From Marinobacter sp. F4206 (GTDB lineage: Bacteria > Pseudomonadota > Gammaproteobacteria > Pseudomonadales > Oleiphilaceae): DNA of 64,000 bases. Of the stretch, positions 1 to 64,000 are shown piece after piece (position 1 is the stretch's first letter; the number at the start of each line of letters is the position of its first letter). The position numbers were made by a program, and so were the translations under genes. The notes below the pieces were generated by a model that ran no database searches, was not told the origin of the DNA, and saw only the letters and a list, made by a program, of their open reading frames with translations. The stretch is taken from contig NZ_JAHXKI010000004.1 of NCBI RefSeq assembly GCF_019392195.1, forward strand, positions 1 through 64,000, written 5' to 3'.

Positions 1-77
1 GCCTTGGCTACCGGAGTCCGCTGGAGTTCGAGGGCGCTAACTGATGGAAGCGTGTCCATTTATTTGGGGGAATACCA
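1..77 (+). mobile_element. Right end of an IS3-family insertion sequence
   Basis: The first 44 bases carry what looks like the last codons of an IS3-type OrfB transposase, and 53-77 (TGTCC at 53, a G run at 66-70, ending ATACCA) resembles the right terminal inverted repeat that follows orfB in IS3/IS51-group elements. The flank from 78 onward begins with TTCCGGCC, which in the other attC sites of this array is the middle of the site, so the element appears to have landed inside an attC and removed or displaced its left part. The rest of the element lies left of the window. The identification rests on short motifs. Confidence 0.6.
3..44 (+). CDS. IS3-family transposase OrfB, C-terminal end (partial)
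   Basis: Frame 3 reads LGYRSPLEFEGAN then TGA at 42-44. This resembles the extreme C-terminus of IS3-family OrfB integrases (consensus LGYxSPxEFE), which lies just after the DDE catalytic core. Only 13 residues are inside the window, so catalytic residues cannot be checked. The stop is followed 8 bases later by the putative terminal inverted repeat, the spacing expected for this family. Another reading frame ends at a TAA at 38-40, as an ordinary cassette gene running into attC would, so the transposase call is probable rather than certain. Confidence 0.55.
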   Translation, partial: LGYRSPLEFEGAN

Positions 78-158
78 TTCCGGCCCTGGCGAGCCTCCAC
101 CGGACGGCCTTTTCTCCGCTTCGCTACGCAAAGGCCGCCGCTGAATATTGGCGTTAGG
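78..158 (+). repeat. Integron attC site, left part lost to IS insertion
   Basis: The segment begins TTCCGGCC, continues with a GCCTCCACCGGAC element and a GC-rich imperfect palindrome, and ends in GGCGTTAGG (the R' core, GTTAGGG) 14 bases before the next start codon. The same TTCCGGCC...CTCCACCGGA...GGCGTTA arrangement occurs at 3768-3850 and 25570-25665. The left simple site (R''/L'', TAACAAG type) is missing and replaced by the IS end. Confidence 0.75.
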
Positions 159-172
159 GTAGAAAGGGAATT

Positions 173-808
173 ATGGAGCTATACCAAGTCATCATAGCCT
201 CAGCAGTTGCAAATGGAGTTGCAATCGGAGCGATTGGTTTTCTTTGTAAGTCCATCATCGCTCACTTCCTGACCAAGGATGTAGAAACCTTCAAGAATAA
301 ACTGCAACTGGAGTCAGAGCACTCTATCTCTTCATACCGTTCCGAATTGGAAAAGGAAAGAATCCGGCTGCAGATCTCCTATGGTGGAATTTTTGAGAAG
401 CAGGCAAACGTCATAATCAACCTTTACCAACTAATCGTGGGCTTTGAACGCTCGATTGATGCGGCTGTTCATGCAGCGGGTGACAAAGGAGAGCAGTATG
501 AGGAGTTTATTATTCGCTGGCGAGAACTGTTGTCCTACCTTGACGAGAATAGACTTTTGATTCCAGAGTCAGTGGAAAACTTATTCGAAAAGTTTCATAG
601 GGGCGTTTTCTATAGTGTCAGAGACTACCGGGTATCAGAGAAGCGAATGGCACGACGCAACATGACGAATAATGAGATTGAAAAACTGTTGGCGAAGCAA
701 GACAAGGCACTAGCGGATTTAGATCAGATCCCGGCAATAAAGAGAGAACTTACAGAAAGTCTCCGTGGATTGATCGGAGTGACGGATCATGCACGAGACC
801 TGCCCTAA
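173..808 (+). CDS. Cassette-encoded membrane-anchored coiled-coil protein, unknown function
   Basis: A 211-residue protein with one hydrophobic segment near the N-terminus (about residues 7-30, rich in Ala, Gly and Ile) followed by a long charged helical region (about 35-75) likely to form a coiled coil, then a mainly helical cytoplasmic domain. No catalytic motif is recognised. It begins 14 bases after the attC core with an AGAAAGGGAATT ribosome-binding region, and its stop overlaps the next attC, the usual layout of a single-gene integron cassette. One-helix anchored helical proteins of this kind are common among uncharacterised cassette genes; whether it is a defence, toxin or stress protein cannot be told from sequence. 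Confidence 0.8.
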   Translation: MELYQVIIASAVANGVAIGAIGFLCKSIIAHFLTKDVETFKNKLQLESEHSISSYRSELEKERIRLQISYGGIFEKQANVIINLYQLIVGFERSIDAAVHAAGDKGEQYEEFIIRWRELLSYLDENRLLIPESVENLFEKFHRGVFYSVRDYRVSEKRMARRNMTNNEIEKLLAKQDKALADLDQIPAIKRELTESLRGLIGVTDHARDLP

Positions 809-860
809 CAATTCGCGTCACTCGGACGCACTAAAGTGCGCCGGTGCGCTCCGGCGTTAT
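804..860 (+). repeat. Integron attC site
   Basis: A compact attC of about 57 bp. It begins CCTAACA (overlapping the stop of the upstream gene), contains the paired stem TCGGACGCACTAAAGTGCGCCGG and ends GGCGTTAT. The two ends can fold into the imperfect hairpin recognised by the integrase. Confidence 0.85.
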
Positions 861-880
861 ATCTGCAAGGAAAGCAAATT

Positions 881-1288
881 ATGAGTGAGCTGTTCGAGTT
901 CGGGAAGAATATATTAGAGAGTCAACCGTTCAGCGTTCTACTGGGAACCGAACTAGAAGTTTTCGAGCCTGGGCTGGCCAACCTCTCACTCAAGGTCCGT
1001 GATCAGCTGAAGCAGCAACACGGATTTGTTCACGGTGGGGTAATTAGCTACTTGGCAGATAATGCGCTGACCTATGCCGGTGGGTCGGTTTTAGGAGATT
1101 CAGTTACCTCGGAGTTCAAAATTAATTATCTGCGCCCAGCTATTGGGAAGAAATTGCTTGCCACAGCCTCTGTACTTTCAGCAGGCAAGAATCAAGCGGT
1201 CTGCCAGTGCAATGTGATAGCGATTGGAGACGATGGAGAGTGTACGGTCGCAGTTGCGCAGGGAACCATCACTCGAGTCGCAAAATAG
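881..1288 (+). CDS. PaaI-type hot-dog fold thioesterase (cassette gene)
   Basis: 135 residues, the normal length for a single hot-dog domain. The HGGVISYLADNA segment (about residues 48-60) is the family signature: His-Gly-Gly and an acidic residue at the start of the central helix, used for acyl-thioester hydrolysis in PaaI/YigI-type enzymes. The substrate is probably a small or aromatic acyl-CoA, but it cannot be deduced. The ATG at 881 is preferred over an upstream in-frame ATG at 836 because 836 lies inside the attC and 881 has AAGGA 8 bases upstream. Promoterless; expression would depend on the integron promoter or an upstream cassette. Confidence 0.88.
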   Translation: MSELFEFGKNILESQPFSVLLGTELEVFEPGLANLSLKVRDQLKQQHGFVHGGVISYLADNALTYAGGSVLGDSVTSEFKINYLRPAIGKKLLATASVLSAGKNQAVCQCNVIAIGDDGECTVAVAQGTITRVAK

Positions 1289-1348
1289 ATATAACAAGTC
1301 ACGGCACGCGGACGGCCATAAAACGGCCGCCCGTGCGCTCAGCGTTAA
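1289..1348 (+). repeat. Integron attC site
   Basis: About 60 bp from ATAACAAG to GCGTTAAA, with a GC-rich hairpin whose arms are GCACGCGGACGGCC and GGCCGCCCGTGC. It starts immediately after the stop codon of the thioesterase gene. Confidence 0.88.
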
Positions 1349-1363
1349 ATTAAGAAGGAAATC

Positions 1364-1924
1364 ATGAGTTCATATTTTAGTTTATTAAAAGATGCAAATA
1401 ACACATCCAAGAAACTTGGAGCCTCGGGTGTATCTTTGCCAGAGTCTGAGCTGGCCCCGTTGCTCACAGACGAAAAAATGGAGGCTTTGGCATCTCTTCT
1501 GGTGGAGCGGTACGGCCCTCCAGCCCCGTCTAAACTTGCGCATAAATGTTTGGCTATTCACTACGAGTTGCTGGAAGACGTCGAAAAGATTATAGGGGTT
1601 AAGCCGATATTTACTATTGGCCATATGAATATCCATGGGGAAGAATACTGGCGAATAACTGAAGACCAATTGCTGGAGATGTCGAGGTCGCCGAGTTTTC
1701 AATCCAAACGGCATCTGCATGCCTGGTTATCGCTCCCGTCAAGCGAAATCATAGATTTCACTTTCCCTGCCTCCTATGTTGTTGAAACCAAGTATTCCGG
1801 TGAAATTGGCGTAGCGATTACAAAGCACCACTCAGAGCTTCAAGGGATGTCATACCACCCAGTGGCACTAGGAGAGGAAGTTCTTTACCGAACGGGCTTA
1901 GCTGCTGTGACAATTGGTGCCTAA
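1364..1924 (+). CDS. Cassette-encoded protein of unknown function
   Basis: A 186-residue soluble protein with no signal peptide or membrane helix. It has an acidic N-terminal third, a PPAPSKLAHKC segment and a mixed alpha/beta C-terminal half with FPASYVVETKY. I recognise no family or catalytic motif. AGAAGGA lies 7 bases before the ATG, directly after the attC, so the start is well supported. It is one of the typical orphan genes of a cassette array. Confidence 0.78.
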   Translation: MSSYFSLLKDANNTSKKLGASGVSLPESELAPLLTDEKMEALASLLVERYGPPAPSKLAHKCLAIHYELLEDVEKIIGVKPIFTIGHMNIHGEEYWRITEDQLLEMSRSPSFQSKRHLHAWLSLPSSEIIDFTFPASYVVETKYSGEIGVAITKHHSELQGMSYHPVALGEEVLYRTGLAAVTIGA

Positions 1925-1927
1925 TCA

Positions 1928-1997
1928 TTTAACCAGAGCGCCAACGGGACTGGTTTTCCGCTGACGCGCCAAGCTAGCCCGTTACGCGGGCGTTAAA
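1928..1997 (+). repeat. Integron attC site
   Basis: About 70 bp from TTTAACCAGAGCGCC to GGCGTTAAAT. The arms AACGGGACTGG and CCCGTTACGCGGGCGTT form an imperfect palindrome. The left core is TAACCAG instead of the TAACAAG seen in most sites of this array, so the site is somewhat divergent. Confidence 0.75.
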
Positions 1998-2016
1998 TTA
2001 ATAATTAGAGGGGCTC

Positions 2017-3321
2017 ATGTACAATCTGCTTGTGACAGCTATGGAAGGAGCTTGGGATGAAGGCTTCTATGAATATGACAGAAGCCGTTTTCTTGAGTAC
2101 ACCAATGAAGAGGTTGCTGAAGCTCTTAAGGACTTAAGTCCAACACACATTGAAAACCTCAAAAGCTACCCCTGTCTTTTTGCGTACGAAGGTGAAGATT
2201 CAGATATCCGTATTGGGTATATCACATCTATAAAACTACGCAGAAGAAATATTCTTATTGAATTCGAGTTTGATAAGGATATAGAACCAATACCTTTTGA
2301 TCAGATTCAGCCTATCGCGCCGCTTTTAGATATACGCGGATGGGAGATGAATAGAACACACTGGGCTGTCAAAGATGAAGACCTCTTTGGCAGGCTAAGT
2401 GACCGAGGCATTCTCGAAGGTGATCTTGGCAGAACCGCTGATATACAAGAACGTCCGGTCCCGGAGGAACCTTTAAATCCGGCTATCAGTACGGTCCAGG
2501 AGTTTATTGGCAAGGTATTTGGCATCGATCAGGGCGATGACCGTGAAGTATTTTATCGAGGCCATTCCAACAAGAAAAAATACAAACTAGAGCCCTCATT
2601 GTTTCGCAGGGATGAAGAGGGTAACTATCTTTACAAGGATAGTGAGCATTTATTGTACAGAGAGCTTTTGGTTTCAAACTCTGCTGACTTTCAAACAGAT
2701 AAATATACTCTCGATAGCCTTGTAAGGATGCAGCACTACTCATTGCCAACACGGTTGCTCGATATAACTTCAAATCCCTTGATAGCCCTTTATTTCGCGT
2801 GCAAATCATCAGGCAACGAAGATGGAGAGGTCATTATATTCTCCGTGAAAAGAAAAGACGTTAAGTATTTCGATTCAGATGTGGCAAGCTGTATCGCCAA
2901 CCTTGCTAGACTTCCTCAGTCTGAGAAAGATGAAATAAGCTTTAAGGAAGAAGGGTTCAATGATCAGCGACCAGTGAGACGTCTTCTTCACTTTATCAAA
3001 GAAGAAAAACCATTTTTTGAGGCCGCTATAATCCCCGACGATCTGCGCAAGATTTTATGCGTCAAAGGAAAACAAAGTAACGACAGAATTTCCTCGCAAT
3101 CTGGCGCATTTCTGTTGTTTGGCCTGGATTCGATATTTGATGAAGATGGGACGTCTGAGATAACGGTTACGAGAATATCTGTGACTAATAAAAATTATAT
3201 TTTGGGAGAGCTTGACTATCTGAATATTAATGATAGCACCGTTTTTCCTTATATCGAAAACTCAGCCAAATACGTGGCTAATAAGTTTAAATTTAACAAG
3301 TTAATTCAGCCGACCGCTTGA
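2017..3321 (+). CDS. FRG-domain protein (cassette gene)
   Basis: A 434-residue protein and the largest cassette gene here. Residues 1-150 form an acidic, mainly helical/beta domain I do not recognise. From about residue 178 comes an FRG domain: VFYRGHSNKKKYKLEPSLFR, then RMQHYSLPTRLLDIT with SNPLIALYFAC, the conserved R-G-H and Q-H-x-G/S-LPTRLLD signature. FRG domains are thought to be distant relatives of ADP-ribosyltransferases and are found in toxins, phage-defence loci and mobile elements; the substrate is unknown. GAGGGG lies upstream of the ATG. AT content is visibly higher than in the flanking chromosome. The last 30 bases of the reading frame are part of the next attC. Confidence 0.85.
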   Translation: MYNLLVTAMEGAWDEGFYEYDRSRFLEYTNEEVAEALKDLSPTHIENLKSYPCLFAYEGEDSDIRIGYITSIKLRRRNILIEFEFDKDIEPIPFDQIQPIAPLLDIRGWEMNRTHWAVKDEDLFGRLSDRGILEGDLGRTADIQERPVPEEPLNPAISTVQEFIGKVFGIDQGDDREVFYRGHSNKKKYKLEPSLFRRDEEGNYLYKDSEHLLYRELLVSNSADFQTDKYTLDSLVRMQHYSLPTRLLDITSNPLIALYFACKSSGNEDGEVIIFSVKRKDVKYFDSDVASCIANLARLPQSEKDEISFKEEGFNDQRPVRRLLHFIKEEKPFFEAAIIPDDLRKILCVKGKQSNDRISSQSGAFLLFGLDSIFDEDGTSEITVTRISVTNKNYILGELDYLNINDSTVFPYIENSAKYVANKFKFNKLIQPTA

Positions 3322-3347
3322 AAACGGCGGCTGATTATAACGTTAAA
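3292..3347 (+). repeat. Integron attC site overlapping the 3' end of the FRG gene
   Basis: About 56 bp from TTTAACAAGTTAATTCAGCCG to AACGTTAAAT, with a short hairpin (CAGCCGACCG / CGGCGGCTG). Unlike the other sites, its left half lies inside the upstream reading frame: the TGA stop at 3319-3321 falls in the hairpin loop, so recombination at this site defines the last residues of the FRG protein. Confidence 0.8.
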
Positions 3348-3361
3348 TACCAGAGTTACCC

Positions 3362-3772
3362 ATGGAAGATGAAACAAAAGTGAAAATCGCCGAGCTACAG
3401 CAGTTACATGCTTTCGAGCATTTTCGCTCTGTAATCAGCATGGCTGAGCTAGCATTGAAAAGCGCCATCTTGGTGAATGGAGGGGCATGCATTGCTTTGC
3501 TGACCTTCATTGGTAATGTGAGCTCCAGCGGCAGCAAGCTAATCGTTTTCGGGCTTTTTGCCTTCGCTTCTGGAGTTTTCTTGGACGCAGTTGCCACTTT
3601 CTTAGCCTATCTCACTCAAAACGAGTTCATGCGCCAGATCAACGAAAAAGAAAAGCACAACGATAAACAGTGGCAAAAGCGTTGGGCAATACGGACCTGC
3701 GGTGGTTCCTACGTCGCTTTCTGTCTTGGCGCGTTATTGAGCGGATGGAGTTTTCTTGTCTGCAGTATTTAA
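3362..3772 (+). CDS. Small cassette-encoded membrane protein
   Basis: 136 residues with a charged helical N-terminus (1-30) and three hydrophobic segments (about 33-52, 57-82 and 112-134). A polar, Lys/Glu-rich loop (about 90-108) separates the second and third helices. No family signature is recognised, although small proteins with this N-terminal pattern (an amphipathic helix, then an AELALKSAILVNGGA-like helix) are frequent in cassette arrays. No clear Shine-Dalgarno precedes the ATG. A membrane effector or immunity-type role is possible but not supported by more than architecture. Confidence 0.75.
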   Translation: MEDETKVKIAELQQLHAFEHFRSVISMAELALKSAILVNGGACIALLTFIGNVSSSGSKLIVFGLFAFASGVFLDAVATFLAYLTQNEFMRQINEKEKHNDKQWQKRWAIRTCGGSYVAFCLGALLSGWSFLVCSI

Positions 3773-3850
3773 CAAGGCAATTAAATTCGTTCCGGCCTTT
3801 TGGCCTCCACCGGACGCCCTTGTCAGGGCGCCGTTTATTGCTGGCGTTAT
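3768..3850 (+). repeat. Integron attC site (long form)
   Basis: About 83 bp from TTTAACAAGGCAATTAA through TTCGTTCCGGCC and GGCCTCCACCGGACG to GGCGTTATA. This TTCGTTCCGGCC/CCACCGGA signature is shared with the sites at 78, 5905 and 25570 and looks like the host-specific attC type of this integron. Confidence 0.88.
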
Positions 3851-3866
3851 AAATTGAGGTAGTCCA

Positions 3867-4277
3867 ATGACGGGCCTCGTATCCAGAATCCACCAAGGGC
3901 GATATGACTCCGAAAAGGAGCTGTTACGTCTCCGTGACAACGCTCTCGAGAGAGGCAGGGTTGATGTCCTGGATGCGGTTCATCAACGGTTGAAGAAAAA
4001 CTACCCCCTCATTTACCAGAGGCTAGTTGGCCCTCTCACCGATAGAACTCGAGATAAGAAGTTCAAATGCTATTGCAACAACCCGAAGAGTCTCCACGAG
4101 ATCTATCTGGATATCATGGCGGGCCACGTTCATTATCATTCCTTGATCTGCGACGATTGTTGGCAAGAAGATCTCACTAAAACGTGGGGCTACTACGGTT
4201 GGGCGAGCAAGCTAATTCCGCAAGAGGTGTGGCATGCACTCTGCGAAGAACGGGCGTACGACAAGTACGTTGAGTAA
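3867..4277 (+). CDS. Cassette-encoded protein with paired cysteine motifs
   Basis: 136 residues, soluble. It carries a CYC pair (about residues 68-70) and a CDDC motif (about 95-98) flanked by His residues (HVHYHSL), an arrangement that could bind a metal such as zinc, but no known domain is recognised. The N-terminal half is helical and basic. GAGGTAG lies 7 bases before the ATG and 17 bases after the attC core, supporting the start. Function unknown. Confidence 0.78.
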   Translation: MTGLVSRIHQGRYDSEKELLRLRDNALERGRVDVLDAVHQRLKKNYPLIYQRLVGPLTDRTRDKKFKCYCNNPKSLHEIYLDIMAGHVHYHSLICDDCWQEDLTKTWGYYGWASKLIPQEVWHALCEERAYDKYVE

Positions 4278-4355
4278 TTTATAACAAGGCGCAGCAGTTC
4301 GCGGCCGATGGCCGCCGGACGCCACTGACGTGGCGCCGCTTAGCTCAGCGTTAGT
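4278..4355 (+). repeat. Integron attC site
   Basis: About 78 bp from TTTATAACAAGGCGCAGCAG to CAGCGTTAGT, containing the arms GCGGCCGATGGCCGCCGGACGCCAC and GTGGCGCCGC. It lies directly after the stop codon of the upstream cassette gene. Confidence 0.87.
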
Positions 4356-4371
4356 TTTTAAGGAGTATGTC

Positions 4372-4734
4372 ATGAGGTTTTTGGTTCTGTTTTTGGGATG
4401 CGTATGGGCGTTTGGCGTGCAGGCAATCGAGGGAATCAAGGTAGATGACTTCAAAGCTGCCGCAATTGTCCATATTCAGAAGGAGTACCCGAACGTCGCT
4501 CCGGATGATCTGGTGTTTTACGATCTCGACATCTCAGTATTAGACAACGATCTTCAAAAAAGTCGTCTGCGGCTTGGTTTTGTTGATGAAAGTTCTCGTC
4601 ACTCGACTGGGAGCTCTCCTTATGCGTATGACACATACATCGTTAATTTCAAACTTATTTCAGGAGATTTTGTGCGGGCGCACAAAGGGTTCTGGGGAGG
4701 CTTTGAGTCGGTTTCGGGTGATGCAATTAAGTGA
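4372..4734 (+). CDS. Cassette-encoded secreted protein, unknown function
   Basis: 120 residues beginning with a clear signal peptide (MRFLVLFLGCVWAFGVQA, probable cleavage after residue 18). The mature part is small, acidic and has no cysteine. No family is recognised. The ATG at 4372 is chosen because AAGGAG lies 6 bases upstream; a longer in-frame start at 4330 would lie inside the attC hairpin and destroy the signal peptide position. Likely periplasmic. Confidence 0.8.
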   Translation: MRFLVLFLGCVWAFGVQAIEGIKVDDFKAAAIVHIQKEYPNVAPDDLVFYDLDISVLDNDLQKSRLRLGFVDESSRHSTGSSPYAYDTYIVNFKLISGDFVRAHKGFWGGFESVSGDAIK

Positions 4735-4747
4735 GCATCTGCAAAGA

Positions 4748-4829
4748 AACTAACAAGGCCAGGCACGCGACGCCCACTGCATTGTGGCTTCGCCTCCATT
4801 CCGTAGCCGCGCATGCTGGCTGGCGTTAG
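4748..4829 (+). repeat. Integron attC site
   Basis: About 82 bp from AACTAACAAGGCCAGGCACG to CTGGCGTTAGC, with extended imperfect arms. It sits 13 bases after the upstream stop and 11 bases before the next ATG. Confidence 0.87.
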
Positions 4830-4840
4830 CGAGTAGGTAT

Positions 4841-5374
4841 ATGCGTCGGATTTGGATGGTAGCTTTATTAACAGGCATTTTGGCAGGATGTGCCAATGTT
4901 TCCCGCTTTGAGAAAGACGCTTTAGTCGCCCATGGAGAACATCTTAATGACGCTCCTGAGACTCTTTATTACACACTATTTATAGAAATTGGCAGGGTGA
5001 CTGACGCTAAGATAATGAAAGTATTAGTGAAATTGACACCAGATGCGCCTCCCATATTGCTATCAGAAGTGAAACCAGAGTCAGTTGCCAGGTATTTGCC
5101 GCGGTTTATACCCCCATCACAATGGCCGGAGCATTTGAAGAAAAAAGTAACAGAATATCAGACCTATGTGGGTGGCGGTTTCCATATCACATTTGACGAT
5201 GGTCGGTTTAAATCTATAGGAATATGCTCTCACTGTTCCGGAGGTCGTGAGTATCCGGTTATCGGAACTCCAAATGGAAATGACTTTTATACATTGCCAA
5301 TTACAGAGCAGCAGCTTATAGATGTGTTTGGTTCGCCTAGCCGAGTGTATAAGGTCAATGAAGTTAGGTATTGA
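4841..5374 (+). CDS. Cassette-encoded lipoprotein
   Basis: 177 residues. The N-terminus MRRIWMVALLTGILAGC is a short lipoprotein signal peptide with an LAGC lipobox; Cys17 would become the lipidated first residue, and the next residue (Ala) favours outer-membrane sorting. The mature domain is mixed alpha/beta and has a CSHC pair (about residues 128-131). No family is recognised. Annotation from an earlier in-frame ATG at 4784 is rejected because it lies within attC. The start is only about 11 bases from the attC core, with no obvious Shine-Dalgarno. Confidence 0.8.
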   Translation: MRRIWMVALLTGILAGCANVSRFEKDALVAHGEHLNDAPETLYYTLFIEIGRVTDAKIMKVLVKLTPDAPPILLSEVKPESVARYLPRFIPPSQWPEHLKKKVTEYQTYVGGGFHITFDDGRFKSIGICSHCSGGREYPVIGTPNGNDFYTLPITEQQLIDVFGSPSRVYKVNEVRY

Positions 5375-5375
5375 C

Positions 5376-5433
5376 GCTAACAAACGCATGCAGTCGGACG
5401 CGGCAGCGCCGCGCCGCTGATGCGGGCGTTACA
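5376..5433 (+). repeat. Integron attC site
   Basis: A compact 58-bp site: CGCTAACAAACGCATGCAG at the left, GGACGCGGCAGCGCCGCGCCGC in the middle and CTGATGCGGGCGTTAC at the right. The outer arms (ACGCATGCAG / CTGATGCGGGCGT) pair almost perfectly. It is the most canonical site in the window. Confidence 0.92.
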
Positions 5434-5452
5434 GGGACTTGCAAAGCAGATC

Positions 5453-5908
5453 ATGAGAAGGGAAGCGGTAGTCGAGCATATTGAACTCAATCCTCTCGGT
5501 GAATTCCGAATGGGTTGCGACGCCTATGGCATGACGATCAGAACGAATTTCGGTGAAATTGAGACGTTTAAGGATGTCCCAATTATGATCGGGCAAACCG
5601 ATCACTCGTTGTTTGTCGAACAGTCTTCATGCAAAGGTTATCTCTTGATCAAAGCTGCTTTTGCCACCTACTTCGTGGACATCAAAGATCAAACCATTAG
5701 CGTCTACAAAGCTACTGTGCGCGGTCTCAACAATGAGTGGTGTGACGAGAATCCGATCTACGGAAAAGAAACTCGCCACGTGCAGGGCTTTACCCGTCAT
5801 TACCATCTCCAGTTCCCCTTCGTGAGAAAGGATCGTTTTCATCAGGTTTTCGGAGAATACGAAGCACTGCGTAAGCGCCAAATTCAGGAAGCGACTGATG
5901 CCCTGTAA
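5453..5908 (+). CDS. Last intact cassette gene, unknown function
   Basis: 151 residues, soluble, mixed alpha/beta, with Cys and His scattered (for example a TRHYHLQFPFVRKDR segment near the C-terminus). I recognise no family. ATG 5453 is preferred to the in-frame ATG at 5420, which lies inside attC, although the ribosome-binding site is weak. It is the last gene of the contiguous array: the attC that follows has lost its right-hand core. Confidence 0.72.
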   Translation: MRREAVVEHIELNPLGEFRMGCDAYGMTIRTNFGEIETFKDVPIMIGQTDHSLFVEQSSCKGYLLIKAAFATYFVDIKDQTISVYKATVRGLNNEWCDENPIYGKETRHVQGFTRHYHLQFPFVRKDRFHQVFGEYEALRKRQIQEATDAL

Positions 5909-5965
5909 CAAGTCAATTAAGTTCGTTCCGGCCCTCGGCTCCCACCGGATGCCTCCGCCAGAGCA
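5905..5965 (+). repeat. Decayed attC site at the array end
   Basis: TGTAACAAGTCAATTAAG, TTCGTTCCGGCCC and CCCACCGGATG match the left two thirds of the long attC type seen at 3768-3850, but the sequence then runs into CGCCAGAGCAACCGATCC with no GCGTTA core. The site is therefore probably inactive. Confidence 0.7.
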
Positions 5966-6054
5966 ACCGATCCCGGAAGATTATGAAACCCTTCATGCCT
6001 GAAGTGACTGCCACATCGGCGCATCAGCGAGGCATTATGCACAGGGAGAATTCA

Positions 6055-6588
6055 GTGCAATTGTTTGAAACACAAAGGCTGATTGCCAGGCAGCTATCCC
6101 ACCAGGACGTTCCCGTGCTTACTGACATTCTGAGCGACCCGGACGTCATGAAATACTCCGTTCGGGGAGTGTGCGACGAGGAAGCTATCCGCAAATTTAT
6201 AAACTGGTGCATCGAGTGTTACTCATCCCACGGCATCGGCCCCTGGGCGTTGTCCGAGAGGGGATCAGGCGATCTTGTTGGCTTCTGTGGCGTTGGGCCT
6301 GAGCTGGTCGGCGACGTTGAGGAAGTCAATCTGGGCTATCGCCTGGCGCGCAGATTCTGGCATCAGGGGTTGGCCACCGAAGCGGTCAAAGGTGTGATGC
6401 GGTATGCCTTCGATCAAAAACACTGTGAGTCGGTCGTTGTTATCATTGAGCCGGAGCATACCGATTCCGTCAGGGTGACTGAGAAGGCAGGATTCGGAGA
6501 CTACACCGTGCAGGAATTTCATAACCGACTGGTGCGGCTCTATCGAATGACCCGCGAAGACTGGGCGTCGCAGAACCGGCAGATGTAG
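6055..6588 (+). CDS. GNAT-family N-acetyltransferase (RimJ/RimL type)
   Basis: 177 residues from a GTG start. The protein has the RimJ/RimL GNAT pattern: ETQRLIARQLSHQD at the N-terminus, GFCGVGPE in the central strands, LGYRLARRFWHQGLATEAV (about residues 95-115, motif A with the acetyl-CoA-binding R/Q-x-x-G-x-A element) and ENSVRVTEKAGF-like NS/DSVRVTEKAGF near the end. It probably acetylates an amine of a protein or small molecule. GTG 6055 has AGGGAG 6 bases upstream; ATG 6037 and ATG 5983 are alternative in-frame starts. The gene is flanked on both sides by decayed attC sequence, so it is probably a former cassette now fixed in the chromosome. Confidence 0.85.
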   Translation: MQLFETQRLIARQLSHQDVPVLTDILSDPDVMKYSVRGVCDEEAIRKFINWCIECYSSHGIGPWALSERGSGDLVGFCGVGPELVGDVEEVNLGYRLARRFWHQGLATEAVKGVMRYAFDQKHCESVVVIIEPEHTDSVRVTEKAGFGDYTVQEFHNRLVRLYRMTREDWASQNRQM

Positions 6589-6650
6589 CTCGTTCCGGGG
6601 CTGGCGGCGCGACACCGGTTACTGCTTCGCCGCCAGGTATAAGCGCAACG
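6586..6650 (+). repeat. Degenerate attC-like remnant
   Basis: CTCGTTCCGGGGCTGGCGGCG, GACACCGG and TTCGCCGCCAGGTATAAGCG resemble the TTCGTTCCGGCC...CACCGG...GGCGTTA parts of the array's long attC type, and GGCGGCG/CGCCGCC can still pair. The terminal cores are mutated. Called by resemblance only. Confidence 0.45.
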
Positions 6651-6705
6651 TCCCGCAGACGAAGCCCCAGCCATTCAATCATCAGAATCCAGAGTAACAA
6701 CGATC

Positions 6706-7041
6706 ATGTCGTATCCCCCGTGTCCAAAATGCAATTCCGAGTATGTCTATGAAGATCAACCAAACCTTGTTTGCCCCGAGTGTGGTCACGAGTGGAATCC
6801 ATCGGAGGTAACGGCCGAAGACACCTTCGTTGTCAGGGATGCCAACGGCACGGTTCTGGAAGCAGGCGATCAGGTAACCCTGATTAAGGACCTCAAGGTG
6901 AAAGGCAGCTCGCAAGTGCTCAAGATTGGGACCAAGACCGCCATAAGACGAATCGTGGAAGGAAAGGATCATGAGCTCGACTGCAAACTTCCCGGAGTGG
7001 GCGAAATGATGGTGACCGCCAAGTTCGTCAAGAAGGTGTAG
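6706..7041 (+). CDS. yjdM: YjdM/PhnA-family zinc-ribbon protein
   Basis: 111 residues, the normal length of YjdM (formerly called PhnA). Residues 1-33 form a zinc ribbon with two Cys-x2-Cys pairs (CPKC and CPEC), followed by the conserved C-terminal beta domain with [23 protein letters not shown]-like and [15 protein letters not shown] segments (VRDANG about residue 44). Despite the old name it is not the phosphonoacetate hydrolase of Pseudomonas; the biological role of this family is not settled. AACGATC precedes the ATG, with no strong Shine-Dalgarno. Confidence 0.93.
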
Positions 7042-7044
7042 TTC

Positions 7045-7422
7045 GTGCCAGCGCCATCCACCGTGCCGGAAAATTCCTATCTTGGCGCCTACCAATCTGA
7101 CGGCGCTTTCACCGATTGCTACACGATGACGGTGCCGTGAGCCGTCAACTTGTCGGAGCTGGTGGAGGCCTTTTACACAACGCGGCTTTTCAAAGTCGAG
7201 CTCTGGTTGTTGTCGAAGACATTGGGATTTCCATCGACTGACGACCAGGCCCGGCAACTTGCACGTGACGAAACCCGCAACTTTTCGGCATGGGTCGTCG
7301 AGCACCGGTCAGACAGTAAGTTTGGTCTGGCGTTTCATGCGCTTGGTGGCTTGCATCGTCTCTATTCCAAGCTCTTGCTGGCCTCTTTCCTCAGATGGCC
7401 TCAGGGTGAACAGGGGCATTAA
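7045..7422 (+). pseudogene. Broken DUF2867-like gene
   Basis: From the GTG at 7045 the frame reads VPAPSTVPENSYLGAY...FTDCYTM and then meets TGA at 7138-7140; the same frame continues without shift as AVNLSELVEAFYTTRLFKVE and ends LHRLYSKLLLAS..., the expected C-terminal pattern. Compared with what I recall of full-length relatives, the middle between WVVEHR (about 7303) and FHALGGLHRLYS (about 7338) is far too short, so the gene seems to carry both a nonsense codon and an internal deletion. The 3' end overlaps the convergent gene on the other strand by 32 bases. The family name is from memory and uncertain; the disruption is seen directly. Confidence 0.6.
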
Positions 7423-7843
7423 CCGCGTCGCTGAGAGCCAGGTTGGCTCCTCGTCCCACTCGATAGTGACCATAAACCAGGCCCAGACTGATCAGTGCAG
7501 GCAAGGTCACCCCCGCAAAGTCCACCAGCAGGTATTCAGGCCCGCACAGGCCCACGGCGACTTCCAGGACATGGAAGATCGCGTGGCCGACCAGCCAGGT
7601 GGTGGGTAGCGCCCACAGCAGCAGCCGATGCTGGCTGTTGCGGGCACCATAAGCGAAAGCCACGCCCATCAGCAGGTACTGGATGCCAATGTCCCGCACA
7701 AAGTGCTGATTGAACGATCCCCGAACCGGTACGCCAGGCACGGTCCAATACCAGGCTTCGGGCGCCACCAGCATGAACACGCCGTTGGCGAACAGGGCCA
7801 GCCCGATGATGAACGCTGTTACGGTAATCAGTTGTTTAGCCAT
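7391..7843 (-). CDS. Small integral membrane protein
   Basis: 150 residues with four hydrophobic segments (about 5-27, 48-68, 75-95 and 108-130) and the motif FVRDIGIQYLLMGVAF, seen in small uncharacterised membrane proteins. The start MAKQLIT at 7843 is chosen because it overlaps the end of the upstream AhpD-like gene by 8 bases (ATGGCTAA), a layout that suggests translational coupling; a longer reading from 7897 would give a Pro/Arg-rich N-terminus. No function is assigned. Confidence 0.8.
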   Translation of the reverse strand: MAKQLITVTAFIIGLALFANGVFMLVAPEAWYWTVPGVPVRGSFNQHFVRDIGIQYLLMGVAFAYGARNSQHRLLLWALPTTWLVGHAIFHVLEVAVGLCGPEYLLVDFAGVTLPALISLGLVYGHYRVGRGANLALSDAVNAPVHPEAI

Positions 7844-8393
7844 GTTTCGCCTCCGCTGAGCGGGTGGGGACCAGGGTGTGGTCGTTGACCTGGACACGGC
7901 TGCAGGCGTGTCCGTACCCGAGGGTGTATTTCAGTGCCGGGTAGACCCGGGACGAACTGATGCTATAGGCGATGGAGATCAGGCCTTTGCTGCCCCACAG
8001 GGCGCGGATCTGCTCCCGCAACTCGTCCGCTTCCGGGTTATGGGCCAGCACCAGCTCGGTAAAGCGAGCCACCAGGGCGGTGCTTTCCGGCAGGCTGTCC
8101 AGATCCATGTCCACCATGGCACGAACCCGATCCGGGCTCACCTTTGCTTCCAGCGCCATGTTGACCACCAGTTGCGTGCAGGGGCCGCAATCGTCCCAGA
8201 TGATCGCCCTTACCCTGGCGGCAAACAGGGGTTCCGCAGGGACTTTCGCTGAATGGACCGCCATCATCTGAAAGCCCAGGTATTTCAGGAACGCTGGTAG
8301 GTCGGTCTGCAGGATCTCCTGCAAGTAGCGAACGTCATAGTCGTATCGCCGGTGCATGGCCATCAGCATCTTGTTCAAGAGATATCGAATCAT
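7836..8393 (-). CDS. AhpD-like / carboxymuconolactone decarboxylase-like protein
   Basis: 185 residues, all-helical. WDDCGPCTQLVVNMA (about residues 69-83) contains a Cys-x2-Cys followed by a helix, the redox-site arrangement of AhpD-type proteins, where the pair reduces peroxidase partners. The usual downstream conserved His is not obvious in this sequence, so the activity is inferred by resemblance. It lies upstream of, and overlaps, the small membrane protein gene, and both are likely co-transcribed. Confidence 0.72.
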   Translation of the reverse strand: MIRYLLNKMLMAMHRRYDYDVRYLQEILQTDLPAFLKYLGFQMMAVHSAKVPAEPLFAARVRAIIWDDCGPCTQLVVNMALEAKVSPDRVRAMVDMDLDSLPESTALVARFTELVLAHNPEADELREQIRALWGSKGLISIAYSISSSRVYPALKYTLGYGHACSRVQVNDHTLVPTRSAEAKHG

Positions 8394-8461
8394 GTTGCTA
8401 CCTTCTGTGACGTAGGGGTTGATGTAAGTAATGACGAATCAGGGTGTCGGGTTGTGACCGA

Positions 8462-9634
8462 CTATTGCGACAGCGATACGGCGCTTACCGGAGCGTCCTG
8501 GGCCTGAACGGGCCGTAACAGCAGCACAAAGCTCATGAAGAAAATGCCTGCACAGCTGTAGAGCATGACCGAAAAGCTGTCGCGCTCGAGCAGGCTGGCG
8601 GCGAGCAGGGGACCGGACGCCAGTCCGACGTAGGCGGTGAGGCCGGCCATGGCCGAGAGTCGCCCGGTGCGGTCCATGTCTGCGGTAACCGCGAGCAGGA
8701 ACGATTGCACCGCGGGCCATGCGAAGAACAGCAGGGCCATCGCCGCCACATAGAGGACGGTGTGCTGGGCGTAGTCCAGCAGAACGACGGCAACCATCGA
8801 CATGGCCAGACCGGTGGTCACCCAGAACAGGCGGCCAAAGCGCTTGCCACTGATCACCGGCAGCATGGCGCCCAACAGCCCCAGCAAGCCGGTCGCGGCG
8901 ATGTACTGGCTGACCGGTTCGGCCGCCATGCCCGCATCACGGCCGATCAGCCCCACGTAGGCCCAGATCCCGCTGGCCGCCACCTGATAGCCGAGGATGG
9001 CCAGCAGCAGGAGCGTCGTGTTGGCAGGCAAGGGGGTGGATGGTTCGGCTGGACGGCTACCGAGCCGCAGGGTGGGCAGGAACGGAAGGAAAATCAGGCT
9101 CAGGGCAGCCAGGGTAGCCATCACGTAGAACACGGCGTGGGGGCCAAGGACGGTTTCCAGTCCCGGCAGCAGATAGATAACCACGGAGCCCAGGCTGAAC
9201 TGGACGAACATCAACAGGCCGAATGCCCGGTCGGGGTCGTTCAATCGCGCCAGCACCGCAAGCCCAATGCCGACACAGAGCCCGCCCAGCACGCCGGCGC
9301 TAAAGCGCCAGCCGAGCAGCAACGGGTAGGGCTCCACCCAGGCGGTGGCCAGGTCAACCATGGCCAGTAGGGTCAGGAAGATCAGCATGGCGTATTGCCA
9401 TTGCACCCGGCGTATCAGGGCAATCGCAATGGCACTGCCCAGCAAGCCGCCGTAACCGTTGAGCGCAACGATCTGCCCGGCCTGGGCGTCACTGAATCCG
9501 ATGTTTCCCGCGAGCGCGTTAACGACTCCGGGCAGGAAGTTGATGTAGGCAAGGCCTGCCATGGCAACAAACGCCAGAAGGCAATAGGCCAGGGTGCCGG
9601 TGGTGGCTATGGGATTTGGATCATGGTGTTTCAA
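8462..9634 (-). CDS. MFS transporter
   Basis: 390 residues with about 12 hydrophobic segments in two halves joined by a polar stretch around residues 195-210 (LRLGSRPAEPSTPLP). The RRVQW loop between helices 2 and 3 and the PDRAFGLLMFVQ region are typical of the major facilitator superfamily; the closest general type is the YbfB/CynX-like group of small-molecule permeases. The substrate is unknown. It is divergent from the LysR regulator gene at 9762, 127 bases away, a common arrangement for a regulated transporter. Confidence 0.85.
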   Translation of the reverse strand: MKHHDPNPIATTGTLAYCLLAFVAMAGLAYINFLPGVVNALAGNIGFSDAQAGQIVALNGYGGLLGSAIAIALIRRVQWQYAMLIFLTLLAMVDLATAWVEPYPLLLGWRFSAGVLGGLCVGIGLAVLARLNDPDRAFGLLMFVQFSLGSVVIYLLPGLETVLGPHAVFYVMATLAALSLIFLPFLPTLRLGSRPAEPSTPLPANTTLLLLAILGYQVAASGIWAYVGLIGRDAGMAAEPVSQYIAATGLLGLLGAMLPVISGKRFGRLFWVTTGLAMSMVAVVLLDYAQHTVLYVAAMALLFFAWPAVQSFLLAVTADMDRTGRLSAMAGLTAYVGLASGPLLAASLLERDSFSVMLYSCAGIFFMSFVLLLRPVQAQDAPVSAVSLSQ

Positions 9635-9761
9635 CGGTTTTCCCCAGACATGTGCGTGGTTGGTTAACGAATTCTAGGCACCTGAAAATTCGGGAAAATC
9701 GGCCTGTCATCCCAAACAGTCGTGAATATTGTTCATGATTCTTTGTTGCTATACTGGGCTG

Positions 9762-10721
9762 ATGGACAAGTTACGGTCACTGGAAATCTTTATCGCCACC
9801 TGTGATGGCGGCAGTTTCGCGGCGGCAGCCAGGTTGTGTGGCAGCGACCCGTCCACCGTCAGCAAGGCCATTGGGCGCCTGGAGGCCCAGTTGGGGCTGA
9901 CGCTCTTCCAGCGTTCAACCCGGCAACTGCGGATTACCACCGCCGGTGAGCGTTACGCCAACACCGTACGCAAGATGATGCAGGACCTCTCCAGTTGTGA
10001 AGCGGAGCTCAAGCAGATCAACCGCTCACCCAGCGGCACTCTGCGCATCAGTTCCGCCGTCTGCTACGGCCACCTCTATCTGCGCCCCTTGTTGCGGGCG
10101 TTTTGCCTTCAGTATCCGGACATCCGTCTGGAGCTCGAAATTAATGACCTGCATGTGGATATCATCGACAACGACATCGATGTGGCACTGCGAACCGGCT
10201 ATGTAAAGGACAGCCGTCTGGTGGCCCGACGCCTCAGCCCGATGGATTTCCTGGTCTGCGCGTCGCCCCGGTATCTGGAGGAGTACGGCACGCCCCGTCG
10301 TCGCGAAGACTTTCACTCGCACCCCTGGATTGGTTTTCGCATCAAGGAAACCCAGCAGCTACAGCCGATCTTCCTGCCCGACGAGTCAGGGGAGTATCAG
10401 CCCTATGAGCTGGAGCGCCGCTATCTCACGGATGATGGTGAAGCCATGGCGTACATGTGCGTCGACGGTCTCGGCTTTGCCCAGTTGCCTCACTTCCTCG
10501 CCAAGGAAGGACTGGACTGTGGTGCCCTGGTGTCGCTATACCCCTATTTCCGCCCCCCGGATCCGGGCAGCGGTGTCTTCGCTATTTACCCCAAACGTGA
10601 TTACCTGCCCGCCAAGGTTCGGGTGTTCATCGATTTTCTGAACGACGCACTGGCTGCCCGGGGCGAAAGTGCCAACCATACGTGGGCGGAAACCTGGGCG
10701 CCGGTTGCTCATCGCGATTGA
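9762..10721 (+). CDS. LysR-family transcriptional regulator
   Basis: 319 residues. The N-terminal winged helix-turn-helix (DKLRSLEIFIATCDGG at residue 2, then SDPSTVSKAIGRLEAQLG) is followed by the periplasmic-binding-protein-like effector domain (from about residue 90, GTLRISSAV). ATG 9762 gives the usual LysR N-terminus; an upstream ATG at 9729 adds 11 residues not typical of the family. It probably controls the divergent MFS gene, by analogy with other LysR/target pairs; no effector can be deduced. Confidence 0.9.
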   Translation: MDKLRSLEIFIATCDGGSFAAAARLCGSDPSTVSKAIGRLEAQLGLTLFQRSTRQLRITTAGERYANTVRKMMQDLSSCEAELKQINRSPSGTLRISSAVCYGHLYLRPLLRAFCLQYPDIRLELEINDLHVDIIDNDIDVALRTGYVKDSRLVARRLSPMDFLVCASPRYLEEYGTPRRREDFHSHPWIGFRIKETQQLQPIFLPDESGEYQPYELERRYLTDDGEAMAYMCVDGLGFAQLPHFLAKEGLDCGALVSLYPYFRPPDPGSGVFAIYPKRDYLPAKVRVFIDFLNDALAARGESANHTWAETWAPVAHRD

Positions 10722-11003
10722 CGAGAGCGCCATGCGTCGACGGCTCGGGGCGGAAACCGATCAGTATTGTCGGCGAGTGCGGCAGTCTGTCTGGTTTGTT
10801 CAGTACGATTGCGAGAGCACAACATGGACGCCAGATGATTCCATAGCGAAGTGCTTGCTGACTGGCTACGCTGTTGTTTTATAAAGTGATCATTGGTGCG
10901 TTGTTGCTGTGAGATTGCGTAGTCATGATGCAGTCAGCGGTGTGCAATGATGCAGCGGGCCACCTAATTGCTGTTAGGCACCAACAATCAATTTGGACAG
11001 ACA
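10722..11003. other. Intergenic region with a possible attC right end
   Basis: No convincing gene is seen here. Near the end, CTGTTAGGC at 10971-10979 matches the integron R' core (GTTRRRY) 25 bases before the next cassette-like gene, but no matching left half or hairpin can be recognised upstream, so any attC has decayed beyond confident detection. Confidence 0.35.
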
Positions 11004-11228
11004 ATGAAAAAACAAGCTATCCCATTTCAGACCATTGACTGGGCAAGTGTTCCGAGGACCGAGCACAAAGGTGAAGTTACCAACGAATTGAAGGATGGCT
11101 CGAGATCGGTATTGCGGGAAGGGATGTCGTACATCGTATCGGACGATTTGAGCTCCCACCGCTCAAACACTGAAAACGGAGCTCATCTACTTATTATCGA
11201 TGGTGATTTTTTGCGTACAAATGCCTGA
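11004..11228 (+). CDS. DHCW-type cupin protein lacking its central segment
   Basis: 74 residues. The N-terminus (IPFQTIDWASVPRTEHKGE) matches the start of DHCW-motif cupin-fold proteins and the C-terminal part (ELKDGSR...LREGMSYIVSDD...HRSNTENGAHLLIIDGD) matches their end, but the roughly 40 residues in between, including the Asp-His-Cys-Trp motif that names the family, are absent. The two halves are joined in frame at KGE/VTNEL, as if by deletion between short GGTGAA-like repeats. The protein is probably a non-functional or altered cupin. It is followed by an attC, so it is an integron cassette gene. Confidence 0.7.
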   Translation: MKKQAIPFQTIDWASVPRTEHKGEVTNELKDGSRSVLREGMSYIVSDDLSSHRSNTENGAHLLIIDGDFLRTNA

Positions 11229-11292
11229 CAATCGCAGGCACTGGTACAAGTTTTTCGCTGCGCTGCAAACTTGCCCGTGCTGCGGGCGTTAT
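11223..11292 (+). repeat. Integron attC site outside the main array
   Basis: About 70 bp ending CTGCGGGCGTTATG. The arms GCACTGGTACAAGTTT and AAACTTGCCCGTGC pair around a TTCG-rich loop. The left core is CTGACAA instead of CTAACAA. It separates two small + strand genes in the same way as in the array at 1-6 kb. Confidence 0.75.
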
Positions 11293-11308
11293 GTGAGAAG
11301 GAGGTAAG

Positions 11309-11617
11309 GTGATTCGAGTAGTTTACCGTTGGAAAGTAAAGGAAGACGACTTTGCGAACTTCCAAGAGGTGTGGAGCCGCACCACGAATCATATACATGA
11401 GACTGTGGCGGGAGCGTTGGGAAGTTTTATGCTTCGCAGCCCAGAAGATCCGACTGAAATTCTGACAGTGGCAAAGTGGGATTCAGTAGAGAACTGGAAG
11501 GCCTTCTGGGTGGCGGATAATCCGTCCGAGATGAAGGGAATGCGGGAGATAGGTGAGCGGATTTCCGTGACCGTATACGATGAAGTGGACGACTTTACGC
11601 GGAGTCACGAGGAGTAG
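11309..11617 (+). CDS. Antibiotic-biosynthesis-monooxygenase (ABM) fold protein
   Basis: 102 residues, one dimeric alpha/beta-barrel domain. It begins with the ABM-type strand MIRVVYRWKVKEDDFANFQ and has the conserved SPEDPTEILTVAKWDSVENWKAFW segment in the centre (about residues 45-70 in outline; WDS then W). Members are small heme-degrading, quinol-oxidising or unknown enzymes; the substrate cannot be deduced. The GTG start at 11309 is supported by AGAAGGAGG 5-6 bases upstream, directly after attC. A cassette gene. Confidence 0.82.
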   Translation: MIRVVYRWKVKEDDFANFQEVWSRTTNHIHETVAGALGSFMLRSPEDPTEILTVAKWDSVENWKAFWVADNPSEMKGMREIGERISVTVYDEVDDFTRSHEE

Positions 11618-11641
11618 CTCGACGGAATCGTTCACGTGCCA

Positions 11642-11710
11642 CATAACCAGTGGCTGTTGTCGGACGCACCTTCGCTGGCGCTTCGGTGCGCCGCAAAGCC
11701 AAGGCGATAT
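11642..11710 (+). repeat. Degenerate attC site
   Basis: CATAACCAGTGGCTGTTG at the left and CAAAGCCAAGGCGATAT at the right flank a strong hairpin (GGACGCACC / GGTGCGCC). The right core reads GGCGATAT rather than GGCGTTAT, and the left core is TAACCAG. It lies between the ABM gene and a truncated acetyltransferase. Confidence 0.6.
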
Positions 11711-11732
11711 ATCTTTCCAAAGAAGGAGCAAT

Positions 11733-11858
11733 ATGCGAATACGGCGTTGTGCGGCAGAGGAAATTGAGCAAGCTGCTCTTATTTTTTGTCGGGCTTATGC
11801 TGCTGAGCCATGCAACGAATTCTGGGAACCAAGCGGTGCTTCCCGCTTAGCTCGGTAG
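11733..11858 (+). pseudogene. N-terminal fragment of a GNAT acetyltransferase
   Basis: 41 codons reading MRIRRCAAEEIEQAALIFC then RAYAAEPCNEFWEP before a stop at 11856-11858. This resembles the first helix-turn-helix of GNAT acetyltransferases (charged start, AAEPWNExW), but the acetyl-CoA-binding motifs are absent. AGAAGGA precedes the ATG, as for a cassette gene. It is best read as a truncated cassette gene at the border of the remnant. Confidence 0.55.
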
Positions 11859-11873
11859 GGAAAAAGGAGAGAG

Positions 11874-11906
11874 TTTGCCAGGCAGAGCAGTGCTCCACCT
11901 GGCAAA
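11874..11906 (-). terminator. Hairpin terminator downstream of the NhaC-type gene
   Basis: TTTGCCAGG (11874-11882) and CCTGGCAAA (11898-11906) form a 9-bp stem with a further AGCA/TGCT pairing inside. On the minus strand the hairpin is followed shortly by a T-rich stretch (AAAAA at 11861-11865 on the plus strand). It lies just past the stop of the gene at 11918. Confidence 0.6.
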
Positions 11907-11917
11907 AGGGCTAGTGA

Positions 11918-13444
11918 TCAGGAGACTGCGTAGCCAAGGACAATCAGAGAGATAAACGCCAGTGCCGCGCCGATCAGGGCGTACGGGATCTGGGTCAGGG
12001 CGTGCTGCATCGGGGTACAGCCGGAACCGGTAGACGACAGAACCGTTGAGTCACTGAAGAAGCAGGCATGGCTACCGAACGCAGAGGCCGAAAGCAGGGC
12101 GCCTACGGTCAGCGGCATGGAGACATCCATCGCTACCGCCATCGGAATTACGATGGGCAGGGATACCACGAACACACCCCAGCTTGAACCGGTGGCAAAT
12201 ACCACAGCAGCCATGGTGACGAACACCAGCGCCGGCATCAGTTCCGGAGACAGGTATGGGGTAATGGTTTCGATGATGTAGGTGGTCATGCCCAGCTGGT
12301 CGTTGATTTCCTTGATCATGAAGCCGGCGGCAACCACGGCGATCGGATGCAGCATCACCTTGAAACCATCCAGCATGGCATCGGCCAGCTGACCGAAGCT
12401 CATCAGTCGCTGCCAGAAGTACAGCACCATGGTGAAACCGGAAGCCACCAGTGCACCCAGAAGCAGGTCAATCTCGTAGTAGATGCTGGCTGAAACCAGT
12501 ACCGCCATCGGCAGGATGAAGTTCATCATGCCAACCATGACCGGCGGGCGCTTAACGTGCGAGGTGTCAAAGCCAATGGACTCTACGCCATCCGGAACCG
12601 GCTGGCCTTTTTGGGCCCGCAGTTCCGCCTGTTTCATGGCGCCCAGGTCTTTGAGCTTGCCGGATGCAACCAGCAGCACCACAATCAGCGCGGCCCAGCC
12701 ATACGCCATGTAAGGGATGGACTCGATGTAGAGGGACATGCCCTGGCCTTCAGCAACCGCTCCATTTTCCTCAAGCAGGGCACCGAAGTACACAGCCCAG
12801 GTGGACAGCGGAACAAGGATACAAACCGGGGCCGCCGTAGAATCCACCAGAAACGCCAGCTTCTCGCGGGAAATGCCAAAGCGGTCGGTCAGATTCTTCA
12901 TGGAAGCGGACACCGCCAGGGAGTTCAGGTAGTCATCAATGAACACCGCCAGGCCGAGGAAGGAGGTCGTCAGCATGGTGCCACGCTTGGTTTTCACCCG
13001 CCTGGCCAGGAACTCACCAAAACTGAGGACACTGCCGCCACGCTCCAGGATGTTGATCAAACCGCCCATCATGCCGCAAACCAGCACAATCCAGGCGATG
13101 GTCTCGTTCTGAACCACGCCCATGGACAGGTCGCCAAGGCTGGTGATCAGGGTGGTCGGCTCAAGCAGGAGCAGGCCGGCAATGATGCCGGCAAAAATTG
13201 ATTCGAGCGGCTTTTTGGTCTTGATCGCGACCAACACGATCAACAAAGAAGGCAACAGGCTTACAAACCCATAGGATTGCCCATCGGTATACTGCGAGGA
13301 GAGGTAAGCAAACCCTGCCATGATGGCGCCGTATACGGCAATGGAGAAAAGAGGGCCCCGTTCTCTGGTTTCCCGAGCCTGGTCTTCCATAGAAGGGTAG
13401 TCACCCATTGTTTGCGAAGTGTCATGTGTCATTATCGTACCCAT
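11918..13444 (-). CDS. NhaC-family Na+/H+ antiporter-type transporter
   Basis: 508 residues with about 11-12 hydrophobic segments after a polar N-terminus of 30 residues. FIDDYLNSLAVSASMKNLTD and DSTAAPVCILVPLSTWA are the conserved blocks of NhaC/YheL-type antiporters, and ATGSSWGVF plus GSHACFFSDSTVLSSTG occupy the matching C-terminal half. Many members of this family exchange organic ions rather than Na+/H+. Its place at the end of a polyamine catabolic locus suggests import of putrescine, GABA or a related amine, an inference from context. A second in-frame ATG lies 4 codons downstream. Confidence 0.87.
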   Translation of the reverse strand: MGTIMTHDTSQTMGDYPSMEDQARETRERGPLFSIAVYGAIMAGFAYLSSQYTDGQSYGFVSLLPSLLIVLVAIKTKKPLESIFAGIIAGLLLLEPTTLITSLGDLSMGVVQNETIAWIVLVCGMMGGLINILERGGSVLSFGEFLARRVKTKRGTMLTTSFLGLAVFIDDYLNSLAVSASMKNLTDRFGISREKLAFLVDSTAAPVCILVPLSTWAVYFGALLEENGAVAEGQGMSLYIESIPYMAYGWAALIVVLLVASGKLKDLGAMKQAELRAQKGQPVPDGVESIGFDTSHVKRPPVMVGMMNFILPMAVLVSASIYYEIDLLLGALVASGFTMVLYFWQRLMSFGQLADAMLDGFKVMLHPIAVVAAGFMIKEINDQLGMTTYIIETITPYLSPELMPALVFVTMAAVVFATGSSWGVFVVSLPIVIPMAVAMDVSMPLTVGALLSASAFGSHACFFSDSTVLSSTGSGCTPMQHALTQIPYALIGAALAFISLIVLGYAVS

Positions 13445-13544
13445 CGTCTACTTTTTTTTGGAATTGCGGCGATTTCTCGCCGCGGTAACTACAGGTCATT
13501 GTTGTGCAGCAGGCTCTTTGCGGCCTGTCTCTTACTTAACTTGC

Positions 13545-14828
13545 TTAAACACCAAGCTGGTCGCGCAGGTTGTAGTACCAGGCGCCCATGGCCGTGAAAG
13601 GAATCCGGAACAGTCGGCCGCCAGGGAAGCTGGGCTGGGGCAGGCTGGAGAACACGTCGAAGCGCTCGGCCTGGCCGCGCATCGCGTCACTGATCACCTT
13701 TCCTGCCAGGTGCGAGCAGGTCACGCCGTGGCCGCTGTAGCCCTGGGCGTAGTAGACATTGCTACCAATGCGTCCGAACTGCGGCAGGCGCATCAGGGTA
13801 AGCAGGAAGTTGCCAGTCCAGGCGAAATCCACCTTGGTGCCCTTAAGTTCCGGGAAGGTCTTGAGCATGTTGGGAACAATTAGGGATTCGATCTTGGAGG
13901 GCTCACGGGCGCCGTAGGTCACGCCGCCACCGTAGATCAGGCGACCGTCGCCAGACAGGCGATAGTAATCCAGCAGGTAGTTGCAGTCTTCCACACAGTT
14001 GTCTTTCGGCAATAGGCGCTTTTGAACGTCTTCAGAAAGCGGCTCCGTGGCAATAACCTGAGTACCACACGGAATGGCCTTGGATTCCAGCTTCGGCAAC
14101 AGGCCGTTCAGGTAGGCATTGCCAGCAACCAGCACGAAATCTGCGGTAACGCTCCCGTGTTCGGTCTTCACGACCGCCATGGCGCCTTCTTCTATACTGA
14201 TTGCAGGACTGCCTTCGTAGATGGTGCCACCGAGGGATTCGAGGGCGGCAGCCTCGCCGAGCACGAGATTCAGCGGGTGGAAGTGACCGCCGGTGTGATC
14301 AATAAGAGCGCCGGTGTAGCGATCGGAACCGATGTGTTCCATCGTCTTGTTGCTGTCCAGCAACTCCAGGCCCTGATGGCCATGGGCTTCCCAGAGCGCT
14401 TTCTTCTCTTGCAGTTCATTGAACTGGCGGCGATTGCAGGCCGCGAAAATGCCGCCTTCCTTGAGGTCGCACTGGATGTTGTAATCGCGAACGAAGCGCC
14501 GCAGGATTCGGCCACCTTCAAACGCCATCTGCCCCATATGCTTGCCAACCTCGTCACCGTAATGCTGTTCGATAAAGTCGATATCACGGCTGTAGCTGTT
14601 AACGATCTGGCCACCGTTGCGGCCAGACGCACCAAAGCCGATCCGGCTTGCTTCCAGCACGGTGACTTTGTAGCCAGCCTCAGCGAGGTGCAGGGCAGTC
14701 GACATGCCGGTATAGCCTGCACCAATAATGCAGACGTCGGATTTGATGTGTTCCTTCAGGGCAGGACGCAACTGCTTATCATTGGCAGATGCCGCGTAAT
14801 AGGAAGAAGTGTGTGTCGTTATAGGCAC
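13545..14828 (-). CDS. puuB: Gamma-glutamylputrescine oxidoreductase
   Basis: 427 residues, FAD-dependent DAO-family fold. The dinucleotide-binding motif is DVCIIGAGYTGMSTALHLAE (about residues 31-50), followed by GFGASGRNGGQIV, the PuuB/OrdL signature. The enzyme oxidises gamma-glutamylputrescine to the gamma-glutamyl aminoaldehyde with release of ammonia and H2O2. It starts with GTG at 14828 (GGGAG 9 bases upstream). The gene has its own promoter region: a terminator at 14955-14990 separates it from gabT and a perfect 7-bp dyad lies 76 bases upstream. The NhaC-type gene follows after 100 bases. Confidence 0.92.
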   Translation of the reverse strand: MPITTHTSSYYAASANDKQLRPALKEHIKSDVCIIGAGYTGMSTALHLAEAGYKVTVLEASRIGFGASGRNGGQIVNSYSRDIDFIEQHYGDEVGKHMGQMAFEGGRILRRFVRDYNIQCDLKEGGIFAACNRRQFNELQEKKALWEAHGHQGLELLDSNKTMEHIGSDRYTGALIDHTGGHFHPLNLVLGEAAALESLGGTIYEGSPAISIEEGAMAVVKTEHGSVTADFVLVAGNAYLNGLLPKLESKAIPCGTQVIATEPLSEDVQKRLLPKDNCVEDCNYLLDYYRLSGDGRLIYGGGVTYGAREPSKIESLIVPNMLKTFPELKGTKVDFAWTGNFLLTLMRLPQFGRIGSNVYYAQGYSGHGVTCSHLAGKVISDAMRGQAERFDVFSSLPQPSFPGGRLFRIPFTAMGAWYYNLRDQLGV

Positions 14829-14903
14829 GAGGTCGCTCCCGAAGTCGCTTGAGTTAGAGGTCTTACAATGCCTCTAACGGTACGAGATCCGTGGAAACGC
14901 CTA

Positions 14904-14921
14904 TATACCCCCCAGGGTATA
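14904..14921. promoter_or_regulatory. Putative operator upstream of puuB
   Basis: TATACCCCCCAGGGTATA is a perfect inverted repeat of 7 bp (TATACCC/GGGTATA) with a 4-bp spacer. Near-identical 18-mers lie at 18860, 22886 and 22935, each 65-94 bases upstream of another polyamine gene, so it is probably the binding site of a shared regulator. Confidence 0.75.
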
Positions 14922-14954
14922 TTTTGGGACGGAAGGTCAAAAATCGGTTCCGGA

Positions 14955-14990
14955 AACAAGAACGCCACCCCGTAGGGTGGCGTTCTTGTT
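14955..14990 (-). terminator. Hairpin terminator downstream of gabT
   Basis: A perfect 16-bp stem, AACAAGAACGCCACCC with GGGTGGCGTTCTTGTT, around a CGTA loop. It begins 14 bases past the gabT stop on the minus strand. The run of T after the stem is short, so it may act bidirectionally or be less than fully efficient. Confidence 0.8.
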
Positions 14991-15003
14991 AGCCCGAGGC
15001 TGT

Positions 15004-16281
15004 TCAGCTCAGGGCCGCAAAACAGCGATCGAGAATATCCATACTCTCATCGATCAACTCATCGCTGATGGTCAACGCCGGCAGAAAGCGCACAACGTTG
15101 CCACGAATGCCGCAGGAAAGCAGGATCAGCCCGTTTTGCCCGGCCTCAGTGATGAGGGCTTTGGTCAATTCCGGGTCCGGACAATTGACGTTACCATCCA
15201 CCACCAATTCCATGGCAATCATCGCGCCCAGGTTACGAACATCCCCAATGCGGGCCGGGAAGCGTTCCTGCAGCTTGCGCAGACGCGCCGTCATACGCTC
15301 GCCAATCGCCACGGCACGCTCGCACAGGTTTTCTTCCTCGATTACGTCCAGCACCGTCAGCGCTGCAGCACAGCCGATGGGGGAACCACCGTAGGTGCCG
15401 CCCAGGCCCCCCGGGCCGGGGTGATCCATGATGTCAGCCTTGCCAACCACGGCCGCAATCGGGAAGCCTCCGGCAATACCTTTTGCCATGGTCATCAGGT
15501 CCGGCTCAATGCCAGAGTATTCGGTCGCGAACATGCGGCCGGTACGGGCGAAACCGGTCTGGATTTCGTCTGCGATGAGCAGAATACCGTGCTTGTCGCA
15601 GCAGTCACGCAGTGCCTGCATGAACTCCGCAGGCGCCGGATAGAAACCACCTTCGCCCTGAACCGGCTCGATGATGATGGCAGCAACGCGATTCGGTTCG
15701 ATGTCGCACAGGAACAGGTCGTCCAGCGCGGCCAGTGACTCCTCAACCGAGACTCCGTGATAGGCGTTCGGGTAGGGCGCGTGGAAGATTTCAGCCGGGA
15801 ATGGACCGAATCCCGCCTTGTACGGCTTCACCTTACCGGTGAGCCCCATGGTGAGGTTGGTGCGCCCGTGAAAACCGCCTTTAAAGGCAATCACACCGGA
15901 GCGACCGGTGTAGGAGCGGGCAATCTTGACGCAGTTTTCCACGGCTTCGGCACCGGAGGTAACGAAGATGCTCTTTTTTGGGGTAGTGCCGGGGGCAAGG
16001 TCGTTGAGCTTTTCTGCCAGATCCACCGCGGACTCGTAGGGAGTCACCATCAGGCAGGTATGGCTAAAGCGCTCGAGTTGAGCCTGCACGGCCGCCTGAA
16101 TGCGAGGATGGCTATGCCCGGTATTGTTAACCGCAATGCCGGCACCGAGATCAATGAAACGCTTGCCTTCAACGTCCCAGATTTCGGCGTTACGGGCTTT
16201 GTCGACGTAAACCGGATGAAGCGCACCCTGGCCTTGTGCCATGGCAGCAGAACGGCGCTGATGAAGTGATTGATTGGACAT
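15004..16281 (-). CDS. gabT: 4-aminobutyrate aminotransferase
   Basis: 425 residues, class III PLP-dependent aminotransferase. Visible features: VTSGAEAVENCVKIAR (about residues 108-123), FKGGFHGRT, the cofactor-binding acid in LIADEIQTGFARTG and the Schiff-base lysine in MTMAKGIAGGFPI (about residue 267). It converts GABA and 2-oxoglutarate to succinate semialdehyde and glutamate. AAGGAG lies 8 bases before the ATG. It follows gabD by 30 bases and is co-transcribed with it, the two completing the route from putrescine-derived GABA to succinate. Confidence 0.93.
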   Translation of the reverse strand: MSNQSLHQRRSAAMAQGQGALHPVYVDKARNAEIWDVEGKRFIDLGAGIAVNNTGHSHPRIQAAVQAQLERFSHTCLMVTPYESAVDLAEKLNDLAPGTTPKKSIFVTSGAEAVENCVKIARSYTGRSGVIAFKGGFHGRTNLTMGLTGKVKPYKAGFGPFPAEIFHAPYPNAYHGVSVEESLAALDDLFLCDIEPNRVAAIIIEPVQGEGGFYPAPAEFMQALRDCCDKHGILLIADEIQTGFARTGRMFATEYSGIEPDLMTMAKGIAGGFPIAAVVGKADIMDHPGPGGLGGTYGGSPIGCAAALTVLDVIEEENLCERAVAIGERMTARLRKLQERFPARIGDVRNLGAMIAMELVVDGNVNCPDPELTKALITEAGQNGLILLSCGIRGNVVRFLPALTISDELIDESMDILDRCFAALS

Positions 16282-16311
16282 GAGCGTGTCTCCTTGTTTG
16301 TAAATGGCGGG

Positions 16312-17775
16312 TCAGCGAATGCCGCCCATGCACAGATATTTGATTTCCACGAAGTCATCGATGCCGTAGCGAGAGCCCTCACGGCCGATACCGGACTCCT
16401 TGATGCCGCCAAACGGCGCCACTTCGTTAGAGATCAGGCCTTCGTTGATGCCGACCATGCCGTATTCGAGCGCCTCGGCAACCCGCCAGACGCGGCCGAT
16501 ATCCCGGCTATAGAAATAGGCCGCCAGACCAAACGGGGTGTCGTTGGCCAGGGCGATCGCTTCAGACTCCTCGGAAAAGCGGAATACCGTGGCGACCGGG
16601 CCAAAAATCTCCTCCTGCGCGATACGCATGGATGGCTTTACGCCGGTTACCACGGTAGGCGGATAGAAGTTGGGGTTGTCGGGGGTACTGGTGTGCTCCT
16701 GAGAGACCCGGGCGCCGGAAGACACGGCATCGTCGACCAGGTCGCGAACCTTGGCCACCGCCTTGTCGTTGATCAGCGGGCCGATGGTGACCCCATCCCG
16801 GAATCCGTCACCAACAGTCAACGCCGCGACCGCTGCGTTCAGCTTTTCAACGAACGCATCGTGAATGCCATCCTGAACCAGAATGCGATTGGTGCAGACG
16901 CAGGTTTGCCCAGCGTTCCGGAATTTGGACGCCATCAGGCCGGTAATGGCCGCATCAATATCGGCATCATCAAACACGATGAACGGGGCATTGCCGCCCA
17001 GTTCCAGCGATACCTTCTTAACGGTATCGGCACACTGGCGCATCAGCAGCTTCCCGACCGGAGTTGAGCCGGTGAACGACAGCTTGCGAACGCGGGAATC
17101 GTCACACAGGGTCCGGCCTACTTCCGGCGCCTGCAGGGTGGTCACCACATTCATTACGCCGGCTGGAATACCTGCCCGCTGGCTGAGTTCGGCCAGAGCC
17201 AGGGCACACAAAGGAGTATCCTCGCCCGGTTTGATCACCACAGTGCAACCTGCGGCCAGGGCAGGCGCCACTTTGCGCGTGATCATGGCGATGGGGAAGT
17301 TCCAGGGGGTGATTGCCGCCACCACGCCAATCGGCTGTTTGATGGTCACCAAGCGTTTGTCCGGGCCGTGAGCCGGAATCACATCGCCGTAGATGCGTTT
17401 GGCTTCTTCCGCGAACCACTCAACGAACGAGGCGCCATAGGCAACTTCACCCTTCGCTTCCGCAAACGGCTTGCCTTGTTCGCTGGTCATGATGTGCGCC
17501 AGGTCGTCCTGGTGCTCCATGATCAGGTTGAACCAGGCACGCAAACGCCCAGCGCGTTCTTTCGCCGTCAGCGCCTGCCAAGCAGGCATTGCCGCTTCAG
17601 CCGCGTCGATCGCGGCACGGGTTTCGTCGCCGCCAAGGTCGGGAACCTGGGCCAGGGTGGCGCCGGTGCTGGGATTGAAGATGGGAAAGCTATGGGCTTT
17701 CGCTGCGCCTACCCATTCACCATTAATGTAGGCGCGATCCCGAAACAGATCGGGCTCGTTCAGTTTTAGTGTCAT
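16312..17775 (-). CDS. gabD: Succinate-semialdehyde dehydrogenase (NADP+)
   Basis: 487 residues, aldehyde dehydrogenase superfamily, GabD type. Visible: AITPWNFPIAMITRKVAPAL, the Gly motif FTGSTPVGKLL, the general base Glu in VSLELGGNAPFIV (about residue 262) and the catalytic Cys in NAGQTCVCTNRILVQ (about 296), where the second Cys is typical of GabD. ATG 17775 follows AGGAGC; a TTG one codon earlier is the alternative. First gene of a gabD-gabT operon, divergent from the LysR gene 116 bases away, which may regulate it. Confidence 0.94.
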   Translation of the reverse strand: MTLKLNEPDLFRDRAYINGEWVGAAKAHSFPIFNPSTGATLAQVPDLGGDETRAAIDAAEAAMPAWQALTAKERAGRLRAWFNLIMEHQDDLAHIMTSEQGKPFAEAKGEVAYGASFVEWFAEEAKRIYGDVIPAHGPDKRLVTIKQPIGVVAAITPWNFPIAMITRKVAPALAAGCTVVIKPGEDTPLCALALAELSQRAGIPAGVMNVVTTLQAPEVGRTLCDDSRVRKLSFTGSTPVGKLLMRQCADTVKKVSLELGGNAPFIVFDDADIDAAITGLMASKFRNAGQTCVCTNRILVQDGIHDAFVEKLNAAVAALTVGDGFRDGVTIGPLINDKAVAKVRDLVDDAVSSGARVSQEHTSTPDNPNFYPPTVVTGVKPSMRIAQEEIFGPVATVFRFSEESEAIALANDTPFGLAAYFYSRDIGRVWRVAEALEYGMVGINEGLISNEVAPFGGIKESGIGREGSRYGIDDFVEIKYLCMGGIR

Positions 17776-17891
17776 CAATCGCTCCTTAAAAGGCTAAAAA
17801 TCTGGGTGTATGCCGTTGGAAGGATGGTAAACCGGACACTTTGTGTGATAAATCTGGATGATTAGGCGTTAACGTTGAGAGCGATCAAACA

Positions 17892-18827
17892 ATGAAGAAG
17901 GACCTGAAGGTCAGCCTGGGGCAAGTCGGTGATTACGAGATCCGATTACTCAAGGTGTTCGAGGCGGTGGTAGAAAGCGGCGGTTTCTCGGCGGCGGAAA
18001 GTGAATTGAGCATCGGGCGCTCTACCATCAGTACCCACATTGCCAACCTGGAGGAACGCCTGGACCTTAAACTGTGCCGCCGGGGACGTGGCGGATTCTC
18101 CCTGACGGAGGAGGGCATTGAAGTCTACGAACTGATGAAGGGGCTGTTCTCCGCGCTTGAAGGGTTTCGCTCGGGCGTGAATGCACTACACGTTCGCCTG
18201 ACCGGGGATCTGCGCGTCATCGCCAGCGACGCCGTCTGCATGGAGCCCCAATCCCGGCTGCCAGAAGCCATCGCCAGTTTCTCCGCAGCCGCACCGGAAG
18301 TGAATGTGCTTCTGGACGTTAAGGCGCTAAACGATATTGAGCGCATGGTACTGAATGGCGAGGCGGATATCGGACTGATCCCGTTCCACCGGCAACTGTC
18401 CGGCCTGAATTACGCAACGCTGTACGCAGATCACTTCCACCTCTATTGCAGTCGAACGCACCCACTGTTTGATGTGGTGCCCTCAAAGGACTTGCGGGAC
18501 AAAGTTCTCGCCAGCAAGGTGGTCCATGCCGGCATTCACACCAGCCCGGAGGTAGGCAGCCAACTGGCCGACATGAATAAGGCAGCCATTTCCTATTTTT
18601 ACGAGGCACGCCTGGCCATGATCCTGTCCGGCGCCTACATCGGTTTCATGCCGGACGCATACGTAGAGAACCAGGTTGCCAATGGCGAGTTAAAGGCACT
18701 CATTCCGGAAACCAAGCATTACTCTCTGGAAATTGCCGCAATTACCCGAACCCACGGCCGTGGGAACCGGGCCCGGGATCTTTTTCTTGAAATGCTGACT
18801 CAACTGACACAGACAGACCCACACTGA
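17892..18827 (+). CDS. LysR-family transcriptional regulator
   Basis: 311 residues. The winged helix-turn-helix (YEIRLLKVFEAVVESGGFS..., RSTISTHIANLEERLDLKL) begins about residue 16, after an unusual basic extension. The effector domain from about residue 105 (LTGDLRVIASDAV) has the LysR fold. It is divergent from gabDT and 114 bases upstream of puuC, a position suited to control of GABA catabolism, but binding sites cannot be demonstrated from sequence. Nothing suggests the 18-bp palindrome is its site, since gabD lacks it. Confidence 0.9.
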   Translation: MKKDLKVSLGQVGDYEIRLLKVFEAVVESGGFSAAESELSIGRSTISTHIANLEERLDLKLCRRGRGGFSLTEEGIEVYELMKGLFSALEGFRSGVNALHVRLTGDLRVIASDAVCMEPQSRLPEAIASFSAAAPEVNVLLDVKALNDIERMVLNGEADIGLIPFHRQLSGLNYATLYADHFHLYCSRTHPLFDVVPSKDLRDKVLASKVVHAGIHTSPEVGSQLADMNKAAISYFYEARLAMILSGAYIGFMPDAYVENQVANGELKALIPETKHYSLEIAAITRTHGRGNRARDLFLEMLTQLTQTDPH

Positions 18828-18859
18828 AAAGAGAGGTCGAAGCCGTTTCCCTGGCGTGG

Positions 18860-18877
18860 CGTACCCCCTGGGGGATA
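18860..18877. promoter_or_regulatory. Putative operator upstream of puuC
   Basis: CGTACCCCCTGGGGGATA aligns base for base with the other 18-mers at 14904, 22886 and 22935. It is an imperfect dyad centred on CCCCCTGGGGG, 64 bases before the puuC ATG. Confidence 0.72.
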
Positions 18878-18941
18878 TGGCCCCTCCCGAACCAGAACGC
18901 TAGCCTTGGCGAATAACCCATTTGCTTGCAGGGAGCGTTCC

Positions 18942-20429
18942 ATGAAGACCAAAGCCGAGTGGCAGACACTGAGCCAGCAGATCACATTCCGGAATCAGGC
19001 GTACATCGGCGGCCGCTTCCAGCCGGCAGTTTCCGGCGAGACCTTTGCGTCCGTGAATCCGGCCACTGAACAGACCCTGGCGGACGTTGCCAGTTGCGAT
19101 CAGGCAGATGTCGATCTGGCAGTGGCCTTCGCACGCAAGGCTTTTGAATCCGGCGTGTGGTCAACAAAATCACCGAAAGAGCGAAAAGAAGTGCTTCTGC
19201 GCCTGGCCGACCTGATGGACCAGCATCGCGATGAACTAGCGGTCACCGATACCCTGGACATGGGTAAGTCCATCTCCGAAATGGTGAATATCGACCTTCC
19301 GGATTCCATTGATTGCTTCCGTTGGACCGCCGAATCCATCGATAAGGTCTACGGCGAGATCGCACCAACCGGTGGCGACACCCTGGGTCTGATCAGCCAT
19401 GAGCCCGTGGGTGTTGTTGCCGCCATAACGCCGTGGAATTACCCCCTGATGATGGCCACCTGGAAACTGGCGCCGGCCCTGGCAGCAGGCAACTCGGTCA
19501 TTCTGAAACCGTCCGAAAAATCTCCACTAAGTGTGCTGCGCCTGGCCGAACTGGCCACTGAGGCAGGCATCCCTGATGGCGTGCTGAACGTTCTGCCGGG
19601 CTACGGCCACACCGCCGGCAAGGCGCTTGCCCTGCATCACGGCGTGGATGTGCTGGCCTTTACCGGCTCCAGCCGGGTTGGTGGCATGCTGATGGAATAC
19701 GCTGGCCAGTCGAACCTGAAGAAGGTCTGGCTTGAGGCCGGCGGGAAATCTCCGATGGTGGTGTTTGATGACTGCGGGGACATCGAAAAGGCGGCACAGA
19801 CCGCTGCTGCCTCGATATTCTCCAATCAGGGTGAAATCTGCATTGCCTGCTCCCGGCTGTACCTGCAACGTTCCATCAAGGACCAGTTCCTGAAAGCATT
19901 AATGGAAGCGGCATCCGCCTACAAGGGGGGCGATCCGCTGGACCCCGACACCCGCATGGGCGCACTCGTCGACAAAGCCCAACTCGACACCGTGGCACGG
20001 TACATCAAATCCGCCATGGACGATGGCGCCACCGTTCTTACCGGCGGCATGCCGGAATACATCGAAGGCAAAGGCTTCTACGTTGAGCCCACCATCATCG
20101 ACGGCGCCAAGAATGGCATGCGTTTCGTTCAGGAGGAAATCTTCGGGCCGGTACTGGCGGTGTGTGAATTCGACGACGAGGCCGAGGCTATCGCGCTGGC
20201 CAACGACAACCGCTATGGTTTGGGCGCTTCGGTCTGGACCAACAACCTGTCTCGCGCGCACCGGGTGAGTAAACAGATCCAGAGCGGCATGGTCTGGGTG
20301 AACGGCTGGGGTGGCGGTGACTCCACCATGCCTTTTGGCGGCGTGAAAGCCTCCGGCAATGGCCGCGACAAGTCGCTTCACTCGATTGAAAAGTATACAG
20401 ATCTCAAAACGGTCTGGATCAGCCTTTAA
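18942..20429 (+). CDS. puuC: Gamma-glutamyl-gamma-aminobutyraldehyde dehydrogenase
   Basis: 495 residues, aldehyde dehydrogenase superfamily, closest to PuuC. Visible: AITPWNYPLMMATWKLAPAL, FTGSSRVGGMLM, the general-base Glu in VWLEAGGKSPMVV (about residue 267) and the catalytic Cys in NQGEICIACSRLYLQ. It oxidises gamma-glutamyl-aminobutyraldehyde to gamma-glutamyl-GABA with NAD(P)+. ATG 18942 is supported by GGGAG 8 bases upstream; a TTG at 18906 is a less likely start. It is alone on its transcript between two regulators and carries the shared palindrome upstream. Confidence 0.91.
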   Translation: MKTKAEWQTLSQQITFRNQAYIGGRFQPAVSGETFASVNPATEQTLADVASCDQADVDLAVAFARKAFESGVWSTKSPKERKEVLLRLADLMDQHRDELAVTDTLDMGKSISEMVNIDLPDSIDCFRWTAESIDKVYGEIAPTGGDTLGLISHEPVGVVAAITPWNYPLMMATWKLAPALAAGNSVILKPSEKSPLSVLRLAELATEAGIPDGVLNVLPGYGHTAGKALALHHGVDVLAFTGSSRVGGMLMEYAGQSNLKKVWLEAGGKSPMVVFDDCGDIEKAAQTAAASIFSNQGEICIACSRLYLQRSIKDQFLKALMEAASAYKGGDPLDPDTRMGALVDKAQLDTVARYIKSAMDDGATVLTGGMPEYIEGKGFYVEPTIIDGAKNGMRFVQEEIFGPVLAVCEFDDEAEAIALANDNRYGLGASVWTNNLSRAHRVSKQIQSGMVWVNGWGGGDSTMPFGGVKASGNGRDKSLHSIEKYTDLKTVWISL

Positions 20430-20482
20430 GGGCTGGGCTAGGGCAGGCGCAGGGAACGCGCCCGTACCCGAATAAACAGAGC

Positions 20483-21292
20483 CTAGTAGTCGTCCAGGCT
20501 GTTCAGGTGGGCGATGAATTGGGTGAAAATTTCCGCCTGGGTCGATGTGTTCAACCGATTATGAATGTTTTTTCGGTGCACTTTCACTGTCCCCACACTG
20601 ATTTTCAGTTGGTCGGCGATGGCCTGGGAGGAATAGCCCCGCAAGATCAGCTCGGTTATTTCCCGCTCCCGATGAGTCAGCACACCGCTGGCAAAGGTAC
20701 TTAGCGCCCGCTTCATTGGCCCGTGGGAACGGCCGTATTGCAGATATTCCTGTGATTGGGAAAGCCAGAACTGGCGCACCAGCGCGCTCAAAATCGGATA
20801 AAACTCGTTGAGCGTGTTCAGTTCGCTTCGTGGAATGCTATCGAGCGCCGCCTTACGCCCAAGGGTCAGCGTGCAGGTCACCTCGTCATCAAGCTGGATG
20901 ATCAGGTTGATTTCGTCCACCAAGCCAAAATCCTGGTAGCAAGTCTGAAAGTATTCCGTTTCCTTGAACGAGTCCGGCATGATGTCGGCGAGTCGAATCA
21001 CGCCTGGTGCAACGCCGGACTCGATGGCATGAAACAGGGGATCGATAACATAAGCGTGATTGATGTAAAGCCGAAGGGTGTCGCTCTGTTCTTCAGGTGC
21101 CGTCGGGTGAAGGAGGATAGGGCGCAAGGACGCTTTATACGCCACCATAATAAATGTATCGTAAAAACAAAGTGTTGAGAGGAACTCTTCGAGGGCTGCC
21201 GGAAAGCTGCGCAGGCGTTGGTGGTCGATCAACACTGCGACATTTTTTTGCCAGCTATCGTTGGCATTGATACGGCTGATTCGTTCTCGCAT
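20483..21292 (-). CDS. LuxR-type transcriptional regulator of the polyamine locus
   Basis: 269 residues. The C-terminus (about 203-262) is a LuxR/NarL helix-turn-helix: LTHREREITELILRGYSSQA, IADQLKISVGTVKVHRKNI. The N-terminal 190 residues form a sensor-like domain without a phospho-acceptor receiver motif, so it is a solo regulator probably answering to a small molecule. It sits between puuC and spuC, 84 bases downstream of spuC. The 18-bp palindromes with TACCCC half-sites are of the size and style bound by dimers of this family, making it the best local candidate to bind them; this is inference. Confidence 0.88.
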   Translation of the reverse strand: MRERISRINANDSWQKNVAVLIDHQRLRSFPAALEEFLSTLCFYDTFIMVAYKASLRPILLHPTAPEEQSDTLRLYINHAYVIDPLFHAIESGVAPGVIRLADIMPDSFKETEYFQTCYQDFGLVDEINLIIQLDDEVTCTLTLGRKAALDSIPRSELNTLNEFYPILSALVRQFWLSQSQEYLQYGRSHGPMKRALSTFASGVLTHREREITELILRGYSSQAIADQLKISVGTVKVHRKNIHNRLNTSTQAEIFTQFIAHLNSLDDY

Positions 21293-21376
21293 ACGCGTTT
21301 GCAGTCCGACCTGTTCAAACCTGTGTCTGTGTGGCTCGGGAAACCCGGCAAACGCCAGGCTCCCAAAGTGTGGGCC

Positions 21377-22792
21377 TTATCCGGCCTTGGCCTGATCAGG
21401 GATCAATGCCCTGACATCATCGTAGGTCAAATCGAAGCATTCGCGCGCTTTTTCCACCATCTCGTCAACTTCGGCAGGAGTAATGACTAAAGGCGGGCAG
21501 AACACCATCCGATTGCCACAGGCACGCATGACCAAACCATTGCGGAAGCAATGATCGCGGCAAATCGTGCCAACATCAATTTCCGAATCAAACAAGGTGC
21601 CGGACGCCCGATCCCGCACCAGCGCGATGCCCGCCAGGAGGCCAACCCCTTCGATATGACCGCATAGAGGATGATCACCGAGGCGCTCTCGAATTCGGGT
21701 CTGGAAGTAAGGGGCTATGGTGTTGGCGACGTAATCGACCACACGTTCTTCCTGCAGCAGGCGGATATTTTCAAGCGCCACCGCCGCGGCAACCGGGTGG
21801 CCGGAATAGGTGAATCCGTGGTTGAAATCATCGCCGGCGTTAATCAACGCATTGGCAATGCGATCACCGACGGCCACCGCTGATATCGGCAGGTATCCGG
21901 ATGACAGCCCCTTCGCCATCGACATAATATCCGGCTGGAAGCCAAAAGTTTCACAACCAAACCAGCTTCCGGTGCGGCCAAACCCGCAGATCACCTCATC
22001 AGCAGCCAGCAAAATGTCGTATTTTCGACAGATACGCTGAACTTCCGGCCAATAGGTTGCGGGTGGAACGATCACGCCTCCTGCACCCTGTACCGGTTCA
22101 CCGATAAAGGCCGCCACATTTTCCGGGCCGATCTCCAGTATTTTGTCTTCCAGGGGCTTTGCGCACAGCAGCCCAAATTCATCCTCAGACAGACCGCGGC
22201 CCTCGCCATACCAGTAGGGCTGAGGAATGCGGTGAATATCTGGCAGCAGGGGCGTTGCCTGCTTGTGCATTGGCCCCATGCCGCCCAGACTCGCCCCGGC
22301 CACGGTACTGCCATGGTAGGCATTCTCACGGGCAATCAGTGCCTTGCGACGTGGCTGGCCTTTGAGCGTCCAGTAATGGCGCACCATCCGAATGACAGTA
22401 TCCACCGCCTCGGAGCCGGAACTGGCAAAGAAGACATGATTCAGATCGCCCGGAGTGATATCCGCGATGGCCTGCGCTAACCGGGCCGCAGGCGCATTGG
22501 TGGTCTGGAAGAAGGTGTTGTAATAGGGCAGCACTTCCATCTGTTGCGTAGCTGCAGCGATCAATTCTTTTCGGCCGTAACCGAGGTTCACGCACCACAA
22601 GCCGGACATGCCGTCGATCAGCCGCTGGCCCTCGCTGTCCCACAAATAGATCCCTTCGGCGCGAGTGATCACGCGGGCTCCCTTGGCGTTAAGTTTTCCT
22701 GAATCGGTAAACGGATGCAGGTGGTGTTGCGCATCGACGGCACGAATGGCGTCCCCGTTTCCCTGCGGTGGGGTTTTCATTGTTGGTGGCAT
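21377..22792 (-). CDS. spuC: Putrescine-pyruvate type aminotransferase
   Basis: 471 residues, class III PLP-dependent aminotransferase of the SpuC/YgjG-like omega-transaminase group. Visible: HHLHPFTDSGKLNAKGARVI near the start, FFASSGSEAVDTVIRMVRHYW, LLAADEVICGFGRTG with the cofactor Asp, and MSMAKGLSSGYLPI with the Schiff-base Lys (about residue 300). It converts putrescine or another polyamine to the aminoaldehyde using pyruvate, an alternative to the gamma-glutamyl route. ATG 22792 follows AGGGA; the longer frame to 22966 would cover the operator sites and is rejected. Divergent from puuA. Confidence 0.9.
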   Translation of the reverse strand: MPPTMKTPPQGNGDAIRAVDAQHHLHPFTDSGKLNAKGARVITRAEGIYLWDSEGQRLIDGMSGLWCVNLGYGRKELIAAATQQMEVLPYYNTFFQTTNAPAARLAQAIADITPGDLNHVFFASSGSEAVDTVIRMVRHYWTLKGQPRRKALIARENAYHGSTVAGASLGGMGPMHKQATPLLPDIHRIPQPYWYGEGRGLSEDEFGLLCAKPLEDKILEIGPENVAAFIGEPVQGAGGVIVPPATYWPEVQRICRKYDILLAADEVICGFGRTGSWFGCETFGFQPDIMSMAKGLSSGYLPISAVAVGDRIANALINAGDDFNHGFTYSGHPVAAAVALENIRLLQEERVVDYVANTIAPYFQTRIRERLGDHPLCGHIEGVGLLAGIALVRDRASGTLFDSEIDVGTICRDHCFRNGLVMRACGNRMVFCPPLVITPAEVDEMVEKARECFDLTYDDVRALIPDQAKAG

Positions 22793-22885
22793 TTTGTTTT
22801 CCCTGGCTTCCAATGAAGAGCCCGACTGGTGAACTAAGTTGTGGCTCGGATAAGGCTTTTCTAACAAAACGGGCCAGACTGGGGA

Positions 22886-22903
22886 TATACCTATCGGGGG
22901 ATA
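22886..22903. promoter_or_regulatory. Putative operator upstream of spuC
   Basis: TATACCTATCGGGGGATA keeps the outer half-sites (TATACC / GGGGATA) of the 18-mer found at three other places in the locus but differs in the centre. It lies 94 bases upstream of the spuC start and 32 bases from the next copy at 22935. Confidence 0.62.
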
Positions 22904-22934
22904 TCGGCTCGCCGCCATGCTTTTAATCACCCCA

Positions 22935-22952
22935 TATACCCCCTGGGTTATA
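22935..22952. promoter_or_regulatory. Putative operator upstream of puuA
   Basis: TATACCCCCTGGGTTATA, an imperfect dyad matching the 18-mers at 14904, 18860 and 22886. It lies 70 bases before the puuA ATG in the divergent spuC/puuA promoter region. Confidence 0.75.
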
Positions 22953-23022
22953 GTTACACTACTCATGGGATCGTTTAGTGTTCAGACACTCATAGAAACG
23001 GCAGCGTTCCAAAGAGAGACGT

Positions 23023-24360
23023 ATGACAGTCAACAAGAACACCGAATTCGATTTCTTTATCACCGACCTGAACGGCAATTTACGCGGTAAAAGAATGCCT
23101 GCCGGCGTTCTGAAAAAAGTTTTGAGCGAGGGCATCAAATTGCCACGATCCGTGGTCGGCTTCGACTTCTGGGGGGCCGACGTGCTCGATAACGGGCTGG
23201 TCTTTGAAACCGGGGACAGCGATGGTGTGTGCCTTCCGGTCTCCGAAACACCACTACCGGTGCCCTGGTCAGACATTCCCCGGCACCAGATTCTGGCCAT
23301 GATGTTCAACGCTGACGGATCCGCTTTTGAAGCCGACCCACGCCAGGTGTTAAAGCGCGTGGTAGATCGCTTCAAGGCCCGTGGTTTGCGCCCGGTGATG
23401 GCCACCGAACTTGAGTTCTACCTCATGGATGGCAAGTCCGAAACCACCCAACGCCCCATTCCCCCCGTACTCGCGAATGGCCACGGTCGCCGCCTTTCGA
23501 ACACTGAAGGTTACGCAGTGGAGGAGATGGACGGGTTTGACGCCTTCTTCGCGGATATTCGCAAGGCCTGCGACGCCCAGGGCATCGAAGCAGATACCAT
23601 CATTGCCGAAATGGGGCCCGGCCAGTTCGAGATCAACCTCAACCATGTCGACGACCCATTGCTGGCCGGCGACCAGGCCATCCTGTTCAAACGGCTGGTG
23701 CGCGGAGTATCCCGCCGCCATGGCTACGGTGCCACGTTCATGGCCAAACCGTACGCCGAACAAAGCGGCAACGGCTTCCACGTTCACTTCAGCCTGCTCG
23801 ACGAATCCGGACAGAATGTGTTTGATAACGGCACGGAAGAGGGCAGTGATCTGATGAAACAGGCGGTCGCGGGGATGATGAAAACCATGCCCGACACCAT
23901 GCTGACCCTGGCGCCCAACCAGAATTCCTATCGCCGCTTCATGCCGGGTGCCCACGCGCCTACCATCGCTTGCTGGGGCTACGAAAACCGAACCGTGGCC
24001 CTGCGGATACCGGAAAGCCCATGTGCCGCTCGCCGTATTGAGCACCGTGTCGCCGGCGCCGATGCCAACCCGTATCTGGTACTGGCTTCTGTTCTGGCTG
24101 GCGCGCTGTATGGCATTGAAAACGGCCTGGAGCCTGCGGCTCCCATCGAAGGCGATGCCTACGCGGAAAGCGACGAATCATTGGTTCTGCCCAACAAGTG
24201 GGAAGACGCCACCAATGCCTTTGCGAACAGCCCGATCCTGAAGGAATATCTCGGCGAGGAGTTCCAACGCGTCTACAGTGCTGCCAAGCGCCAGGAACAA
24301 CGCCTGCTCAACGAGCGGATCACCGACGTGGAATACGAGGCCTACCTCGGGCTGCTCTAA
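23023..24360 (+). CDS. puuA: Gamma-glutamylputrescine synthetase
   Basis: 445 residues, glutamine synthetase fold, PuuA/SpuI-type. The beta-grasp N-terminus (FDFFITDLNGNLRGKRMP) replaces the true GlnA start, and the ATP/metal motifs are present: ATELEFYLMDG, EMGPGQFEINLNH, NGFHVHFSLLDE and PNQNSYRRFMPGAHAP. It ligates glutamate to putrescine with ATP, the first step of the gamma-glutamyl pathway completed by PuuB and PuuC here. It is first of a two-gene transcript with the amidotransferase at 24462 and has the shared palindrome upstream. Confidence 0.92.
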   Translation: MTVNKNTEFDFFITDLNGNLRGKRMPAGVLKKVLSEGIKLPRSVVGFDFWGADVLDNGLVFETGDSDGVCLPVSETPLPVPWSDIPRHQILAMMFNADGSAFEADPRQVLKRVVDRFKARGLRPVMATELEFYLMDGKSETTQRPIPPVLANGHGRRLSNTEGYAVEEMDGFDAFFADIRKACDAQGIEADTIIAEMGPGQFEINLNHVDDPLLAGDQAILFKRLVRGVSRRHGYGATFMAKPYAEQSGNGFHVHFSLLDESGQNVFDNGTEEGSDLMKQAVAGMMKTMPDTMLTLAPNQNSYRRFMPGAHAPTIACWGYENRTVALRIPESPCAARRIEHRVAGADANPYLVLASVLAGALYGIENGLEPAAPIEGDAYAESDESLVLPNKWEDATNAFANSPILKEYLGEEFQRVYSAAKRQEQRLLNERITDVEYEAYLGLL

Positions 24361-24461
24361 ACGAATCACTGAATATCCGACCAACCTGTCCGACGCATCA
24401 GTTCGTGTGGCACTTAACCGCCTGAACTGATGGGGCGGGCGCTTTGAACTGGAGAATCCGG

Positions 24462-25238
24462 ATGACTTTGAAGATAGGCATTCTGGCCACCGGCATCACG
24501 CCGGATCCATTGATTGGCGAGTTCGGTTCCTTCGCCGACATGTTCCAACGCTTGTTCAAGCAGGCCGGTCAGCAATTTGATTACGTCAACTTTGACGTGC
24601 GTGACGGCGAGTTTCCCGAATCCGCGACCGATTGCGACGGCTGGATTGTGACTGGCTCAAAGTCCAACGTGTATGAAAACCTGCCCTGGATGCAAAAGCT
24701 CAAGGTACTGATCCGCGACATTTACCAGGCAGACCGCCCGATGCTTGGCATCTGCTTTGGCCACCAGATCATTGCCGATGCCTTCGATGCATACGTACAC
24801 AAGTATTCCGGCGGTTGGGGAGTGGGGCTGCACGAATACGCCCTGACCAGAGAGGTAGAGGGCCTGGACCTGAGTTCAACGAAATTCACGCTCAGCGTGA
24901 TGCACCAGGACCAGGTACTGGAAAAGCCGGACGCAGCCGAAGTGATTGCGGAATCGGCTTTCTGCCCGTACGCGGTGCTCCAGTACGACAACCGGATACT
25001 GACGTTCCAAGCGCATCCGGAATTCGATGTAACCTTTGAGACCCGCCTGGTGAAGCACCTTCGCGGCCAATCCGTTCCGGAAGCCGACGCAGACAAAGCG
25101 CTTGAAGGGCTTTCAACACCAGAGGCCGCGACAGACTCCATAGCGATCGCCAACTGGATGGCGGGATTCCTGATGCGCGACAAAAAAAGGGCCAGCAACA
25201 CTGCCAAAGCCGAAGAGGACACTGCGGCAACCTGCTAA
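24462..25238 (+). CDS. Class I glutamine amidotransferase-type hydrolase
   Basis: 258 residues, GATase1 fold of the GMP-synthase-like group. The nucleophile elbow is GICFGHQIIADAF (Cys about residue 94) and the partner His-Glu are in FQAHPEFDVTF (about 190), so the triad is complete. It lies 101 bases after puuA. In E. coli PuuD, also a class I GATase but of a different subgroup, hydrolyses gamma-glutamyl-GABA to GABA and glutamate; no PuuD homolog of that subgroup is present, so this protein probably does the job. That role is inferred from context. ATG 24462 has GGAG 8 bases upstream. Confidence 0.84.
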   Translation: MTLKIGILATGITPDPLIGEFGSFADMFQRLFKQAGQQFDYVNFDVRDGEFPESATDCDGWIVTGSKSNVYENLPWMQKLKVLIRDIYQADRPMLGICFGHQIIADAFDAYVHKYSGGWGVGLHEYALTREVEGLDLSSTKFTLSVMHQDQVLEKPDAAEVIAESAFCPYAVLQYDNRILTFQAHPEFDVTFETRLVKHLRGQSVPEADADKALEGLSTPEAATDSIAIANWMAGFLMRDKKRASNTAKAEEDTAATC

Positions 25239-25265
25239 CGCGGTAAATCACAACTGCTTCAACAG

Positions 25266-25292
25266 AAAGCCGGCCTAAAAGCCGGCTTTTTT
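25266..25292 (+). terminator. Rho-independent terminator after the polyamine locus
   Basis: AAAGCCGGC and GCCGGCTTT form a 9-bp stem around CTAAAA, followed by a run of six T (25287-25292). It is 27 bases past the amidotransferase stop. Between here and 25569 I see no convincing gene; short frames on either strand lack a ribosome-binding site or family resemblance. Confidence 0.9.
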
Positions 25293-25569
25293 AATAAAGG
25301 TGTGCTAACGGGTCGTCGCCGCCGGCTCACACGTTCAATGGAATTAGTCATAGCGGAACCGCCCCACAGGATACGATGCGACAGTGTGCCTCGCTTTATC
25401 CGGTGATCTTTAGCGATATTCATCATGATAGTTGGCCCGCACACCACAAAGATCCAGTCGCTGAAAATACCCGATCCAACAGTACTGCAATTTCGTGTGC
25501 TGTTTCCTCTGCTATCTGTCCGGGATAGTGCGGGCTATCATGTGGCTGTTGCAAATTGGAGAGCTAGTG

Positions 25570-25665
25570 ATTGATTGGCAGTTCGTTCCGTCCCTAGAGG
25601 GCCTCCACCGGAGCGGTTTGACACGTTGCGCTCCGCAACCCGGCCGCTGAACATTGGCGTTCGTG
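25570..25665 (+). repeat. attC-like site far from the main array
   Basis: GATTGGCAGTTCGTTCCGTCC, GGGCCTCCACCGGAGCGG, a hairpin around GTTGCGCTCCGCAAC, and GGCCGCTGAACATTGGCGTTCG. The order and wording match the long attC sites at 78-158 and 3768-3850 (the phrase CCGCTGAAnATTGGCGTT is shared with 78-158), but the left core is absent and the right core is GTTCGTG. It sits upstream of the DUF4345-like gene. Confidence 0.7.
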
Positions 25666-25691
25666 CTCACAAGCGAGACTTTATCCAGCAC

Positions 25692-26078
25692 ATGAATATG
25701 AACAAATTCCTAGTAAATATCACTGCCACGATTTTTGCTTTGTACGGCCTGGGGTTCGTATTCGCGCCATCTCAGCTTTCTTTTTTGGTTACAAATGCTG
25801 TCCCAACAACCGCGGCTGCATTAACCGATATGAGAGCCACATACGGTGGCATGTCGATAGCAGTTGGCATAGTGCTATTCACCCTCGCTTCAAAACAAGA
25901 ATCAATCCGACTTGGGTTAGCTGCCATTGTATTTCTAATGCTCGGCATGGCTTGTGGCCGTGTCGTAGGGCTCGTTATCGACGGATCAGAGAATCCAATC
26001 ATGTACGTCTATTTAGCCCTTGAAATAGGGGTAGCAGGAGCTGCTTTGTTTTTACTGAGTCGTAGCAGGAAGTCATGA
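25692..26078 (+). CDS. DUF4345-like small membrane protein (probable former cassette)
   Basis: 128 residues with four hydrophobic segments (about 7-26, 48-66, 76-97 and 104-122). The layout, ATIFALYGLGFVFAP followed by DMRATYGGMSIAVGIVLF, fits the DUF4345 family of four-helix membrane proteins of unknown function. ATG 25692 (or 25698) comes 27 bases after an attC-like core, and another attC-like remnant follows the stop, so the gene appears to be a stray cassette. AT-richer than the neighbouring polyamine genes. Confidence 0.78.
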   Translation: MNMNKFLVNITATIFALYGLGFVFAPSQLSFLVTNAVPTTAAALTDMRATYGGMSIAVGIVLFTLASKQESIRLGLAAIVFLMLGMACGRVVGLVIDGSENPIMYVYLALEIGVAGAALFLLSRSRKS

Positions 26079-26165
26079 GCACTAACAACCCAATGCACGG
26101 GACTTTCGAGACAAATGTCATCTGCACCCGCTCGGGCAGTTCGTAACCGTGGCTCCACAGCGTGG
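26079..26165 (+). repeat. Degenerate attC-like remnant
   Basis: GAGCACTAACAACCCAATGC just after the stop resembles the left core of an attC (CTAACAA), and GCAGTTCGTAACCG ... CTCCACAGCG recalls the TTCGTTCCGG/CTCCACCGG elements in disturbed order. The right GCGTTA core is not found. Weak call. Confidence 0.4.
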
Positions 26166-26234
26166 CACTATCTGTGAGAAGCTGGTGAGCGTAAAAAACT
26201 TGCATTCATCCCATTTCCCAATCAGGCGACAGCA

Positions 26235-26585
26235 ATGACTATTGAGCGTATTTCCACCAATAACCGCATGAGCAAGATCGTGAAACACAATGGCACCGCT
26301 TACCTTTGCGGTCAGGTTGCCAAGGACAGGAACGGTGACATTCATACCCAGGTAACCGGGATGCTGGAGAAAGTGGACGAGTTGCTGGAGAGCATCGGTT
26401 CCGGTCGCGACAAAATTCTGTCAGCAACGATCTACCTTGCTGATATGGCTGACTTCCAGGCCTTAAACGAGGTTTGGGATAACTGGGTGCCTGAAGGCGA
26501 AGCTCCAGCAAGGGCCTGTGTGCAGGCGCAGATGGCGTCTCCGGAGTTGCTGGTAGAAATTTCGGTGGTGGCGGCGACTTCCTGA
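26235..26585 (+). CDS. RidA/YjgF-family protein
   Basis: 116 residues, chorismate-mutase-like RidA fold. Conserved parts are [19 protein letters not shown] (about residues 22-40), the [20 protein letters not shown] block and [18 protein letters not shown], where the Arg (about 96) and final Glu (about 110) correspond to the RidA substrate-contact residues. RidA proteins hydrolyse reactive imines such as 2-aminoacrylate; members with this C-terminus may use other substrates. Flanking attC-like fragments make it another possible former cassette. Confidence 0.88.
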
Positions 26586-26632
26586 ACCGGCCGCTGTTGC
26601 CGGACACGTGTCCACCGCTGCGCGGCCTATTC
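26584..26632 (+). repeat. Possible attC remnant after the RidA gene
   Basis: GAACCGGCCGCTGTTGCCGG, ACACGTGTCCACCG and CTGCGCGGCC can form a strong hairpin of attC style but lack both core sites. It may equally serve as a terminator between the convergent genes. Low confidence. Confidence 0.3.
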
Positions 26633-27211
26633 GATCGGGGCCTGGCGTTTCTGGGCGTCTTTTCTTGCATCCTCGAGAAACGACTCAACGGTCTCGCCCG
26701 GCGTCAGCAACTGCTCCTCAATCATGTTATCCCGCCACTCTGATTCGTCGAAAATACAGCGGTAATGATTGGGAAATTCGACATAGAGTCGTTTGAAATA
26801 TTCCCGCGCCAGAGCCTTGTTTGGCTCCAGCTTTCGGGAGTTCAGAACCGCCATGTTATAGAGCGCCGCGGCACGGACACCCTCTTCCTGGGACTCATCC
26901 TGGTAAATGGCACCAAGCCGGTCCATCACTTCATCGTAACCACTGACCCGGTAGTTCTTGAGAATCTCCACCGCGGGTTCGAGAACCCGGTCCTCACCCT
27001 GGGTGCAGGGCGAGTCGGCATGGTCAGCAATATAACGGTCAACGGCGCGCTCCACCTCATGCTGGTGCTCGTACTTCTGCTTCTGTTCGTACACAACCCC
27101 CGTACCAACGGCAGTCGGGATGGTTCCGGGCATGCAGCCCGTCAGCAGTAATGACGTCAGCATCAACGCCGACAGATCTGTGGCAACAGCCCGTAAATTG
27201 GCAAAACTCAT
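26627..27211 (-). CDS. Putative lipoprotein, helical repeat-like
   Basis: 194 residues. The N-terminus runs to a lipobox at LLLTGC (Cys about residue 26), indicating an exported lipoprotein, although the preceding 25 residues include charged positions. The mature domain is helical and acidic, with VRAAALYNMAVLNSRKLEPNKALAREYF resembling a tetratricopeptide-type helical pair (about residues 115-142). Two Cys (in DSPCTQGED and NHYRCIFD) may pair in the periplasm. Function unknown; it stands alone, convergent with the RidA gene. Confidence 0.75.
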   Translation of the reverse strand: MSFANLRAVATDLSALMLTSLLLTGCMPGTIPTAVGTGVVYEQKQKYEHQHEVERAVDRYIADHADSPCTQGEDRVLEPAVEILKNYRVSGYDEVMDRLGAIYQDESQEEGVRAAALYNMAVLNSRKLEPNKALAREYFKRLYVEFPNHYRCIFDESEWRDNMIEEQLLTPGETVESFLEDARKDAQKRQAPIE

Positions 27212-27430
27212 GGCATCTTTCCCTGACCGTAGTGAATGTTCCGTTCGGTAATCGCGCCATTAAAACACGACACTTGCTTCGGAAACGTGAGATTTGTTCG
27301 AAATCATCGAAATCATCGGCACAGGGTAAGCGACCGGTCATCATGCCCTGTCAGGTATAGCCGGCTTCCCGGAAGCAGCCCGTTATCATTAATGCCGGTG
27401 ACGTTTTCAGGGGTGATGAAGGTCAATTCT

Positions 27431-28333
27431 TCAAATACTGCCCTTCGTAACCTGCGCGAAACGTGTCGCCAGGAAATCGATAAACACTCGCAGTTTATGG
27501 GGCATGAAGTCAGTTCCCTGAAAGAGGACGAACACCTCGTGCGGCGGCCGGACCTGGTCCGGGAACAGCTCTTCCAGAACGCCGTTCGCCAGGTCCTTGC
27601 TGATCAGGTAATCCGGTAACAGGGTAACGCCCATGCCCAGCTTGGCCGCCTGGTAAATGGATAGCACGTCGTTCACCACCAGCACTTTGTGGGATTCGGG
27701 CACCTCCGGGGTTGGCAGCCTATTCATATGGCGCTTTTCGATGTCGGGCAAATGGCTGCTGTAAATAATTTGGTGCCGGCCCAACTCCTCCAGCGATTGC
27801 GGGTATCCGCGTTCGCGCAGGTAACCCGGTGCAGCGCACAGCACGAGGCGGGAAGCGAGTAACCGTCGTGATTTCAGGCGCGAATCCTTGAGATCCCCGA
27901 TACGTATGGCGAGATCCAGATCGGATTCGACCAGATCTTCGTGCCGGTCGCTGAGGGTCAGGTCGAACTGGATGTCCGGGTAATGTTGCGAGAAGTCGGC
28001 CAGTGCGGGCAGGAGCTGGGCGTTTGCAAAAGCGGGCGTCGCAGTGATTCTTAGTCGCCCAACGGGCTTGGCGGTAAGGTTTTGCAGCATGCGCTGGGTG
28101 GTTCGTTTTTCCTCTTCAATCCGCCGGCAGGAATCAAGGTAAACCCGGCCAGCCTGGGTCAGGGACAGAGAGCGGGTGGTGCGATTGAGCAGTCGAACGC
28201 CCAGGGCCTGTTCAGTCTGCTTGAGTTGGCGGCTGACCGCCGACGTGCTCACTTTCAGTTGATCGGCCGCGCCTCTGAAGCTCCCCGCCTCCACGAGGGT
28301 CAGGAACAACGCTTGCTCTGTAACGGCTGACAT
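27431..28333 (-). CDS. LysR-family transcriptional regulator
   Basis: 300 residues. Winged helix-turn-helix at residues 5-65 (TLVEAGSFRGAADQLKVSTS, AVSRQLKQTEQALGVRLLNR) and an effector domain of the CrgA/DsdC-like subgroup from about 88 (GRLRITATPAFANAQLLPAL). It is divergent from the nitroreductase gene, with the two starts 139 bases apart, so it probably regulates that gene. Confidence 0.9.
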   Translation of the reverse strand: MSAVTEQALFLTLVEAGSFRGAADQLKVSTSAVSRQLKQTEQALGVRLLNRTTRSLSLTQAGRVYLDSCRRIEEEKRTTQRMLQNLTAKPVGRLRITATPAFANAQLLPALADFSQHYPDIQFDLTLSDRHEDLVESDLDLAIRIGDLKDSRLKSRRLLASRLVLCAAPGYLRERGYPQSLEELGRHQIIYSSHLPDIEKRHMNRLPTPEVPESHKVLVVNDVLSIYQAAKLGMGVTLLPDYLISKDLANGVLEELFPDQVRPPHEVFVLFQGTDFMPHKLRVFIDFLATRFAQVTKGSI

Positions 28334-28471
28334 GGGATTCCTTATTGTTGCCTATTTCGCAACAGTATATTGCCTGAAGTACTGTTTATTGCTACCAGTG
28401 GGATTTCTATACTGCTCGCTCACAGTCCGAGTTCACTCGGTGACCCGATGAGTCAGCCGGAGAGAGGCCCC

Positions 28472-29212
28472 ATGGAACTGATCAATGCCTTGAACCATCG
28501 CCGTAGCATTCGGCACTTCCAGAGTATTCCGATTCCTTCAGGCGTAATGGGCCGGGTCCTGAAGCAGGCTCTGAAAGCGCCCAGCAGCTCCAATGCGCAG
28601 CCCTACCGCCTGGCCGTGGCCAGCGGCTCCGTGCGCCGGGCCATCAGCGACGAACTGTGTGAACGTTTTGACCGGGCTAACAGGGTCAGCCGCATGCCTT
28701 TGCCCCTGAAGCTCTGGCATGGCGCGACCGGTAAGGTGTTACCGGACGGCGACTACAACCCGAATGTGAAGTATCCCGGGGAGTTGCACCAACGCAAATT
28801 CGAGTGTGGCATGGGCCTGTATGAAACCCTCGGCATTGACCGGGAGGATTATGCGGCGCGGGACCGCCAGATGCGGCGCAACTTTGAGTTCTTCGGTGCT
28901 CCCACGGTGATTTTTGTCTATGTGCACGACAAGCTGGGCCGTTACAGCGCCCTGGATGCGGGGATTTTCCTGCAATCGTTGATGCTGGCAGCCGTGGACG
29001 AAGGCTTGGGTACCTGCACCCAGGCTGCCCTCGCCATCTGGGGCAGTCCCATTCGCGAACGCTTTCAGATAGAGGCAGACTACAAGTTGCTGTGCGGGGT
29101 CTCTATCGGTTACCCGGCAGAGCATCCAGTAAACGAGTTCCGGCCGGTGCGACGCGACGTGGAGGACATCCAGCTGAGGTTGCGCAACACCGCAAGCCGG
29201 GCATCGGGATAG
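28472..29212 (+). CDS. Nitroreductase-family FMN protein
   Basis: 246 residues. Start motif INALNHRRSIRHFQSIPIP (residues 3-21) with the Arg-Arg-Ser-x-Arg FMN-phosphate contact, APSSSNAQPYRLAV in the next helix, and GLGTCTQAALAIWG plus LLCGVSIGYPAEHPVN near the end, all standard for nitroreductases. It reduces nitro or quinone compounds with NAD(P)H; the specific substrate is unknown. ATG 28472 is preferred because GGAGAGAGG precedes it; ATG 28448 and 28370 are alternatives. Probably controlled by the divergent LysR gene. Confidence 0.88.
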   Translation: MELINALNHRRSIRHFQSIPIPSGVMGRVLKQALKAPSSSNAQPYRLAVASGSVRRAISDELCERFDRANRVSRMPLPLKLWHGATGKVLPDGDYNPNVKYPGELHQRKFECGMGLYETLGIDREDYAARDRQMRRNFEFFGAPTVIFVYVHDKLGRYSALDAGIFLQSLMLAAVDEGLGTCTQAALAIWGSPIRERFQIEADYKLLCGVSIGYPAEHPVNEFRPVRRDVEDIQLRLRNTASRASG

Positions 29213-29259
29213 GCATCAATACAGGCAATCGCAAGAAAACACGGTAGGGAAACACAGTC

Positions 29260-29682
29260 ATGCTGGAAATTATTCTGTTGGTTAACACCCTCTGGTTTGC
29301 AATGGGCTTTCATGCCTTCTCAATTCGCCACAGGGTATTTGCGAAAATCATGGTGCCCAGGGAACACAGGGATACACCCGTCTTCGATATTCTGGCGGAG
29401 TCGGGCAGATTTCTCGGTGGTTTTAATTTCGCTTTTGCTGTCTTCAATATTCTGTTGTTAACCAACCTGGACCAGTTTCCGGGCGACGCTCAAAGGTCGA
29501 TCTTACTGTTGGTCTTCGCTGTCGCTCATGGATCACAGTTTGTTTTTAATGTGCCGATTGCCATTCAGAATCGGAGTGGTGGTGGGGCATGGCAGATTAA
29601 AGGCATGATGCTTTTTATCTTCATCACGGATTTCGTAATGATGGCGTTGAACCTGGCTGCAGCTGCTTTTTACGCCATGTAG
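29260..29682 (+). CDS. Four-helix membrane protein, unknown
   Basis: 140 residues with four hydrophobic segments (about 2-18, 48-68, 80-98 and 115-136), separated by short polar loops with an Arg/His-rich stretch (SIRHRVFAKIMVPREHRD) after the first helix. No family is recognised. The nitroreductase gene ends 47 bases upstream, so the two could share a transcript. Its function is not evident. Confidence 0.72.
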   Translation: MLEIILLVNTLWFAMGFHAFSIRHRVFAKIMVPREHRDTPVFDILAESGRFLGGFNFAFAVFNILLLTNLDQFPGDAQRSILLLVFAVAHGSQFVFNVPIAIQNRSGGGAWQIKGMMLFIFITDFVMMALNLAAAAFYAM

Positions 29683-29839
29683 AACGATTGACAATGCGCT
29701 TGTCCAGAAGGAGTCGGCTCATTCAGCAGGAAGAACGAGAAAAATATAAGAATGCGTTGTTGGCAGTATTGCTAAGAGATACAGATCGAAACTTCCTTCT
29801 GATCCGCGAGTCGAACTAGACGAATGAGCAGCGGGCAAG

Positions 29840-30622
29840 GTGGTCATGTCACTCCAAGACGAGAAAATGAGCTCATCGAACCGAACGTTTATAGCTGTCT
29901 GTAAAATATTCTACAGGCCGGTTTTTCGTCGATCCGCCCGTCAGGTTCTGAAGGGGCGACTCCTTGATCTCGAAGAGCCGCAAAAGGGAAGGTGGCTTGA
30001 ATCTGACATTAAGGAGTATCTCAAGCAAACATGGGCTCGGTCTGACTCGTTGATGCCCATTGCAGAGCTCGACAATTTGCCAACCTACGGTAATCGTCAA
30101 ACTGTATTTCTGGCGGTAATCACGACCGCAGCCTTCCAAGAGATGATAGCGCGTGGAGTGCCTTTGGAGTACGCCAAGACACTGGTGGGCGATTTAGGCT
30201 GGAAAGTTTATAACTGGATGCTAACGGCCGTATCCCTTCCTTTTCGTGTCACTAGCCGCGACCCGGCAACACGCATCGAGAGGACACTCCGGGCGCTCAT
30301 GGTTTTTCCTTTCAGTGCGCCCGGTGCCCCGGGGTATGAAGTAAAAGCCTGGACCGAAGGACCTAATACCTATACGCACTGGTCCCACTGCCCACCGCAA
30401 ACCTTTGTTCGTCGTGTGATTGAATTGAATGGCGACCAAGGCGAGCTCGATGCTTTCTTTCAGTCCTGGTGTCTCTATGATTGGCCGGGTGCTGATGTCC
30501 TCGCCAGCGATGGTCGGCATGGGCATTACAGTCGTCCACATACTCTCTCCCGGGGCGATTCGGTTTGCGATATGTGCTGGCATGGTTGCGCGAAGACTGT
30601 TGAGGAGCGAAGGCACCGTTAA
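29840..30622 (+). CDS. L-2-amino-thiazoline-4-carboxylic acid hydrolase-like protein
   Basis: 260 residues (ATG 29846 or 29870 are alternative starts). The C-terminal block FFQSWCLYDWPGADVLASDG, RPHTLSRGD and VCDMCWHG holds the conserved Cys/Asp/Trp features of the ATC-hydrolase family (PF14196), whose founding members open 2-amino-thiazoline-4-carboxylate on the way to cysteine. Most family members have unknown substrates. The call is by resemblance to the C-terminal signature; the N-terminal 90 residues are basic and less conserved. Gamma-glutamylcyclotransferase follows 15 bases downstream. Confidence 0.65.
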   Translation: MVMSLQDEKMSSSNRTFIAVCKIFYRPVFRRSARQVLKGRLLDLEEPQKGRWLESDIKEYLKQTWARSDSLMPIAELDNLPTYGNRQTVFLAVITTAAFQEMIARGVPLEYAKTLVGDLGWKVYNWMLTAVSLPFRVTSRDPATRIERTLRALMVFPFSAPGAPGYEVKAWTEGPNTYTHWSHCPPQTFVRRVIELNGDQGELDAFFQSWCLYDWPGADVLASDGRHGHYSRPHTLSRGDSVCDMCWHGCAKTVEERRHR

Positions 30623-30637
30623 CTGATTGGAGACACG

Positions 30638-31132
30638 GTGAAGTATTTTGCTTACGGATCAAACATGTCCCTCCCAAGATTGAAAGAGAGGGTTCCCAGT
30701 GCTGAGCGAGTCGGTAGGTTCGTGCTTGTTGAGCACTCTCTCCGGTTTCATAAGTGGAGTAGAAAAGACGGATCTGCAAAATGCGACGCGCTGTTCACTG
30801 GAAATAGCGATGACTACGTCATTGGTGCACTGTTCGAAATATCGGCTTTCGAGAAAGGCCCGCTAGACAGGGCCGAGGGATTGGGCTTCGGCTATGAGGA
30901 AAAGCGGGTTAGGGTAACGGATGTGCAGGGGAATTGCCTCCAAGCTTTTACCTACTGTGCAACCGATACAGACCCATCCTTGCTGCCTTACTCCTGGTAT
31001 TTGCATCACGTTATACGCGGTGCGGAAGAAACAGGGGTTCCAGCCGACTATCTGGATGCCGTTTCAGCCACAGAAAGCCAGGAAGATCCCGACCGAGAAA
31101 GAGATGCGAGAGAGCGGGCAATATACCGTTAA
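30638..31132 (+). CDS. Gamma-glutamylcyclotransferase-family protein
   Basis: 164 residues. Begins with YFAYGSNMSLPRLKERVPS, the substrate-binding loop of the GGCT/AIG2 fold, and has the catalytic Glu region in LDRAEGLGFGYEEKRV (about residues 78-93). These enzymes cyclise gamma-glutamyl amino acids to 5-oxoproline. GATTGGAGACACG precedes the ATG. It lies 15 bases after the ATC-hydrolase-like gene, suggesting an operon, and its stop overlaps by 4 bases the stop of the convergent AstE-like gene. Confidence 0.87.
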   Translation: MKYFAYGSNMSLPRLKERVPSAERVGRFVLVEHSLRFHKWSRKDGSAKCDALFTGNSDDYVIGALFEISAFEKGPLDRAEGLGFGYEEKRVRVTDVQGNCLQAFTYCATDTDPSLLPYSWYLHHVIRGAEETGVPADYLDAVSATESQEDPDRERDARERAIYR

Positions 31133-32184
31133 AAAATAGGTTCGCCCGTTGCCTTGACCGCATAGAACAGGCAATCACTCTTCGCAATAACCGGGTTGGT
31201 GGTGATCATGAAGGCTTTGATGGCCTGGGCCGGGTAGATCTGCCCATCCCTGACTTGAAGAACCTGCTCCATGTTCTCGGTCCGGTTGTGGCTGATCGCT
31301 GTCAGTATGCCAAGGCCTTTTTCTCCAACCCATCCCAGCGGCTCATCAGGGGAAACAACCCCAAAATTGCGGTGTTCGATGTCCGGCGGAAACGTGAGGT
31401 CAGCCTGCCCGCTGGGCTCAAGGCGGTATTCAACGGTCGCTTCGGGCGCCAGCTCCACCCGAATCGGATTTCGCAGTACGGAGACGTTCCACTCCGCCTT
31501 TTCCAGCGACAATACGTCTGGTCTTGAGGCATACCGAACCAGCCCCTCGTACGCCAGTTGATGAGCGTGATCATCCTGGGCTCCACCACACTCGATGGTC
31601 ACCGTCGGTACCTCCTGTTCAGAATATTCCATCAGCGCACCCAGACGTAGGTCCGTCATTATGAGGCGATCGGTGTAGAGCGAGGTCAGCGCCTGGTGTG
31701 CGGCGTCATTGGTGATGCTCACAGCGAAGGCCGGGCCAGTGCCTGAGGTGTTGTGCATGTCCAGCAGGCATTCAGGTTGCGCCTTGCCAAGCTCTGCCAG
31801 CATGGCTTGTGCGATGGCACCTTCCTCTCCCTCGAAGGGTTCTTTGAAGCACCGGTTGAGGTCGCGTCCTTCTGGCAGCTGGCGAAATGAAAGCGCAGGT
31901 GGGATTTTTGCGGGATAGACGCCTCCGAGCAGAAACAGCATGTTGACCTCGGGCGTGTGCTGCTCCAGTAGCCACTGGTGAAGGGCGAACAGACCCGAAG
32001 GCTCATTGCCGTGAATAAGGGTTGCCATGGCCCGTGTACGGGAGCGATCGCGACCGGCAACATGAATAACCGTGGGCTTGTGCAGCCGGTCCAGCCACTC
32101 TAGCGGTGAACGCCCCAGCGTCCGGGGGGAAGGGTCATTCAGATAATCAAATACGTTCGATTTGCTCACGGTGACAGTGTCCAT
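31129..32184 (-). CDS. AstE/aspartoacylase-family zinc deacylase
   Basis: 351 residues, M14-related. Zinc-site and substrate motifs: LIHGNEPSGLFAL (about residues 56-68, His and Glu), GRDLNRCF (Arg-Asp-Leu-Asn-Arg) and DMHNTSGTGPAF (the second His). The family cleaves N-acyl amino acids such as N-succinylglutamate; the ast arginine pathway genes are absent, so the substrate is likely something else. It overlaps the upstream ligase gene by 19 bases, implying a coupled pair. Confidence 0.88.
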   Translation of the reverse strand: MDTVTVSKSNVFDYLNDPSPRTLGRSPLEWLDRLHKPTVIHVAGRDRSRTRAMATLIHGNEPSGLFALHQWLLEQHTPEVNMLFLLGGVYPAKIPPALSFRQLPEGRDLNRCFKEPFEGEEGAIAQAMLAELGKAQPECLLDMHNTSGTGPAFAVSITNDAAHQALTSLYTDRLIMTDLRLGALMEYSEQEVPTVTIECGGAQDDHAHQLAYEGLVRYASRPDVLSLEKAEWNVSVLRNPIRVELAPEATVEYRLEPSGQADLTFPPDIEHRNFGVVSPDEPLGWVGEKGLGILTAISHNRTENMEQVLQVRDGQIYPAQAIKAFMITTNPVIAKSDCLFYAVKATGEPIF

Positions 32185-33650
32185 TCATGCACCGGCATGT
32201 TTTTCTTCTGGTTGGCCATGTAAAGAGACAGCATACTCCGGAACGCCTCGTCGGGGCTCAGGGACCTCAGAAAAGACTCGGTGATGTGTCGCTGCCACCG
32301 GGCGCCCGACACGTTGTTTTCAATGCGGCCTTCGATGATTCCCAGCAGGCGTTGAATTTCCGTCTCGTCCACGGCTGTTTTTTTCAATGCTTCCCGGGCG
32401 CGCGGCAGTAGCTCACGGGCCACGGTCAAGAGGGGCATATCCTGCAACTGAACCTGATCCTTGTGCGGCCAGATGATCTCTGCGTCGATGCCATATTTGG
32501 CTGCGCGGTAGAAATTGTGTTCGGTGTAATGGAAGGGGAGTATCGACGTCAGGTGGCGGATGTCATCAAGCACGGCGAGCGCAGCCCCGATCACGAACAG
32601 TCCGTTCGCACACATATCAACGGCAGTCGGCCCTGCCGGCATCGAGCGAATCTCGATGCGCAGATGACCGCCGTCTGCGTGATCAAAGATGGCCCGGTTC
32701 CAGGGCCATGTGGTGCCCTGGTGCAGTCGCATCTCGGCCAGTTTCGGCACCTCCCCACGGTCAATCACGGCCATGGGGTCTTCCTCCGACATCAGTGGAA
32801 TGATGGGGGGATACAGTGATGCGGAGGCCGCAAACAGTTCCCAGGCGCTGCGTACCCAGCCATTCCCGTAATAGACCCTAGGAGGATGGCGCCAGGTTTT
32901 ATAGTTAGGGGATCGGCTGTCGATGGATTGCTTGAACAGGGCAATGCGGGTTTCATCCCAGAGGTGGTGGCCAAACAGGCTGGGCGAATTGCTGGCCAGA
33001 GCCAGGACAATCGGCGTGACCAGTTGGACCGCATTGAAATAATCAGCAAAACGATGGGCAGGGACGCGCCAGTGCAGCTGGAACGAAGTGTTGGCGCCCT
33101 CCATGGTGACATCGTCGGCCTCCAGATCTATGACATCATTGCCACCGATGTGGATGCTGAATGGCTCACCTCGTTGTTCAAGCAGTGCTTTGGACAGGGC
33201 ATGGTAGCGGGGCTCGTCTGTCATCACCTCCGCGCTGATATCGGACTGGCGTAGTGTGGGCAGAATGCCGATCGGAACCAGTTCCCCATTCAGTGGTGCC
33301 GCGTGCTGGTTGATTTTTCTGATGGCAGCGAGCAGCTCCTGCTCTGTTCTGGCAAACGGGGCTCCCTTGAAAGCCTGGGGGCTGAGGTTGTATTCCAGGT
33401 TGAAGCGGTTGAGCTCAACGGTCAGTTGGGGGTCCTGAACCCTGGCGGCGATCTCCGTGTTGATGGGTTGAACGCACAGGTCCGGATTTACGATGTAGAA
33501 CTCGACCTCGGCACCAATGGAACTCTGGCCCTCGCCAAAGCCGGGCCGGTTCAGAAGACGAGTGAGCGCTTTAAGGTCCGTCCGGACCTTGGCAGCAAAA
33601 CGCTCAAACTCATCCGCCGAGAATTCCGTTTTATTGATCGACAGTCCCAC
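32166..33650 (-). CDS. Glutamate-cysteine ligase family (GCS2-type) protein
   Basis: 494 residues. GAEVEFYIVNPD (about residues 46-57), VELNRFNLEYNLSP, EGANTSFQLHWRV and HLRIEIRSMPAGPT are the ATP, metal and substrate blocks of the GCS2 carboxylate-amine ligase fold. These enzymes form gamma-glutamyl or similar amide bonds; this one is not a classical GshA and the acceptor is unknown. GTG start at 33650. Coupled to the AstE-like deacylase and divergent from an M14 peptidase, a grouping that suggests making and breaking of an amide-linked small peptide. Confidence 0.85.
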   Translation of the reverse strand: MGLSINKTEFSADEFERFAAKVRTDLKALTRLLNRPGFGEGQSSIGAEVEFYIVNPDLCVQPINTEIAARVQDPQLTVELNRFNLEYNLSPQAFKGAPFARTEQELLAAIRKINQHAAPLNGELVPIGILPTLRQSDISAEVMTDEPRYHALSKALLEQRGEPFSIHIGGNDVIDLEADDVTMEGANTSFQLHWRVPAHRFADYFNAVQLVTPIVLALASNSPSLFGHHLWDETRIALFKQSIDSRSPNYKTWRHPPRVYYGNGWVRSAWELFAASASLYPPIIPLMSEEDPMAVIDRGEVPKLAEMRLHQGTTWPWNRAIFDHADGGHLRIEIRSMPAGPTAVDMCANGLFVIGAALAVLDDIRHLTSILPFHYTEHNFYRAAKYGIDAEIIWPHKDQVQLQDMPLLTVARELLPRAREALKKTAVDETEIQRLLGIIEGRIENNVSGARWQRHITESFLRSLSPDEAFRSMLSLYMANQKKNMPVHEWTLSP

Positions 33651-33819
33651 GGTAACGTCGTCTCTAACGCCAACTTACTTTGATAGTAGTGGAAGATGCG
33701 CCCGGCACCAGCCCAAGAATACTTAACTGTGGCGGTATGGAGCCTGTTCAAAGAGGAAAGCGCCGCATTGATGCTAGAATGCCCGTCTGCATCCGCCATC
33801 ACTGGAGAAAATAATCGAT

Positions 33820-34743
33820 ATGAACACGGCTTCCGCCCCTTATCCAATCGGTACGCCCGGCACGCCCTGGGGCGATGTTGAACGTGCCGAGTGGTTGTCA
33901 CGACAGACCCGTCAACGCAGCTACGAGTCCGAGGTGTTGAGCGTGATTGAGCGCCTGCGCTCGGGCTTTGATGTGGAAGAGTATGGTCGTCTGAACTATG
34001 GCACCGACACCTATCCGCTGATGGCGATCCGCAGCCCTGACTGGCGGGACGATCTGCCTGTCGTGCTGATAACGGGCGGGGTACACGGTTATGAAACCAG
34101 CGGTGTACACGGCGCGCTGCAGTTCGTCGATCAGCATGCGGCGGATTACGCGGGCCGCGTCAACCTGCTGGTCGCACCCTGTGTCAGCCCCTGGGCGTAC
34201 GAGCGCATCCATCGCTGGAACGCGAACGCGGTTGACCCGAACCGCTCATTCTGCGCTGACAGTCCGGCTGAGGAGTCGGCGGCACTCATGCGACTGGTGG
34301 CGCCCGTCGCCGATCGTGCACTGCTGCATATCGACCTGCACGAGACCACCGATACCGACGAAACCGAGTTTCGCCCTGCGCTGGCCGCCCGTGACGGCAA
34401 GTCGTTCGAGCCCGGCGAGATTCCCGACGGTTTCTATCTGGTTGATGACAGCGAGAGCCCACAGCCTGAATTCCAGCAGGCGTTGATCGAGGCGGTGGAG
34501 CAGGTCACTCATATCGCTCCGGCTGATGACAACGGCGAGATCTTCGGCTCACCGGTGGTCGCTCGGGGTGTTATCCAGTACCCGCTCACACACCTGGGCC
34601 TGTGCGCCAGTATCACCAGAGCCCCCTACAGGACGACCACCGAGGTCTATCCCGACAGCCCTCGTGCGACCCCCGAGCAGTGCAATGCCGCTCAGGCTAT
34701 CGCAGTGTGCGCGGCGATCGACTATGCGCTGGCACGCCAGTAG
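33820..34743 (+). CDS. M14-family metallocarboxypeptidase
   Basis: 307 residues. Zinc site HGYETSGVHG (about residues 90-99, H-x-x-E) and LLHIDLHETTDTDE (second His, about 174); DPNRSF is the substrate-binding Asn-Arg pair. No signal peptide, so it acts in the cytoplasm, like peptidases that trim gamma-glutamyl or small peptides. It is divergent from the GCS2 ligase gene, 170 bases away. Confidence 0.86.
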   Translation: MNTASAPYPIGTPGTPWGDVERAEWLSRQTRQRSYESEVLSVIERLRSGFDVEEYGRLNYGTDTYPLMAIRSPDWRDDLPVVLITGGVHGYETSGVHGALQFVDQHAADYAGRVNLLVAPCVSPWAYERIHRWNANAVDPNRSFCADSPAEESAALMRLVAPVADRALLHIDLHETTDTDETEFRPALAARDGKSFEPGEIPDGFYLVDDSESPQPEFQQALIEAVEQVTHIAPADDNGEIFGSPVVARGVIQYPLTHLGLCASITRAPYRTTTEVYPDSPRATPEQCNAAQAIAVCAAIDYALARQ

Positions 34744-34746
34744 GGA

Positions 34747-34973
34747 AGGGCTACTGGTGGCAGGCATGGGGCTATTTCCTGCTGATCTTAAGTGCAGGTA
34801 TTGGCGGACGCGTATGGGCGGAACATCGTCATCCAGGGTTGACCGCTGAACGACAAGATATTGAAAACCACCAGAACGCAAAGGCCTGGGATAAGGCGCT
34901 TGCTCCGCTGATGGCAGTGAGTATCAGTTATCCCATGGTAATTGTGGCAGGGTTGGACCCCGGGATTTACTGA
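34747..34973 (+). pseudogene. C-terminal fragment of an isoprenylcysteine methyltransferase-like gene
   Basis: The frame reads GKGYWWQAWGYFLLILSAGI, then WAEHRHPGLTAERQDIE and KAWDKALAPLMAVSISYPMV before a stop at 34971-34973. This matches the central/C-terminal part of ICMT-type membrane methyltransferases (compare the intact relative at 51601), but there is no start or S-adenosylmethionine-binding C-terminal helix and the frame simply runs out of the preceding M14 gene in another frame. It is read as a truncated remnant. The 144 bases from here to the next gene hold nothing I can identify. Confidence 0.55.
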
Positions 34974-35117
34974 GAGAGTAGACTCTAAGGAGCACATCCA
35001 TCTCCTGACACTTCGCCCCAGCCGACGTTGCCGTATGCGGCCGGAGTGGAGTGTATGATCATTATGAGCGTTCAGACCCTCAACGCGCTTCCCCTGACCT
35101 GCGCACGGAGATTCCAG

Positions 35118-36539
35118 TCACTCCGTGATTGGCTGTGAAAGGATCCACAGGCTCAGCACAGTCAGTCCGACCATGCCAATCGTCATCGGGACCTGCGTGA
35201 GCGCGGCGCGCCGCGCGTCTTTGAAGAGCTGAAGTGCGCGCCGGTGTGCGACCAGAACGGAAAGCGCGTGCCCCGCGATCAGTGCCGTGAAGGCTACCCA
35301 CCAGATGTGTCTGGTTCCGATGACGCTGATGTCGATGGACCAGTTCCGCGTACCGAAGAGGTCCCAGCCCAGGCCGAACGGATCCGACGCGGCGGGGAAG
35401 ATTAGCTGGCCGGCGATCAGCAGGTATGAGACATAGTGCGAGAGATGGTAGGCGACTGCGATGGGCAGGAGCGTACCGACGAAGGCTCGCGCGAGCTGAC
35501 CGATCGTGAGTGTGCCGCCGGCCAGCGCCCGCATCAGCACGATCAAAAGCCAGTAGGCGCTGTAGAAGGCGGCAATGGTCGCCAGGAGGCCAATGGTGCG
35601 AATGACCTGAATCAAATCTGCGCCCTGACCGCGCAGCCACAGCAGCGGCGCTCGCAGGAACGGCGAGTTGCTCACGAAATCCAACACGCCGGCCCAGACG
35701 GGGGTCTCGGACAGGCCATCGAAGAGCACAATCCCGATGAGCCCCGTGACCAGCGCCACTTCGCCGCCAACCGGCGCTGACCTGCTGAGCAGGCCCTCGC
35801 CCGGTGGACGCACGCGCACTGCAGTGCCGCTGGCCACCGACAGCGGCGCGACCCGGCCAAGCACCGCGAAAATGCGGCTCAGGGGGTCTGCGACACGGAA
35901 CCACTGTTGCCCGAAGGCGAGCCCGCCGAGAAGCGCGACCACGAGATAGGTCATCACGAGCAGGCCCACCGTGTGCGGATCTTCCGACCAGTCCGATACC
36001 AGCTCAATCCAGGCGATCGCCAGCAGCCCTGCTGGCGCCATCAAGCCGGCGGCCCACGGAAGATTGGCCGAACTGCTCTGCCACGGCCGACCGACCGCCC
36101 ATGTCGAGAATGCCGCCAGTCTTCGAAAAGGGTCGATCTGCGGCCAGAGACAGACCACCAGGGCTGAGAACAGCACGAATCCTACCCACCAGATCACCCA
36201 GACCCAGACAGTCGCGAAATTGCGCATGGCCTCCTGCGGTCCGAAGAACGCTGCACCGAGCAGGACGGCGAGCACCAGCAGGCCGACAATGCCCAGCACC
36301 GTGGAAAGCGCGCGGCCAGCTTTGGCGGGGATCGGAATGTCCAGATGCATTGGGCGTGACAGCCCGGTACGGAGAAAGAGTAGTGCGCCGAGAAACGACG
36401 CCGCCACTGCCATCCCCGCTGCGGCAAGATACAGGCTGAGTGGCAGCGGCAGATCGTAACGGGCGCCAAACGCATGAGCGTTGACCTGCGACGCTGCCAG
36501 AACCGCCGTCGTAGCCACCGCCACCTGCCAGCGTGTCAC
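35118..36539 (-). CDS. Polytopic membrane protein of a three-gene operon
   Basis: 473 residues with about 11-12 hydrophobic segments; the first (VAVATTAVLAASQVNAHAFG) may be a signal-like helix. No transporter family signature is recognised, and few charged residues lie inside the helices apart from His/Trp-rich positions (YHLSHYVSYLLIAGQ, about 360-375). It starts with GTG that overlaps the stop of the cupredoxin-like gene by 4 bases (GTGA), so the two are translationally coupled. A role with the copper-type partner upstream is possible, for example electron transfer or metal handling, but is inference. Confidence 0.75.
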   Translation of the reverse strand: MTRWQVAVATTAVLAASQVNAHAFGARYDLPLPLSLYLAAAGMAVAASFLGALLFLRTGLSRPMHLDIPIPAKAGRALSTVLGIVGLLVLAVLLGAAFFGPQEAMRNFATVWVWVIWWVGFVLFSALVVCLWPQIDPFRRLAAFSTWAVGRPWQSSSANLPWAAGLMAPAGLLAIAWIELVSDWSEDPHTVGLLVMTYLVVALLGGLAFGQQWFRVADPLSRIFAVLGRVAPLSVASGTAVRVRPPGEGLLSRSAPVGGEVALVTGLIGIVLFDGLSETPVWAGVLDFVSNSPFLRAPLLWLRGQGADLIQVIRTIGLLATIAAFYSAYWLLIVLMRALAGGTLTIGQLARAFVGTLLPIAVAYHLSHYVSYLLIAGQLIFPAASDPFGLGWDLFGTRNWSIDISVIGTRHIWWVAFTALIAGHALSVLVAHRRALQLFKDARRAALTQVPMTIGMVGLTVLSLWILSQPITE

Positions 36540-36967
36540 TCAGGCCGAACCTCAAGGTAGGCGAGTGCGCTGTCGGTGCGGCCCAGAAGGTCTTGCATCC
36601 CGTGCGCCTCAATTGGGAAGCGGCCCGTATGATTGGCGCGAAAGCTCATGACAACCGGCGCCTCGCCGTCCACGACTCCTGACAGATCGTATCCGTGAAG
36701 GTGCAGTTCAACGCCAACCGGCGCGTGCAGGACCAGCCGGACGGTCGCGCCCTGGCGGACCACAATGGTGCCGACCGGCCCCTTCCCGAGTGTGCGCTCA
36801 ATCACGGTCACTCCGCTATCTGTGGTCTTGCCGGCAGGCTCGGGTACGGTCTTGAGCCCCTTTTCAATCGGCTGATGGTCGGTTGTTTCATGCGCCCAGC
36901 CGATCCCTGTCGACGCAAAAAGGAGGAGGATGCCTGTCATTGCGACCGCAAGTTTCTTCAGATACAT
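36536..36967 (-). CDS. Exported cupredoxin-like protein
   Basis: 143 residues with a signal peptide (about 1-26, ending GIGWAHA-like at WAH). The mature domain is beta-rich: VVRQGATVRLVLHAPVGVELHLHGYDLSGVVDG and ending in RFPIEAHGMQDLLGR, which resembles the cupredoxin fold with possible copper ligands (His-x-His, His-x2-Met). The full Cys/His/Met type-1 set is incomplete, because no Cys is present, so copper binding is uncertain. ATG 36967 follows GGAGGTG. Middle gene of the beta-propeller / cupredoxin-like / membrane protein operon. Confidence 0.72.
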   Translation of the reverse strand: MYLKKLAVAMTGILLLFASTGIGWAHETTDHQPIEKGLKTVPEPAGKTTDSGVTVIERTLGKGPVGTIVVRQGATVRLVLHAPVGVELHLHGYDLSGVVDGEAPVVMSFRANHTGRFPIEAHGMQDLLGRTDSALAYLEVRPE

Positions 36968-37022
36968 CGCCACCTCCGGAAGAGTTGCCGCGGCGCTGTC
37001 GATCCGGCGCCGCGGCATTCGC

Positions 37023-38207
37023 CTAGTGTCCGGCCAGGTGGTTCCACTCCGGCAATAGCGTGAGCGAGTTCGGATTAAACCCGGCATTCTTGAGGGTGTC
37101 CATGGAGGCGACTACCTCGCCGCGCTCAAGATCCACCACCGAGACCGAGCCGTCACTCATATCCGGCAGGTTGATGAACGAGTTCTGGACGAATCCGTAC
37201 CGGAAGTCAGGCGTGAATCCGACGTGGTGTGCACCGTCGGCCGTGGCGACCTGCTTCAGCAACTTCGGTTTGGTCGGGCCTTCCGAGATGTCGAAGATAT
37301 GCAGGTGACCCGGTTTCATGGCCGTCGTCACGTACATACGATCAGGGTTCTTGTCGTCGTTGAAGTAGATCTCAAGCGGCACAGTGGCACCATGCTCTGC
37401 GAAGTTGAAGATCGTCTCCCGACCGAACTCCTGCGAGTCCGTGTCCCAGACCAGCGCCTCGAGCGTATGACCGAACATGTTGGTCACGATCGCTGTCGCC
37501 GGCTCGGCACCTGGCACGAAGAACACCTCGACGGGCGCGACCTTGGACGGCGACTCGGCATCCGTCATCTTGATTTTGCCAAGCGGCTTGAGGTCAGAGG
37601 CACGCACCACCGAGACGAACTCGTCCGGGCTGGTCAGATCCGGCGTGATGGTCGAGGTGACCAGTATGCGATCGATCGCAGTATTGACGGCTAGGCCGTG
37701 CGGGTAGGTACCCGGCAGATCAATCTCGCCCACCACTTCGTCGCTCGCAACGTCACCGACGATCACCTTGCCAGAGCCCATGCAGGTCAGATACCAGCGC
37801 TCGTTCGCTTCGTCCAGAATCACGTCCTCGGCCACGTTGCATGGCGGCGTTTCAATCGTGGAGAGGCGATAGGGATTCTTCGTGAGATCAAGAACCTGAA
37901 GCGCAGGCTGTTGCAGACCGGTGATGTAGGCCTTGCTCATCGTTCGGTCGTAGAAGATGTGGTGTGCGACTGTTGCCGGGTCGATTGGAATATCCGATAC
38001 GATTTTTCCGAAATTCGGACTCTCCGGATCGACATCGACGATCGCCAGGCCCTCGCGTCGAGCTGTTTCACCAGATAACTTGAGGCTCTTGAGTTGGTCG
38101 GCGGGCTTACTCTCGTAATTCATGACTGCCAGGATTTCGGCCGTCACTGGGGCGACTGGGACGATTGCTGCCAAGGCAGCAATCGTCCAGGGGATTGCGG
38201 TTTTCAT
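37023..38207 (-). CDS. Exported beta-propeller protein
   Basis: 394 residues. Signal peptide at residues 1-23 (MKTAIPWTIAALAAIVPVA...A). The rest is a series of about six repeats of the YncE/PQQ-type WD-like propeller: segments such as YITGLQQPALQVLDLTKNPY, GKVIVGDVASDEVVGEIDL and GSVSVVDLERGEVVASMDTL each end in a strand with a small residue pair. Probably periplasmic; propellers of this kind often bind ligands or metals. ATG 38207 follows AGGAGGG. First gene of the operon that continues with the cupredoxin-like protein (56 bases downstream). Confidence 0.83.
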   Translation of the reverse strand: MKTAIPWTIAALAAIVPVAPVTAEILAVMNYESKPADQLKSLKLSGETARREGLAIVDVDPESPNFGKIVSDIPIDPATVAHHIFYDRTMSKAYITGLQQPALQVLDLTKNPYRLSTIETPPCNVAEDVILDEANERWYLTCMGSGKVIVGDVASDEVVGEIDLPGTYPHGLAVNTAIDRILVTSTITPDLTSPDEFVSVVRASDLKPLGKIKMTDAESPSKVAPVEVFFVPGAEPATAIVTNMFGHTLEALVWDTDSQEFGRETIFNFAEHGATVPLEIYFNDDKNPDRMYVTTAMKPGHLHIFDISEGPTKPKLLKQVATADGAHHVGFTPDFRYGFVQNSFINLPDMSDGSVSVVDLERGEVVASMDTLKNAGFNPNSLTLLPEWNHLAGH

Positions 38208-38456
38208 GATATGCCCTCCTGAATGGGGCACGACTAACCTGAGACAACCCCAGGCAGTCTCATAGAAGTATATAGCTCTCGCTGGCCGGGAAAGCAAAGC
38301 TCCCCACCGTCCTCGGCAACCAAGGAAAACCGGCAATCCGGAACAGATTGATTTTATACACGGAGAGTAGCGTGGGAACCTGGCGGGAAGGGTCGGGTAA
38401 CGATCCCTCATTTCCTCACTATACTGACATTTGACGAATGTAGAGGAGGACGTGAA

Positions 38457-38885
38457 ATGAAAAGGATCGCAATCGTTTTGTTTTCAGCTTTGGTGTTCGC
38501 GCCAGTCAATGCGTTCGCTGAGAGCATGACTTCAGAAGCCCCTGCAAATGCCGAAGTGTATTTCGTTGAGCCAAGCGATGGTGCGACGGTCGGGGGAACC
38601 TTCAAGGTCGTGTTTGGCCTACGGAATATGGACGTCGCGCCTGCGGGTGTCGAGAAAGAGGGTACCGGACACCACCATTTGTTGATTGATACTGAGGTAC
38701 CGTCTGATTTGAGCCAGCCGCTTCCAGCCACCGATCAAATCAAGCATTTCGGTGGTGGACAAACAGAGACCGAGCTTACGCTGCCGCCCGGTGAACATAC
38801 CTTGCAGTTGTTGCTGGGCAATTATGCGCATGTGCCGCACAGTGATCCGGTTGTCTCTGAGCAGATCACTATCACGGTGGAATGA
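38457..38885 (+). CDS. DUF4399 exported protein
   Basis: 142 residues. Signal peptide about 1-21 (KRIAIVLFSALVFAPVNAFA). The mature domain shows the DUF4399 pattern: VYFVEPSDGATVGGTFKVVF, GTGHHHLLIDTEVP (His-His-His), HFGGGQTETEL and LPPGEHTLQLLLGNYAHVPH, which is likely a small beta-sandwich whose His cluster could bind a metal. Function is not established. It leads a + strand run with the NTF2-like gene and the osmoprotectant transporter. Confidence 0.88.
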   Translation: MKRIAIVLFSALVFAPVNAFAESMTSEAPANAEVYFVEPSDGATVGGTFKVVFGLRNMDVAPAGVEKEGTGHHHLLIDTEVPSDLSQPLPATDQIKHFGGGQTETELTLPPGEHTLQLLLGNYAHVPHSDPVVSEQITITVE

Positions 38886-38942
38886 TTGAGTGTGGGGCTG
38901 GGGTATTGAGGATAGTCCCCGGCCTTGCAATGGAGTTGATTG

Positions 38943-39320
38943 ATGCAGCCTAAAGACATCGTGGCGCAGTTCATTGCGGGGATTAATGACCAGCGTTTTG
39001 ATGACGCAAAGGCCTTGCTGGCTGCTGACGGCTTCGAATACGTGGGCCCGAATATGCGTTTCCTTAGCCCGGATGACATGCTGGCCTACCAGTTCGGTAT
39101 GGCCGCTATCCAGAAAGACCTGATCATCCGTCAGCTCAGTGCTGACGGAGAGCATGTGTTCGCGATTCTGGATTACCGGACCCACTTCGAGCCGATTGGG
39201 GATGTTCGGCTCGCGGTCTGGTTCCGGGTCCGGAACGACAAAATCCAGACGGTTGAAACCTTCTACAATGCGGCAGTGGTCGAGAACATGCTGGGAGGCA
39301 ACTTACCATCAGCCGAATGA
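38943..39320 (+). CDS. NTF2-like (SnoaL-type) protein
   Basis: 125 residues from ATG 38943 (GGAG 8 bases upstream). Cone-shaped NTF2 fold: DIVAQFIAGINDQRFDDAKALLA at the start, then LDYRTHFEPIGDVRLAVWFRVRNDKIQTVETFY in the beta-sheet. Such proteins act as small-molecule isomerases/hydratases or binding domains. Its stop overlaps the start of the osmoprotectant-binding gene by 4 bases (ATGA), so it belongs to the same operon, yet it has no known role in that transporter. Confidence 0.82.
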   Translation: MQPKDIVAQFIAGINDQRFDDAKALLAADGFEYVGPNMRFLSPDDMLAYQFGMAAIQKDLIIRQLSADGEHVFAILDYRTHFEPIGDVRLAVWFRVRNDKIQTVETFYNAAVVENMLGGNLPSAE

Positions 39321-40279
39321 GTAAAAACAGAAACATACGCCAACGACCAAGAGGAATGGCCGTGCTTCCTATTTTCCGATTGCGCCGCGCAGCGGCATTC
39401 GTTTTTATGCTCACTGTCGGGCCGGCAATGGCCGCTGATCCGGTGGTGGTGTCGTCCAAGATCGATACCGAAGGTGCCGTGCTGGGCCAGATGGTGCTCC
39501 AATCCCTGGAAGAGGCCGGTATTCCGGTCGAGAACCGCCTCCAGCTGGGGGCAACCAACATTGTGCGTAATGCCATCAAGGCTGGCGAAATAGACCTCTA
39601 TCCGGAATACACCGGTAATGCAGCCTTTTTCCACGATCAGGCCGATCGGGATTTCTGGAGGGATCCAGACCAGGCTTATGAGCAGGCGGCCAGCCTCGAC
39701 AAGAAAGCGCACAACATCATCTGGCTGAAACCGGCTGAGGCCAACAACACCTGGGCCATGAGTGTGCGTGGAGATTTGGCACGGGATAATGGCTTGCAGA
39801 CGCTGGAAGATCTCGCGAACTATATCAATGACGGCGGTGCGTTCAAGTTTGCTGCCAGTGCCGAGTTTGTCGAATCAGCCAGTGCTCTGCCGGCTTTCCA
39901 GGAGGCTTACGGTTTTAACCTGGAGTCTGACCAGTTGCTCATCCTCTCCGGCGGCAACACCGCGGCGACGCTCAGGGCTGCTGCGCTGAATGACAACGAC
40001 GTGAACGGCGCTATGACCTACGGCACCGATGGCGGCCTTAATGCGCTTGATCTGAAGGTGATGGAAGATACCCTGGGGGTTCAACCGGTCTATCAGCCTG
40101 CGCCAATCGTACGCGCTGAAGTGCTGGAGACGTACCCGAAGATCCGTGAGGTACTTGAGCCCATCTTTGAATCCCTGGATCTGGAAACCCTCCAGCGCCT
40201 GAACGGACAGGTGGCGGTGAACGGTGCGCCGGCCGACAAGGTGGCCCGGGATTACCTGGACTCCCTGAACCGGGACTGA
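39317..40279 (+). CDS. osmF: Osmoprotectant ABC transporter substrate-binding protein
   Basis: 320 residues with a signal peptide (ends about residue 39, TVGPAMA-A, after an extended charged N-terminus). The mature domain is of the OpuAC/OsmF (YehZ) type: VVSSKIDTEGAVLGQMVLQS, GEIDLYPEYTGNA and YGTDGGLNALDLKVMED. It binds glycine betaine, choline or a similar quaternary amine in the periplasm for the importer encoded downstream. Translation is coupled to the NTF2-like gene. An alternative ATG 13 codons downstream would give a shorter signal peptide. Confidence 0.9.
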   Translation: MSKNRNIRQRPRGMAVLPIFRLRRAAAFVFMLTVGPAMAADPVVVSSKIDTEGAVLGQMVLQSLEEAGIPVENRLQLGATNIVRNAIKAGEIDLYPEYTGNAAFFHDQADRDFWRDPDQAYEQAASLDKKAHNIIWLKPAEANNTWAMSVRGDLARDNGLQTLEDLANYINDGGAFKFAASAEFVESASALPAFQEAYGFNLESDQLLILSGGNTAATLRAAALNDNDVNGAMTYGTDGGLNALDLKVMEDTLGVQPVYQPAPIVRAEVLETYPKIREVLEPIFESLDLETLQRLNGQVAVNGAPADKVARDYLDSLNRD

Positions 40280-40282
40280 GGT

Positions 40283-41470
40283 TTGCCAGCTACCCCCAGA
40301 ATTTCGATCAGGATGGGCTCGAATCGCGTCATTCCGGTGCTCGGGGTGCTCGCCCTGATACTGGTGTGGGTTCTTGACCTGGGCACCATTCAGCCAAACC
40401 GAATCGTCCCGGGGACTGGTCACAGCCTGCTGTCAGCGGTAGGGGGGATCGGCGCCGGGCTGGTTTCGCTGGTCCTGTCGGCGTCGGTTCTGCTGTCCGT
40501 CATGCCATTGCGTAGCCGTTACCGGCTCCTGCTGGGCCTGGTCGGGCTTGCTCTTTCAATGTTGCCCCTGTTATTGCAAGTCTTTGCCACCCGGCATCTT
40601 CCGGAAGGCTCACCTTACGCGCGTTCTTCGATCGGGGCGGGATTCTGGTGCCTGTTGTTCCTGCTTTCTCTGATGTTGATCGAAATCCTCGGGCGGCTTA
40701 GCACCCGGCGAGGACTGCAGCTCATGCTCCTGGTGTTTATCTCAGGAAGCTGGCTGGTACTGTTACGCGGCGATGGCCTGGAGAGTCTGTCTCTGGTTCG
40801 GGAATTCAGCGCCCAACCCGACAAGTTTGAGCAGGCACTCTGGACCCACCTGGCGCTGGCCCTTGGCGCGGTGACCATCAGTGCGGGTCTGGCTTTCTTG
40901 CTGGCTTTCAAGATGATCCGCAGCCCCGCCTGGCAGCGGCCCATTCTCGGCGCCGTCAGTTTTCTGCAAACCATTCCCAGCCTTGCGGTTTTTGGTTTAC
41001 TGATTGCACCTCTCAGTGCCCTGGCGTCTGCGTTCCCATTTCTGCAGGAGCTGGGCATTCGTGGCATCGGCTGGGCGCCGGCATTGCTGGCGCTGGTTGC
41101 CTACAGTCTGCTGCCCATGGTGCGCAATACCTTTGTCGCCCTCACGGAAGTCCCCGAGAATCTGGCCGATGCCGGCCGGGGGATGGGCATGAACGAGCGT
41201 CAGCTGTTTTTCCAGCTCAAGTTACCCTTGGCGTTGCCGGTTATCATCGAGGGTGTGCGGATCACCACGATTCAGGCGATCGGCCTGACCGCAGTGGCTG
41301 CTCTGATCGGCGCCGGAGGCTTTGGCGGTTTTATCTTCCAGGGGCTGGGGCAGGCGGCGATGGATCTGGTATTGCTCGGTGCCTTACCCACGATAGCGCT
41401 CGCTCTGCTGGCCGATGCGTTACTCACGATGCTGGCGGCCAGCCTCAAGCCGACCCCGACGACGGCCTGA
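40283..41470 (+). CDS. Osmoprotectant ABC transporter permease, N-terminally extended
   Basis: 395 residues from a TTG at 40283; ATG 40313 is an alternative. The C-terminal 200 residues are the BPD_transp_1 permease domain, with the EAA loop seen in LADAGRGMGMNERQLFFQLK-LPLALP (about 300-325). The N-terminal 190 residues add about five further hydrophobic segments, as in YehY-type permeases. The partner permease is at 42439 and the ATPase at 41492. Confidence 0.88.
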   Translation: MPATPRISIRMGSNRVIPVLGVLALILVWVLDLGTIQPNRIVPGTGHSLLSAVGGIGAGLVSLVLSASVLLSVMPLRSRYRLLLGLVGLALSMLPLLLQVFATRHLPEGSPYARSSIGAGFWCLLFLLSLMLIEILGRLSTRRGLQLMLLVFISGSWLVLLRGDGLESLSLVREFSAQPDKFEQALWTHLALALGAVTISAGLAFLLAFKMIRSPAWQRPILGAVSFLQTIPSLAVFGLLIAPLSALASAFPFLQELGIRGIGWAPALLALVAYSLLPMVRNTFVALTEVPENLADAGRGMGMNERQLFFQLKLPLALPVIIEGVRITTIQAIGLTAVAALIGAGGFGGFIFQGLGQAAMDLVLLGALPTIALALLADALLTMLAASLKPTPTTA

Positions 41471-41491
41471 TATGGAAAAGGATGTGTTCGG

Positions 41492-42439
41492 ATGATCGAA
41501 CTGAAAAATGTCACCCGGCGCTTCGGTGAAACCGTCGCCGTGGACAACATCAACCTGACCATCGAAACCGGTGAGGTCTGCGTGCTGGTGGGCAGCTCCG
41601 GCTGTGGCAAGTCCACCACACTGCGCATGATCAACCGATTGTTGCCTCACAGTGCCGGCGAGATTCTGGTGGATGGTGAGAGCATCACCACCATGAATCC
41701 GGAACAGTTGCGGCTGAACATGGGGTACGTCATCCAGGGGACGGGGCTGTTCCCGCACTGGACCGTGGCCCGCAATATCGCGATGGTGCCCCGGTTATTA
41801 AAGTGGCCCGGGGAACGGATCGACGCGCGGGTCCACGAGCTGATGACCTTGCTGGAGCTCGATCCGGCCACCCACGCCAGTAAATACCCCCAACAACTGT
41901 CCGGGGGCCAGGCGCAGAGGGTGGGTGTCGCCCGGGCACTGGCGGCGGATCCCAACATCCTGCTGATGGATGAACCTTTTGGTGCGCTGGATGCGATCAC
42001 CCGGGAGAACCTTCAGCTGGAGATGCTGCGTATCCAGAAACAGGTCCGCAAAACCACCGTTTTCGTGACCCACGATATTGATGAGGCCCTGAAACTGGCC
42101 ACGCGTATTGCTGTTATGGATCAGGGCCGCATTATCCAGCATGACACGCCTGAAAGTATCCTTCGGCGCCCCGCGTCTGACTTTGTTGAAAATCTGGTCG
42201 GCAAGCAGGATCGCGGCCTGAAGTTGATGAGTCTGCGAGCAGTACGGGATCTGATGACGCCTCATTCGGATCCAAAGCGGTCGGAACCCGGTGCGAACGC
42301 GCTCAAGGAAGAGGACAGCTTGCGCCTGGCGTTATCTGTAATGCTCTGGAAGGATCTGAGTGAGGTGGCCGTGTTCAACGCACGAGGGCAGGAGACTGGC
42401 GTGATTACCCGCGAACGTCTTATTCAGGAAGGTGCCTGA
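41492..42439 (+). CDS. Osmoprotectant ABC transporter ATP-binding protein
   Basis: 315 residues. Walker A GSSGCGKSTT (about 36-45), signature LSGGQAQRVGVARAL (about 134), Walker B ILLMDEPFGALD (about 157) and the H-loop VTHDIDEA. The final 60 residues form a reduced regulatory (CBS-type) tail, as in ProV/YehX-like ATPases that sense ionic strength. Last base of its stop overlaps the ATG of the next permease. Confidence 0.93.
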   Translation: MIELKNVTRRFGETVAVDNINLTIETGEVCVLVGSSGCGKSTTLRMINRLLPHSAGEILVDGESITTMNPEQLRLNMGYVIQGTGLFPHWTVARNIAMVPRLLKWPGERIDARVHELMTLLELDPATHASKYPQQLSGGQAQRVGVARALAADPNILLMDEPFGALDAITRENLQLEMLRIQKQVRKTTVFVTHDIDEALKLATRIAVMDQGRIIQHDTPESILRRPASDFVENLVGKQDRGLKLMSLRAVRDLMTPHSDPKRSEPGANALKEEDSLRLALSVMLWKDLSEVAVFNARGQETGVITRERLIQEGA

Positions 42440-43182
42440 TGCGCGTATGGTTGCCTCCCGTATTGCTGGCCTTTCTCCTGTGCGGGTTGAGCGCCGGCAT
42501 GCCAGTACTGGAGCCGTTGTTTCAGTGGGTGCAGCCGGACAAGCAGCGGGTCATTTACGACCGGGAAAGCTTTCTGTTCCTGTTACAGCATCATCTGCTG
42601 CTGGTTGTCGTTTCTGCGGCTATAGGCACAATCGCGGCGGTTGCCGGCGGGATTTTTGCAACCCGCCCATCGGGCCGCGATTTCCTGCCGCTGGTCAGTC
42701 AGGTGGCGTCTATCGGCCAGACATTCCCTCCGGTAGCGGTGCTTGCGCTGGCGGTGCCGGTCCTAGGATTCGGCGAAGCGCCAATTCTCTTTGCGTTGAT
42801 CCTGTATGGCCTGCTGCCCATTCTGCGCAATACTCTGGCGGGCCTGGAGGGTATCGATCCGTCGGTACGGGAGTCCGCGCTGGGGATGGGCATGTCCCCG
42901 GCACAGGTGCTGATGCAGGTCGAGCTACCTTTGGCGGGCCGGGTAATCCTCGCCGGCATTCGAACCTCGGTAACCATCAACATTGCTACCGCGGCCATCG
43001 GATCGACCATCGGCGCGCGTACCCTGGGTGACCCGGTGATTGCCGGGCTGGTGAATGGCAACACCGCCTACGTGCTGCAGGGGGCGATCCTGATCGGTTT
43101 GCTGGCGCTTACCGCCGACAGCCTGTTTGAGGCGTTGGAACGGACCTGGGACGGTCGGTTCTCGCCGCAGGCGGCGGTTTGA
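42439..43182 (+). CDS. Osmoprotectant ABC transporter permease, YehW-type
   Basis: 247 residues, about six hydrophobic segments. The EAA loop is SVRESALGMGMSPAQVLMQV-ELPLAGRV (about 130-155). The start ATG 42439 overlaps the ATPase stop (TGATG), so the two are translationally coupled. With the ATPase and the extended permease it forms a betaine/choline-type importer used in osmotic stress. Confidence 0.92.
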   Translation: MRVWLPPVLLAFLLCGLSAGMPVLEPLFQWVQPDKQRVIYDRESFLFLLQHHLLLVVVSAAIGTIAAVAGGIFATRPSGRDFLPLVSQVASIGQTFPPVAVLALAVPVLGFGEAPILFALILYGLLPILRNTLAGLEGIDPSVRESALGMGMSPAQVLMQVELPLAGRVILAGIRTSVTINIATAAIGSTIGARTLGDPVIAGLVNGNTAYVLQGAILIGLLALTADSLFEALERTWDGRFSPQAAV

Positions 43183-43286
43183 TACGCGTTACCCGAAAAT
43201 GCCCTGGTCTTTTTCGACACAATCCTTGTTGGTGCTCTCGTTGATGTCTACGCTGACAAAGTTGGCGAACGCATGGAGCACGGCGC

Positions 43287-44549
43287 ATGAAGTTTCCTTC
43301 AAGCACAGCGTTTGCGCTCTTAGGGGCGGCACTGATCGCGATCAGTTACGGGCTCGCGCGCTTTGCTTTCGGCTTGTTCGTTCCCCCGATCCGCGCCGAG
43401 TTAGAACTGACGCCGGACGTAATCGGCATCATCGGCGCGCTGCCGCTGATCAGTTTTGTGTTCGCCTCACTCGTTGCTCCCTTATCCGCTGATCGTCTGG
43501 GCGCTCGCAACACGGCGTTTCTGTCTGGTGTCTTTGGTACCGTTGGGCTGGCGTTGATAAGCCAGGCGGTTGGTGCTGTATCCCTTGGGGTGGGTGTGGT
43601 TGCCTGTGGCATCTGCACTGGCCTGATGATGCCGGCCCTGACCGCTGCCATGCAGGCGCTGGTGAAGCGCTCCCTGCACGGGCGGGTGAGCTCGGTGATG
43701 AACGCGGGCACCAGTATTGGCGTGATTGTTTCCGTGCCGACTATTATCTTCCTGGCCGGCGCCTGGCGTTATGCGTATGCGTCCTTTGCTGTCATAGCGG
43801 TGATCGGAGTGGTTGCCACCTGGTTTTTCATCCCGTCGGTTTCCCGTGTTATGCCGGCGAACGCCGCCCCGCCACCCCCTGTCAGCGCACAGCAGTGGTG
43901 GCGCCTGTTCCGGCTCTCACTGTTTGCCTTCATGATGGGCTTCGTCTCCGCCGCTTACTGGATTTTTGCGCCAGACCTGGTCGTCAACCTCGGTGCCCTG
44001 GCGTCCGATGCAACCGGTTGGCTGTGGCTGGCGGTTGGTATTGCGGGTCTTGGAGGTGCGGTGGTGGCTGACCTGGCTGATCGCAACAACCCGCCGATTA
44101 CCCAGGCGTTGATGTTGATGATGCTGTCCGCGAGCCTGGCATTGCTCGCCGCCAGTCCGGACAATCTGGCAATCGCGGCATTCTCCGCGCTGGTCTTTGG
44201 TCTGGCCTATATGAGCCTGACCGGGCTGTATCTGATGACGGGTATCCGCCTGTTGCCAGGCCGGTTGTCCATGGGGCCAGTGCTGCCGTTCATGGCTGTT
44301 TCGCTAGGTCAGGCTACCGGTTCGCCCCTCGTTGGTCTGCTGGTGAACGAATTCGGCTACTCTGATGCATTTGCCATGTTCTCCGTCGCTGGCATTCTGG
44401 TGGCAATCCTGTCGCCTCTGTATCCGCGCTACCTAGAGCAGGAACCCCAAGAGGAGTTGGAGGAAGAAACCGGCCTCCAGGCAGCTTACGACCACCAGCT
44501 TCTGGACGAAAGTGGGGAACCTATCGGGCCATCCTCTTCAACGAGCTGA
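43287..44549 (+). CDS. MFS transporter (YbfB-like)
   Basis: 420 residues with 12 hydrophobic segments split by a polar stretch about residue 190-205 (AANAAPPPPVSAQQ). The first helix motif ISYGLARFAFGLFVPPIR is that of the YbfB/YjiJ-like MFS group. The C-terminal 35 residues are acidic (Glu-rich EQEPQEELEEETG) and cytoplasmic. Substrate unknown. It follows the osmoprotectant operon by 104 bases and may be on a separate transcript. Confidence 0.87.
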   Translation: MKFPSSTAFALLGAALIAISYGLARFAFGLFVPPIRAELELTPDVIGIIGALPLISFVFASLVAPLSADRLGARNTAFLSGVFGTVGLALISQAVGAVSLGVGVVACGICTGLMMPALTAAMQALVKRSLHGRVSSVMNAGTSIGVIVSVPTIIFLAGAWRYAYASFAVIAVIGVVATWFFIPSVSRVMPANAAPPPPVSAQQWWRLFRLSLFAFMMGFVSAAYWIFAPDLVVNLGALASDATGWLWLAVGIAGLGGAVVADLADRNNPPITQALMLMMLSASLALLAASPDNLAIAAFSALVFGLAYMSLTGLYLMTGIRLLPGRLSMGPVLPFMAVSLGQATGSPLVGLLVNEFGYSDAFAMFSVAGILVAILSPLYPRYLEQEPQEELEEETGLQAAYDHQLLDESGEPIGPSSSTS

Positions 44550-44574
44550 TGACTCCCTGACGAGGGTTCTGCCT

Positions 44575-45750
44575 CTAAACCAGCGCTTCCAGGTCAGCAA
44601 ACAGGTCAGCGCCATCTGTTACTCGTGCGAGCCAGCTTAGCGGGACGCCCTTCTCATGCCCAACCCCGTGTATCGCCGCCATGGCTGGCCCGATGATCCA
44701 GGCTCGACCGCACGAGTCGCCGCCACAATGGATATTTGCCCGTACCGCCTCGGTAAAGGATTGAGCCTGACTGATTATGTGAAAGCAGACTGGCATCGCC
44801 TCATGGAGATAGCAGGTGCGGCCAAACGTGTCTCCGGCTTTAACCGGATTGAGAGCGGTGTCAGAGATGGCTGCAGCCAGGTTCTTTGGGTCCGGGGCCA
44901 GTTCGGAGGCGGCTTCAATCGCTTCCGAAGGGGGAGTGCCCAGAAACAGTTCTTCCAGAAGCCTGGCCGTACAGCGGGCCCAGGCGACGGCTTCATCGTT
45001 ATTGTTGGTGACCCGCACAGCGGCTTCGACGCAATCCATCAAATCACGTTGCCCGAGATAACAGGCGACCAGGGGAGGGAGCTTGGACACGGCGGGTAAT
45101 TGCATGTCGTCGGCGCCGCTGTCTGGCTGCAAGTGCCCATCGATGGTTTCGGCCAGCAACACGCCCGCTTCCTGAATTCGGGATTCCTGATAGGTGAGGT
45201 TGATGGCTTCACGAACGGGTGCCGCCAACTGGTCACCGCTTAGCCTGCGGGTGTAGGGCAATACCTTCTGCACCAATATGCGTTTCTGCTTTTCCGACAG
45301 GTCCGTTTCGATTGACGAGAAGGCCAGCTCGATGGCCTTTTGCTCGGTGGCGACCAGATTGTTCAGGGTGCCTCGGGTGGGGTTATCGATAAAGCCCTGC
45401 CAACCTCCGCCAGGGCCGAAATGGTTCACAAAGCGGCGCTGATAATCGCGAATATTAAGCTCGCCTTTGTTGGCGAGAAGGCTGTCGGTGAGCACTTTCG
45501 TTGCAGCGCCGTAGTGGCTGATGTCACCCGGAATTTTGCCTTCATGGGCGAAATAACCGAACACACCTTCGAAGTAGTCCGCCCGGGGCGGGAGAAATTC
45601 GGGGTATCGGCCGCCGACTTCGGCTATCCGATCGCTGTTGTACAGCCAGTGCAGTCCCAGACTGGCGGCGTCTGCCACCCAGCCACCGGCGATTGCCGAG
45701 ATCACTTGTGTACGTCTGTCTCCGGGCAATTTTTCAGTCATGTTATTCAC
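44575..45750 (-). CDS. ADP-ribosylglycohydrolase-family protein with altered metal motif
   Basis: 391 residues, all-helical DraG/ARH fold. The N-terminal AIAGGWVADAASLGLHW motif is present, as is the C-terminal motif region, but there it reads HCGGDSCGRAWIIGPAMAAI, whereas DraG/ARH enzymes have a GGDxDTxxA sequence whose two Asp ligate the Mg ions. Here the second Asp and the Thr are Cys/Gly, so at least one metal site is probably changed. The enzyme may have a different reaction or be inactive. It starts with GTG (45750) or ATG (45741). Confidence 0.8.
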   Translation of the reverse strand: MNNMTEKLPGDRRTQVISAIAGGWVADAASLGLHWLYNSDRIAEVGGRYPEFLPPRADYFEGVFGYFAHEGKIPGDISHYGAATKVLTDSLLANKGELNIRDYQRRFVNHFGPGGGWQGFIDNPTRGTLNNLVATEQKAIELAFSSIETDLSEKQKRILVQKVLPYTRRLSGDQLAAPVREAINLTYQESRIQEAGVLLAETIDGHLQPDSGADDMQLPAVSKLPPLVACYLGQRDLMDCVEAAVRVTNNNDEAVAWARCTARLLEELFLGTPPSEAIEAASELAPDPKNLAAAISDTALNPVKAGDTFGRTCYLHEAMPVCFHIISQAQSFTEAVRANIHCGGDSCGRAWIIGPAMAAIHGVGHEKGVPLSWLARVTDGADLFADLEALV

Positions 45751-45795
45751 GCTTGAATAAGTTGAATGGGAAGGGCCGCTGAGGTGCCGGGCTCT

Positions 45796-46911
45796 TCAAA
45801 AGGAATAGGTGACCGCGCCAAACCCTTTGATTAGCCCATCATCTTCAACTATCGGGCTATCGGTGATGTCGCTGCCCAGCTCCTCCATGGCCACGCTCAT
45901 GACGATGCGCCAGCTTTCAGTCAGCTCGTAGAAGGCACCTACGCCCACCTCGAACGTCACGGTGTTCCCCACATCATAGGCCGGTCTGCCGGCAACGGCT
46001 GCCGAGGTGGGCACGCCAAAATCGTGGTTGGCCAGTTTGCTGCTCAGCCAGTTAACGCCAAGCTCAGGTGAGAGGCGCAGGTTGCCAAACTGGAATCCCC
46101 TCGACGCCTTTATCACCGCGGTGCCACCACCGATCTGATCGAGAGCATCGTGTTCATAGCCTAGATCAAATTCCAGTCCGTAGGGCGCCTCATAAACGAG
46201 ACCCAGACCGGCCATCAGCGTGCTGTCGCGATCCCCCAATCCGCGCAGGAATTCGCTGTCATCTTCTTCATAGGCGCCAACCCGATACGAGGCGGTAACC
46301 GCGAGGCGAAGGTCTTCACTCCCCACAATGCCGTAACGAATGTTTGGCCCGATCCACTGAAGGCGCTCGCCGAAGTAGGTGATGGCTGGTATTGGTTGAA
46401 ATACGTTGGAATCGGAGCCCACATAGGGGCTGCCGCGACCGATCACACCCAGGCCTACACCCCATTGCCCGAACTCGCCGAGAACACGATATAGTTCGAT
46501 GTTGAGTGAGGCCATCTCCTCCTCACGAACGGTGAAGGCCGCGTTCCGGAAGCTGGGCGGGCCCTTGGGCTGATAGTTGTTCGAAAGGCCCACCGGCTCG
46601 CGCGGGATGCCGATAAAGTTCTTGTCCAGCGCACCGTTGTCGTTCTCGTCCAGATAGGCGAGGACAGCGATCCTCCCGGTCGGGACATCGGGGATGACAT
46701 AACGTTCGCCGGGCTGGATGGGATATCGGACCTCCCGCCTGGGGTTGCGAAAGTCGCCGAAGGCGTCCGGATCGTCGTAGACCTGCAGAACCAGCGTACC
46801 CTCTGCAGGCAGGTTGCGGACCTGCACGGAGAGGTCAGCGGCGCGCACGGCAGTTGCACTCAGCAGAATCAGGAAAAAAAGTGAAGATAGCGTCACGCCG
46901 GGGGTTTTCAT
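45796..46911 (-). CDS. Fusion of DUF2141 and MipA/OmpV-type outer-membrane domains
   Basis: 371 residues with a signal peptide (about 1-24, ending TAVRAA). Residues 25-140 match DUF2141 (LSVQVRNLPAEGTLVLQVYD, PDVPTGRIAVLAYLDENDNG, KNFIGIPREPVG), an exported beta-sandwich domain. Residues about 150-371 match the MipA/OmpV family: GVGLGVIGRGSPYVGSDS, followed by beta-strand-rich barrel sequence ending in AVTYSF with a C-terminal Phe, as in outer-membrane proteins. The two domains usually belong to separate proteins. Function unknown. Confidence 0.82.
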   Translation of the reverse strand: MKTPGVTLSSLFFLILLSATAVRAADLSVQVRNLPAEGTLVLQVYDDPDAFGDFRNPRREVRYPIQPGERYVIPDVPTGRIAVLAYLDENDNGALDKNFIGIPREPVGLSNNYQPKGPPSFRNAAFTVREEEMASLNIELYRVLGEFGQWGVGLGVIGRGSPYVGSDSNVFQPIPAITYFGERLQWIGPNIRYGIVGSEDLRLAVTASYRVGAYEEDDSEFLRGLGDRDSTLMAGLGLVYEAPYGLEFDLGYEHDALDQIGGGTAVIKASRGFQFGNLRLSPELGVNWLSSKLANHDFGVPTSAAVAGRPAYDVGNTVTFEVGVGAFYELTESWRIVMSVAMEELGSDITDSPIVEDDGLIKGFGAVTYSF

Positions 46912-47089
46912 AAGACAACAAACCTTGAATCAGTGAGTCTGTCGGAATACGACCGGGGCATATAATCGGATGGCCCCGTCGATCCATGCGATTTGTACGG
47001 AGGCTCCGAGACGAAGCCCCCCAAAAACTGGATAATGGCCGGCATTCAGGCCATGGCGCGCCAAATTTTACAAACCGGGTACCTACGTA

Positions 47090-49285
47090 ATGGAAATCAA
47101 CGTCAACTTCCTCGACAATCTCAGACTTGAAGCCAAGTTTGACGATTTCACCGTCGTTACTGACCAGCCCATTCGCTACAAGGGTGATGGTTCAGCGCCC
47201 AGCCCCTTCGACTACTTTCTGGCATCCTCGGCGCTGTGCGCCGCCTATTTCGTAAGGGTGTACTGCAAGGCCCGTGATATTCCCACCGACAATATCCGAT
47301 TGTCCCAGAACAATATCGTTGATCCCGAAAATCGCTACAACCAGATTTTCAAGATCCAGGTAGAGCTGCCGGAAGACATCTCCGACAAGGACCGGCAGGG
47401 CATTTTGCGGTCCATTGATCGCTGCACCGTGAAGAAGGTGGTTCAGACAGGCCCGACCTTCGAGATTGAGACTGTAGAGAATCTCGACGAAGACGCCCAG
47501 GCCCTGCTGATGGTTGAACCGGACAGTGAGCATCGTACGTTCATTGAAGGGAAAGACCTGCCGCTTGAGCAAACCATTGCCAACATGACCGGTATCCTGG
47601 CGGATCTCGGCATGAAAATCGAGATCGCCTCCTGGCGCAACATCGTGCCCCATGTGTGGTCGCTGCACATTCGTGATGCGGCCTCGCCCATGTGTTTTAC
47701 CAACGGCAAGGGCGCCACCAAGGAAAGTGCCCTGTGTTCCGCGCTGGGCGAGTTCATCGAGCGCCTGAGCTGTAACTTCTTCTACAACGATCAGTTCTTC
47801 GGCGAGGATATTGCCAACAGCGAGTTCGTGCATTATCCGAACGAGCGGTGGTTCAAGCCGGGACCCGATGATGAGCTGCCTGAAGGCATTCTGGATGACC
47901 ACTGCCTGGCTATCTATAACCCGGAGGATGAGCTGGTCGGCTCCAACCTGATCGATACCAACTCCGGCCGGGTGGACCGCGGTATTTGTGCCCTGCCGTT
48001 TGTGCGTAAGTCTGACGGCGAGGTGGTGTATTTCCCCTCCAACCTGATTGAAAACCTGTTTCTCAGCAACGGCATGAGTGCCGGCAACACCCTGTTTGAG
48101 GCGGAAGTCCAGTGCCTGTCGGAAATCTTCGAGCGGGCGGTCAAGAAGCAGATTATCGAGGAAGAGATTGCGCTGCCGGATGTGCCCCAGGAGGTGCTGA
48201 ACAAGTATCCGGACATTGTGGAGGGTATTCAGGCGCTGGAGGCCCAGGGCTTCCCGATCCTGGTGAAAGATGCCTCCCTGGGCGGGCAGTTCCCGGTGAT
48301 GTGCGTCACCCTGATGAATCCAAGAACGGGCGGCGTGTTTGCCTCCTTCGGGGCGCACCCGAGTTTTGAGGTGGCTCTGGAGCGCAGCCTGACCGAACTG
48401 ATGCAGGGACGCAGCTTCGAAGGCCTGAACGATGTGCCGGCGCCGACGTTCAATAGTCTTGCGGTGTCTGAGCCGAATAACTTCGTTGAACACTTCATTG
48501 ATTCGACCGGGGTGGTTTCCTGGCGTTTCTTCAGTGCCAAATCGGATTACACGTTCAACGAATGGGATTTCTCCGGATCAAACGAGGAAGAAGCGGCTCG
48601 GCTGTTCAGCATTCTCGAGGCGATGGGCAAAGAGGTGTATACCGCCGTCTACGAAGAACTGGGTGCACCGGTGTGCCGGATTCTGGTGCCAGGCTACTCG
48701 GAGGTGTACCCCGTTGAGGATCTGGTCTGGGACAACACCAATATGGCCCTGGACTACCGTGAGGACATCCTCAATCTCCACTCCCTGAGCGATGAGCAAC
48801 TGGCGGATCTGGCGGAGCGGCTCGAAGGCAGCCAGCTCGATAACTACATGACGATTATCAGCCTGATCGGCATCGAGTTTGATGAGAACACAGTGTGGGG
48901 CCAGCTGACGATTCTGGAACTGAAACTGCTGATCTGCCTGGCTCTGCAGTGGCACGAAGAGGCCCTGGAGTTTGTGGACATGTTCCTGCAGTTCAACGAC
49001 AACACCGTCGAGCGCGGACTGTTCTACCGCGCAGTGAATGCGGTGTTGGAAGTGACACTGGATGACGAGCTGGAGCTGGATGACTACCTCTCTAACTTCC
49101 GGCGCATGTTCGGCGAGGAGACCATGGACGCCGTGGTGGGCTCCGTGAATGGCAGCGTGCGTTTCTATGGTCTCACCCCGACCAACATGCAGTTGGACGG
49201 TCTGGAAAAGCACCAGCGCCTGATCGAAAGCTACAAAAAACTGCACACCGCCCGTGCCGCCGAGGCGGCACGGGCCGGGAACTAG
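47090..49285 (+). CDS. ycaO: OsmC-YcaO fusion protein
   Basis: 731 residues. Residues 1-145 are an OsmC-type domain (ASSALCAAYFVRVYCK with Cys50 and Cys59; RCTVKKVV with Cys112). Residues about 165-570 are the YcaO ATP-dependent domain with the nucleotide-binding Glu/Arg helix ESALCSALGEFIERLS; the C-terminal 160 residues are the helical tail found in E. coli YcaO. E. coli YcaO supports RimO-dependent methylthiolation of ribosomal protein S12 in vivo. The fused OsmC domain, normally a peroxide reductase, is known in several marine relatives. Convergent with the oxidoreductase gene, sharing 4 bases at the stops. Confidence 0.92.
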   Translation: MEINVNFLDNLRLEAKFDDFTVVTDQPIRYKGDGSAPSPFDYFLASSALCAAYFVRVYCKARDIPTDNIRLSQNNIVDPENRYNQIFKIQVELPEDISDKDRQGILRSIDRCTVKKVVQTGPTFEIETVENLDEDAQALLMVEPDSEHRTFIEGKDLPLEQTIANMTGILADLGMKIEIASWRNIVPHVWSLHIRDAASPMCFTNGKGATKESALCSALGEFIERLSCNFFYNDQFFGEDIANSEFVHYPNERWFKPGPDDELPEGILDDHCLAIYNPEDELVGSNLIDTNSGRVDRGICALPFVRKSDGEVVYFPSNLIENLFLSNGMSAGNTLFEAEVQCLSEIFERAVKKQIIEEEIALPDVPQEVLNKYPDIVEGIQALEAQGFPILVKDASLGGQFPVMCVTLMNPRTGGVFASFGAHPSFEVALERSLTELMQGRSFEGLNDVPAPTFNSLAVSEPNNFVEHFIDSTGVVSWRFFSAKSDYTFNEWDFSGSNEEEAARLFSILEAMGKEVYTAVYEELGAPVCRILVPGYSEVYPVEDLVWDNTNMALDYREDILNLHSLSDEQLADLAERLEGSQLDNYMTIISLIGIEFDENTVWGQLTILELKLLICLALQWHEEALEFVDMFLQFNDNTVERGLFYRAVNAVLEVTLDDELELDDYLSNFRRMFGEETMDAVVGSVNGSVRFYGLTPTNMQLDGLEKHQRLIESYKKLHTARAAEAARAGN

Positions 49286-51390
49286 GCTTCCGCCGCCTTC
49301 ACCGCAACCCGGGTGCCGTTGAACGCGGCATTGCCGGTCAACGCGTCGATGCGTTGTGAGTCGGTAACATCGTTGATGCTGACCCCCGGCTGCGATTCGG
49401 CCACGGTCATGCCGGTATGCTTCCGGTTGTGACCCCAGCCCTGGGGAATGCTGACGACCCCTTCAAACATGTCGTCATCAATTTCCACCGGGAGCCGGAT
49501 ACTGCCGACGGAGGAGGACACCTGTGCCGTCTGGCCGTCCTCCAGCCCGAGCTTCCTCGCGTCCGCCGAATGAATCTGCAGCGTACAGGGGTTCTTGCCC
49601 TTCACCAGGCGATGGGAATTCTGGGTCCAGGTGTTGTGGCTGCGGGCCAGGCGCCGGCTGATCATTGAAAACGGAAAGTCCGGGTCCGAACCCTGGGTGA
49701 GGATCCCGGAGGTTTCCAGACGCTCCAGATCATCAATATGGGGCTCTGGCGCAATGTGAATTCGGCCATCCTCCGTCTGCAGGCGTTGCTCCAGGCAGGG
49801 TTGCAACGGCCCGAGATCAACACCGTGCGGGTTTTCCCTCAGTTTCTCCAGGCTCATGCCCTGTTCACCGTAAGCGCCGTGTCTCAGACCGGCGTCCAGC
49901 ATCATTTCCGGCGTCAGGCCGTCGTCTTCGCGCCCGGTCAGGCGCAGTGCCAGCTCCTTGAGAATTTCCCAGTCGTGTTTCTGGTGCGGTGCCTTGGCGA
50001 ACAGGGGCTCCGAGAACTTGGCCGTGTTGCGCACCGCGAACGAGTTGAAGAAGACATCAAAGTGGGGCACTTCCAGGCCAGTTGTTGCCGGCAAGATGAT
50101 GTCGGCGTACCGGGTGGTCTGGTTCAGATAAATGTCCACGGACACCATGAACTCAAGTGATTCGAAGGCCTCTCCCAGACGGGCGCCATCGGGGCTTGAA
50201 AGCACGGGGTTGCCGGCAATGGTGATCATCGCCCTGATCTGGCCCTCACCGGGCGTGAGGATTTCGTCTGCCAGCGTGGCAACGGGAAATTCGCCATTGT
50301 AGAAGGGCAGTTTCCTGACCCGCGATTCGTAGCGTCCGTAGGAACTGGGTTTGCCCTTGGTACTGCGGACCAGATCGAATGCCGGCTGGGTAAACATGGC
50401 GCCGCCACGTTGATCGAAATTTCCGGTGAGCAGGTTCAACACATTGGTCAGCCACTGGCACAAGCCGCCGAACGACTGGGTAGAAGCCCCCATCCGGCTG
50501 TAGCAAACGGCGGTCGGAGCGTCGGCCATCTCCCGGGCCAGCCGGCGAATGGTCGCGGCGTCAATGCCGCAGGCATCCGCGACGCGCTCCGGCGGGTAAG
50601 GCCTGACCGCCTCTTCCAGTTGGTCAACGCCCTCGATCAGGTGTTCAAGGTGACCAAGCTGGACCCGATCCTCCTCAATCAGGGTGTGAGCCATGGCGAG
50701 CAAGAGCAGGGCGTCGGTTTCTGGCCGGATGAACAGGTGCTCGTCCGACTTCCGGGCGGTTTCCGTGCGGCGCGGATCAACCACCACGACTTTGCCACCC
50801 CGTTCCTGGATGGCTTTGAGGCGCTTGCCAACACCCGGCGCAGTCATCAGGCTGCCGTTGGAAACAATCGGGTTGGCGCCGATGATCAGCATGAAATCCG
50901 TGTGGTCGATGTCGGGAATCGGGATCAGCATGCCCGCGCCGAACATGTAGTTGGACGCCACGTGGTGAGGCAACTGATCGGCGGACGCGGAGCTGTACCG
51001 ATTGTTGCTGCCCAATGCCTTGAAGAAGCTCGGAAAGGTAATGGCGTTGCCGAAGTTGTGCGCGTTCGGGTTACCCAGATAGGTGCCCACCGCATTTTTG
51101 CCGTGGGTCTGCTGAATGCCCTGGATGCGGGTGGTGATTTCCTCGAATGCCTCGTCCCAGGAGATTTCCTTCCAGCCGTCGGTGGTCTTCCTGAGCGGCG
51201 TTTTCAGACGGTCTTTGTCTGTGTAGAAATCCTGGAGGGCGACCGCCTTGGGGCAGATGTGACCGCGACTGAACGGGTCGTCCTTGTCCCCCTTGATGGA
51301 AAGAATTTCCTCGCCCTGCAGTTTGATTTCGAGGCCGCACATGGCTTCGCAAATGTTGCAGGTCCGGTAGTGGGTCTTGGGGTCGCTCAT
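49282..51390 (-). CDS. Molybdopterin-dependent oxidoreductase
   Basis: 702 residues, MopB superfamily. The N-terminal [4Fe-4S] ligands are CNICEAMCGLEI (Cys11, 14, 18) and GHICPKA (about 46). Conserved cofactor blocks include GTYLGNPNAHNFG, DFMLIIGANPIVSNG, DPRRTETARK and the C-terminal RRLARSHNTWTQNSHR. No Tat signal is visible, so it is cytoplasmic. Substrate cannot be assigned: formate-dehydrogenase-like and anaerobic-dehydrogenase groups both fit. It stands alone on its strand. Confidence 0.86.
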   Translation of the reverse strand: MSDPKTHYRTCNICEAMCGLEIKLQGEEILSIKGDKDDPFSRGHICPKAVALQDFYTDKDRLKTPLRKTTDGWKEISWDEAFEEITTRIQGIQQTHGKNAVGTYLGNPNAHNFGNAITFPSFFKALGSNNRYSSASADQLPHHVASNYMFGAGMLIPIPDIDHTDFMLIIGANPIVSNGSLMTAPGVGKRLKAIQERGGKVVVVDPRRTETARKSDEHLFIRPETDALLLLAMAHTLIEEDRVQLGHLEHLIEGVDQLEEAVRPYPPERVADACGIDAATIRRLAREMADAPTAVCYSRMGASTQSFGGLCQWLTNVLNLLTGNFDQRGGAMFTQPAFDLVRSTKGKPSSYGRYESRVRKLPFYNGEFPVATLADEILTPGEGQIRAMITIAGNPVLSSPDGARLGEAFESLEFMVSVDIYLNQTTRYADIILPATTGLEVPHFDVFFNSFAVRNTAKFSEPLFAKAPHQKHDWEILKELALRLTGREDDGLTPEMMLDAGLRHGAYGEQGMSLEKLRENPHGVDLGPLQPCLEQRLQTEDGRIHIAPEPHIDDLERLETSGILTQGSDPDFPFSMISRRLARSHNTWTQNSHRLVKGKNPCTLQIHSADARKLGLEDGQTAQVSSSVGSIRLPVEIDDDMFEGVVSIPQGWGHNRKHTGMTVAESQPGVSINDVTDSQRIDALTGNAAFNGTRVAVKAAEA

Positions 51391-51600
51391 CGGGTATGGC
51401 CTGTTATTGGAATATTTGTCCGGTCAGTATGCCAGTCAGCCCTCGGAATTCCAGCGGTCATAAATGACATTAACTTGGCCATTACCGCCAGTACGCTACA
51501 TTGTCATTCCCATTGTTGCGGTTTCTTTGCTTCCGCTCCGTGCGAGATGCGGTTACGATTCCTTGCATTTGAAATTCAGGTTTTCTCTTGAGGTAAGGCT

Positions 51601-52062
51601 ATGGCACTGCTGGATAAAAAAATTCCACCGTTGGCGCTGACGGTGGTTGCCGGTGTTGGCATCTGGGCGTTGTCGGCGGCTCTGCCCGGAATGTATTTGC
51701 CCGGTTGGCTCCGGCTGTCTGTGTCTCTTATTCTTCTGCTCTTGGGAGTCGGGGTCTGTGCCGCCGGTGTGCTTGAATTCCGACGTGCCCAGACAACCGT
51801 GGATCCTCGCAAACCCGAGTCTTCGGCTTCACTTGTCTCCTCCGGTATTTACTCTGTGACGAGAAATCCAATGTATGTCGGCTTTACGCTTGTGCTGCTT
51901 GCCGTAACCGTTTTCCTGGCATCGCCGTGGTCGTTGCTGATCGTGGTGGCATTTGTTCTCTATCTAAACCGGTATCAGATCCGACCCGAGGAGCACGCAT
52001 TGGTTGAAATCTTCGGGCCAGAGTTTACCGAATACCAGTCCCGCGTCCGGCGGTGGCTTTGA
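51601..52062 (+). CDS. Isoprenylcysteine carboxyl methyltransferase-family protein
   Basis: 153 residues, three to four hydrophobic segments in the first 70 residues and another about 95-120. The C-terminal RNPMYVGFTLVLLAVTVFLAS and RPEEHALVEIFGPEFTEYQS-RVRRW are the conserved S-adenosylmethionine/phospholipid-methyltransferase signature of the PEMT/ICMT group. In bacteria the acceptor is usually unknown. GAGGTAAGGCT precedes the ATG. Confidence 0.9.
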   Translation: MALLDKKIPPLALTVVAGVGIWALSAALPGMYLPGWLRLSVSLILLLLGVGVCAAGVLEFRRAQTTVDPRKPESSASLVSSGIYSVTRNPMYVGFTLVLLAVTVFLASPWSLLIVVAFVLYLNRYQIRPEEHALVEIFGPEFTEYQSRVRRWL

Positions 52063-52329
52063 CCTGTTGTTCTGGCTTCAGAAGAACAGGAAAACGCCGT
52101 AGCGCCTCCTCTTGATAAAACCCGGTGCCCCACTATTCTTAGTTAAGTTCTTTCTTGACGTCTTCAGGCGCAACAGCGCAATGGGCTATCACATACGAGT
52201 GCAGTAGCTCGATTCCCCCCCCCAGGAATGTTTTCGTGCTTCGTAATGATGTTTCGGTGACAGGATTCGTTACAAAAACAGCGAATTGTCCTGTACCCGT
52301 CCGGCATCCAGAAACGGAGGACACCCGTG

Positions 52330-54276
52330 ATGAAACGGATTTTTCTTTCCGCTCTTGTGTTTGTCCTGGCACTGCCAGGAACCTTCCTTTTGATTCCCGA
52401 TGCAGCGTGGGGCCAATTCAAGCCTTCGCGGGAGTCTCTCTCTGACCAGTATCCCGGCAAGGCTTATTCGCCATACGCTCAGCGGAGTTTCCCTGATCGA
52501 GTATTCTGGGGCGACACCCATCTTCATACGGGCTTGTCGATGGATGCGGGTCTTTTCGGTGCACGCTTGGGCCTTGATGATGCCTATCGTTTTGCCCGCG
52601 GCGAGGAGGTAACGGCATCCAGCGGACAGCCCGTGAGACTCTCGAGACCCCTTGATTGGCTGGTGATTGCCGATCACTCGGACGGGATGGGTCTTTTCAA
52701 TGATCTGGCCAGCGGCAAGCCTGAACTTATCGGGTTTGAGCAGGGCAAGCGCTGGTACGAGGGGTTGCAGAAGGGCGGTGACGCCTCGACTGATGCCGCG
52801 CTTGACTTGATTACCACGTTTTCCCAGGGCGAGATGGACCCAGAGATGATGGCGGAATATTCGCCCGGTGGTAAAACCTACCAGACCATCTGGGACAAGG
52901 TGGTTGATGCGGCCGAGCGATTCAATGAACCGGGCCATTTCACGACCATCATCGGTTTCGAATGGACCTCTCTGGTTGCCGGCAACAATCTTCACCGAAA
53001 CGTGTTGTTCCGGGACGGTGCTGATAAAGCCAGTCAGGTTGTGCCGTATACCACCCAGTCGCCGGTTGGCTCCACGGATCCCCTCGATTTGTATGCGTGG
53101 TTGGAGAACTACGAGAAAACCACAGGTGGCTCGGTACTGGCTCTGGCGCATAATGGCAATCTGTCCAACGGGATCATGTTCCCGGTTGATGCCCAGTACA
53201 CCGGAAAAGACATAGATGAAGAGTATGTGCGTTTGAGGGGTAAGTGGGAGCCCATGTATGAGATCACCCAGATCAAGGGCGATGGAGAGGCCCACCCCTT
53301 TCTCTCCCCGGATGATGCCTTTGCCGATTACGAAACCTGGGATGCGGGCAATCTCGATCTCTCGGAAGCCAAAACCGACGACATGCTCCAATACGAATAT
53401 GCCCGGGAAGCACTTAAGAATGGCCTGAAGCTTGAGGAGCGGCTTGGCACCAACCCCTACAAGTTTGGTCTGGTTGGTTCCACCGACAGCCACACGGCGC
53501 TTTCTGCAGTTGAAGAAGACAACTTCTTCGGTAAGGCGACGAACGTCGAGCCCAAACCCGACCGCATGGACCACCCCTTTGCGAAGACGGAAGAAGGTGT
53601 TTACGAGGGGTATGAACTCACAGCCTCCGGCTACACCGGTGTCTGGGCCACCGAGAACACTCGGGCGGCGATCTTCGATGCCATGGAACGCAAAGAGGTT
53701 TACGGAACAACGGGCCCGCGCATGCTCGTTCGTTTCTTTGGAGGATGGGACTACACCGATGAGGACCTGAATAGCCGTCAGCCGGCGTTCCGGGGCTACG
53801 AAAAGGGTGTGCCCATGGGTAAGGATCTGCCAGCCAGAACCGGTGATTCATCGCCAACCTTTATGGTCTATGCGCTTCGCGATCCGATTGGTGCAAATCT
53901 TGACCGGATCCAGATTGTGAAGGGGTGGCTGGACAGTGACGGCGAAACGCACGAAAAGGTCTATGATGTGGCCTGGTCGACGGGCCGGGAGCTGGATGCT
54001 GACGGCGCATTACCGCCGGTCGGCAACACCGTGGATATCGAGAACGCCAACTGGACCAACACCATTGGTGCCTCGGAGTTGGCCACCGTCTGGAGCGACC
54101 CGGATTTCGATGAGTCCCAGTCAGCGTTTTATTACGCGCGAGTATTGGAAATCCCGACACCTCGCTGGGTGGTCTATGACGCCATGCGTTTCGATGTAGA
54201 GATTCCTGAGGGGGCTGAAACCGCGGGGCAGGAGAGGGCTTATACCTCTCCCATCTGGTACTCGCCTGAAGAATGA
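52330..54276 (+). CDS. DUF3604 exported PHP-like protein
   Basis: 648 residues. Signal peptide about 1-28 (hydrophobic [16 protein letters not shown], cleaved near AWG-Q). DUF3604 belongs to the PHP-like metal-hydrolase fold: [15 protein letters not shown] (about 59-73), [13 protein letters not shown] (about 113-125), IGFEWTS, and [14 protein letters not shown] (about 380). The His/Asp set would hold metals. Function of the family is not established. ATG 52330 has GGAGGA about 8 bases upstream (GTG 52327 is the in-frame alternative). Confidence 0.9.
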
Positions 54277-54282
54277 TTGATC

Positions 54283-54332
54283 GTTTTGCTTCGACAGACA
54301 GAGCATCCCGTTCTGAACCGTCGAAGCAAAAC
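54283..54332. repeat. Perfect 13-bp inverted repeat downstream of the DUF3604 gene
   Basis: GTTTTGCTTCGAC (54283-54295) and GTCGAAGCAAAAC (54320-54332) are exact complements separated by 24 bases. There is no adjacent T run on either strand. It could be a terminator, an mRNA 3' stabilising hairpin or a mobile-element scar. The rest of 54333-54555 holds no supported gene; a 35-codon frame on the minus strand (54359-54466) looks protein-like but is too short to call. Confidence 0.6.
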
Positions 54333-54555
54333 ACTTCTGGTAGGTCGTTGTGCTCGTGTTATGCCACGAGTTTTGATCCGCTGTACTCCATCTCATCCAT
54401 GAACTTCCCAAGGCCTTTGCCTCTGTCGGTTCCGTTCACGGAAGAGGTGGTCATAGCAAAGGTCATTACGGAGTGTGCGACGGCATCTGACTGCACGAAA
54501 AGAGGGCTGGGGAGGGTTTTTGTGACGCTTCAAGGGACATTTGTGGACGGATCTG

Positions 54556-55122
54556 TTACCGGCCCGGGCGGGACTCGATATCCACCACTCGGCCGTTTTT
54601 CAGGGTGACAACCTGACGGAACTGGTTTCTTGAAAAGTCGTATAGCCATTCCTGAACAAGCACGGGTTGCAGCACCTGCCAGGTTTCAGAACGCCTCCGG
54701 GACGTCGGCATCCGCCATTCCACCCGTTTGGACGCGGGTTCACCGCAGCGCGTAATCAGCTCGTACTCGTTCTGGATGTGTCGAAGGGTGCCGGGATCGC
54801 AGGTGCCCATGTTAGTCGTATGGAAGCCGTAACCCAGAGTTTCCACCCGTGCCAATTTTCCATTACGAAAAATCAGACGGCGAATGAACCGTTGTGGTCC
54901 CGGGTTGTAGTACCAATGCATTTCCGTTTGTACCACCCCCAGCCCCGGGACAGCCGCAGAGGGGTACTCTGCAATGTAATCCGGCGGCCCGCAGCGTTCC
55001 TCCACCTCGATCGGCCAGGCATCGTCACTTACCAGCGACGCGCCACAGCGAAGTGCGCCCTGAACCGTTGGGGCGAACGCAATCAGGGCTAGCAGCAGGG
55101 TGAGGTAGTGAGGCTTGATCAT
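54556..55122 (-). CDS. DUF2845 exported protein
   Basis: 188 residues with a signal peptide (1-22, ending TVQGA). The mature domain has the DUF2845 pattern: LRCGASLVSDDAWPIEVEERCGPP near the start and, later, ELITRCGEPASKRVEWR, two Cys-Gly-x-Pro units typical of the family, followed by VLVQEWLYDFSRNQFRQVV. Two Cys pairs may form disulfides. Function unknown; located alone. Confidence 0.86.
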   Translation of the reverse strand: MIKPHYLTLLLALIAFAPTVQGALRCGASLVSDDAWPIEVEERCGPPDYIAEYPSAAVPGLGVVQTEMHWYYNPGPQRFIRRLIFRNGKLARVETLGYGFHTTNMGTCDPGTLRHIQNEYELITRCGEPASKRVEWRMPTSRRRSETWQVLQPVLVQEWLYDFSRNQFRQVVTLKNGRVVDIESRPGR

Positions 55123-55293
55123 AGTCTGGTTTTTTCGCTTCTAGTGCATGAAAACTAGTGTACTCCGGGGGCTTGCAGGTGGACTAAAAACCTTGATTGT
55201 TTTTCAGACGAATCTTTCGCTCCTGCGCGCGTGACAAAATGTCCGTGCATGCTACGGTTAATAATCATGGGCTTTTTTAGGGAGCAAGAGGCC

Positions 55294-56115
55294 ATGTTTC
55301 AGCGAACAAAGGTGTTACTGCATCAAGTAGAACAGATTCCCTTTATTAATCATGCCCTTGACAGGCACTACGCCAAAGAATTTGCAAGTGCAACCAATGT
55401 AAACTGGTTCAAGGGCGTGTACCCGGACTTTGCAGCGGCCATTGCCGACGCGCCCGCCAGCAAGCCTCTGGGGTATGACCACGATGCCCCGGCCTCCGCA
55501 GAGATGTACCGATTCCGTATGCAGTCGATTTCCCCTTGTGACTATGCGGTCGCATTCTGGCTCAACCGGTTGATGGAGCCCAACCAGAAGTTGCTCGATT
55601 TCGGTGGTCATGTGGGTGTGCTGTACTACGCACTCAAAAAGTACCTGACGTTCCCCGAGCCCTTTGAATGGCAGATTTTCGATGTTCCGGCCGTCATCAG
55701 GGAGGCGAGAAAGTTTGCGGCGGGTAACGGTAATTCCGGGCACCTGAGCTTTATTGACGACTTGTCGCAGGCGGCAGCCAGTGACTGGGTGCTGTTTTCC
55801 GGCTCACTCCAGTATGTCGAGGAGCCCGTGAGTTCGATCATCGAACGACTGCCGCACCGGCCGACCTATATTCTGATCAATATGCTGCCGGTCCATCCAC
55901 GGGAAGGCTACGTGACGCTGCAAAACATCAGCACAGCGTTCTGTCCCTACCGGATCTACAGCGCGGCGGAGCTGTTAGAAGATATCGGGAAACTGAATGG
56001 CGAAGTCATTGATGAGTGGAGGAACACGGACAAGGAGTGCATCATCCCCTATCATGAGGATCATTCTCTGCATTACTATCGCGGAATGCTGGTACGCCTG
56101 AACTCTGGTCACTGA
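55294..56115 (+). CDS. TIGR04325-type putative methyltransferase
   Basis: 273 residues from ATG 55294; in-frame ATG 55267 (9 codons longer) and 55231 are possible. SAM-binding-like motif NQKLLDFGGHVGVLYYALKKYL (about 94-115) and the acidic strand FEWQIFDVPAVIREA follow the Rossmann methyltransferase order, and the conserved LFSGSLQYVEEP region matches TIGR04325, a family often found in polysaccharide or antibiotic loci. The acceptor is unknown; no such locus surrounds it. Confidence 0.83.
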   Translation: MFQRTKVLLHQVEQIPFINHALDRHYAKEFASATNVNWFKGVYPDFAAAIADAPASKPLGYDHDAPASAEMYRFRMQSISPCDYAVAFWLNRLMEPNQKLLDFGGHVGVLYYALKKYLTFPEPFEWQIFDVPAVIREARKFAAGNGNSGHLSFIDDLSQAAASDWVLFSGSLQYVEEPVSSIIERLPHRPTYILINMLPVHPREGYVTLQNISTAFCPYRIYSAAELLEDIGKLNGEVIDEWRNTDKECIIPYHEDHSLHYYRGMLVRLNSGH

Positions 56116-56208
56116 GTACGGCGATGTGCTTTGATCGCTCGCCTGACCGAAACGGGACGGCAGAGGGCGGCAGGATAGTCGGCCGCCCAAACGCCTGGAT
56201 TGCGAGCG

Positions 56209-56970
56209 TCAGAACTGCATGTGCTGGCCACCGTTCGCCGCGATATTGGAGCCGGTTATAAAACCCGAGCCGTCTCCGGCGAGGAAATCGACAATGCGGG
56301 CAATCTCCTCGGGCTCGCCGAGTCGACCGACGGGTATCTGGGCAATGATTTTTTTCCTGACGTCCTCAGGGACCGCCAATACCATATCCGTTGCTATATA
56401 GCCGGGAGAGATGGTGTTAACGGTAATGCCTTTACTGGCAACCTCCTGTGCCAATGACATGGTCAAACCGTGCATGCCCGCCTTGCTGGCCGCGTAATTC
56501 ACTTGTCCAAACTGACCTTTCTGACCATTGATCGACGAAATGTTCAGAATTCGTCCAAAGCCCCGTTCCAGCATCAGCGGGATAACGCTGCGGCACATGT
56601 TAAAGGTGCCGGTAAGGTTAACGTCGATGACCGTTTGCCACTGATCAACAAACATTTTTTTGAGAGTCGCATCCCTTGTCACCCCGGCAGCATTCACCAG
56701 CACGGCGATAGGGCCGTGAACCTCCTCAAGATCGAGGACAATGTTTTTGCAGGCTTCATGGTCTGACACGTCGAGCACACAGGCTTCAATATTAAAGCCA
56801 AGCTCTTTCTGTTGTTTGCTCCAGGCCTCGGCTTTGGCTTGGCTGGCAGATGCTGCGATGACGGTAAAACCGGACTGTTCCAAGGCCTGACAAATAGCGG
56901 TTCCAATACCCCCGGTCCCGCCGGTCACCAGTGCAATCTGTTTTGTTTTTGGAGAGGTGTGTGCAGACAT
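56209..56970 (-). CDS. phaB: Acetoacetyl-CoA reductase
   Basis: 253 residues, short-chain dehydrogenase/reductase. NADPH-binding ALVTGGTGGIGTAICQAL (about 13-30), NAAGVTRDATLKKM (about 90) and the Ser/Tyr/Lys catalytic triad NISSINGQKGQFGQVNYAASKAG (about 143-163). The ending NIAANGGQHMQF is characteristic of PhaB. It reduces acetoacetyl-CoA to 3-hydroxybutyryl-CoA for polyhydroxybutyrate storage. phaA and phaC are not in the window, so the pathway is split. Confidence 0.92.
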   Translation of the reverse strand: MSAHTSPKTKQIALVTGGTGGIGTAICQALEQSGFTVIAASASQAKAEAWSKQQKELGFNIEACVLDVSDHEACKNIVLDLEEVHGPIAVLVNAAGVTRDATLKKMFVDQWQTVIDVNLTGTFNMCRSVIPLMLERGFGRILNISSINGQKGQFGQVNYAASKAGMHGLTMSLAQEVASKGITVNTISPGYIATDMVLAVPEDVRKKIIAQIPVGRLGEPEEIARIVDFLAGDGSGFITGSNIAANGGQHMQF

Positions 56971-57197
56971 AAATGAGTCCCTTTATTTATCTCTTGTGGT
57001 CAAGTCAGCTTATTGCTGTGGTTAAAACATGACCGATTCTGACGGTATGTGAATAACTCACATTGATCTCAGTCATGCTTTGCATTTAAAGATCGCAATG
57101 GCATAGAGGATCTAAGACGAATGGATAAGGGAGGGGGCAAGAGAGAAGAGCGGTCTCCGGAGACCATCAGGGTTCGGGTGTTAGCGACACGTCGTTC

Positions 57198-57227
57198 GCC
57201 CGCCAACGCGTCATCGCGTTGGCGGGC
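57198..57227. terminator. Strong hairpin downstream of the OmpA-family gene
   Basis: GCCCGCCAACGCG and CGCGTTGGCGGGC form a perfect 13-bp stem around a TCAT loop, 16 bases past the stop of the gene at 57243. No T run follows on the minus strand, while ATTTC follows on the plus strand, so termination strength is uncertain. Confidence 0.65.
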
Positions 57228-57242
57228 ATTTCATGTCGGTGC

Positions 57243-58031
57243 TTACCGTTTGTCGATGTTTCCGGACTCGTCCGAAATCACGATCTCGACCCGACGGTTT
57301 TGCTGTCGCCCTGAACTGGTATTGTTGCTGGCGACGGGATAGGCCTCACCATAGCCCTCAACTTCAACCCGGCTGCTGGAGATCCCCATGCCCAGCAGGG
57401 AATCGTACACGGCCATGGCACGACGCTCGGACAGGCGCTGGTTATAGGACTCTTCCCCGGTGCTGTCGGTGTAGCCTTCGATTCGCACCCGGCGATTCTC
57501 GTACTCGCGCATGAACTCGGCCAGGCGTGAGACGGTCCGCTCTCCCGAGCTCTTCAGTTCCGCCTCGTTCAGGTCAAACAGCACGTCCCCAAGCGTCAGC
57601 ACCATGCCTCGATCGGTTTGTTCCGCCTTCAGCGCTTCCATCTCGGCCCGAAGTTTCTCGGCCTCGCTGGTTTTCATCTGCAGTTGCATCTGTCGGCGAC
57701 GTTCTTCAGCAGAGGCGACCTCGTCCTGCAGGGACGCACGCATGCCTTGCTGCTGGGCAATCTGCGCATGCCGCAGCGCCAGATAGGCTGCCTGATCGAC
57801 CCGGGGATCATCGGCGTCTTCCTCCAGTAAGTTCTCGGCTCTTTCCAGCTCGGTCTTGGCGGCCCGAAGCTGGCTGTCCCCACTACGGGCCACGTCTGGG
57901 TCGTTCTCGATACTCATGTAGGTCGATCGAGCCTCATCGAGTGTTTCGTTGTAGGGGGGCGAACTGGCGCAGCCTGCCATCAGTGTGAACAGCCCGATCA
58001 CGATGCTTAGTGAAAGTGTGCGCTTCATCAT
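57243..58031 (-). CDS. OmpA-family lipoprotein with DUF4398 domain
   Basis: 262 residues. Lipobox TLMAGC (Cys about 20). Residues 25-85 are DUF4398 (LDEARSTYMSIENDPDVARSG-SQLRAAKTELERAENLL), a coiled-coil helical hairpin, and about 90-140 continue as coiled coil. The last 120 residues are the OmpA C-terminal peptidoglycan-binding domain: LGDVLFDLNEAELKSSGE, RIEGYTDSTGEESYNQRLSERRAMAVYDSL and GRQQNRRVEIVI. ATG 58031 follows AAGGAG by 6 bases. Co-directional with the DUF4398 lipoprotein 20 bases upstream. Confidence 0.92.
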   Translation of the reverse strand: MMKRTLSLSIVIGLFTLMAGCASSPPYNETLDEARSTYMSIENDPDVARSGDSQLRAAKTELERAENLLEEDADDPRVDQAAYLALRHAQIAQQQGMRASLQDEVASAEERRRQMQLQMKTSEAEKLRAEMEALKAEQTDRGMVLTLGDVLFDLNEAELKSSGERTVSRLAEFMREYENRRVRIEGYTDSTGEESYNQRLSERRAMAVYDSLLGMGISSSRVEVEGYGEAYPVASNNTSSGRQQNRRVEIVISDESGNIDKR

Positions 58032-58051
58032 CTCAGTCTCCTTGTCCGGGC

Positions 58052-58444
58052 TCACGGTTGATCCGTCTCGAGTTCGTTCTGAAGGTCTTCGATACTGCGG
58101 CTGATCTCAGCCACGGCGCGCTGGGTCTTTTCAGTCTCGGCGCGGGCGCCTGCTAGTTGCGCATCGACAGCAGCCTGTTCCAGGAGCCGTCTTGCTTCCG
58201 TGTAATCCTCCTCCTCGGGGTCCGATTTATCCATCAGCTCACGGGCGTCGGCCACTTTGTTCTGAGCGTCATTCAGCAAGACTGGATCGAATTGCCGGGC
58301 ATCGTTAGCTTCGGCCTGTTGAATGGATGACTCGGCTATTTGCAGCTCGCTGGTTGGCTTGGGGCCGGGACCGGCACAGGCCATTAACGCTGCTGTCAGG
58401 GTGAGTATCACGAATGTGCGTGGTATCAGTTTGTGCGGCTTCAT
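58052..58444 (-). CDS. DUF4398 lipoprotein
   Basis: 130 residues. Signal peptide with lipobox ALMACAG (Cys about 23). The mature region is a helical hairpin of DUF4398 type: ESSIQQAEANDARQFDPVLL, DAQNKVADARELMDKSDPEEEDYTEARRLLEQAAVDAQLAGARAE in outline. It is the upstream partner of the OmpA/DUF4398 gene and could bind it or peptidoglycan; the pair is conserved in many gammaproteobacteria with unknown role. The 292 bases upstream (58445-58736) hold no gene I can support. Confidence 0.88.
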   Translation of the reverse strand: MKPHKLIPRTFVILTLTAALMACAGPGPKPTSELQIAESSIQQAEANDARQFDPVLLNDAQNKVADARELMDKSDPEEEDYTEARRLLEQAAVDAQLAGARAETEKTQRAVAEISRSIEDLQNELETDQP

Positions 58445-58736
58445 CTAGGAGCTCCCTTTTCTACGGTGTAACCCGCCGTCCGGCGGCGCAAGCAGGAATG
58501 TCAAAAAATGTAAAACCACTGGCTACACTATAGCAGCGGATTTGAAAATCGCTGTATACAAGCGTCGACCGTCTGAGTTTCTGAAATTAGGGGCGCGACC
58601 TACAGCTGAATTTGAATCGTCTTCTAAGCTCCAATCGGGAACTGGTCCTGTCTGGCTTAAGTGGCGTATGACTTACAGGAAATGCTCAGCGCAGCGGCCT
58701 GAGTGAAACATTTCACCGCTAGGAGAAAATTTAGCT

Positions 58737-59618
58737 ATGAGTGATCCGACCTACACCCCTCCGAAGATCTGGAAATGGGAAGCCGAGAGTGGCGGAACTT
58801 TTGCCAAAATCAATCGGCCGATCGCCGGGCCGACTCACGATAGAGAGTTGCCAGTGGGCAAGCATCCGTTGCAGCTCTATTCGCTGGCAACGCCGAACGG
58901 CGTCAAGGTCACGATTATGCTGGAGGAATTATTGGAGCAGGGGATTCAGGGGGCGGAGTACGATGCCTACCCCATCCGGATAACCGAGGGTGACCAGTTC
59001 GGCAGTGGTTTCGTTGAGGTTAACCCGAATTCCAAGATTCCCGCCCTTCTGGACCGCAGTGTTGATCCTGGCATTCGCGTCTTTGAGTCGGGCTCCATTC
59101 TTCTGTACCTGGCGGAAAAATTTGGTGCGTTTTTGCCCGGGGATGTCGCCAAGCGCACCGAAGTCCTGAACTGGCTGTTCTGGCAGATGGGCAGCGCGCC
59201 GATGCTGGGTGGCGGCTTTGGGCATTTCTATGCCTATGCGCCGGAAAAGTATGAGTACCCCATCAATCGCTACACCATGGAGGTCAAGCGGCAGCTGGAC
59301 GTTCTGGACCGTCAGTTGGCCAACCACAGGTATATTGCCGGGGATGAGTACACGATTGCCGACATGGCAATCTGGCCCTGGTACGGTGCGCTGGTTGCCA
59401 ACAAGGTCTACGATGCCGCGGAATTCCTGGAAGCCCACACCTACAAGAACGTGAATCGCTGGACCGAGGAGATTGCACACCGGCCCGCAGTGCAGCGGGG
59501 CAGGATGGTCAACCGCACCTGGGGTGACCCGGAAGAGCAATTGCACGAACGACACGATGCCAGTGATTTCGAGAACCGGACTCAGGACAAGCTGGCGGCA
59601 ATCCTCGGCCATTCCTGA
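58737..59618 (+). CDS. yghU: Glutathione-dependent disulfide-bond oxidoreductase
   Basis: 293 residues. Thioredoxin-like N-domain with PLQLYSLATPNGVKVTIMLEEL (about 42-63), where the TPN motif (Thr/Asn) replaces a catalytic Cys, NPNSKIPALLD with the cis-Pro, and ESGSILLYLAEKFG for glutathione binding; the C-domain ends in the helical YghU pattern (QMGSAPMLGGGFGHFYAYAPEK). YghU reduces disulfides and organic peroxides with glutathione. AGGAGAAAA precedes the ATG. Followed by a strong terminator. Confidence 0.95.
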   Translation: MSDPTYTPPKIWKWEAESGGTFAKINRPIAGPTHDRELPVGKHPLQLYSLATPNGVKVTIMLEELLEQGIQGAEYDAYPIRITEGDQFGSGFVEVNPNSKIPALLDRSVDPGIRVFESGSILLYLAEKFGAFLPGDVAKRTEVLNWLFWQMGSAPMLGGGFGHFYAYAPEKYEYPINRYTMEVKRQLDVLDRQLANHRYIAGDEYTIADMAIWPWYGALVANKVYDAAEFLEAHTYKNVNRWTEEIAHRPAVQRGRMVNRTWGDPEEQLHERHDASDFENRTQDKLAAILGHS

Positions 59619-59635
59619 CAGGTCAAAGAGAAGCA

Positions 59636-59664
59636 AAAAGCGGCAGCCATTGGCTGCCGTTTTT
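59636..59664 (+). terminator. Rho-independent terminator after yghU
   Basis: CGGCAGCCA and TGGCTGCCG form a 9-bp stem with a 1-base centre, flanked by an A run on the left and five T (59660-59664) on the right, 18 bases past the yghU stop. Confidence 0.92.
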
Positions 59665-59753
59665 CGTTTGCATCGGCAAGCAGATCTTTGAGCTATTCTT
59701 GATTGCATTGCCTGCAGCGCAATTTCTGCCAGACGCACGTCAGGAGGAAGTTG

Positions 59754-62156
59754 ATGAACGGACCCGCAGCGCTGACCGAGGACCAGGTCTACCATCGGTG
59801 CCCTCTCGGCCAACTGGACTTTGAAACCACGGACTCTCTGGAAGACCTTGATCTGCCGTGCGGGCAGGAACGGGTGCTGCGTGCGCTGGAGTTCGGCGCC
59901 GGTATGCAGGCCGAGGGCTTTAACCTGTTTGTGCTGGGGCCTTCTGGCGCCGGCAAATACGATCTGGTCGAGCGTTTCCTGACCAGACACGCCGCCCGAC
60001 AGCCGGTGCCGTCAGACTGGTGTCATGTTTTCAATTTCCAGTTCTCTGACCGGCCTAGAGCAATTCGTTTGCCGGCGGGAGAGGGACGGCAGTTCAAGGA
60101 AGACATGAGTGATCTGGCCTCTGAACTACGCACAGCGATTCCGGCGACCTTTGAGAGTGAGGAGTATCAGGCCAGGCTCCAGGAACTTCAGGAAGAAATG
60201 GCCAAACGCCAGCATCAGGGCCTGTTTGATATCCAGGAAGAGGCCAATCGCAACAACATTGCCATGATTACCACACCCGCCGGTTTCACCTTTGCACCTA
60301 TGCGTAATGGTGAGGTGATTGACCCGGAAGAATACAAGACGTTTTCCGAGGAAGAGAAAGAGCTCGTCGAATCGAAAGTCGACGAGCTGCAGAAGAAGCT
60401 TCAGCAGACCATTCAGCAAATTCCCCGATTGCGGAAGGAGGTACGCGAACGGGTGCATGCCCTGAATGAGGAAATGGTTCAACTGACTCTGGGTGGTCCC
60501 ATCGGAGAGCTCAGGCAAAAGTGGTCCCACCTCCCGGACATCGTGGATTATCTTGACGGCGTGCGCGAGGATGTGGTCGAACATGCAGAAATGTTCAAGG
60601 ACCCTGAGAATGGTGTTCCCGGTGGCCTGATGGGCCGTTACCGGGTGAACCTCTTCATCGACAATGCCGACACCTTGGGGGCGCCGGTCATCTATGAGGA
60701 TTTGCCCAATCACCAGCACCTTGCCGGTCAGATCGAGCACCGGGCCCGCCAAGGTACGCTATACACTGACTTCACCCTGATTCGCGCGGGCTCTGTGCAT
60801 CGGGCCAATGGTGGCTTCCTGATCATTGATGCCCGCAGGGTGCTGTCCCAGCCGATGGCCTGGGAAAGCCTGAAGCGAATCCTGTTCTCCGGAGAGATCC
60901 GGATCGAATCCCTTGAGCGCCTTTACGGACTGGTCAGTACGGTAAGTCTGCAACCTGAGCCGATACCGGTTTCGGTCAAAGTGGTTCTGCTGGGAGACCG
61001 ACTGCTGTACTACCTGCTGGCCCATTACGACCCCGATTTTCTGGATCTGTTCAAGGTAGAGGCGGATTTCGAGGACGACCTGGATCGGAATGACGCCTGC
61101 TATGGTCTTTATGCCCGAATGATTGCGACCATGACGCGTCAGCTAAATCTTCGTGCCCTCGACCGCGCTGCGGTGGCCAGATTGATTGAACATGCCAGCC
61201 GTGTGGCGTCGGATCAACGCAAGCTGACGGCCCATGACCGGGTCCTCCGGGATCTCTTGAGTGAGGCAGACCACTGGGCCGATCAGAGCGGCTGCGACCT
61301 TATCGGCGCCGATGAGATCCAGCGGGCCATCGACGAGCGGGAATACCGTGCCAGTCGAATCCGCGAACGCAGTCGGGAGCAGATCAGCCGGGGTATTGTG
61401 ATGATTGCGACCCAGGGCGAGGTTGTGGCACAGGTGAATGGGCTGTCTGTGCTCAGTCTGGGCACCTCCATGTTTGGCCAGCCAACCCGGATTACCGCGA
61501 CCGCGAGACCCGGCAAGGGGCAGGTGGTGGATATCGAGCGGGAAGCCAAACTGGGTGGGCCGATTCACAGCAAGGCCGTCATGATTCTCTCCCGTTTCCT
61601 TGCCAGCCGGTATGCCGGTGAGGGGGAGCTATCATTATCCGCAAGTCTGGCATTCGAGCAGTCCTACGGTGGGGTGGAGGGGGATTCGGCCTCGGTGGCG
61701 GAAACCTGCGTGCTTCTCTCTGCCATCAGCGGTGTGCCGTTGAAACAGGGCCTTGCAGTAACCGGGTCCATGAACCAGCTCGGTGAGGTGCAGGCGGTTG
61801 GCGGTGTGAATGAAAAAATCGAAGGCTTCTACGATGTTTGCCGTGAGGCAGGCGAGGTTGGTGGCCAGGGCGTGTTGTTGCCGGCCAGCAATGTGGAGCA
61901 CCTCATGCTTAAAGAAGATGTCCGCAAAACAATTGCCGCCGGTGATTTCAGCCTTTATCCGATCTCCGGCATCAATCAGGCGATTGAGCTGCTTACGGGC
62001 ATGATGGCCGGTGAGGCGGACGAGGCCGGTTGCTTTCCGGAGGGTTCGTTTAACCGTGCGGTGGCGGACCGGCTAATGACGTTCGCCGAGATCAGCAAGA
62101 AGCGCGGTAATGCCGACGCTGAAGAGGATAGAAGCAGTGACAAACGGAGCGACTGA
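59754..62156 (+). CDS. Lon-like (LonB/LonC-type) ATP-dependent protease
   Basis: 800 residues. Walker A LFVLGPSGAGKYDLVE (about 62-77); no classical Lon N-domain, replaced by a helical insertion (about 120-250, rich in Glu/Gln/Lys, likely coiled coil). The C-terminal proteolytic domain has the Ser-Lys dyad in GDSASVAETCVLLSAISG (Ser about 643) and GGVNEKIEGFYDVC (Lys about 686). The family degrades damaged or regulatory proteins. AGGAGG lies 7 bases before ATG 59754. The downstream universal stress protein gene overlaps its 3' end. Confidence 0.91.
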   Translation: MNGPAALTEDQVYHRCPLGQLDFETTDSLEDLDLPCGQERVLRALEFGAGMQAEGFNLFVLGPSGAGKYDLVERFLTRHAARQPVPSDWCHVFNFQFSDRPRAIRLPAGEGRQFKEDMSDLASELRTAIPATFESEEYQARLQELQEEMAKRQHQGLFDIQEEANRNNIAMITTPAGFTFAPMRNGEVIDPEEYKTFSEEEKELVESKVDELQKKLQQTIQQIPRLRKEVRERVHALNEEMVQLTLGGPIGELRQKWSHLPDIVDYLDGVREDVVEHAEMFKDPENGVPGGLMGRYRVNLFIDNADTLGAPVIYEDLPNHQHLAGQIEHRARQGTLYTDFTLIRAGSVHRANGGFLIIDARRVLSQPMAWESLKRILFSGEIRIESLERLYGLVSTVSLQPEPIPVSVKVVLLGDRLLYYLLAHYDPDFLDLFKVEADFEDDLDRNDACYGLYARMIATMTRQLNLRALDRAAVARLIEHASRVASDQRKLTAHDRVLRDLLSEADHWADQSGCDLIGADEIQRAIDEREYRASRIRERSREQISRGIVMIATQGEVVAQVNGLSVLSLGTSMFGQPTRITATARPGKGQVVDIEREAKLGGPIHSKAVMILSRFLASRYAGEGELSLSASLAFEQSYGGVEGDSASVAETCVLLSAISGVPLKQGLAVTGSMNQLGEVQAVGGVNEKIEGFYDVCREAGEVGGQGVLLPASNVEHLMLKEDVRKTIAAGDFSLYPISGINQAIELLTGMMAGEADEAGCFPEGSFNRAVADRLMTFAEISKKRGNADAEEDRSSDKRSD

Positions 62157-62988
62157 GCGCCGTCGCGGCCGGATTATGGTGCTGCTGGACGGCTCCCGGG
62201 TGAGCTATGCGGCATTGGAAGCGGCCGCGGACATTGCCGCGCAAACGGGCGCGGAGGTCCTGGGCATTTTTGTGGAAGAAGTGAACCTGTTACGCAGTGC
62301 GGGATACAGTTTTTCCCGTGAAGTGGGTTCGGCATCCGGGATCAGTCGTTCCTTCGATGCGGCCCTGGTTGAGCACCGCCTTCAGCGTCTGGCGGACCAG
62401 GCGCGTCAGGCGTTGGCACGGGCTATGGCCGGGCGCGGCGGCCATCATGCTCTTAGCGTCGCCCGTGGCCGGGTTGTCGAGGAGGTATTGGCGCTGGCGG
62501 GACCGGAGGATTTGCTGGTTTTGGGCCGGGTGGGCTGGTCCTCCGCACCGGGTGCCCGGCTGGGCTCGACGGCTCGCGGGCTGATTCAGAGGTCTCCGGG
62601 CCGGGTCCTGTTATGGTGTGAGCCGCCCGTAGCGACACCGGGACGGATCGTGGCTTTTCTTAATGACCACAACCAGGCCAATCATCGGGCAGTTCTCGCG
62701 GCGGTAGAGGCGTCCAGGCGTTACCATCAGCCGATTACGGCCTTTCTGTGCCCGGGTAAGACAGTCCCGCCGGAGCATCTGACTGCCATCAGACGAGAGC
62801 TGGATGTGCTTGGTGCGGATGCTCGGATTCGAACTCTGCCGGCCACCGATCCGGCCACGATTGCCCAGGCCGTACGCCAGGAGCATGCCTCTCAATTGGT
62901 GGTCAGCCGCGAGTGTGGGCTGTTTCAGAATCCGGGCGCCGATCAGCTGTTGATTGCGGTCAATCTTCCGGTGACGGTTACGCCATAG
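62137..62988 (+). CDS. Tandem universal stress protein
   Basis: 283 residues from a GTG at 62137 (ATG 62110 is an alternative). Residues about 8-150 resemble one UspA-type alpha/beta domain (RIMVLLDGSRVSYAALEAAADIAAQTGAEVLGIFVEEVN) and about 170-283 a second, shorter one. The canonical G-x2-G-x9-G-S ATP motif is seen only roughly (LGRVGWSSAPGARLGSTARG), so nucleotide binding is uncertain. It overlaps the Lon-like gene by 20 bases, implying co-translation. Probably linked to stress-related proteolysis. Confidence 0.75.
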   Translation: MTNGATERRRGRIMVLLDGSRVSYAALEAAADIAAQTGAEVLGIFVEEVNLLRSAGYSFSREVGSASGISRSFDAALVEHRLQRLADQARQALARAMAGRGGHHALSVARGRVVEEVLALAGPEDLLVLGRVGWSSAPGARLGSTARGLIQRSPGRVLLWCEPPVATPGRIVAFLNDHNQANHRAVLAAVEASRRYHQPITAFLCPGKTVPPEHLTAIRRELDVLGADARIRTLPATDPATIAQAVRQEHASQLVVSRECGLFQNPGADQLLIAVNLPVTVTP

Positions 62989-63032
62989 CCTTGGCAGGAT
63001 GACTGCTTTTTTGGAATTTCGGGGTTGCCTTA

Positions 63033-63758
63033 ATGATTCTGGATGTACTTTACGTTGTGGGTTTGACGGCACTGGCCGGTGCCTGTATCCCACTAGGCGG
63101 TTTGCTGGCCCGTATCGAGAAGATTGGCCCTAATTGGCTGGAACAGGAGTTCCGACATTTCCTGATCGCGTTTGGTGGGGGCATCCTGCTTGGCGCGGTG
63201 GCGGTGGTTCTGGTTCCGCAAGGACAGTCGAGTATGGGCGGTTCGTTATGGGCGATACCGACCATCGTCGCGGGCGGGCTGTTGTTCTTCCTGGTGGAGC
63301 GGATGCTCGGGCTCCGGCGGCGGGAATCCCCCCAGTTGATGGGGTTGATGCTGGATTTTGTGCCGGAGGCAACGGCGTTGGGTGGGCTTGCGGTGGCCAA
63401 CCCGGGTATGGCGCCGCTGCTGGCGGTACTGATTGCCCTGCAGAACCTGCCAGAGGGCTTTAACGCTTATCGGGAGTTATGTGCTCTGCCGGGTTACACG
63501 TCAAAAAAGACGCTGGCGTTCATGGCGGTGCTGGTAACGGCCGGCCCGATTGCGGGTCTCCTCGGGTACTTCTTCCTGTCGGAACAGCCCGTTTTACTGG
63601 GGGCTATGATGCTTGCGGCTTCCGGCGGGATTCTTTATCTGATCTTTCAGGACATTGCACCCCAGTCCCGGCTTGACCGACACTGGGGGCCGCCGCTTGG
63701 CGCGGTCGTCGGTTTCTGTCTGGCACTGTTCAGCCATGAACTGGTCACGACCGTGTGA
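63033..63758 (+). CDS. ZIP-like membrane protein with altered metal-binding residues
   Basis: 241 residues with about seven to eight hydrophobic segments. In TM4/TM5 of the ZIP family the motifs HSxxE and HNxPEG bind the metals; here the matching places read LDFVPEA (about 109-115) and LQNLPEG (about 135-141), so the histidines are Asp and Gln while the Pro-Glu pair stays. Metal transport is therefore doubtful, and a changed substrate or sensor role is possible. It follows the universal stress protein gene by 44 bases. Confidence 0.78.
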   Translation: MILDVLYVVGLTALAGACIPLGGLLARIEKIGPNWLEQEFRHFLIAFGGGILLGAVAVVLVPQGQSSMGGSLWAIPTIVAGGLLFFLVERMLGLRRRESPQLMGLMLDFVPEATALGGLAVANPGMAPLLAVLIALQNLPEGFNAYRELCALPGYTSKKTLAFMAVLVTAGPIAGLLGYFFLSEQPVLLGAMMLAASGGILYLIFQDIAPQSRLDRHWGPPLGAVVGFCLALFSHELVTTV

Positions 63759-63766
63759 ACTGACCG

Positions 63767-64000
63767 TCAGGCAATTTTCCGCGCGTCTTCCTTTCGAAGC
63801 ACCTCTTCGATCTCTTCGGCGGAAAGGGTCTCCTGCTTCAGAACAGCCTTTGCCAGGGCCTCCAGTTGCTGCCGGTGTTCCGTCAGGAAGTCGATGGTCG
63901 CTTTTTCCAGGGCCAGGAGTTGTGACTGGATTTCAGTATCAATCAGCTCAGCCATTTTCTCGCTGAACTCCCGGGGCAGCCCCATTTCCCGGCCCAGGAA
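63767..64000 (-). CDS. ftsH: C-terminal end of an FtsH-type protease (partial, cut by window edge)
   Basis: 77 residues at the 3' end of a gene that runs past the window end. The sequence reads FLGREMGLPREFSEKMAELI, then an extended helix (TEIQSQLLALEKATIDFLTEH) ending LSAEEIEEVLRKEDARK, which matches the C-terminal end of FtsH (after the zinc-peptidase helices, with the LGRE/SE-ID segment that carries the third zinc ligand region). Convergent with the ZIP-like gene, 8 bases between stops. Whether it is the housekeeping ftsH or a paralog cannot be told here. Confidence 0.82.
   Translation of the reverse strand, partial: FLGREMGLPREFSEKMAELIDTEIQSQLLALEKATIDFLTEHRQQLEALAKAVLKQETLSAEEIEEVLRKEDARKIA

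Follow-up and report, generated by a model that had tools for sequence, protein, structure and literature searches.

YbdK-type carboxylate-amine ligases (NF010039, TIGR02050) are common, and we know of no physiological substrate for them. In gene-neighbourhood predictions for amidoligases, Iyer et al. 2009 (cited in PMC7947786) reportedly linked GCS2-like ligases with peptidases. A ligase encoded together with a hydrolase that reverses its product is described for gamma-glutamylanilide synthase (AtdA1) and AtdA2 (PMC11335346). A precedent for an isopeptide substrate is the cyanophycin dipeptide hydrolase CphZ, which splits beta-Asp-Arg (PMC12661447).

Within a 64,000-nucleotide stretch of Marinobacter DNA (the window), we describe a locus whose core unit is two overlapping genes, D and C, and not all five of the genes A to E that lie together there. 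A search of the open literature, with subscription journals mostly outside its scope, returned no paper on this pair. The transferred genes reported for a chytrid in the accessible part of PMC5005798 include a carboxylate-amine ligase and a succinylglutamate desuccinylase, their relation to D and C not being stated there.

The fold of the predicted ligase D matches that of the YbdK family across some 345 residues (Z 35 to 36), and a YbdK-type ligase occupies its place beside C in one clade, but D is only about 14% identical to this fold-mate and about 120 residues longer. Relatives of D give weak sequence matches to the Pfam families of both the plant-type (GCS2) and the eukaryotic-type (GCS) glutamate-cysteine ligases; unlike those enzymes, D is accompanied by a hydrolase, in a genome that has its own GshA. 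The predicted hydrolase C has the fold of AstE, DoeB/EutE and aspartoacylase, with the motifs HxxE, DxNR and DxHNT in order, but is 12 to 17% identical to them and has an invariant C-terminal DC..Y motif; in contrast to AstE and DoeB/EutE, it has no recurrent neighbours from arginine or ectoine catabolism. The AstE-family fold is also common to C and CphZ (Z 19.2), whereas the partner of C is a GCS2-fold ligase and no cyanophycin genes were seen to recur among its neighbours, whose families were not individually named. The AtdA1/AtdA2 system resembles D and C in that the ligase gene is accompanied by the gene of an undoing hydrolase, but it combines a class I glutamine-synthetase-like ligase with a GAT-like hydrolase where D and C combine GCS2 and AstE folds, and the hydrolases are unrelated.

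Layout of the locus

All five reading frames named in the sequence-only reading are present (Table 1), on strands + + - - + for genes A to E. The overlapping stops and starts ascribed to the whole series are found between D and C (19 bp, same strand) and between B and C (4 bp, convergent ends), but not between the remaining neighbours, D and E being divergent. These strands, and the divergence of D and E, mean that there is no five-gene operon; together with the co-occurrence counts given below, they rule out a single such unit. The overlap of D with C would be consistent with translational coupling. Promoter and terminator scans gave nothing beyond what shuffles give.

Table 1. Positions in the window of the five genes and of the overlap between D and C, with the basis of each assignment.
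Feature	Position	Strand	Basis
Gene A, protein without family match	29840-30622	+	no Pfam match at E 10; neighbour only
Gene B, gamma-glutamylcyclotransferase-like	30638-31132	+	AIG2_2/GGACT; ends convergent with C
Gene C, divergent predicted AstE/aspartoacylase-fold zinc amidohydrolase, 351 aa	31129-32184	-	AstE_AspA_cat, predicted fold
Gene D, divergent predicted GCS/glutamine-synthetase-fold carboxylate-amine ligase, 494 aa, GTG start	32166-33650	-	Pfam GCS2, predicted fold
Overlap of D end and C start, 19 bp	32166-32184	-	coordinates
Gene E, second AstE/AspA-superfamily protein	33820-34743	+	AstE_AspA_cat 6.3e-7; divergent from D

Families and predicted folds of D and C

By sequence cut-off, predicted fold and key residues alike, D is a predicted member of the GCS2-fold carboxylate-amine ligase superfamily. 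The protein matches Pfam GCS2 at 4e-5 (23.5 bits, cut-off 21), which upholds its earlier GCS2 label, as do 28/28 of its relatives at E<=1 (best 2.5e-10), with 23 of the 28 also matching the eukaryotic-type GCS family PF03074 at E<=1. At 16.7 bits against the TIGR02050 cut-off of 176.4, D falls outside the YbdK family proper. As sequence searches of solved structures with D or C gave no significant match, the folds were taken from predicted models. Compared through Z scores, the AF2 model of D (pLDDT 92.5) aligns with 1tt4 (Z 35.7, 344 residues, rmsd 2.4), YbdK 1r8g (Z 35.0, 348 residues, rmsd 2.5), plant GCL 2gwc (Z 31.0) and yeast GCL 3ig5 (Z 27.9 over 472 residues), and, with glutamate-cysteine ligases and YbdK as its closest folds, D is a predicted ligase. 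The residues E48, E50, E79, E86, Q191, E333 and R335 are kept in 127 of 129 alignment rows (2 gaps), and R235 in 126 (3 gaps). We take these conserved acidic and basic positions to be metal- and substrate-binding or catalytic, the putative glutamate-binding ones being mapped by comparison with known structures. The GxExE and ELxRxxxE stretches of D align with a YbdK-type protein, in a weak motif correspondence over 156 profile columns only (probability 33%) that supports the putative catalytic role.

The same genome encodes a separate GshA (PF04262, 530 bits), so glutathione synthesis does not need D, and D as the cell's glutathione enzyme is ruled out as a sole reading. A Pfam GCS2 search of this genome returned nothing and missed D itself; its result is uninformative on further GCS2 genes.

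The Pfam score, fold and putative zinc ligands of C place it, as a predicted member, in the AstE/AspA catalytic domain superfamily, in agreement with its earlier AstE-like label. It matches AstE_AspA_cat at 3.2e-7 (30.5 bits, cut-off 25), as do 28/28 of its relatives, and its AF2 model (pLDDT 89.8) aligns with succinylglutamate desuccinylase 2g9d (Z 21.3), with aspartoacylase 4mri (Z 17.9) and, at the score given above, with CphZ 8eip. A hydrolase role is predicted because the nearest folds (succinylglutamate desuccinylase, EutE/DoeB, aspartoacylase and CphZ) cut amino-acid amides. The residues H58, E61, D108, N110, R111, H144 and E198 are kept in all 119 alignment rows, and include the putative zinc ligands HxxE...H (H58, E61, H144) and catalytic Glu (E198); the motifs align with HGNE and DLHNT of 2gu2 and with HGDE, DINRCF and DMHT of 3cdx. 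C falls well below the cut-off of aspartoacylase NF002601 (19.8 bits against 180), and its profile alignment with E spans 85 columns at a probability of 17%, a weak motif correspondence.

Further fold similarities link the model of D to Dop (Z 19.5) and PafA (Z 18.3), and the catalytic domain of C to M14 carboxypeptidases (Z 14 to 17). This might be expected if D attached a residue such as glutamate to a protein or peptide and C took it off again, as happens in tubulin glutamylation or with the Pup ligase and the enzyme that removes Pup. However, D scores much higher with YbdK and the glutamate-cysteine ligases (Z 28 to 36), and among called frames of at least 80 aa no gene for a small tag is a recurrent neighbour of the pair. 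We consider modification of a macromolecule very unlikely.

Pairing across genomes and a proposed reaction

The adjacency of D and C is overwhelmingly beyond chance. Both genes are carried by 54 of the 293 genomes of an order sample (D only in 2, C only in 1, neither in 236) and by 18 of the 398 of a phylum sample (D only in 1, C only in 2, neither in 377), and they are adjacent by coordinates in every genome with both (54/54 and 18/18). Three genomes with two copies of D also have two of C, each adjoining its D. C follows D directly in 77 of the 80 named loci, at a spacing of -15 to +108 (tblastn ends), and two genomes (G124 and G016) retain remnants of both genes, that is, joint decay. Mirror-tree distances of D and C in the main clade correlate at r 0.84, with 0/1000 permutations as high, which is evidence of joint inheritance and no more. 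The coupling of D and C is well supported, and the earlier idea of coupling between a GCS2 ligase and a zinc deacylase is strongly upheld for these two genes, both by the co-occurrence survey and by the ligase replacement described below.

Exceptions were found on both sides. D occurs without C in G107, where it is intact, at loci L087 and L103, and in G750, where D bears C-terminal CBS-like domains; a further locus, L093, is truncated by the contig end. In Actinobacteria, D stands alone on plasmids or megaplasmids in Streptomyces and Tsukamurella, and the D of Nonomuraea has no C within 6 kb. Conversely, C has no GCS2 ligase inside 1.5 kb in G668, G425 and G827.

In 19 of the 30 loci retrieved for one family, a YbdK-type ligase replaces D beside C, in divergent orientation; the copy in G240 scores 513.5 bits to the NF010039 carboxylate-amine ligase (cut-off 371). 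The C proteins paired with YbdK form one clade (100/100) nested within those paired with D, and the 19 pairings are probably one swap event in that clade rather than 19. Replacement of D by a fold-mate that is also a ligase suggests that C depends on the ligase reaction.

From the pairing, the predicted folds, the kept catalytic positions and the ligase swap, it seems to us an even proposition that D and C constitute by themselves a make-and-break pair, in which D forms a gamma-glutamyl-type amide that C hydrolyses. In this model, D would spend ATP on activating a carboxylate (the gamma-carboxyl of glutamate being the likeliest) and would join it to the amine of a small molecule X. The zinc hydrolase C would then cut this amide or an amide formed directly from it, thereby limiting or recycling the product, and in Marinobacter B would be a likely second route for the breakdown of such a product. 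We infer in this way the donor, the direction of both reactions, the action of C on the product of D and the biological purpose of the pair. In favour of the model, B aligns with human GGCT and within Marinobacter occurs only alongside D. It is possible that the product is a new small metabolite, as the sequence-only reading supposed. A ligase and a hydrolase of the same bond would, unless regulated, run a futile cycle, which speaks against a make-and-break pair; no conserved regulator was found beside D and C.

Pairing and ligase swap fit equally well with a sequential biosynthesis, in which C would strip an N-acyl group from a precursor and D would then link the amine so released to a carboxylate, each enzyme acting in turn on a different bond; the fold relatives EutE/DoeB and succinylglutamate desuccinylase do free amino acids from N-acyl forms. 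Yet D is first in gene order and stands alone in Actinobacteria, and no third gene for acyl-precursor synthesis recurs beside the pair, leaving this series of reactions unlikely. Any third family lies beside D and C in at most 9/39 neighbourhoods outside Marinobacter, the most recurrent one (9/39) doing so in a single lineage group, and at this level of recurrence no ast operon context was found for C. It is still less probable that the two genes bracket an amine catabolism, with D gamma-glutamylating an amine, other enzymes modifying it and C finally removing the glutamyl group. Other glutamine-synthetase-fold enzymes, of the superfamily to which the fold of D belongs, do start amine degradation by gamma-glutamylation (PMC11335346), but oxidase, dehydrogenase and transporter families are not recurrent beside the pair in 81 neighbourhoods.

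If the make-and-break pair is real, it would be a simple two-gene unit of many marine gammaproteobacteria and some other Pseudomonadota. More tentatively, and at somewhat less than even chance, D and C may be a widespread and so far unnamed write-and-erase system of Pseudomonadota for a gamma-glutamyl-type or other amide, with C revealing the YbdK-type product. In that case YbdK-type ligases would make an amide whose clearance requires an AstE-type enzyme, and D, which matches both GCS2 and eukaryotic GCS, would bridge two glutamate-cysteine-ligase families. A hydrolase that stays with a GCS2-fold ligase despite the exchange of the ligase would offer a direct genetic handle on the YbdK-type product.

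The neighbouring genes A, B and E

Judged by its motifs, B is a likely gamma-glutamylcyclotransferase-like protein, as it had been labelled: it matches AIG2_2 (1e-14) and GGACT (2e-6) and aligns with human GGCT (4.8e-7), its YFAYGSN and LDRAEG facing YFAYGSN and LDEQEG, so that the YGSN motif and the catalytic Glu region are present. After removal of partial and weaker matches to B and E, D is present in 24/24 Marinobacter genomes carrying a close relative of B, in raw genome counts that ignore kinship; weaker matches to B (<70%), tallied apart, have D in 14/20. Neither B nor E was found in any of 39 non-Marinobacter neighbourhoods (tblastn, E 1e-4), and B appears to be an accessory companion of D and C in Marinobacter only.

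The M14 peptidase label of E gave way to AstE_AspA_cat, Peptidase_M14 reaching 19.3 bits against a cut-off of 21.6. Across the 73 Marinobacter genomes with E, D is present in 41 and absent from 32 (Fisher p 0.046, kinship ignored), an association with D that is at most weak. E lies within 40 kb of D in 16 of the 27 genomes having both on one contig, because E and D share one variable chromosomal region; it is a neighbour of the pair and not a conserved partner.

The tracking of D by B and the closeness of E to D would suit a single pathway of all five genes. Such a pathway is highly improbable given the mixed strands, the lack of a family for A, the E-bearing genomes without D and the absence of B and E from the non-Marinobacter loci. 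The proposed five-gene cluster was not borne out, since A, B and E do not accompany D and C outside Marinobacter; co-occurrence refutes A and E as conserved partners and does not account for their proximity to the pair. The label "ATC hydrolase" for A found no support in Pfam even at E 10, and a relative of A adjoins C in just one other of 80 loci, L038.

Composition of the five-gene cluster

The reading frames of all five genes (A to E in the table) are confirmed at the positions that the sequence-only reading had claimed. Its description of consecutive genes with overlaps holds in part: the strands run + + - - +, and the only overlapping co-directional neighbours are D and C, which share 19 bp. 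The GCS2 label given to D depends on a match that is weak, yet above the Pfam cut-off, and E, labelled M14, proved to be an AstE/AspA protein with an M14 match under the cut-off.

Coordinates of the cluster, adjoining frames and D-type sequences in other genomes
Feature	Coordinates	Strand	Length	Assignment
A	window:29840-30622	+		no Pfam family matched, even at E 10
B	window:30638-31132	+		AIG2/GGCT-like (Pfam)
C	window:31129-32184	-	351 aa	AstE/AspA catalytic domain (Pfam)
D	window:32166-33650	-	494 aa	divergent GCS2-fold ligase
E	window:33820-34743	+		
Large frame adjoining cluster	window:35118-36539		473 aa	no Pfam match
Large frame adjoining cluster	window:37023-38411		462 aa	SBP56, sub-threshold match only
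D fragment, Marinobacter	G355:C1:1308942-1309433			
D fragment, Marinobacter	G366:C1:3124386-3124877			
Ligase of genome G750	L126:7153-9111		653 aa	D-type ligase

Pairing of D and C across genomes

The unit at this locus is the D-C pair. Among 293 genomes of the order, D was found in 56 by a search with D, and the C family in 55 by a profile search with membership set at matches above 60 bits; both were present in 54, D only in 2, C only in 1 and neither in 236 (Fisher p 2e-55, ignoring the kinship of the genomes). Coordinates place the two genes side by side in 54/54 genomes with both, including three two-copy genomes. As for the exceptions, G107 carries an intact D alone, G124, counted as D only, holds pieces of both genes, and G240 is the sole C-only genome. 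The phylum sample (398 genomes) comprised 18 genomes with both genes, adjacent in all 18, one with D only (G750), two with C only (G668, G425) and 377 with neither. C lies directly downstream of D at 77 of 80 named loci; at the other three, the sequence either stops about 0.2 kb past D (L093) or has different genes in the position after D (L087, L103). The order, phylum and locus samples partly overlap and are therefore not independent.

Within Marinobacter, the genus of the closest named relatives of this genome, the pair is patchy, with a D match in 60 of 124 genomes, three of them fragment-only (G355, G366, G375). The short pieces in G355 and G366 are signs of pair loss in a variable region.

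In a survey of 81 neighbourhoods (up to 8 kb per side, some shortened by contig ends), the commonest family after D and C was B, present in 12, every one of them from the Marinobacter group; among the 39 neighbourhoods from other genomes, no third family occurred in more than 9. The association counts for B and E within the genus ignore the kinship of the genomes. Relatives of B at a level of at least 70% occur in 24 of the 124 genomes, each with a D match (two being remnants), and lie less than 3 kb from D in 13 and on a separate contig in 5. Weaker relatives track D less strictly (14/20). E is present in 73 genomes, 41 of which also have D (p 0.046, kinship ignored), and where both share a contig they are at most 40 kb apart in 16/27, a proximity as expected for genes in a common variable region.

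Fold, conserved residues and exchange of the ligase

AlphaFold models of both proteins were confident (pLDDT 92.5 for D, 89.8 for C). The D model most resembled structures of YbdK, a carboxylate-amine ligase of the same fold (Z 35.7 for Salmonella, 35.0 for E. coli), ahead of the glutamate-cysteine ligases of plants (Z 31.0) and yeast (Z 27.9 across 472 residues). Pfam GCS2 was matched by 28/28 relatives of D and eukaryotic-type GCS by 23/28 (E up to 1, best 2.5e-6), the window's own D scoring 14.3 bits in the latter, under the cut-off of 25; judged by sequence, these dual matches may help to join the two families. The C model resembled succinylglutamate desuccinylases (Z 21.3, 21.2), EutE/DoeB (19.3), CphZ (19.2) and aspartoacylase (17.9), and its catalytic domain also resembles M14 carboxypeptidases. 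In alignments where many rows are close relatives, E48, E50, E79, E86, Q191, E333 and R335 of D are identical in 127/129 rows, with gaps in 2, and H58, E61, D108, N110, R111, H144 and E198 of C in 119/119. We take these positions to be the catalytic residues of their families, an assignment supported by alignments of D with a YbdK-type protein and of C with 2gu2 and 3cdx.

In G240, a YbdK-type ligase stands head to head with C; this ligase scores 513.5 bits against NF010039 carboxylate-amine ligase, whose cut-off is 371, and 310.3 against TIGR02050, whose cut-off is 176.4. C occurs in 69 of 150 genomes of the taxonomic family of G240, and the 30 loci fetched from these, with those of the other 39 genomes outside the count, have beside C a YbdK-type gene in 19 (L152, L153, L166 and L167 damaged or cut), D in 10 and neither in one (L164). 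A tree of 82 C proteins gathers the YbdK-paired copies, L164 included, in one clade (100/100) that sits among D-paired lineages (surrounding nodes 98/91 and 95/72, midpoint root), and its genomes have a common neighbourhood. The simplest reading is that D was replaced once, in one clade with a common neighbourhood. D has the fold of YbdK, with about 14% sequence identity between them, so a ligase of that fold is what the swap retained. At L136 and L200-L208, loci of this clade with shared surroundings, the neighbours resemble by eye phosphofructokinase and membrane pyrophosphatase.

A proposed make-and-break model and its exceptions

D and C are each enzymes of a known kind, and no publication on the pair was found among the open-access papers searched. 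Most likely, D would use ATP to link glutamate, or a similar acid, to an amine, and C would hydrolyse the resulting amide. AstE-type enzymes deacylate amino acids, and succinyl and gamma-glutamyl groups are alike. Taken with the isopeptide cleavage by CphZ, which shares the fold of C (an excerpt of PMC12661447), this argues for amide hydrolysis by C. That C would act on D's own product is suggested by the obligate pairing and by the precedent of gamma-glutamylanilide synthase, paired with AtdA2, which prevents product build-up (an excerpt of PMC11335346). B can be aligned with human GGCT, with YGSN and LDxxEG among the matching stretches, and a product of gamma-glutamyl type would therefore suit B; since the genome encodes its own GshA, glutathione is not the obvious product of D.

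Against this model stand lone copies of D (G107, L087, L103, G750 and actinobacterial copies) and of C (G668, G425 and a further surveyed genome, G827). The actinobacterial relatives of D (L142, L143, L144; 32-40% identity) occur without C, and the ligase may predate its pairing with C. The G750 ligase has no C nearby and a C-terminal part matching CBS-domain proteins; it is perhaps a nucleotide-regulated variant.
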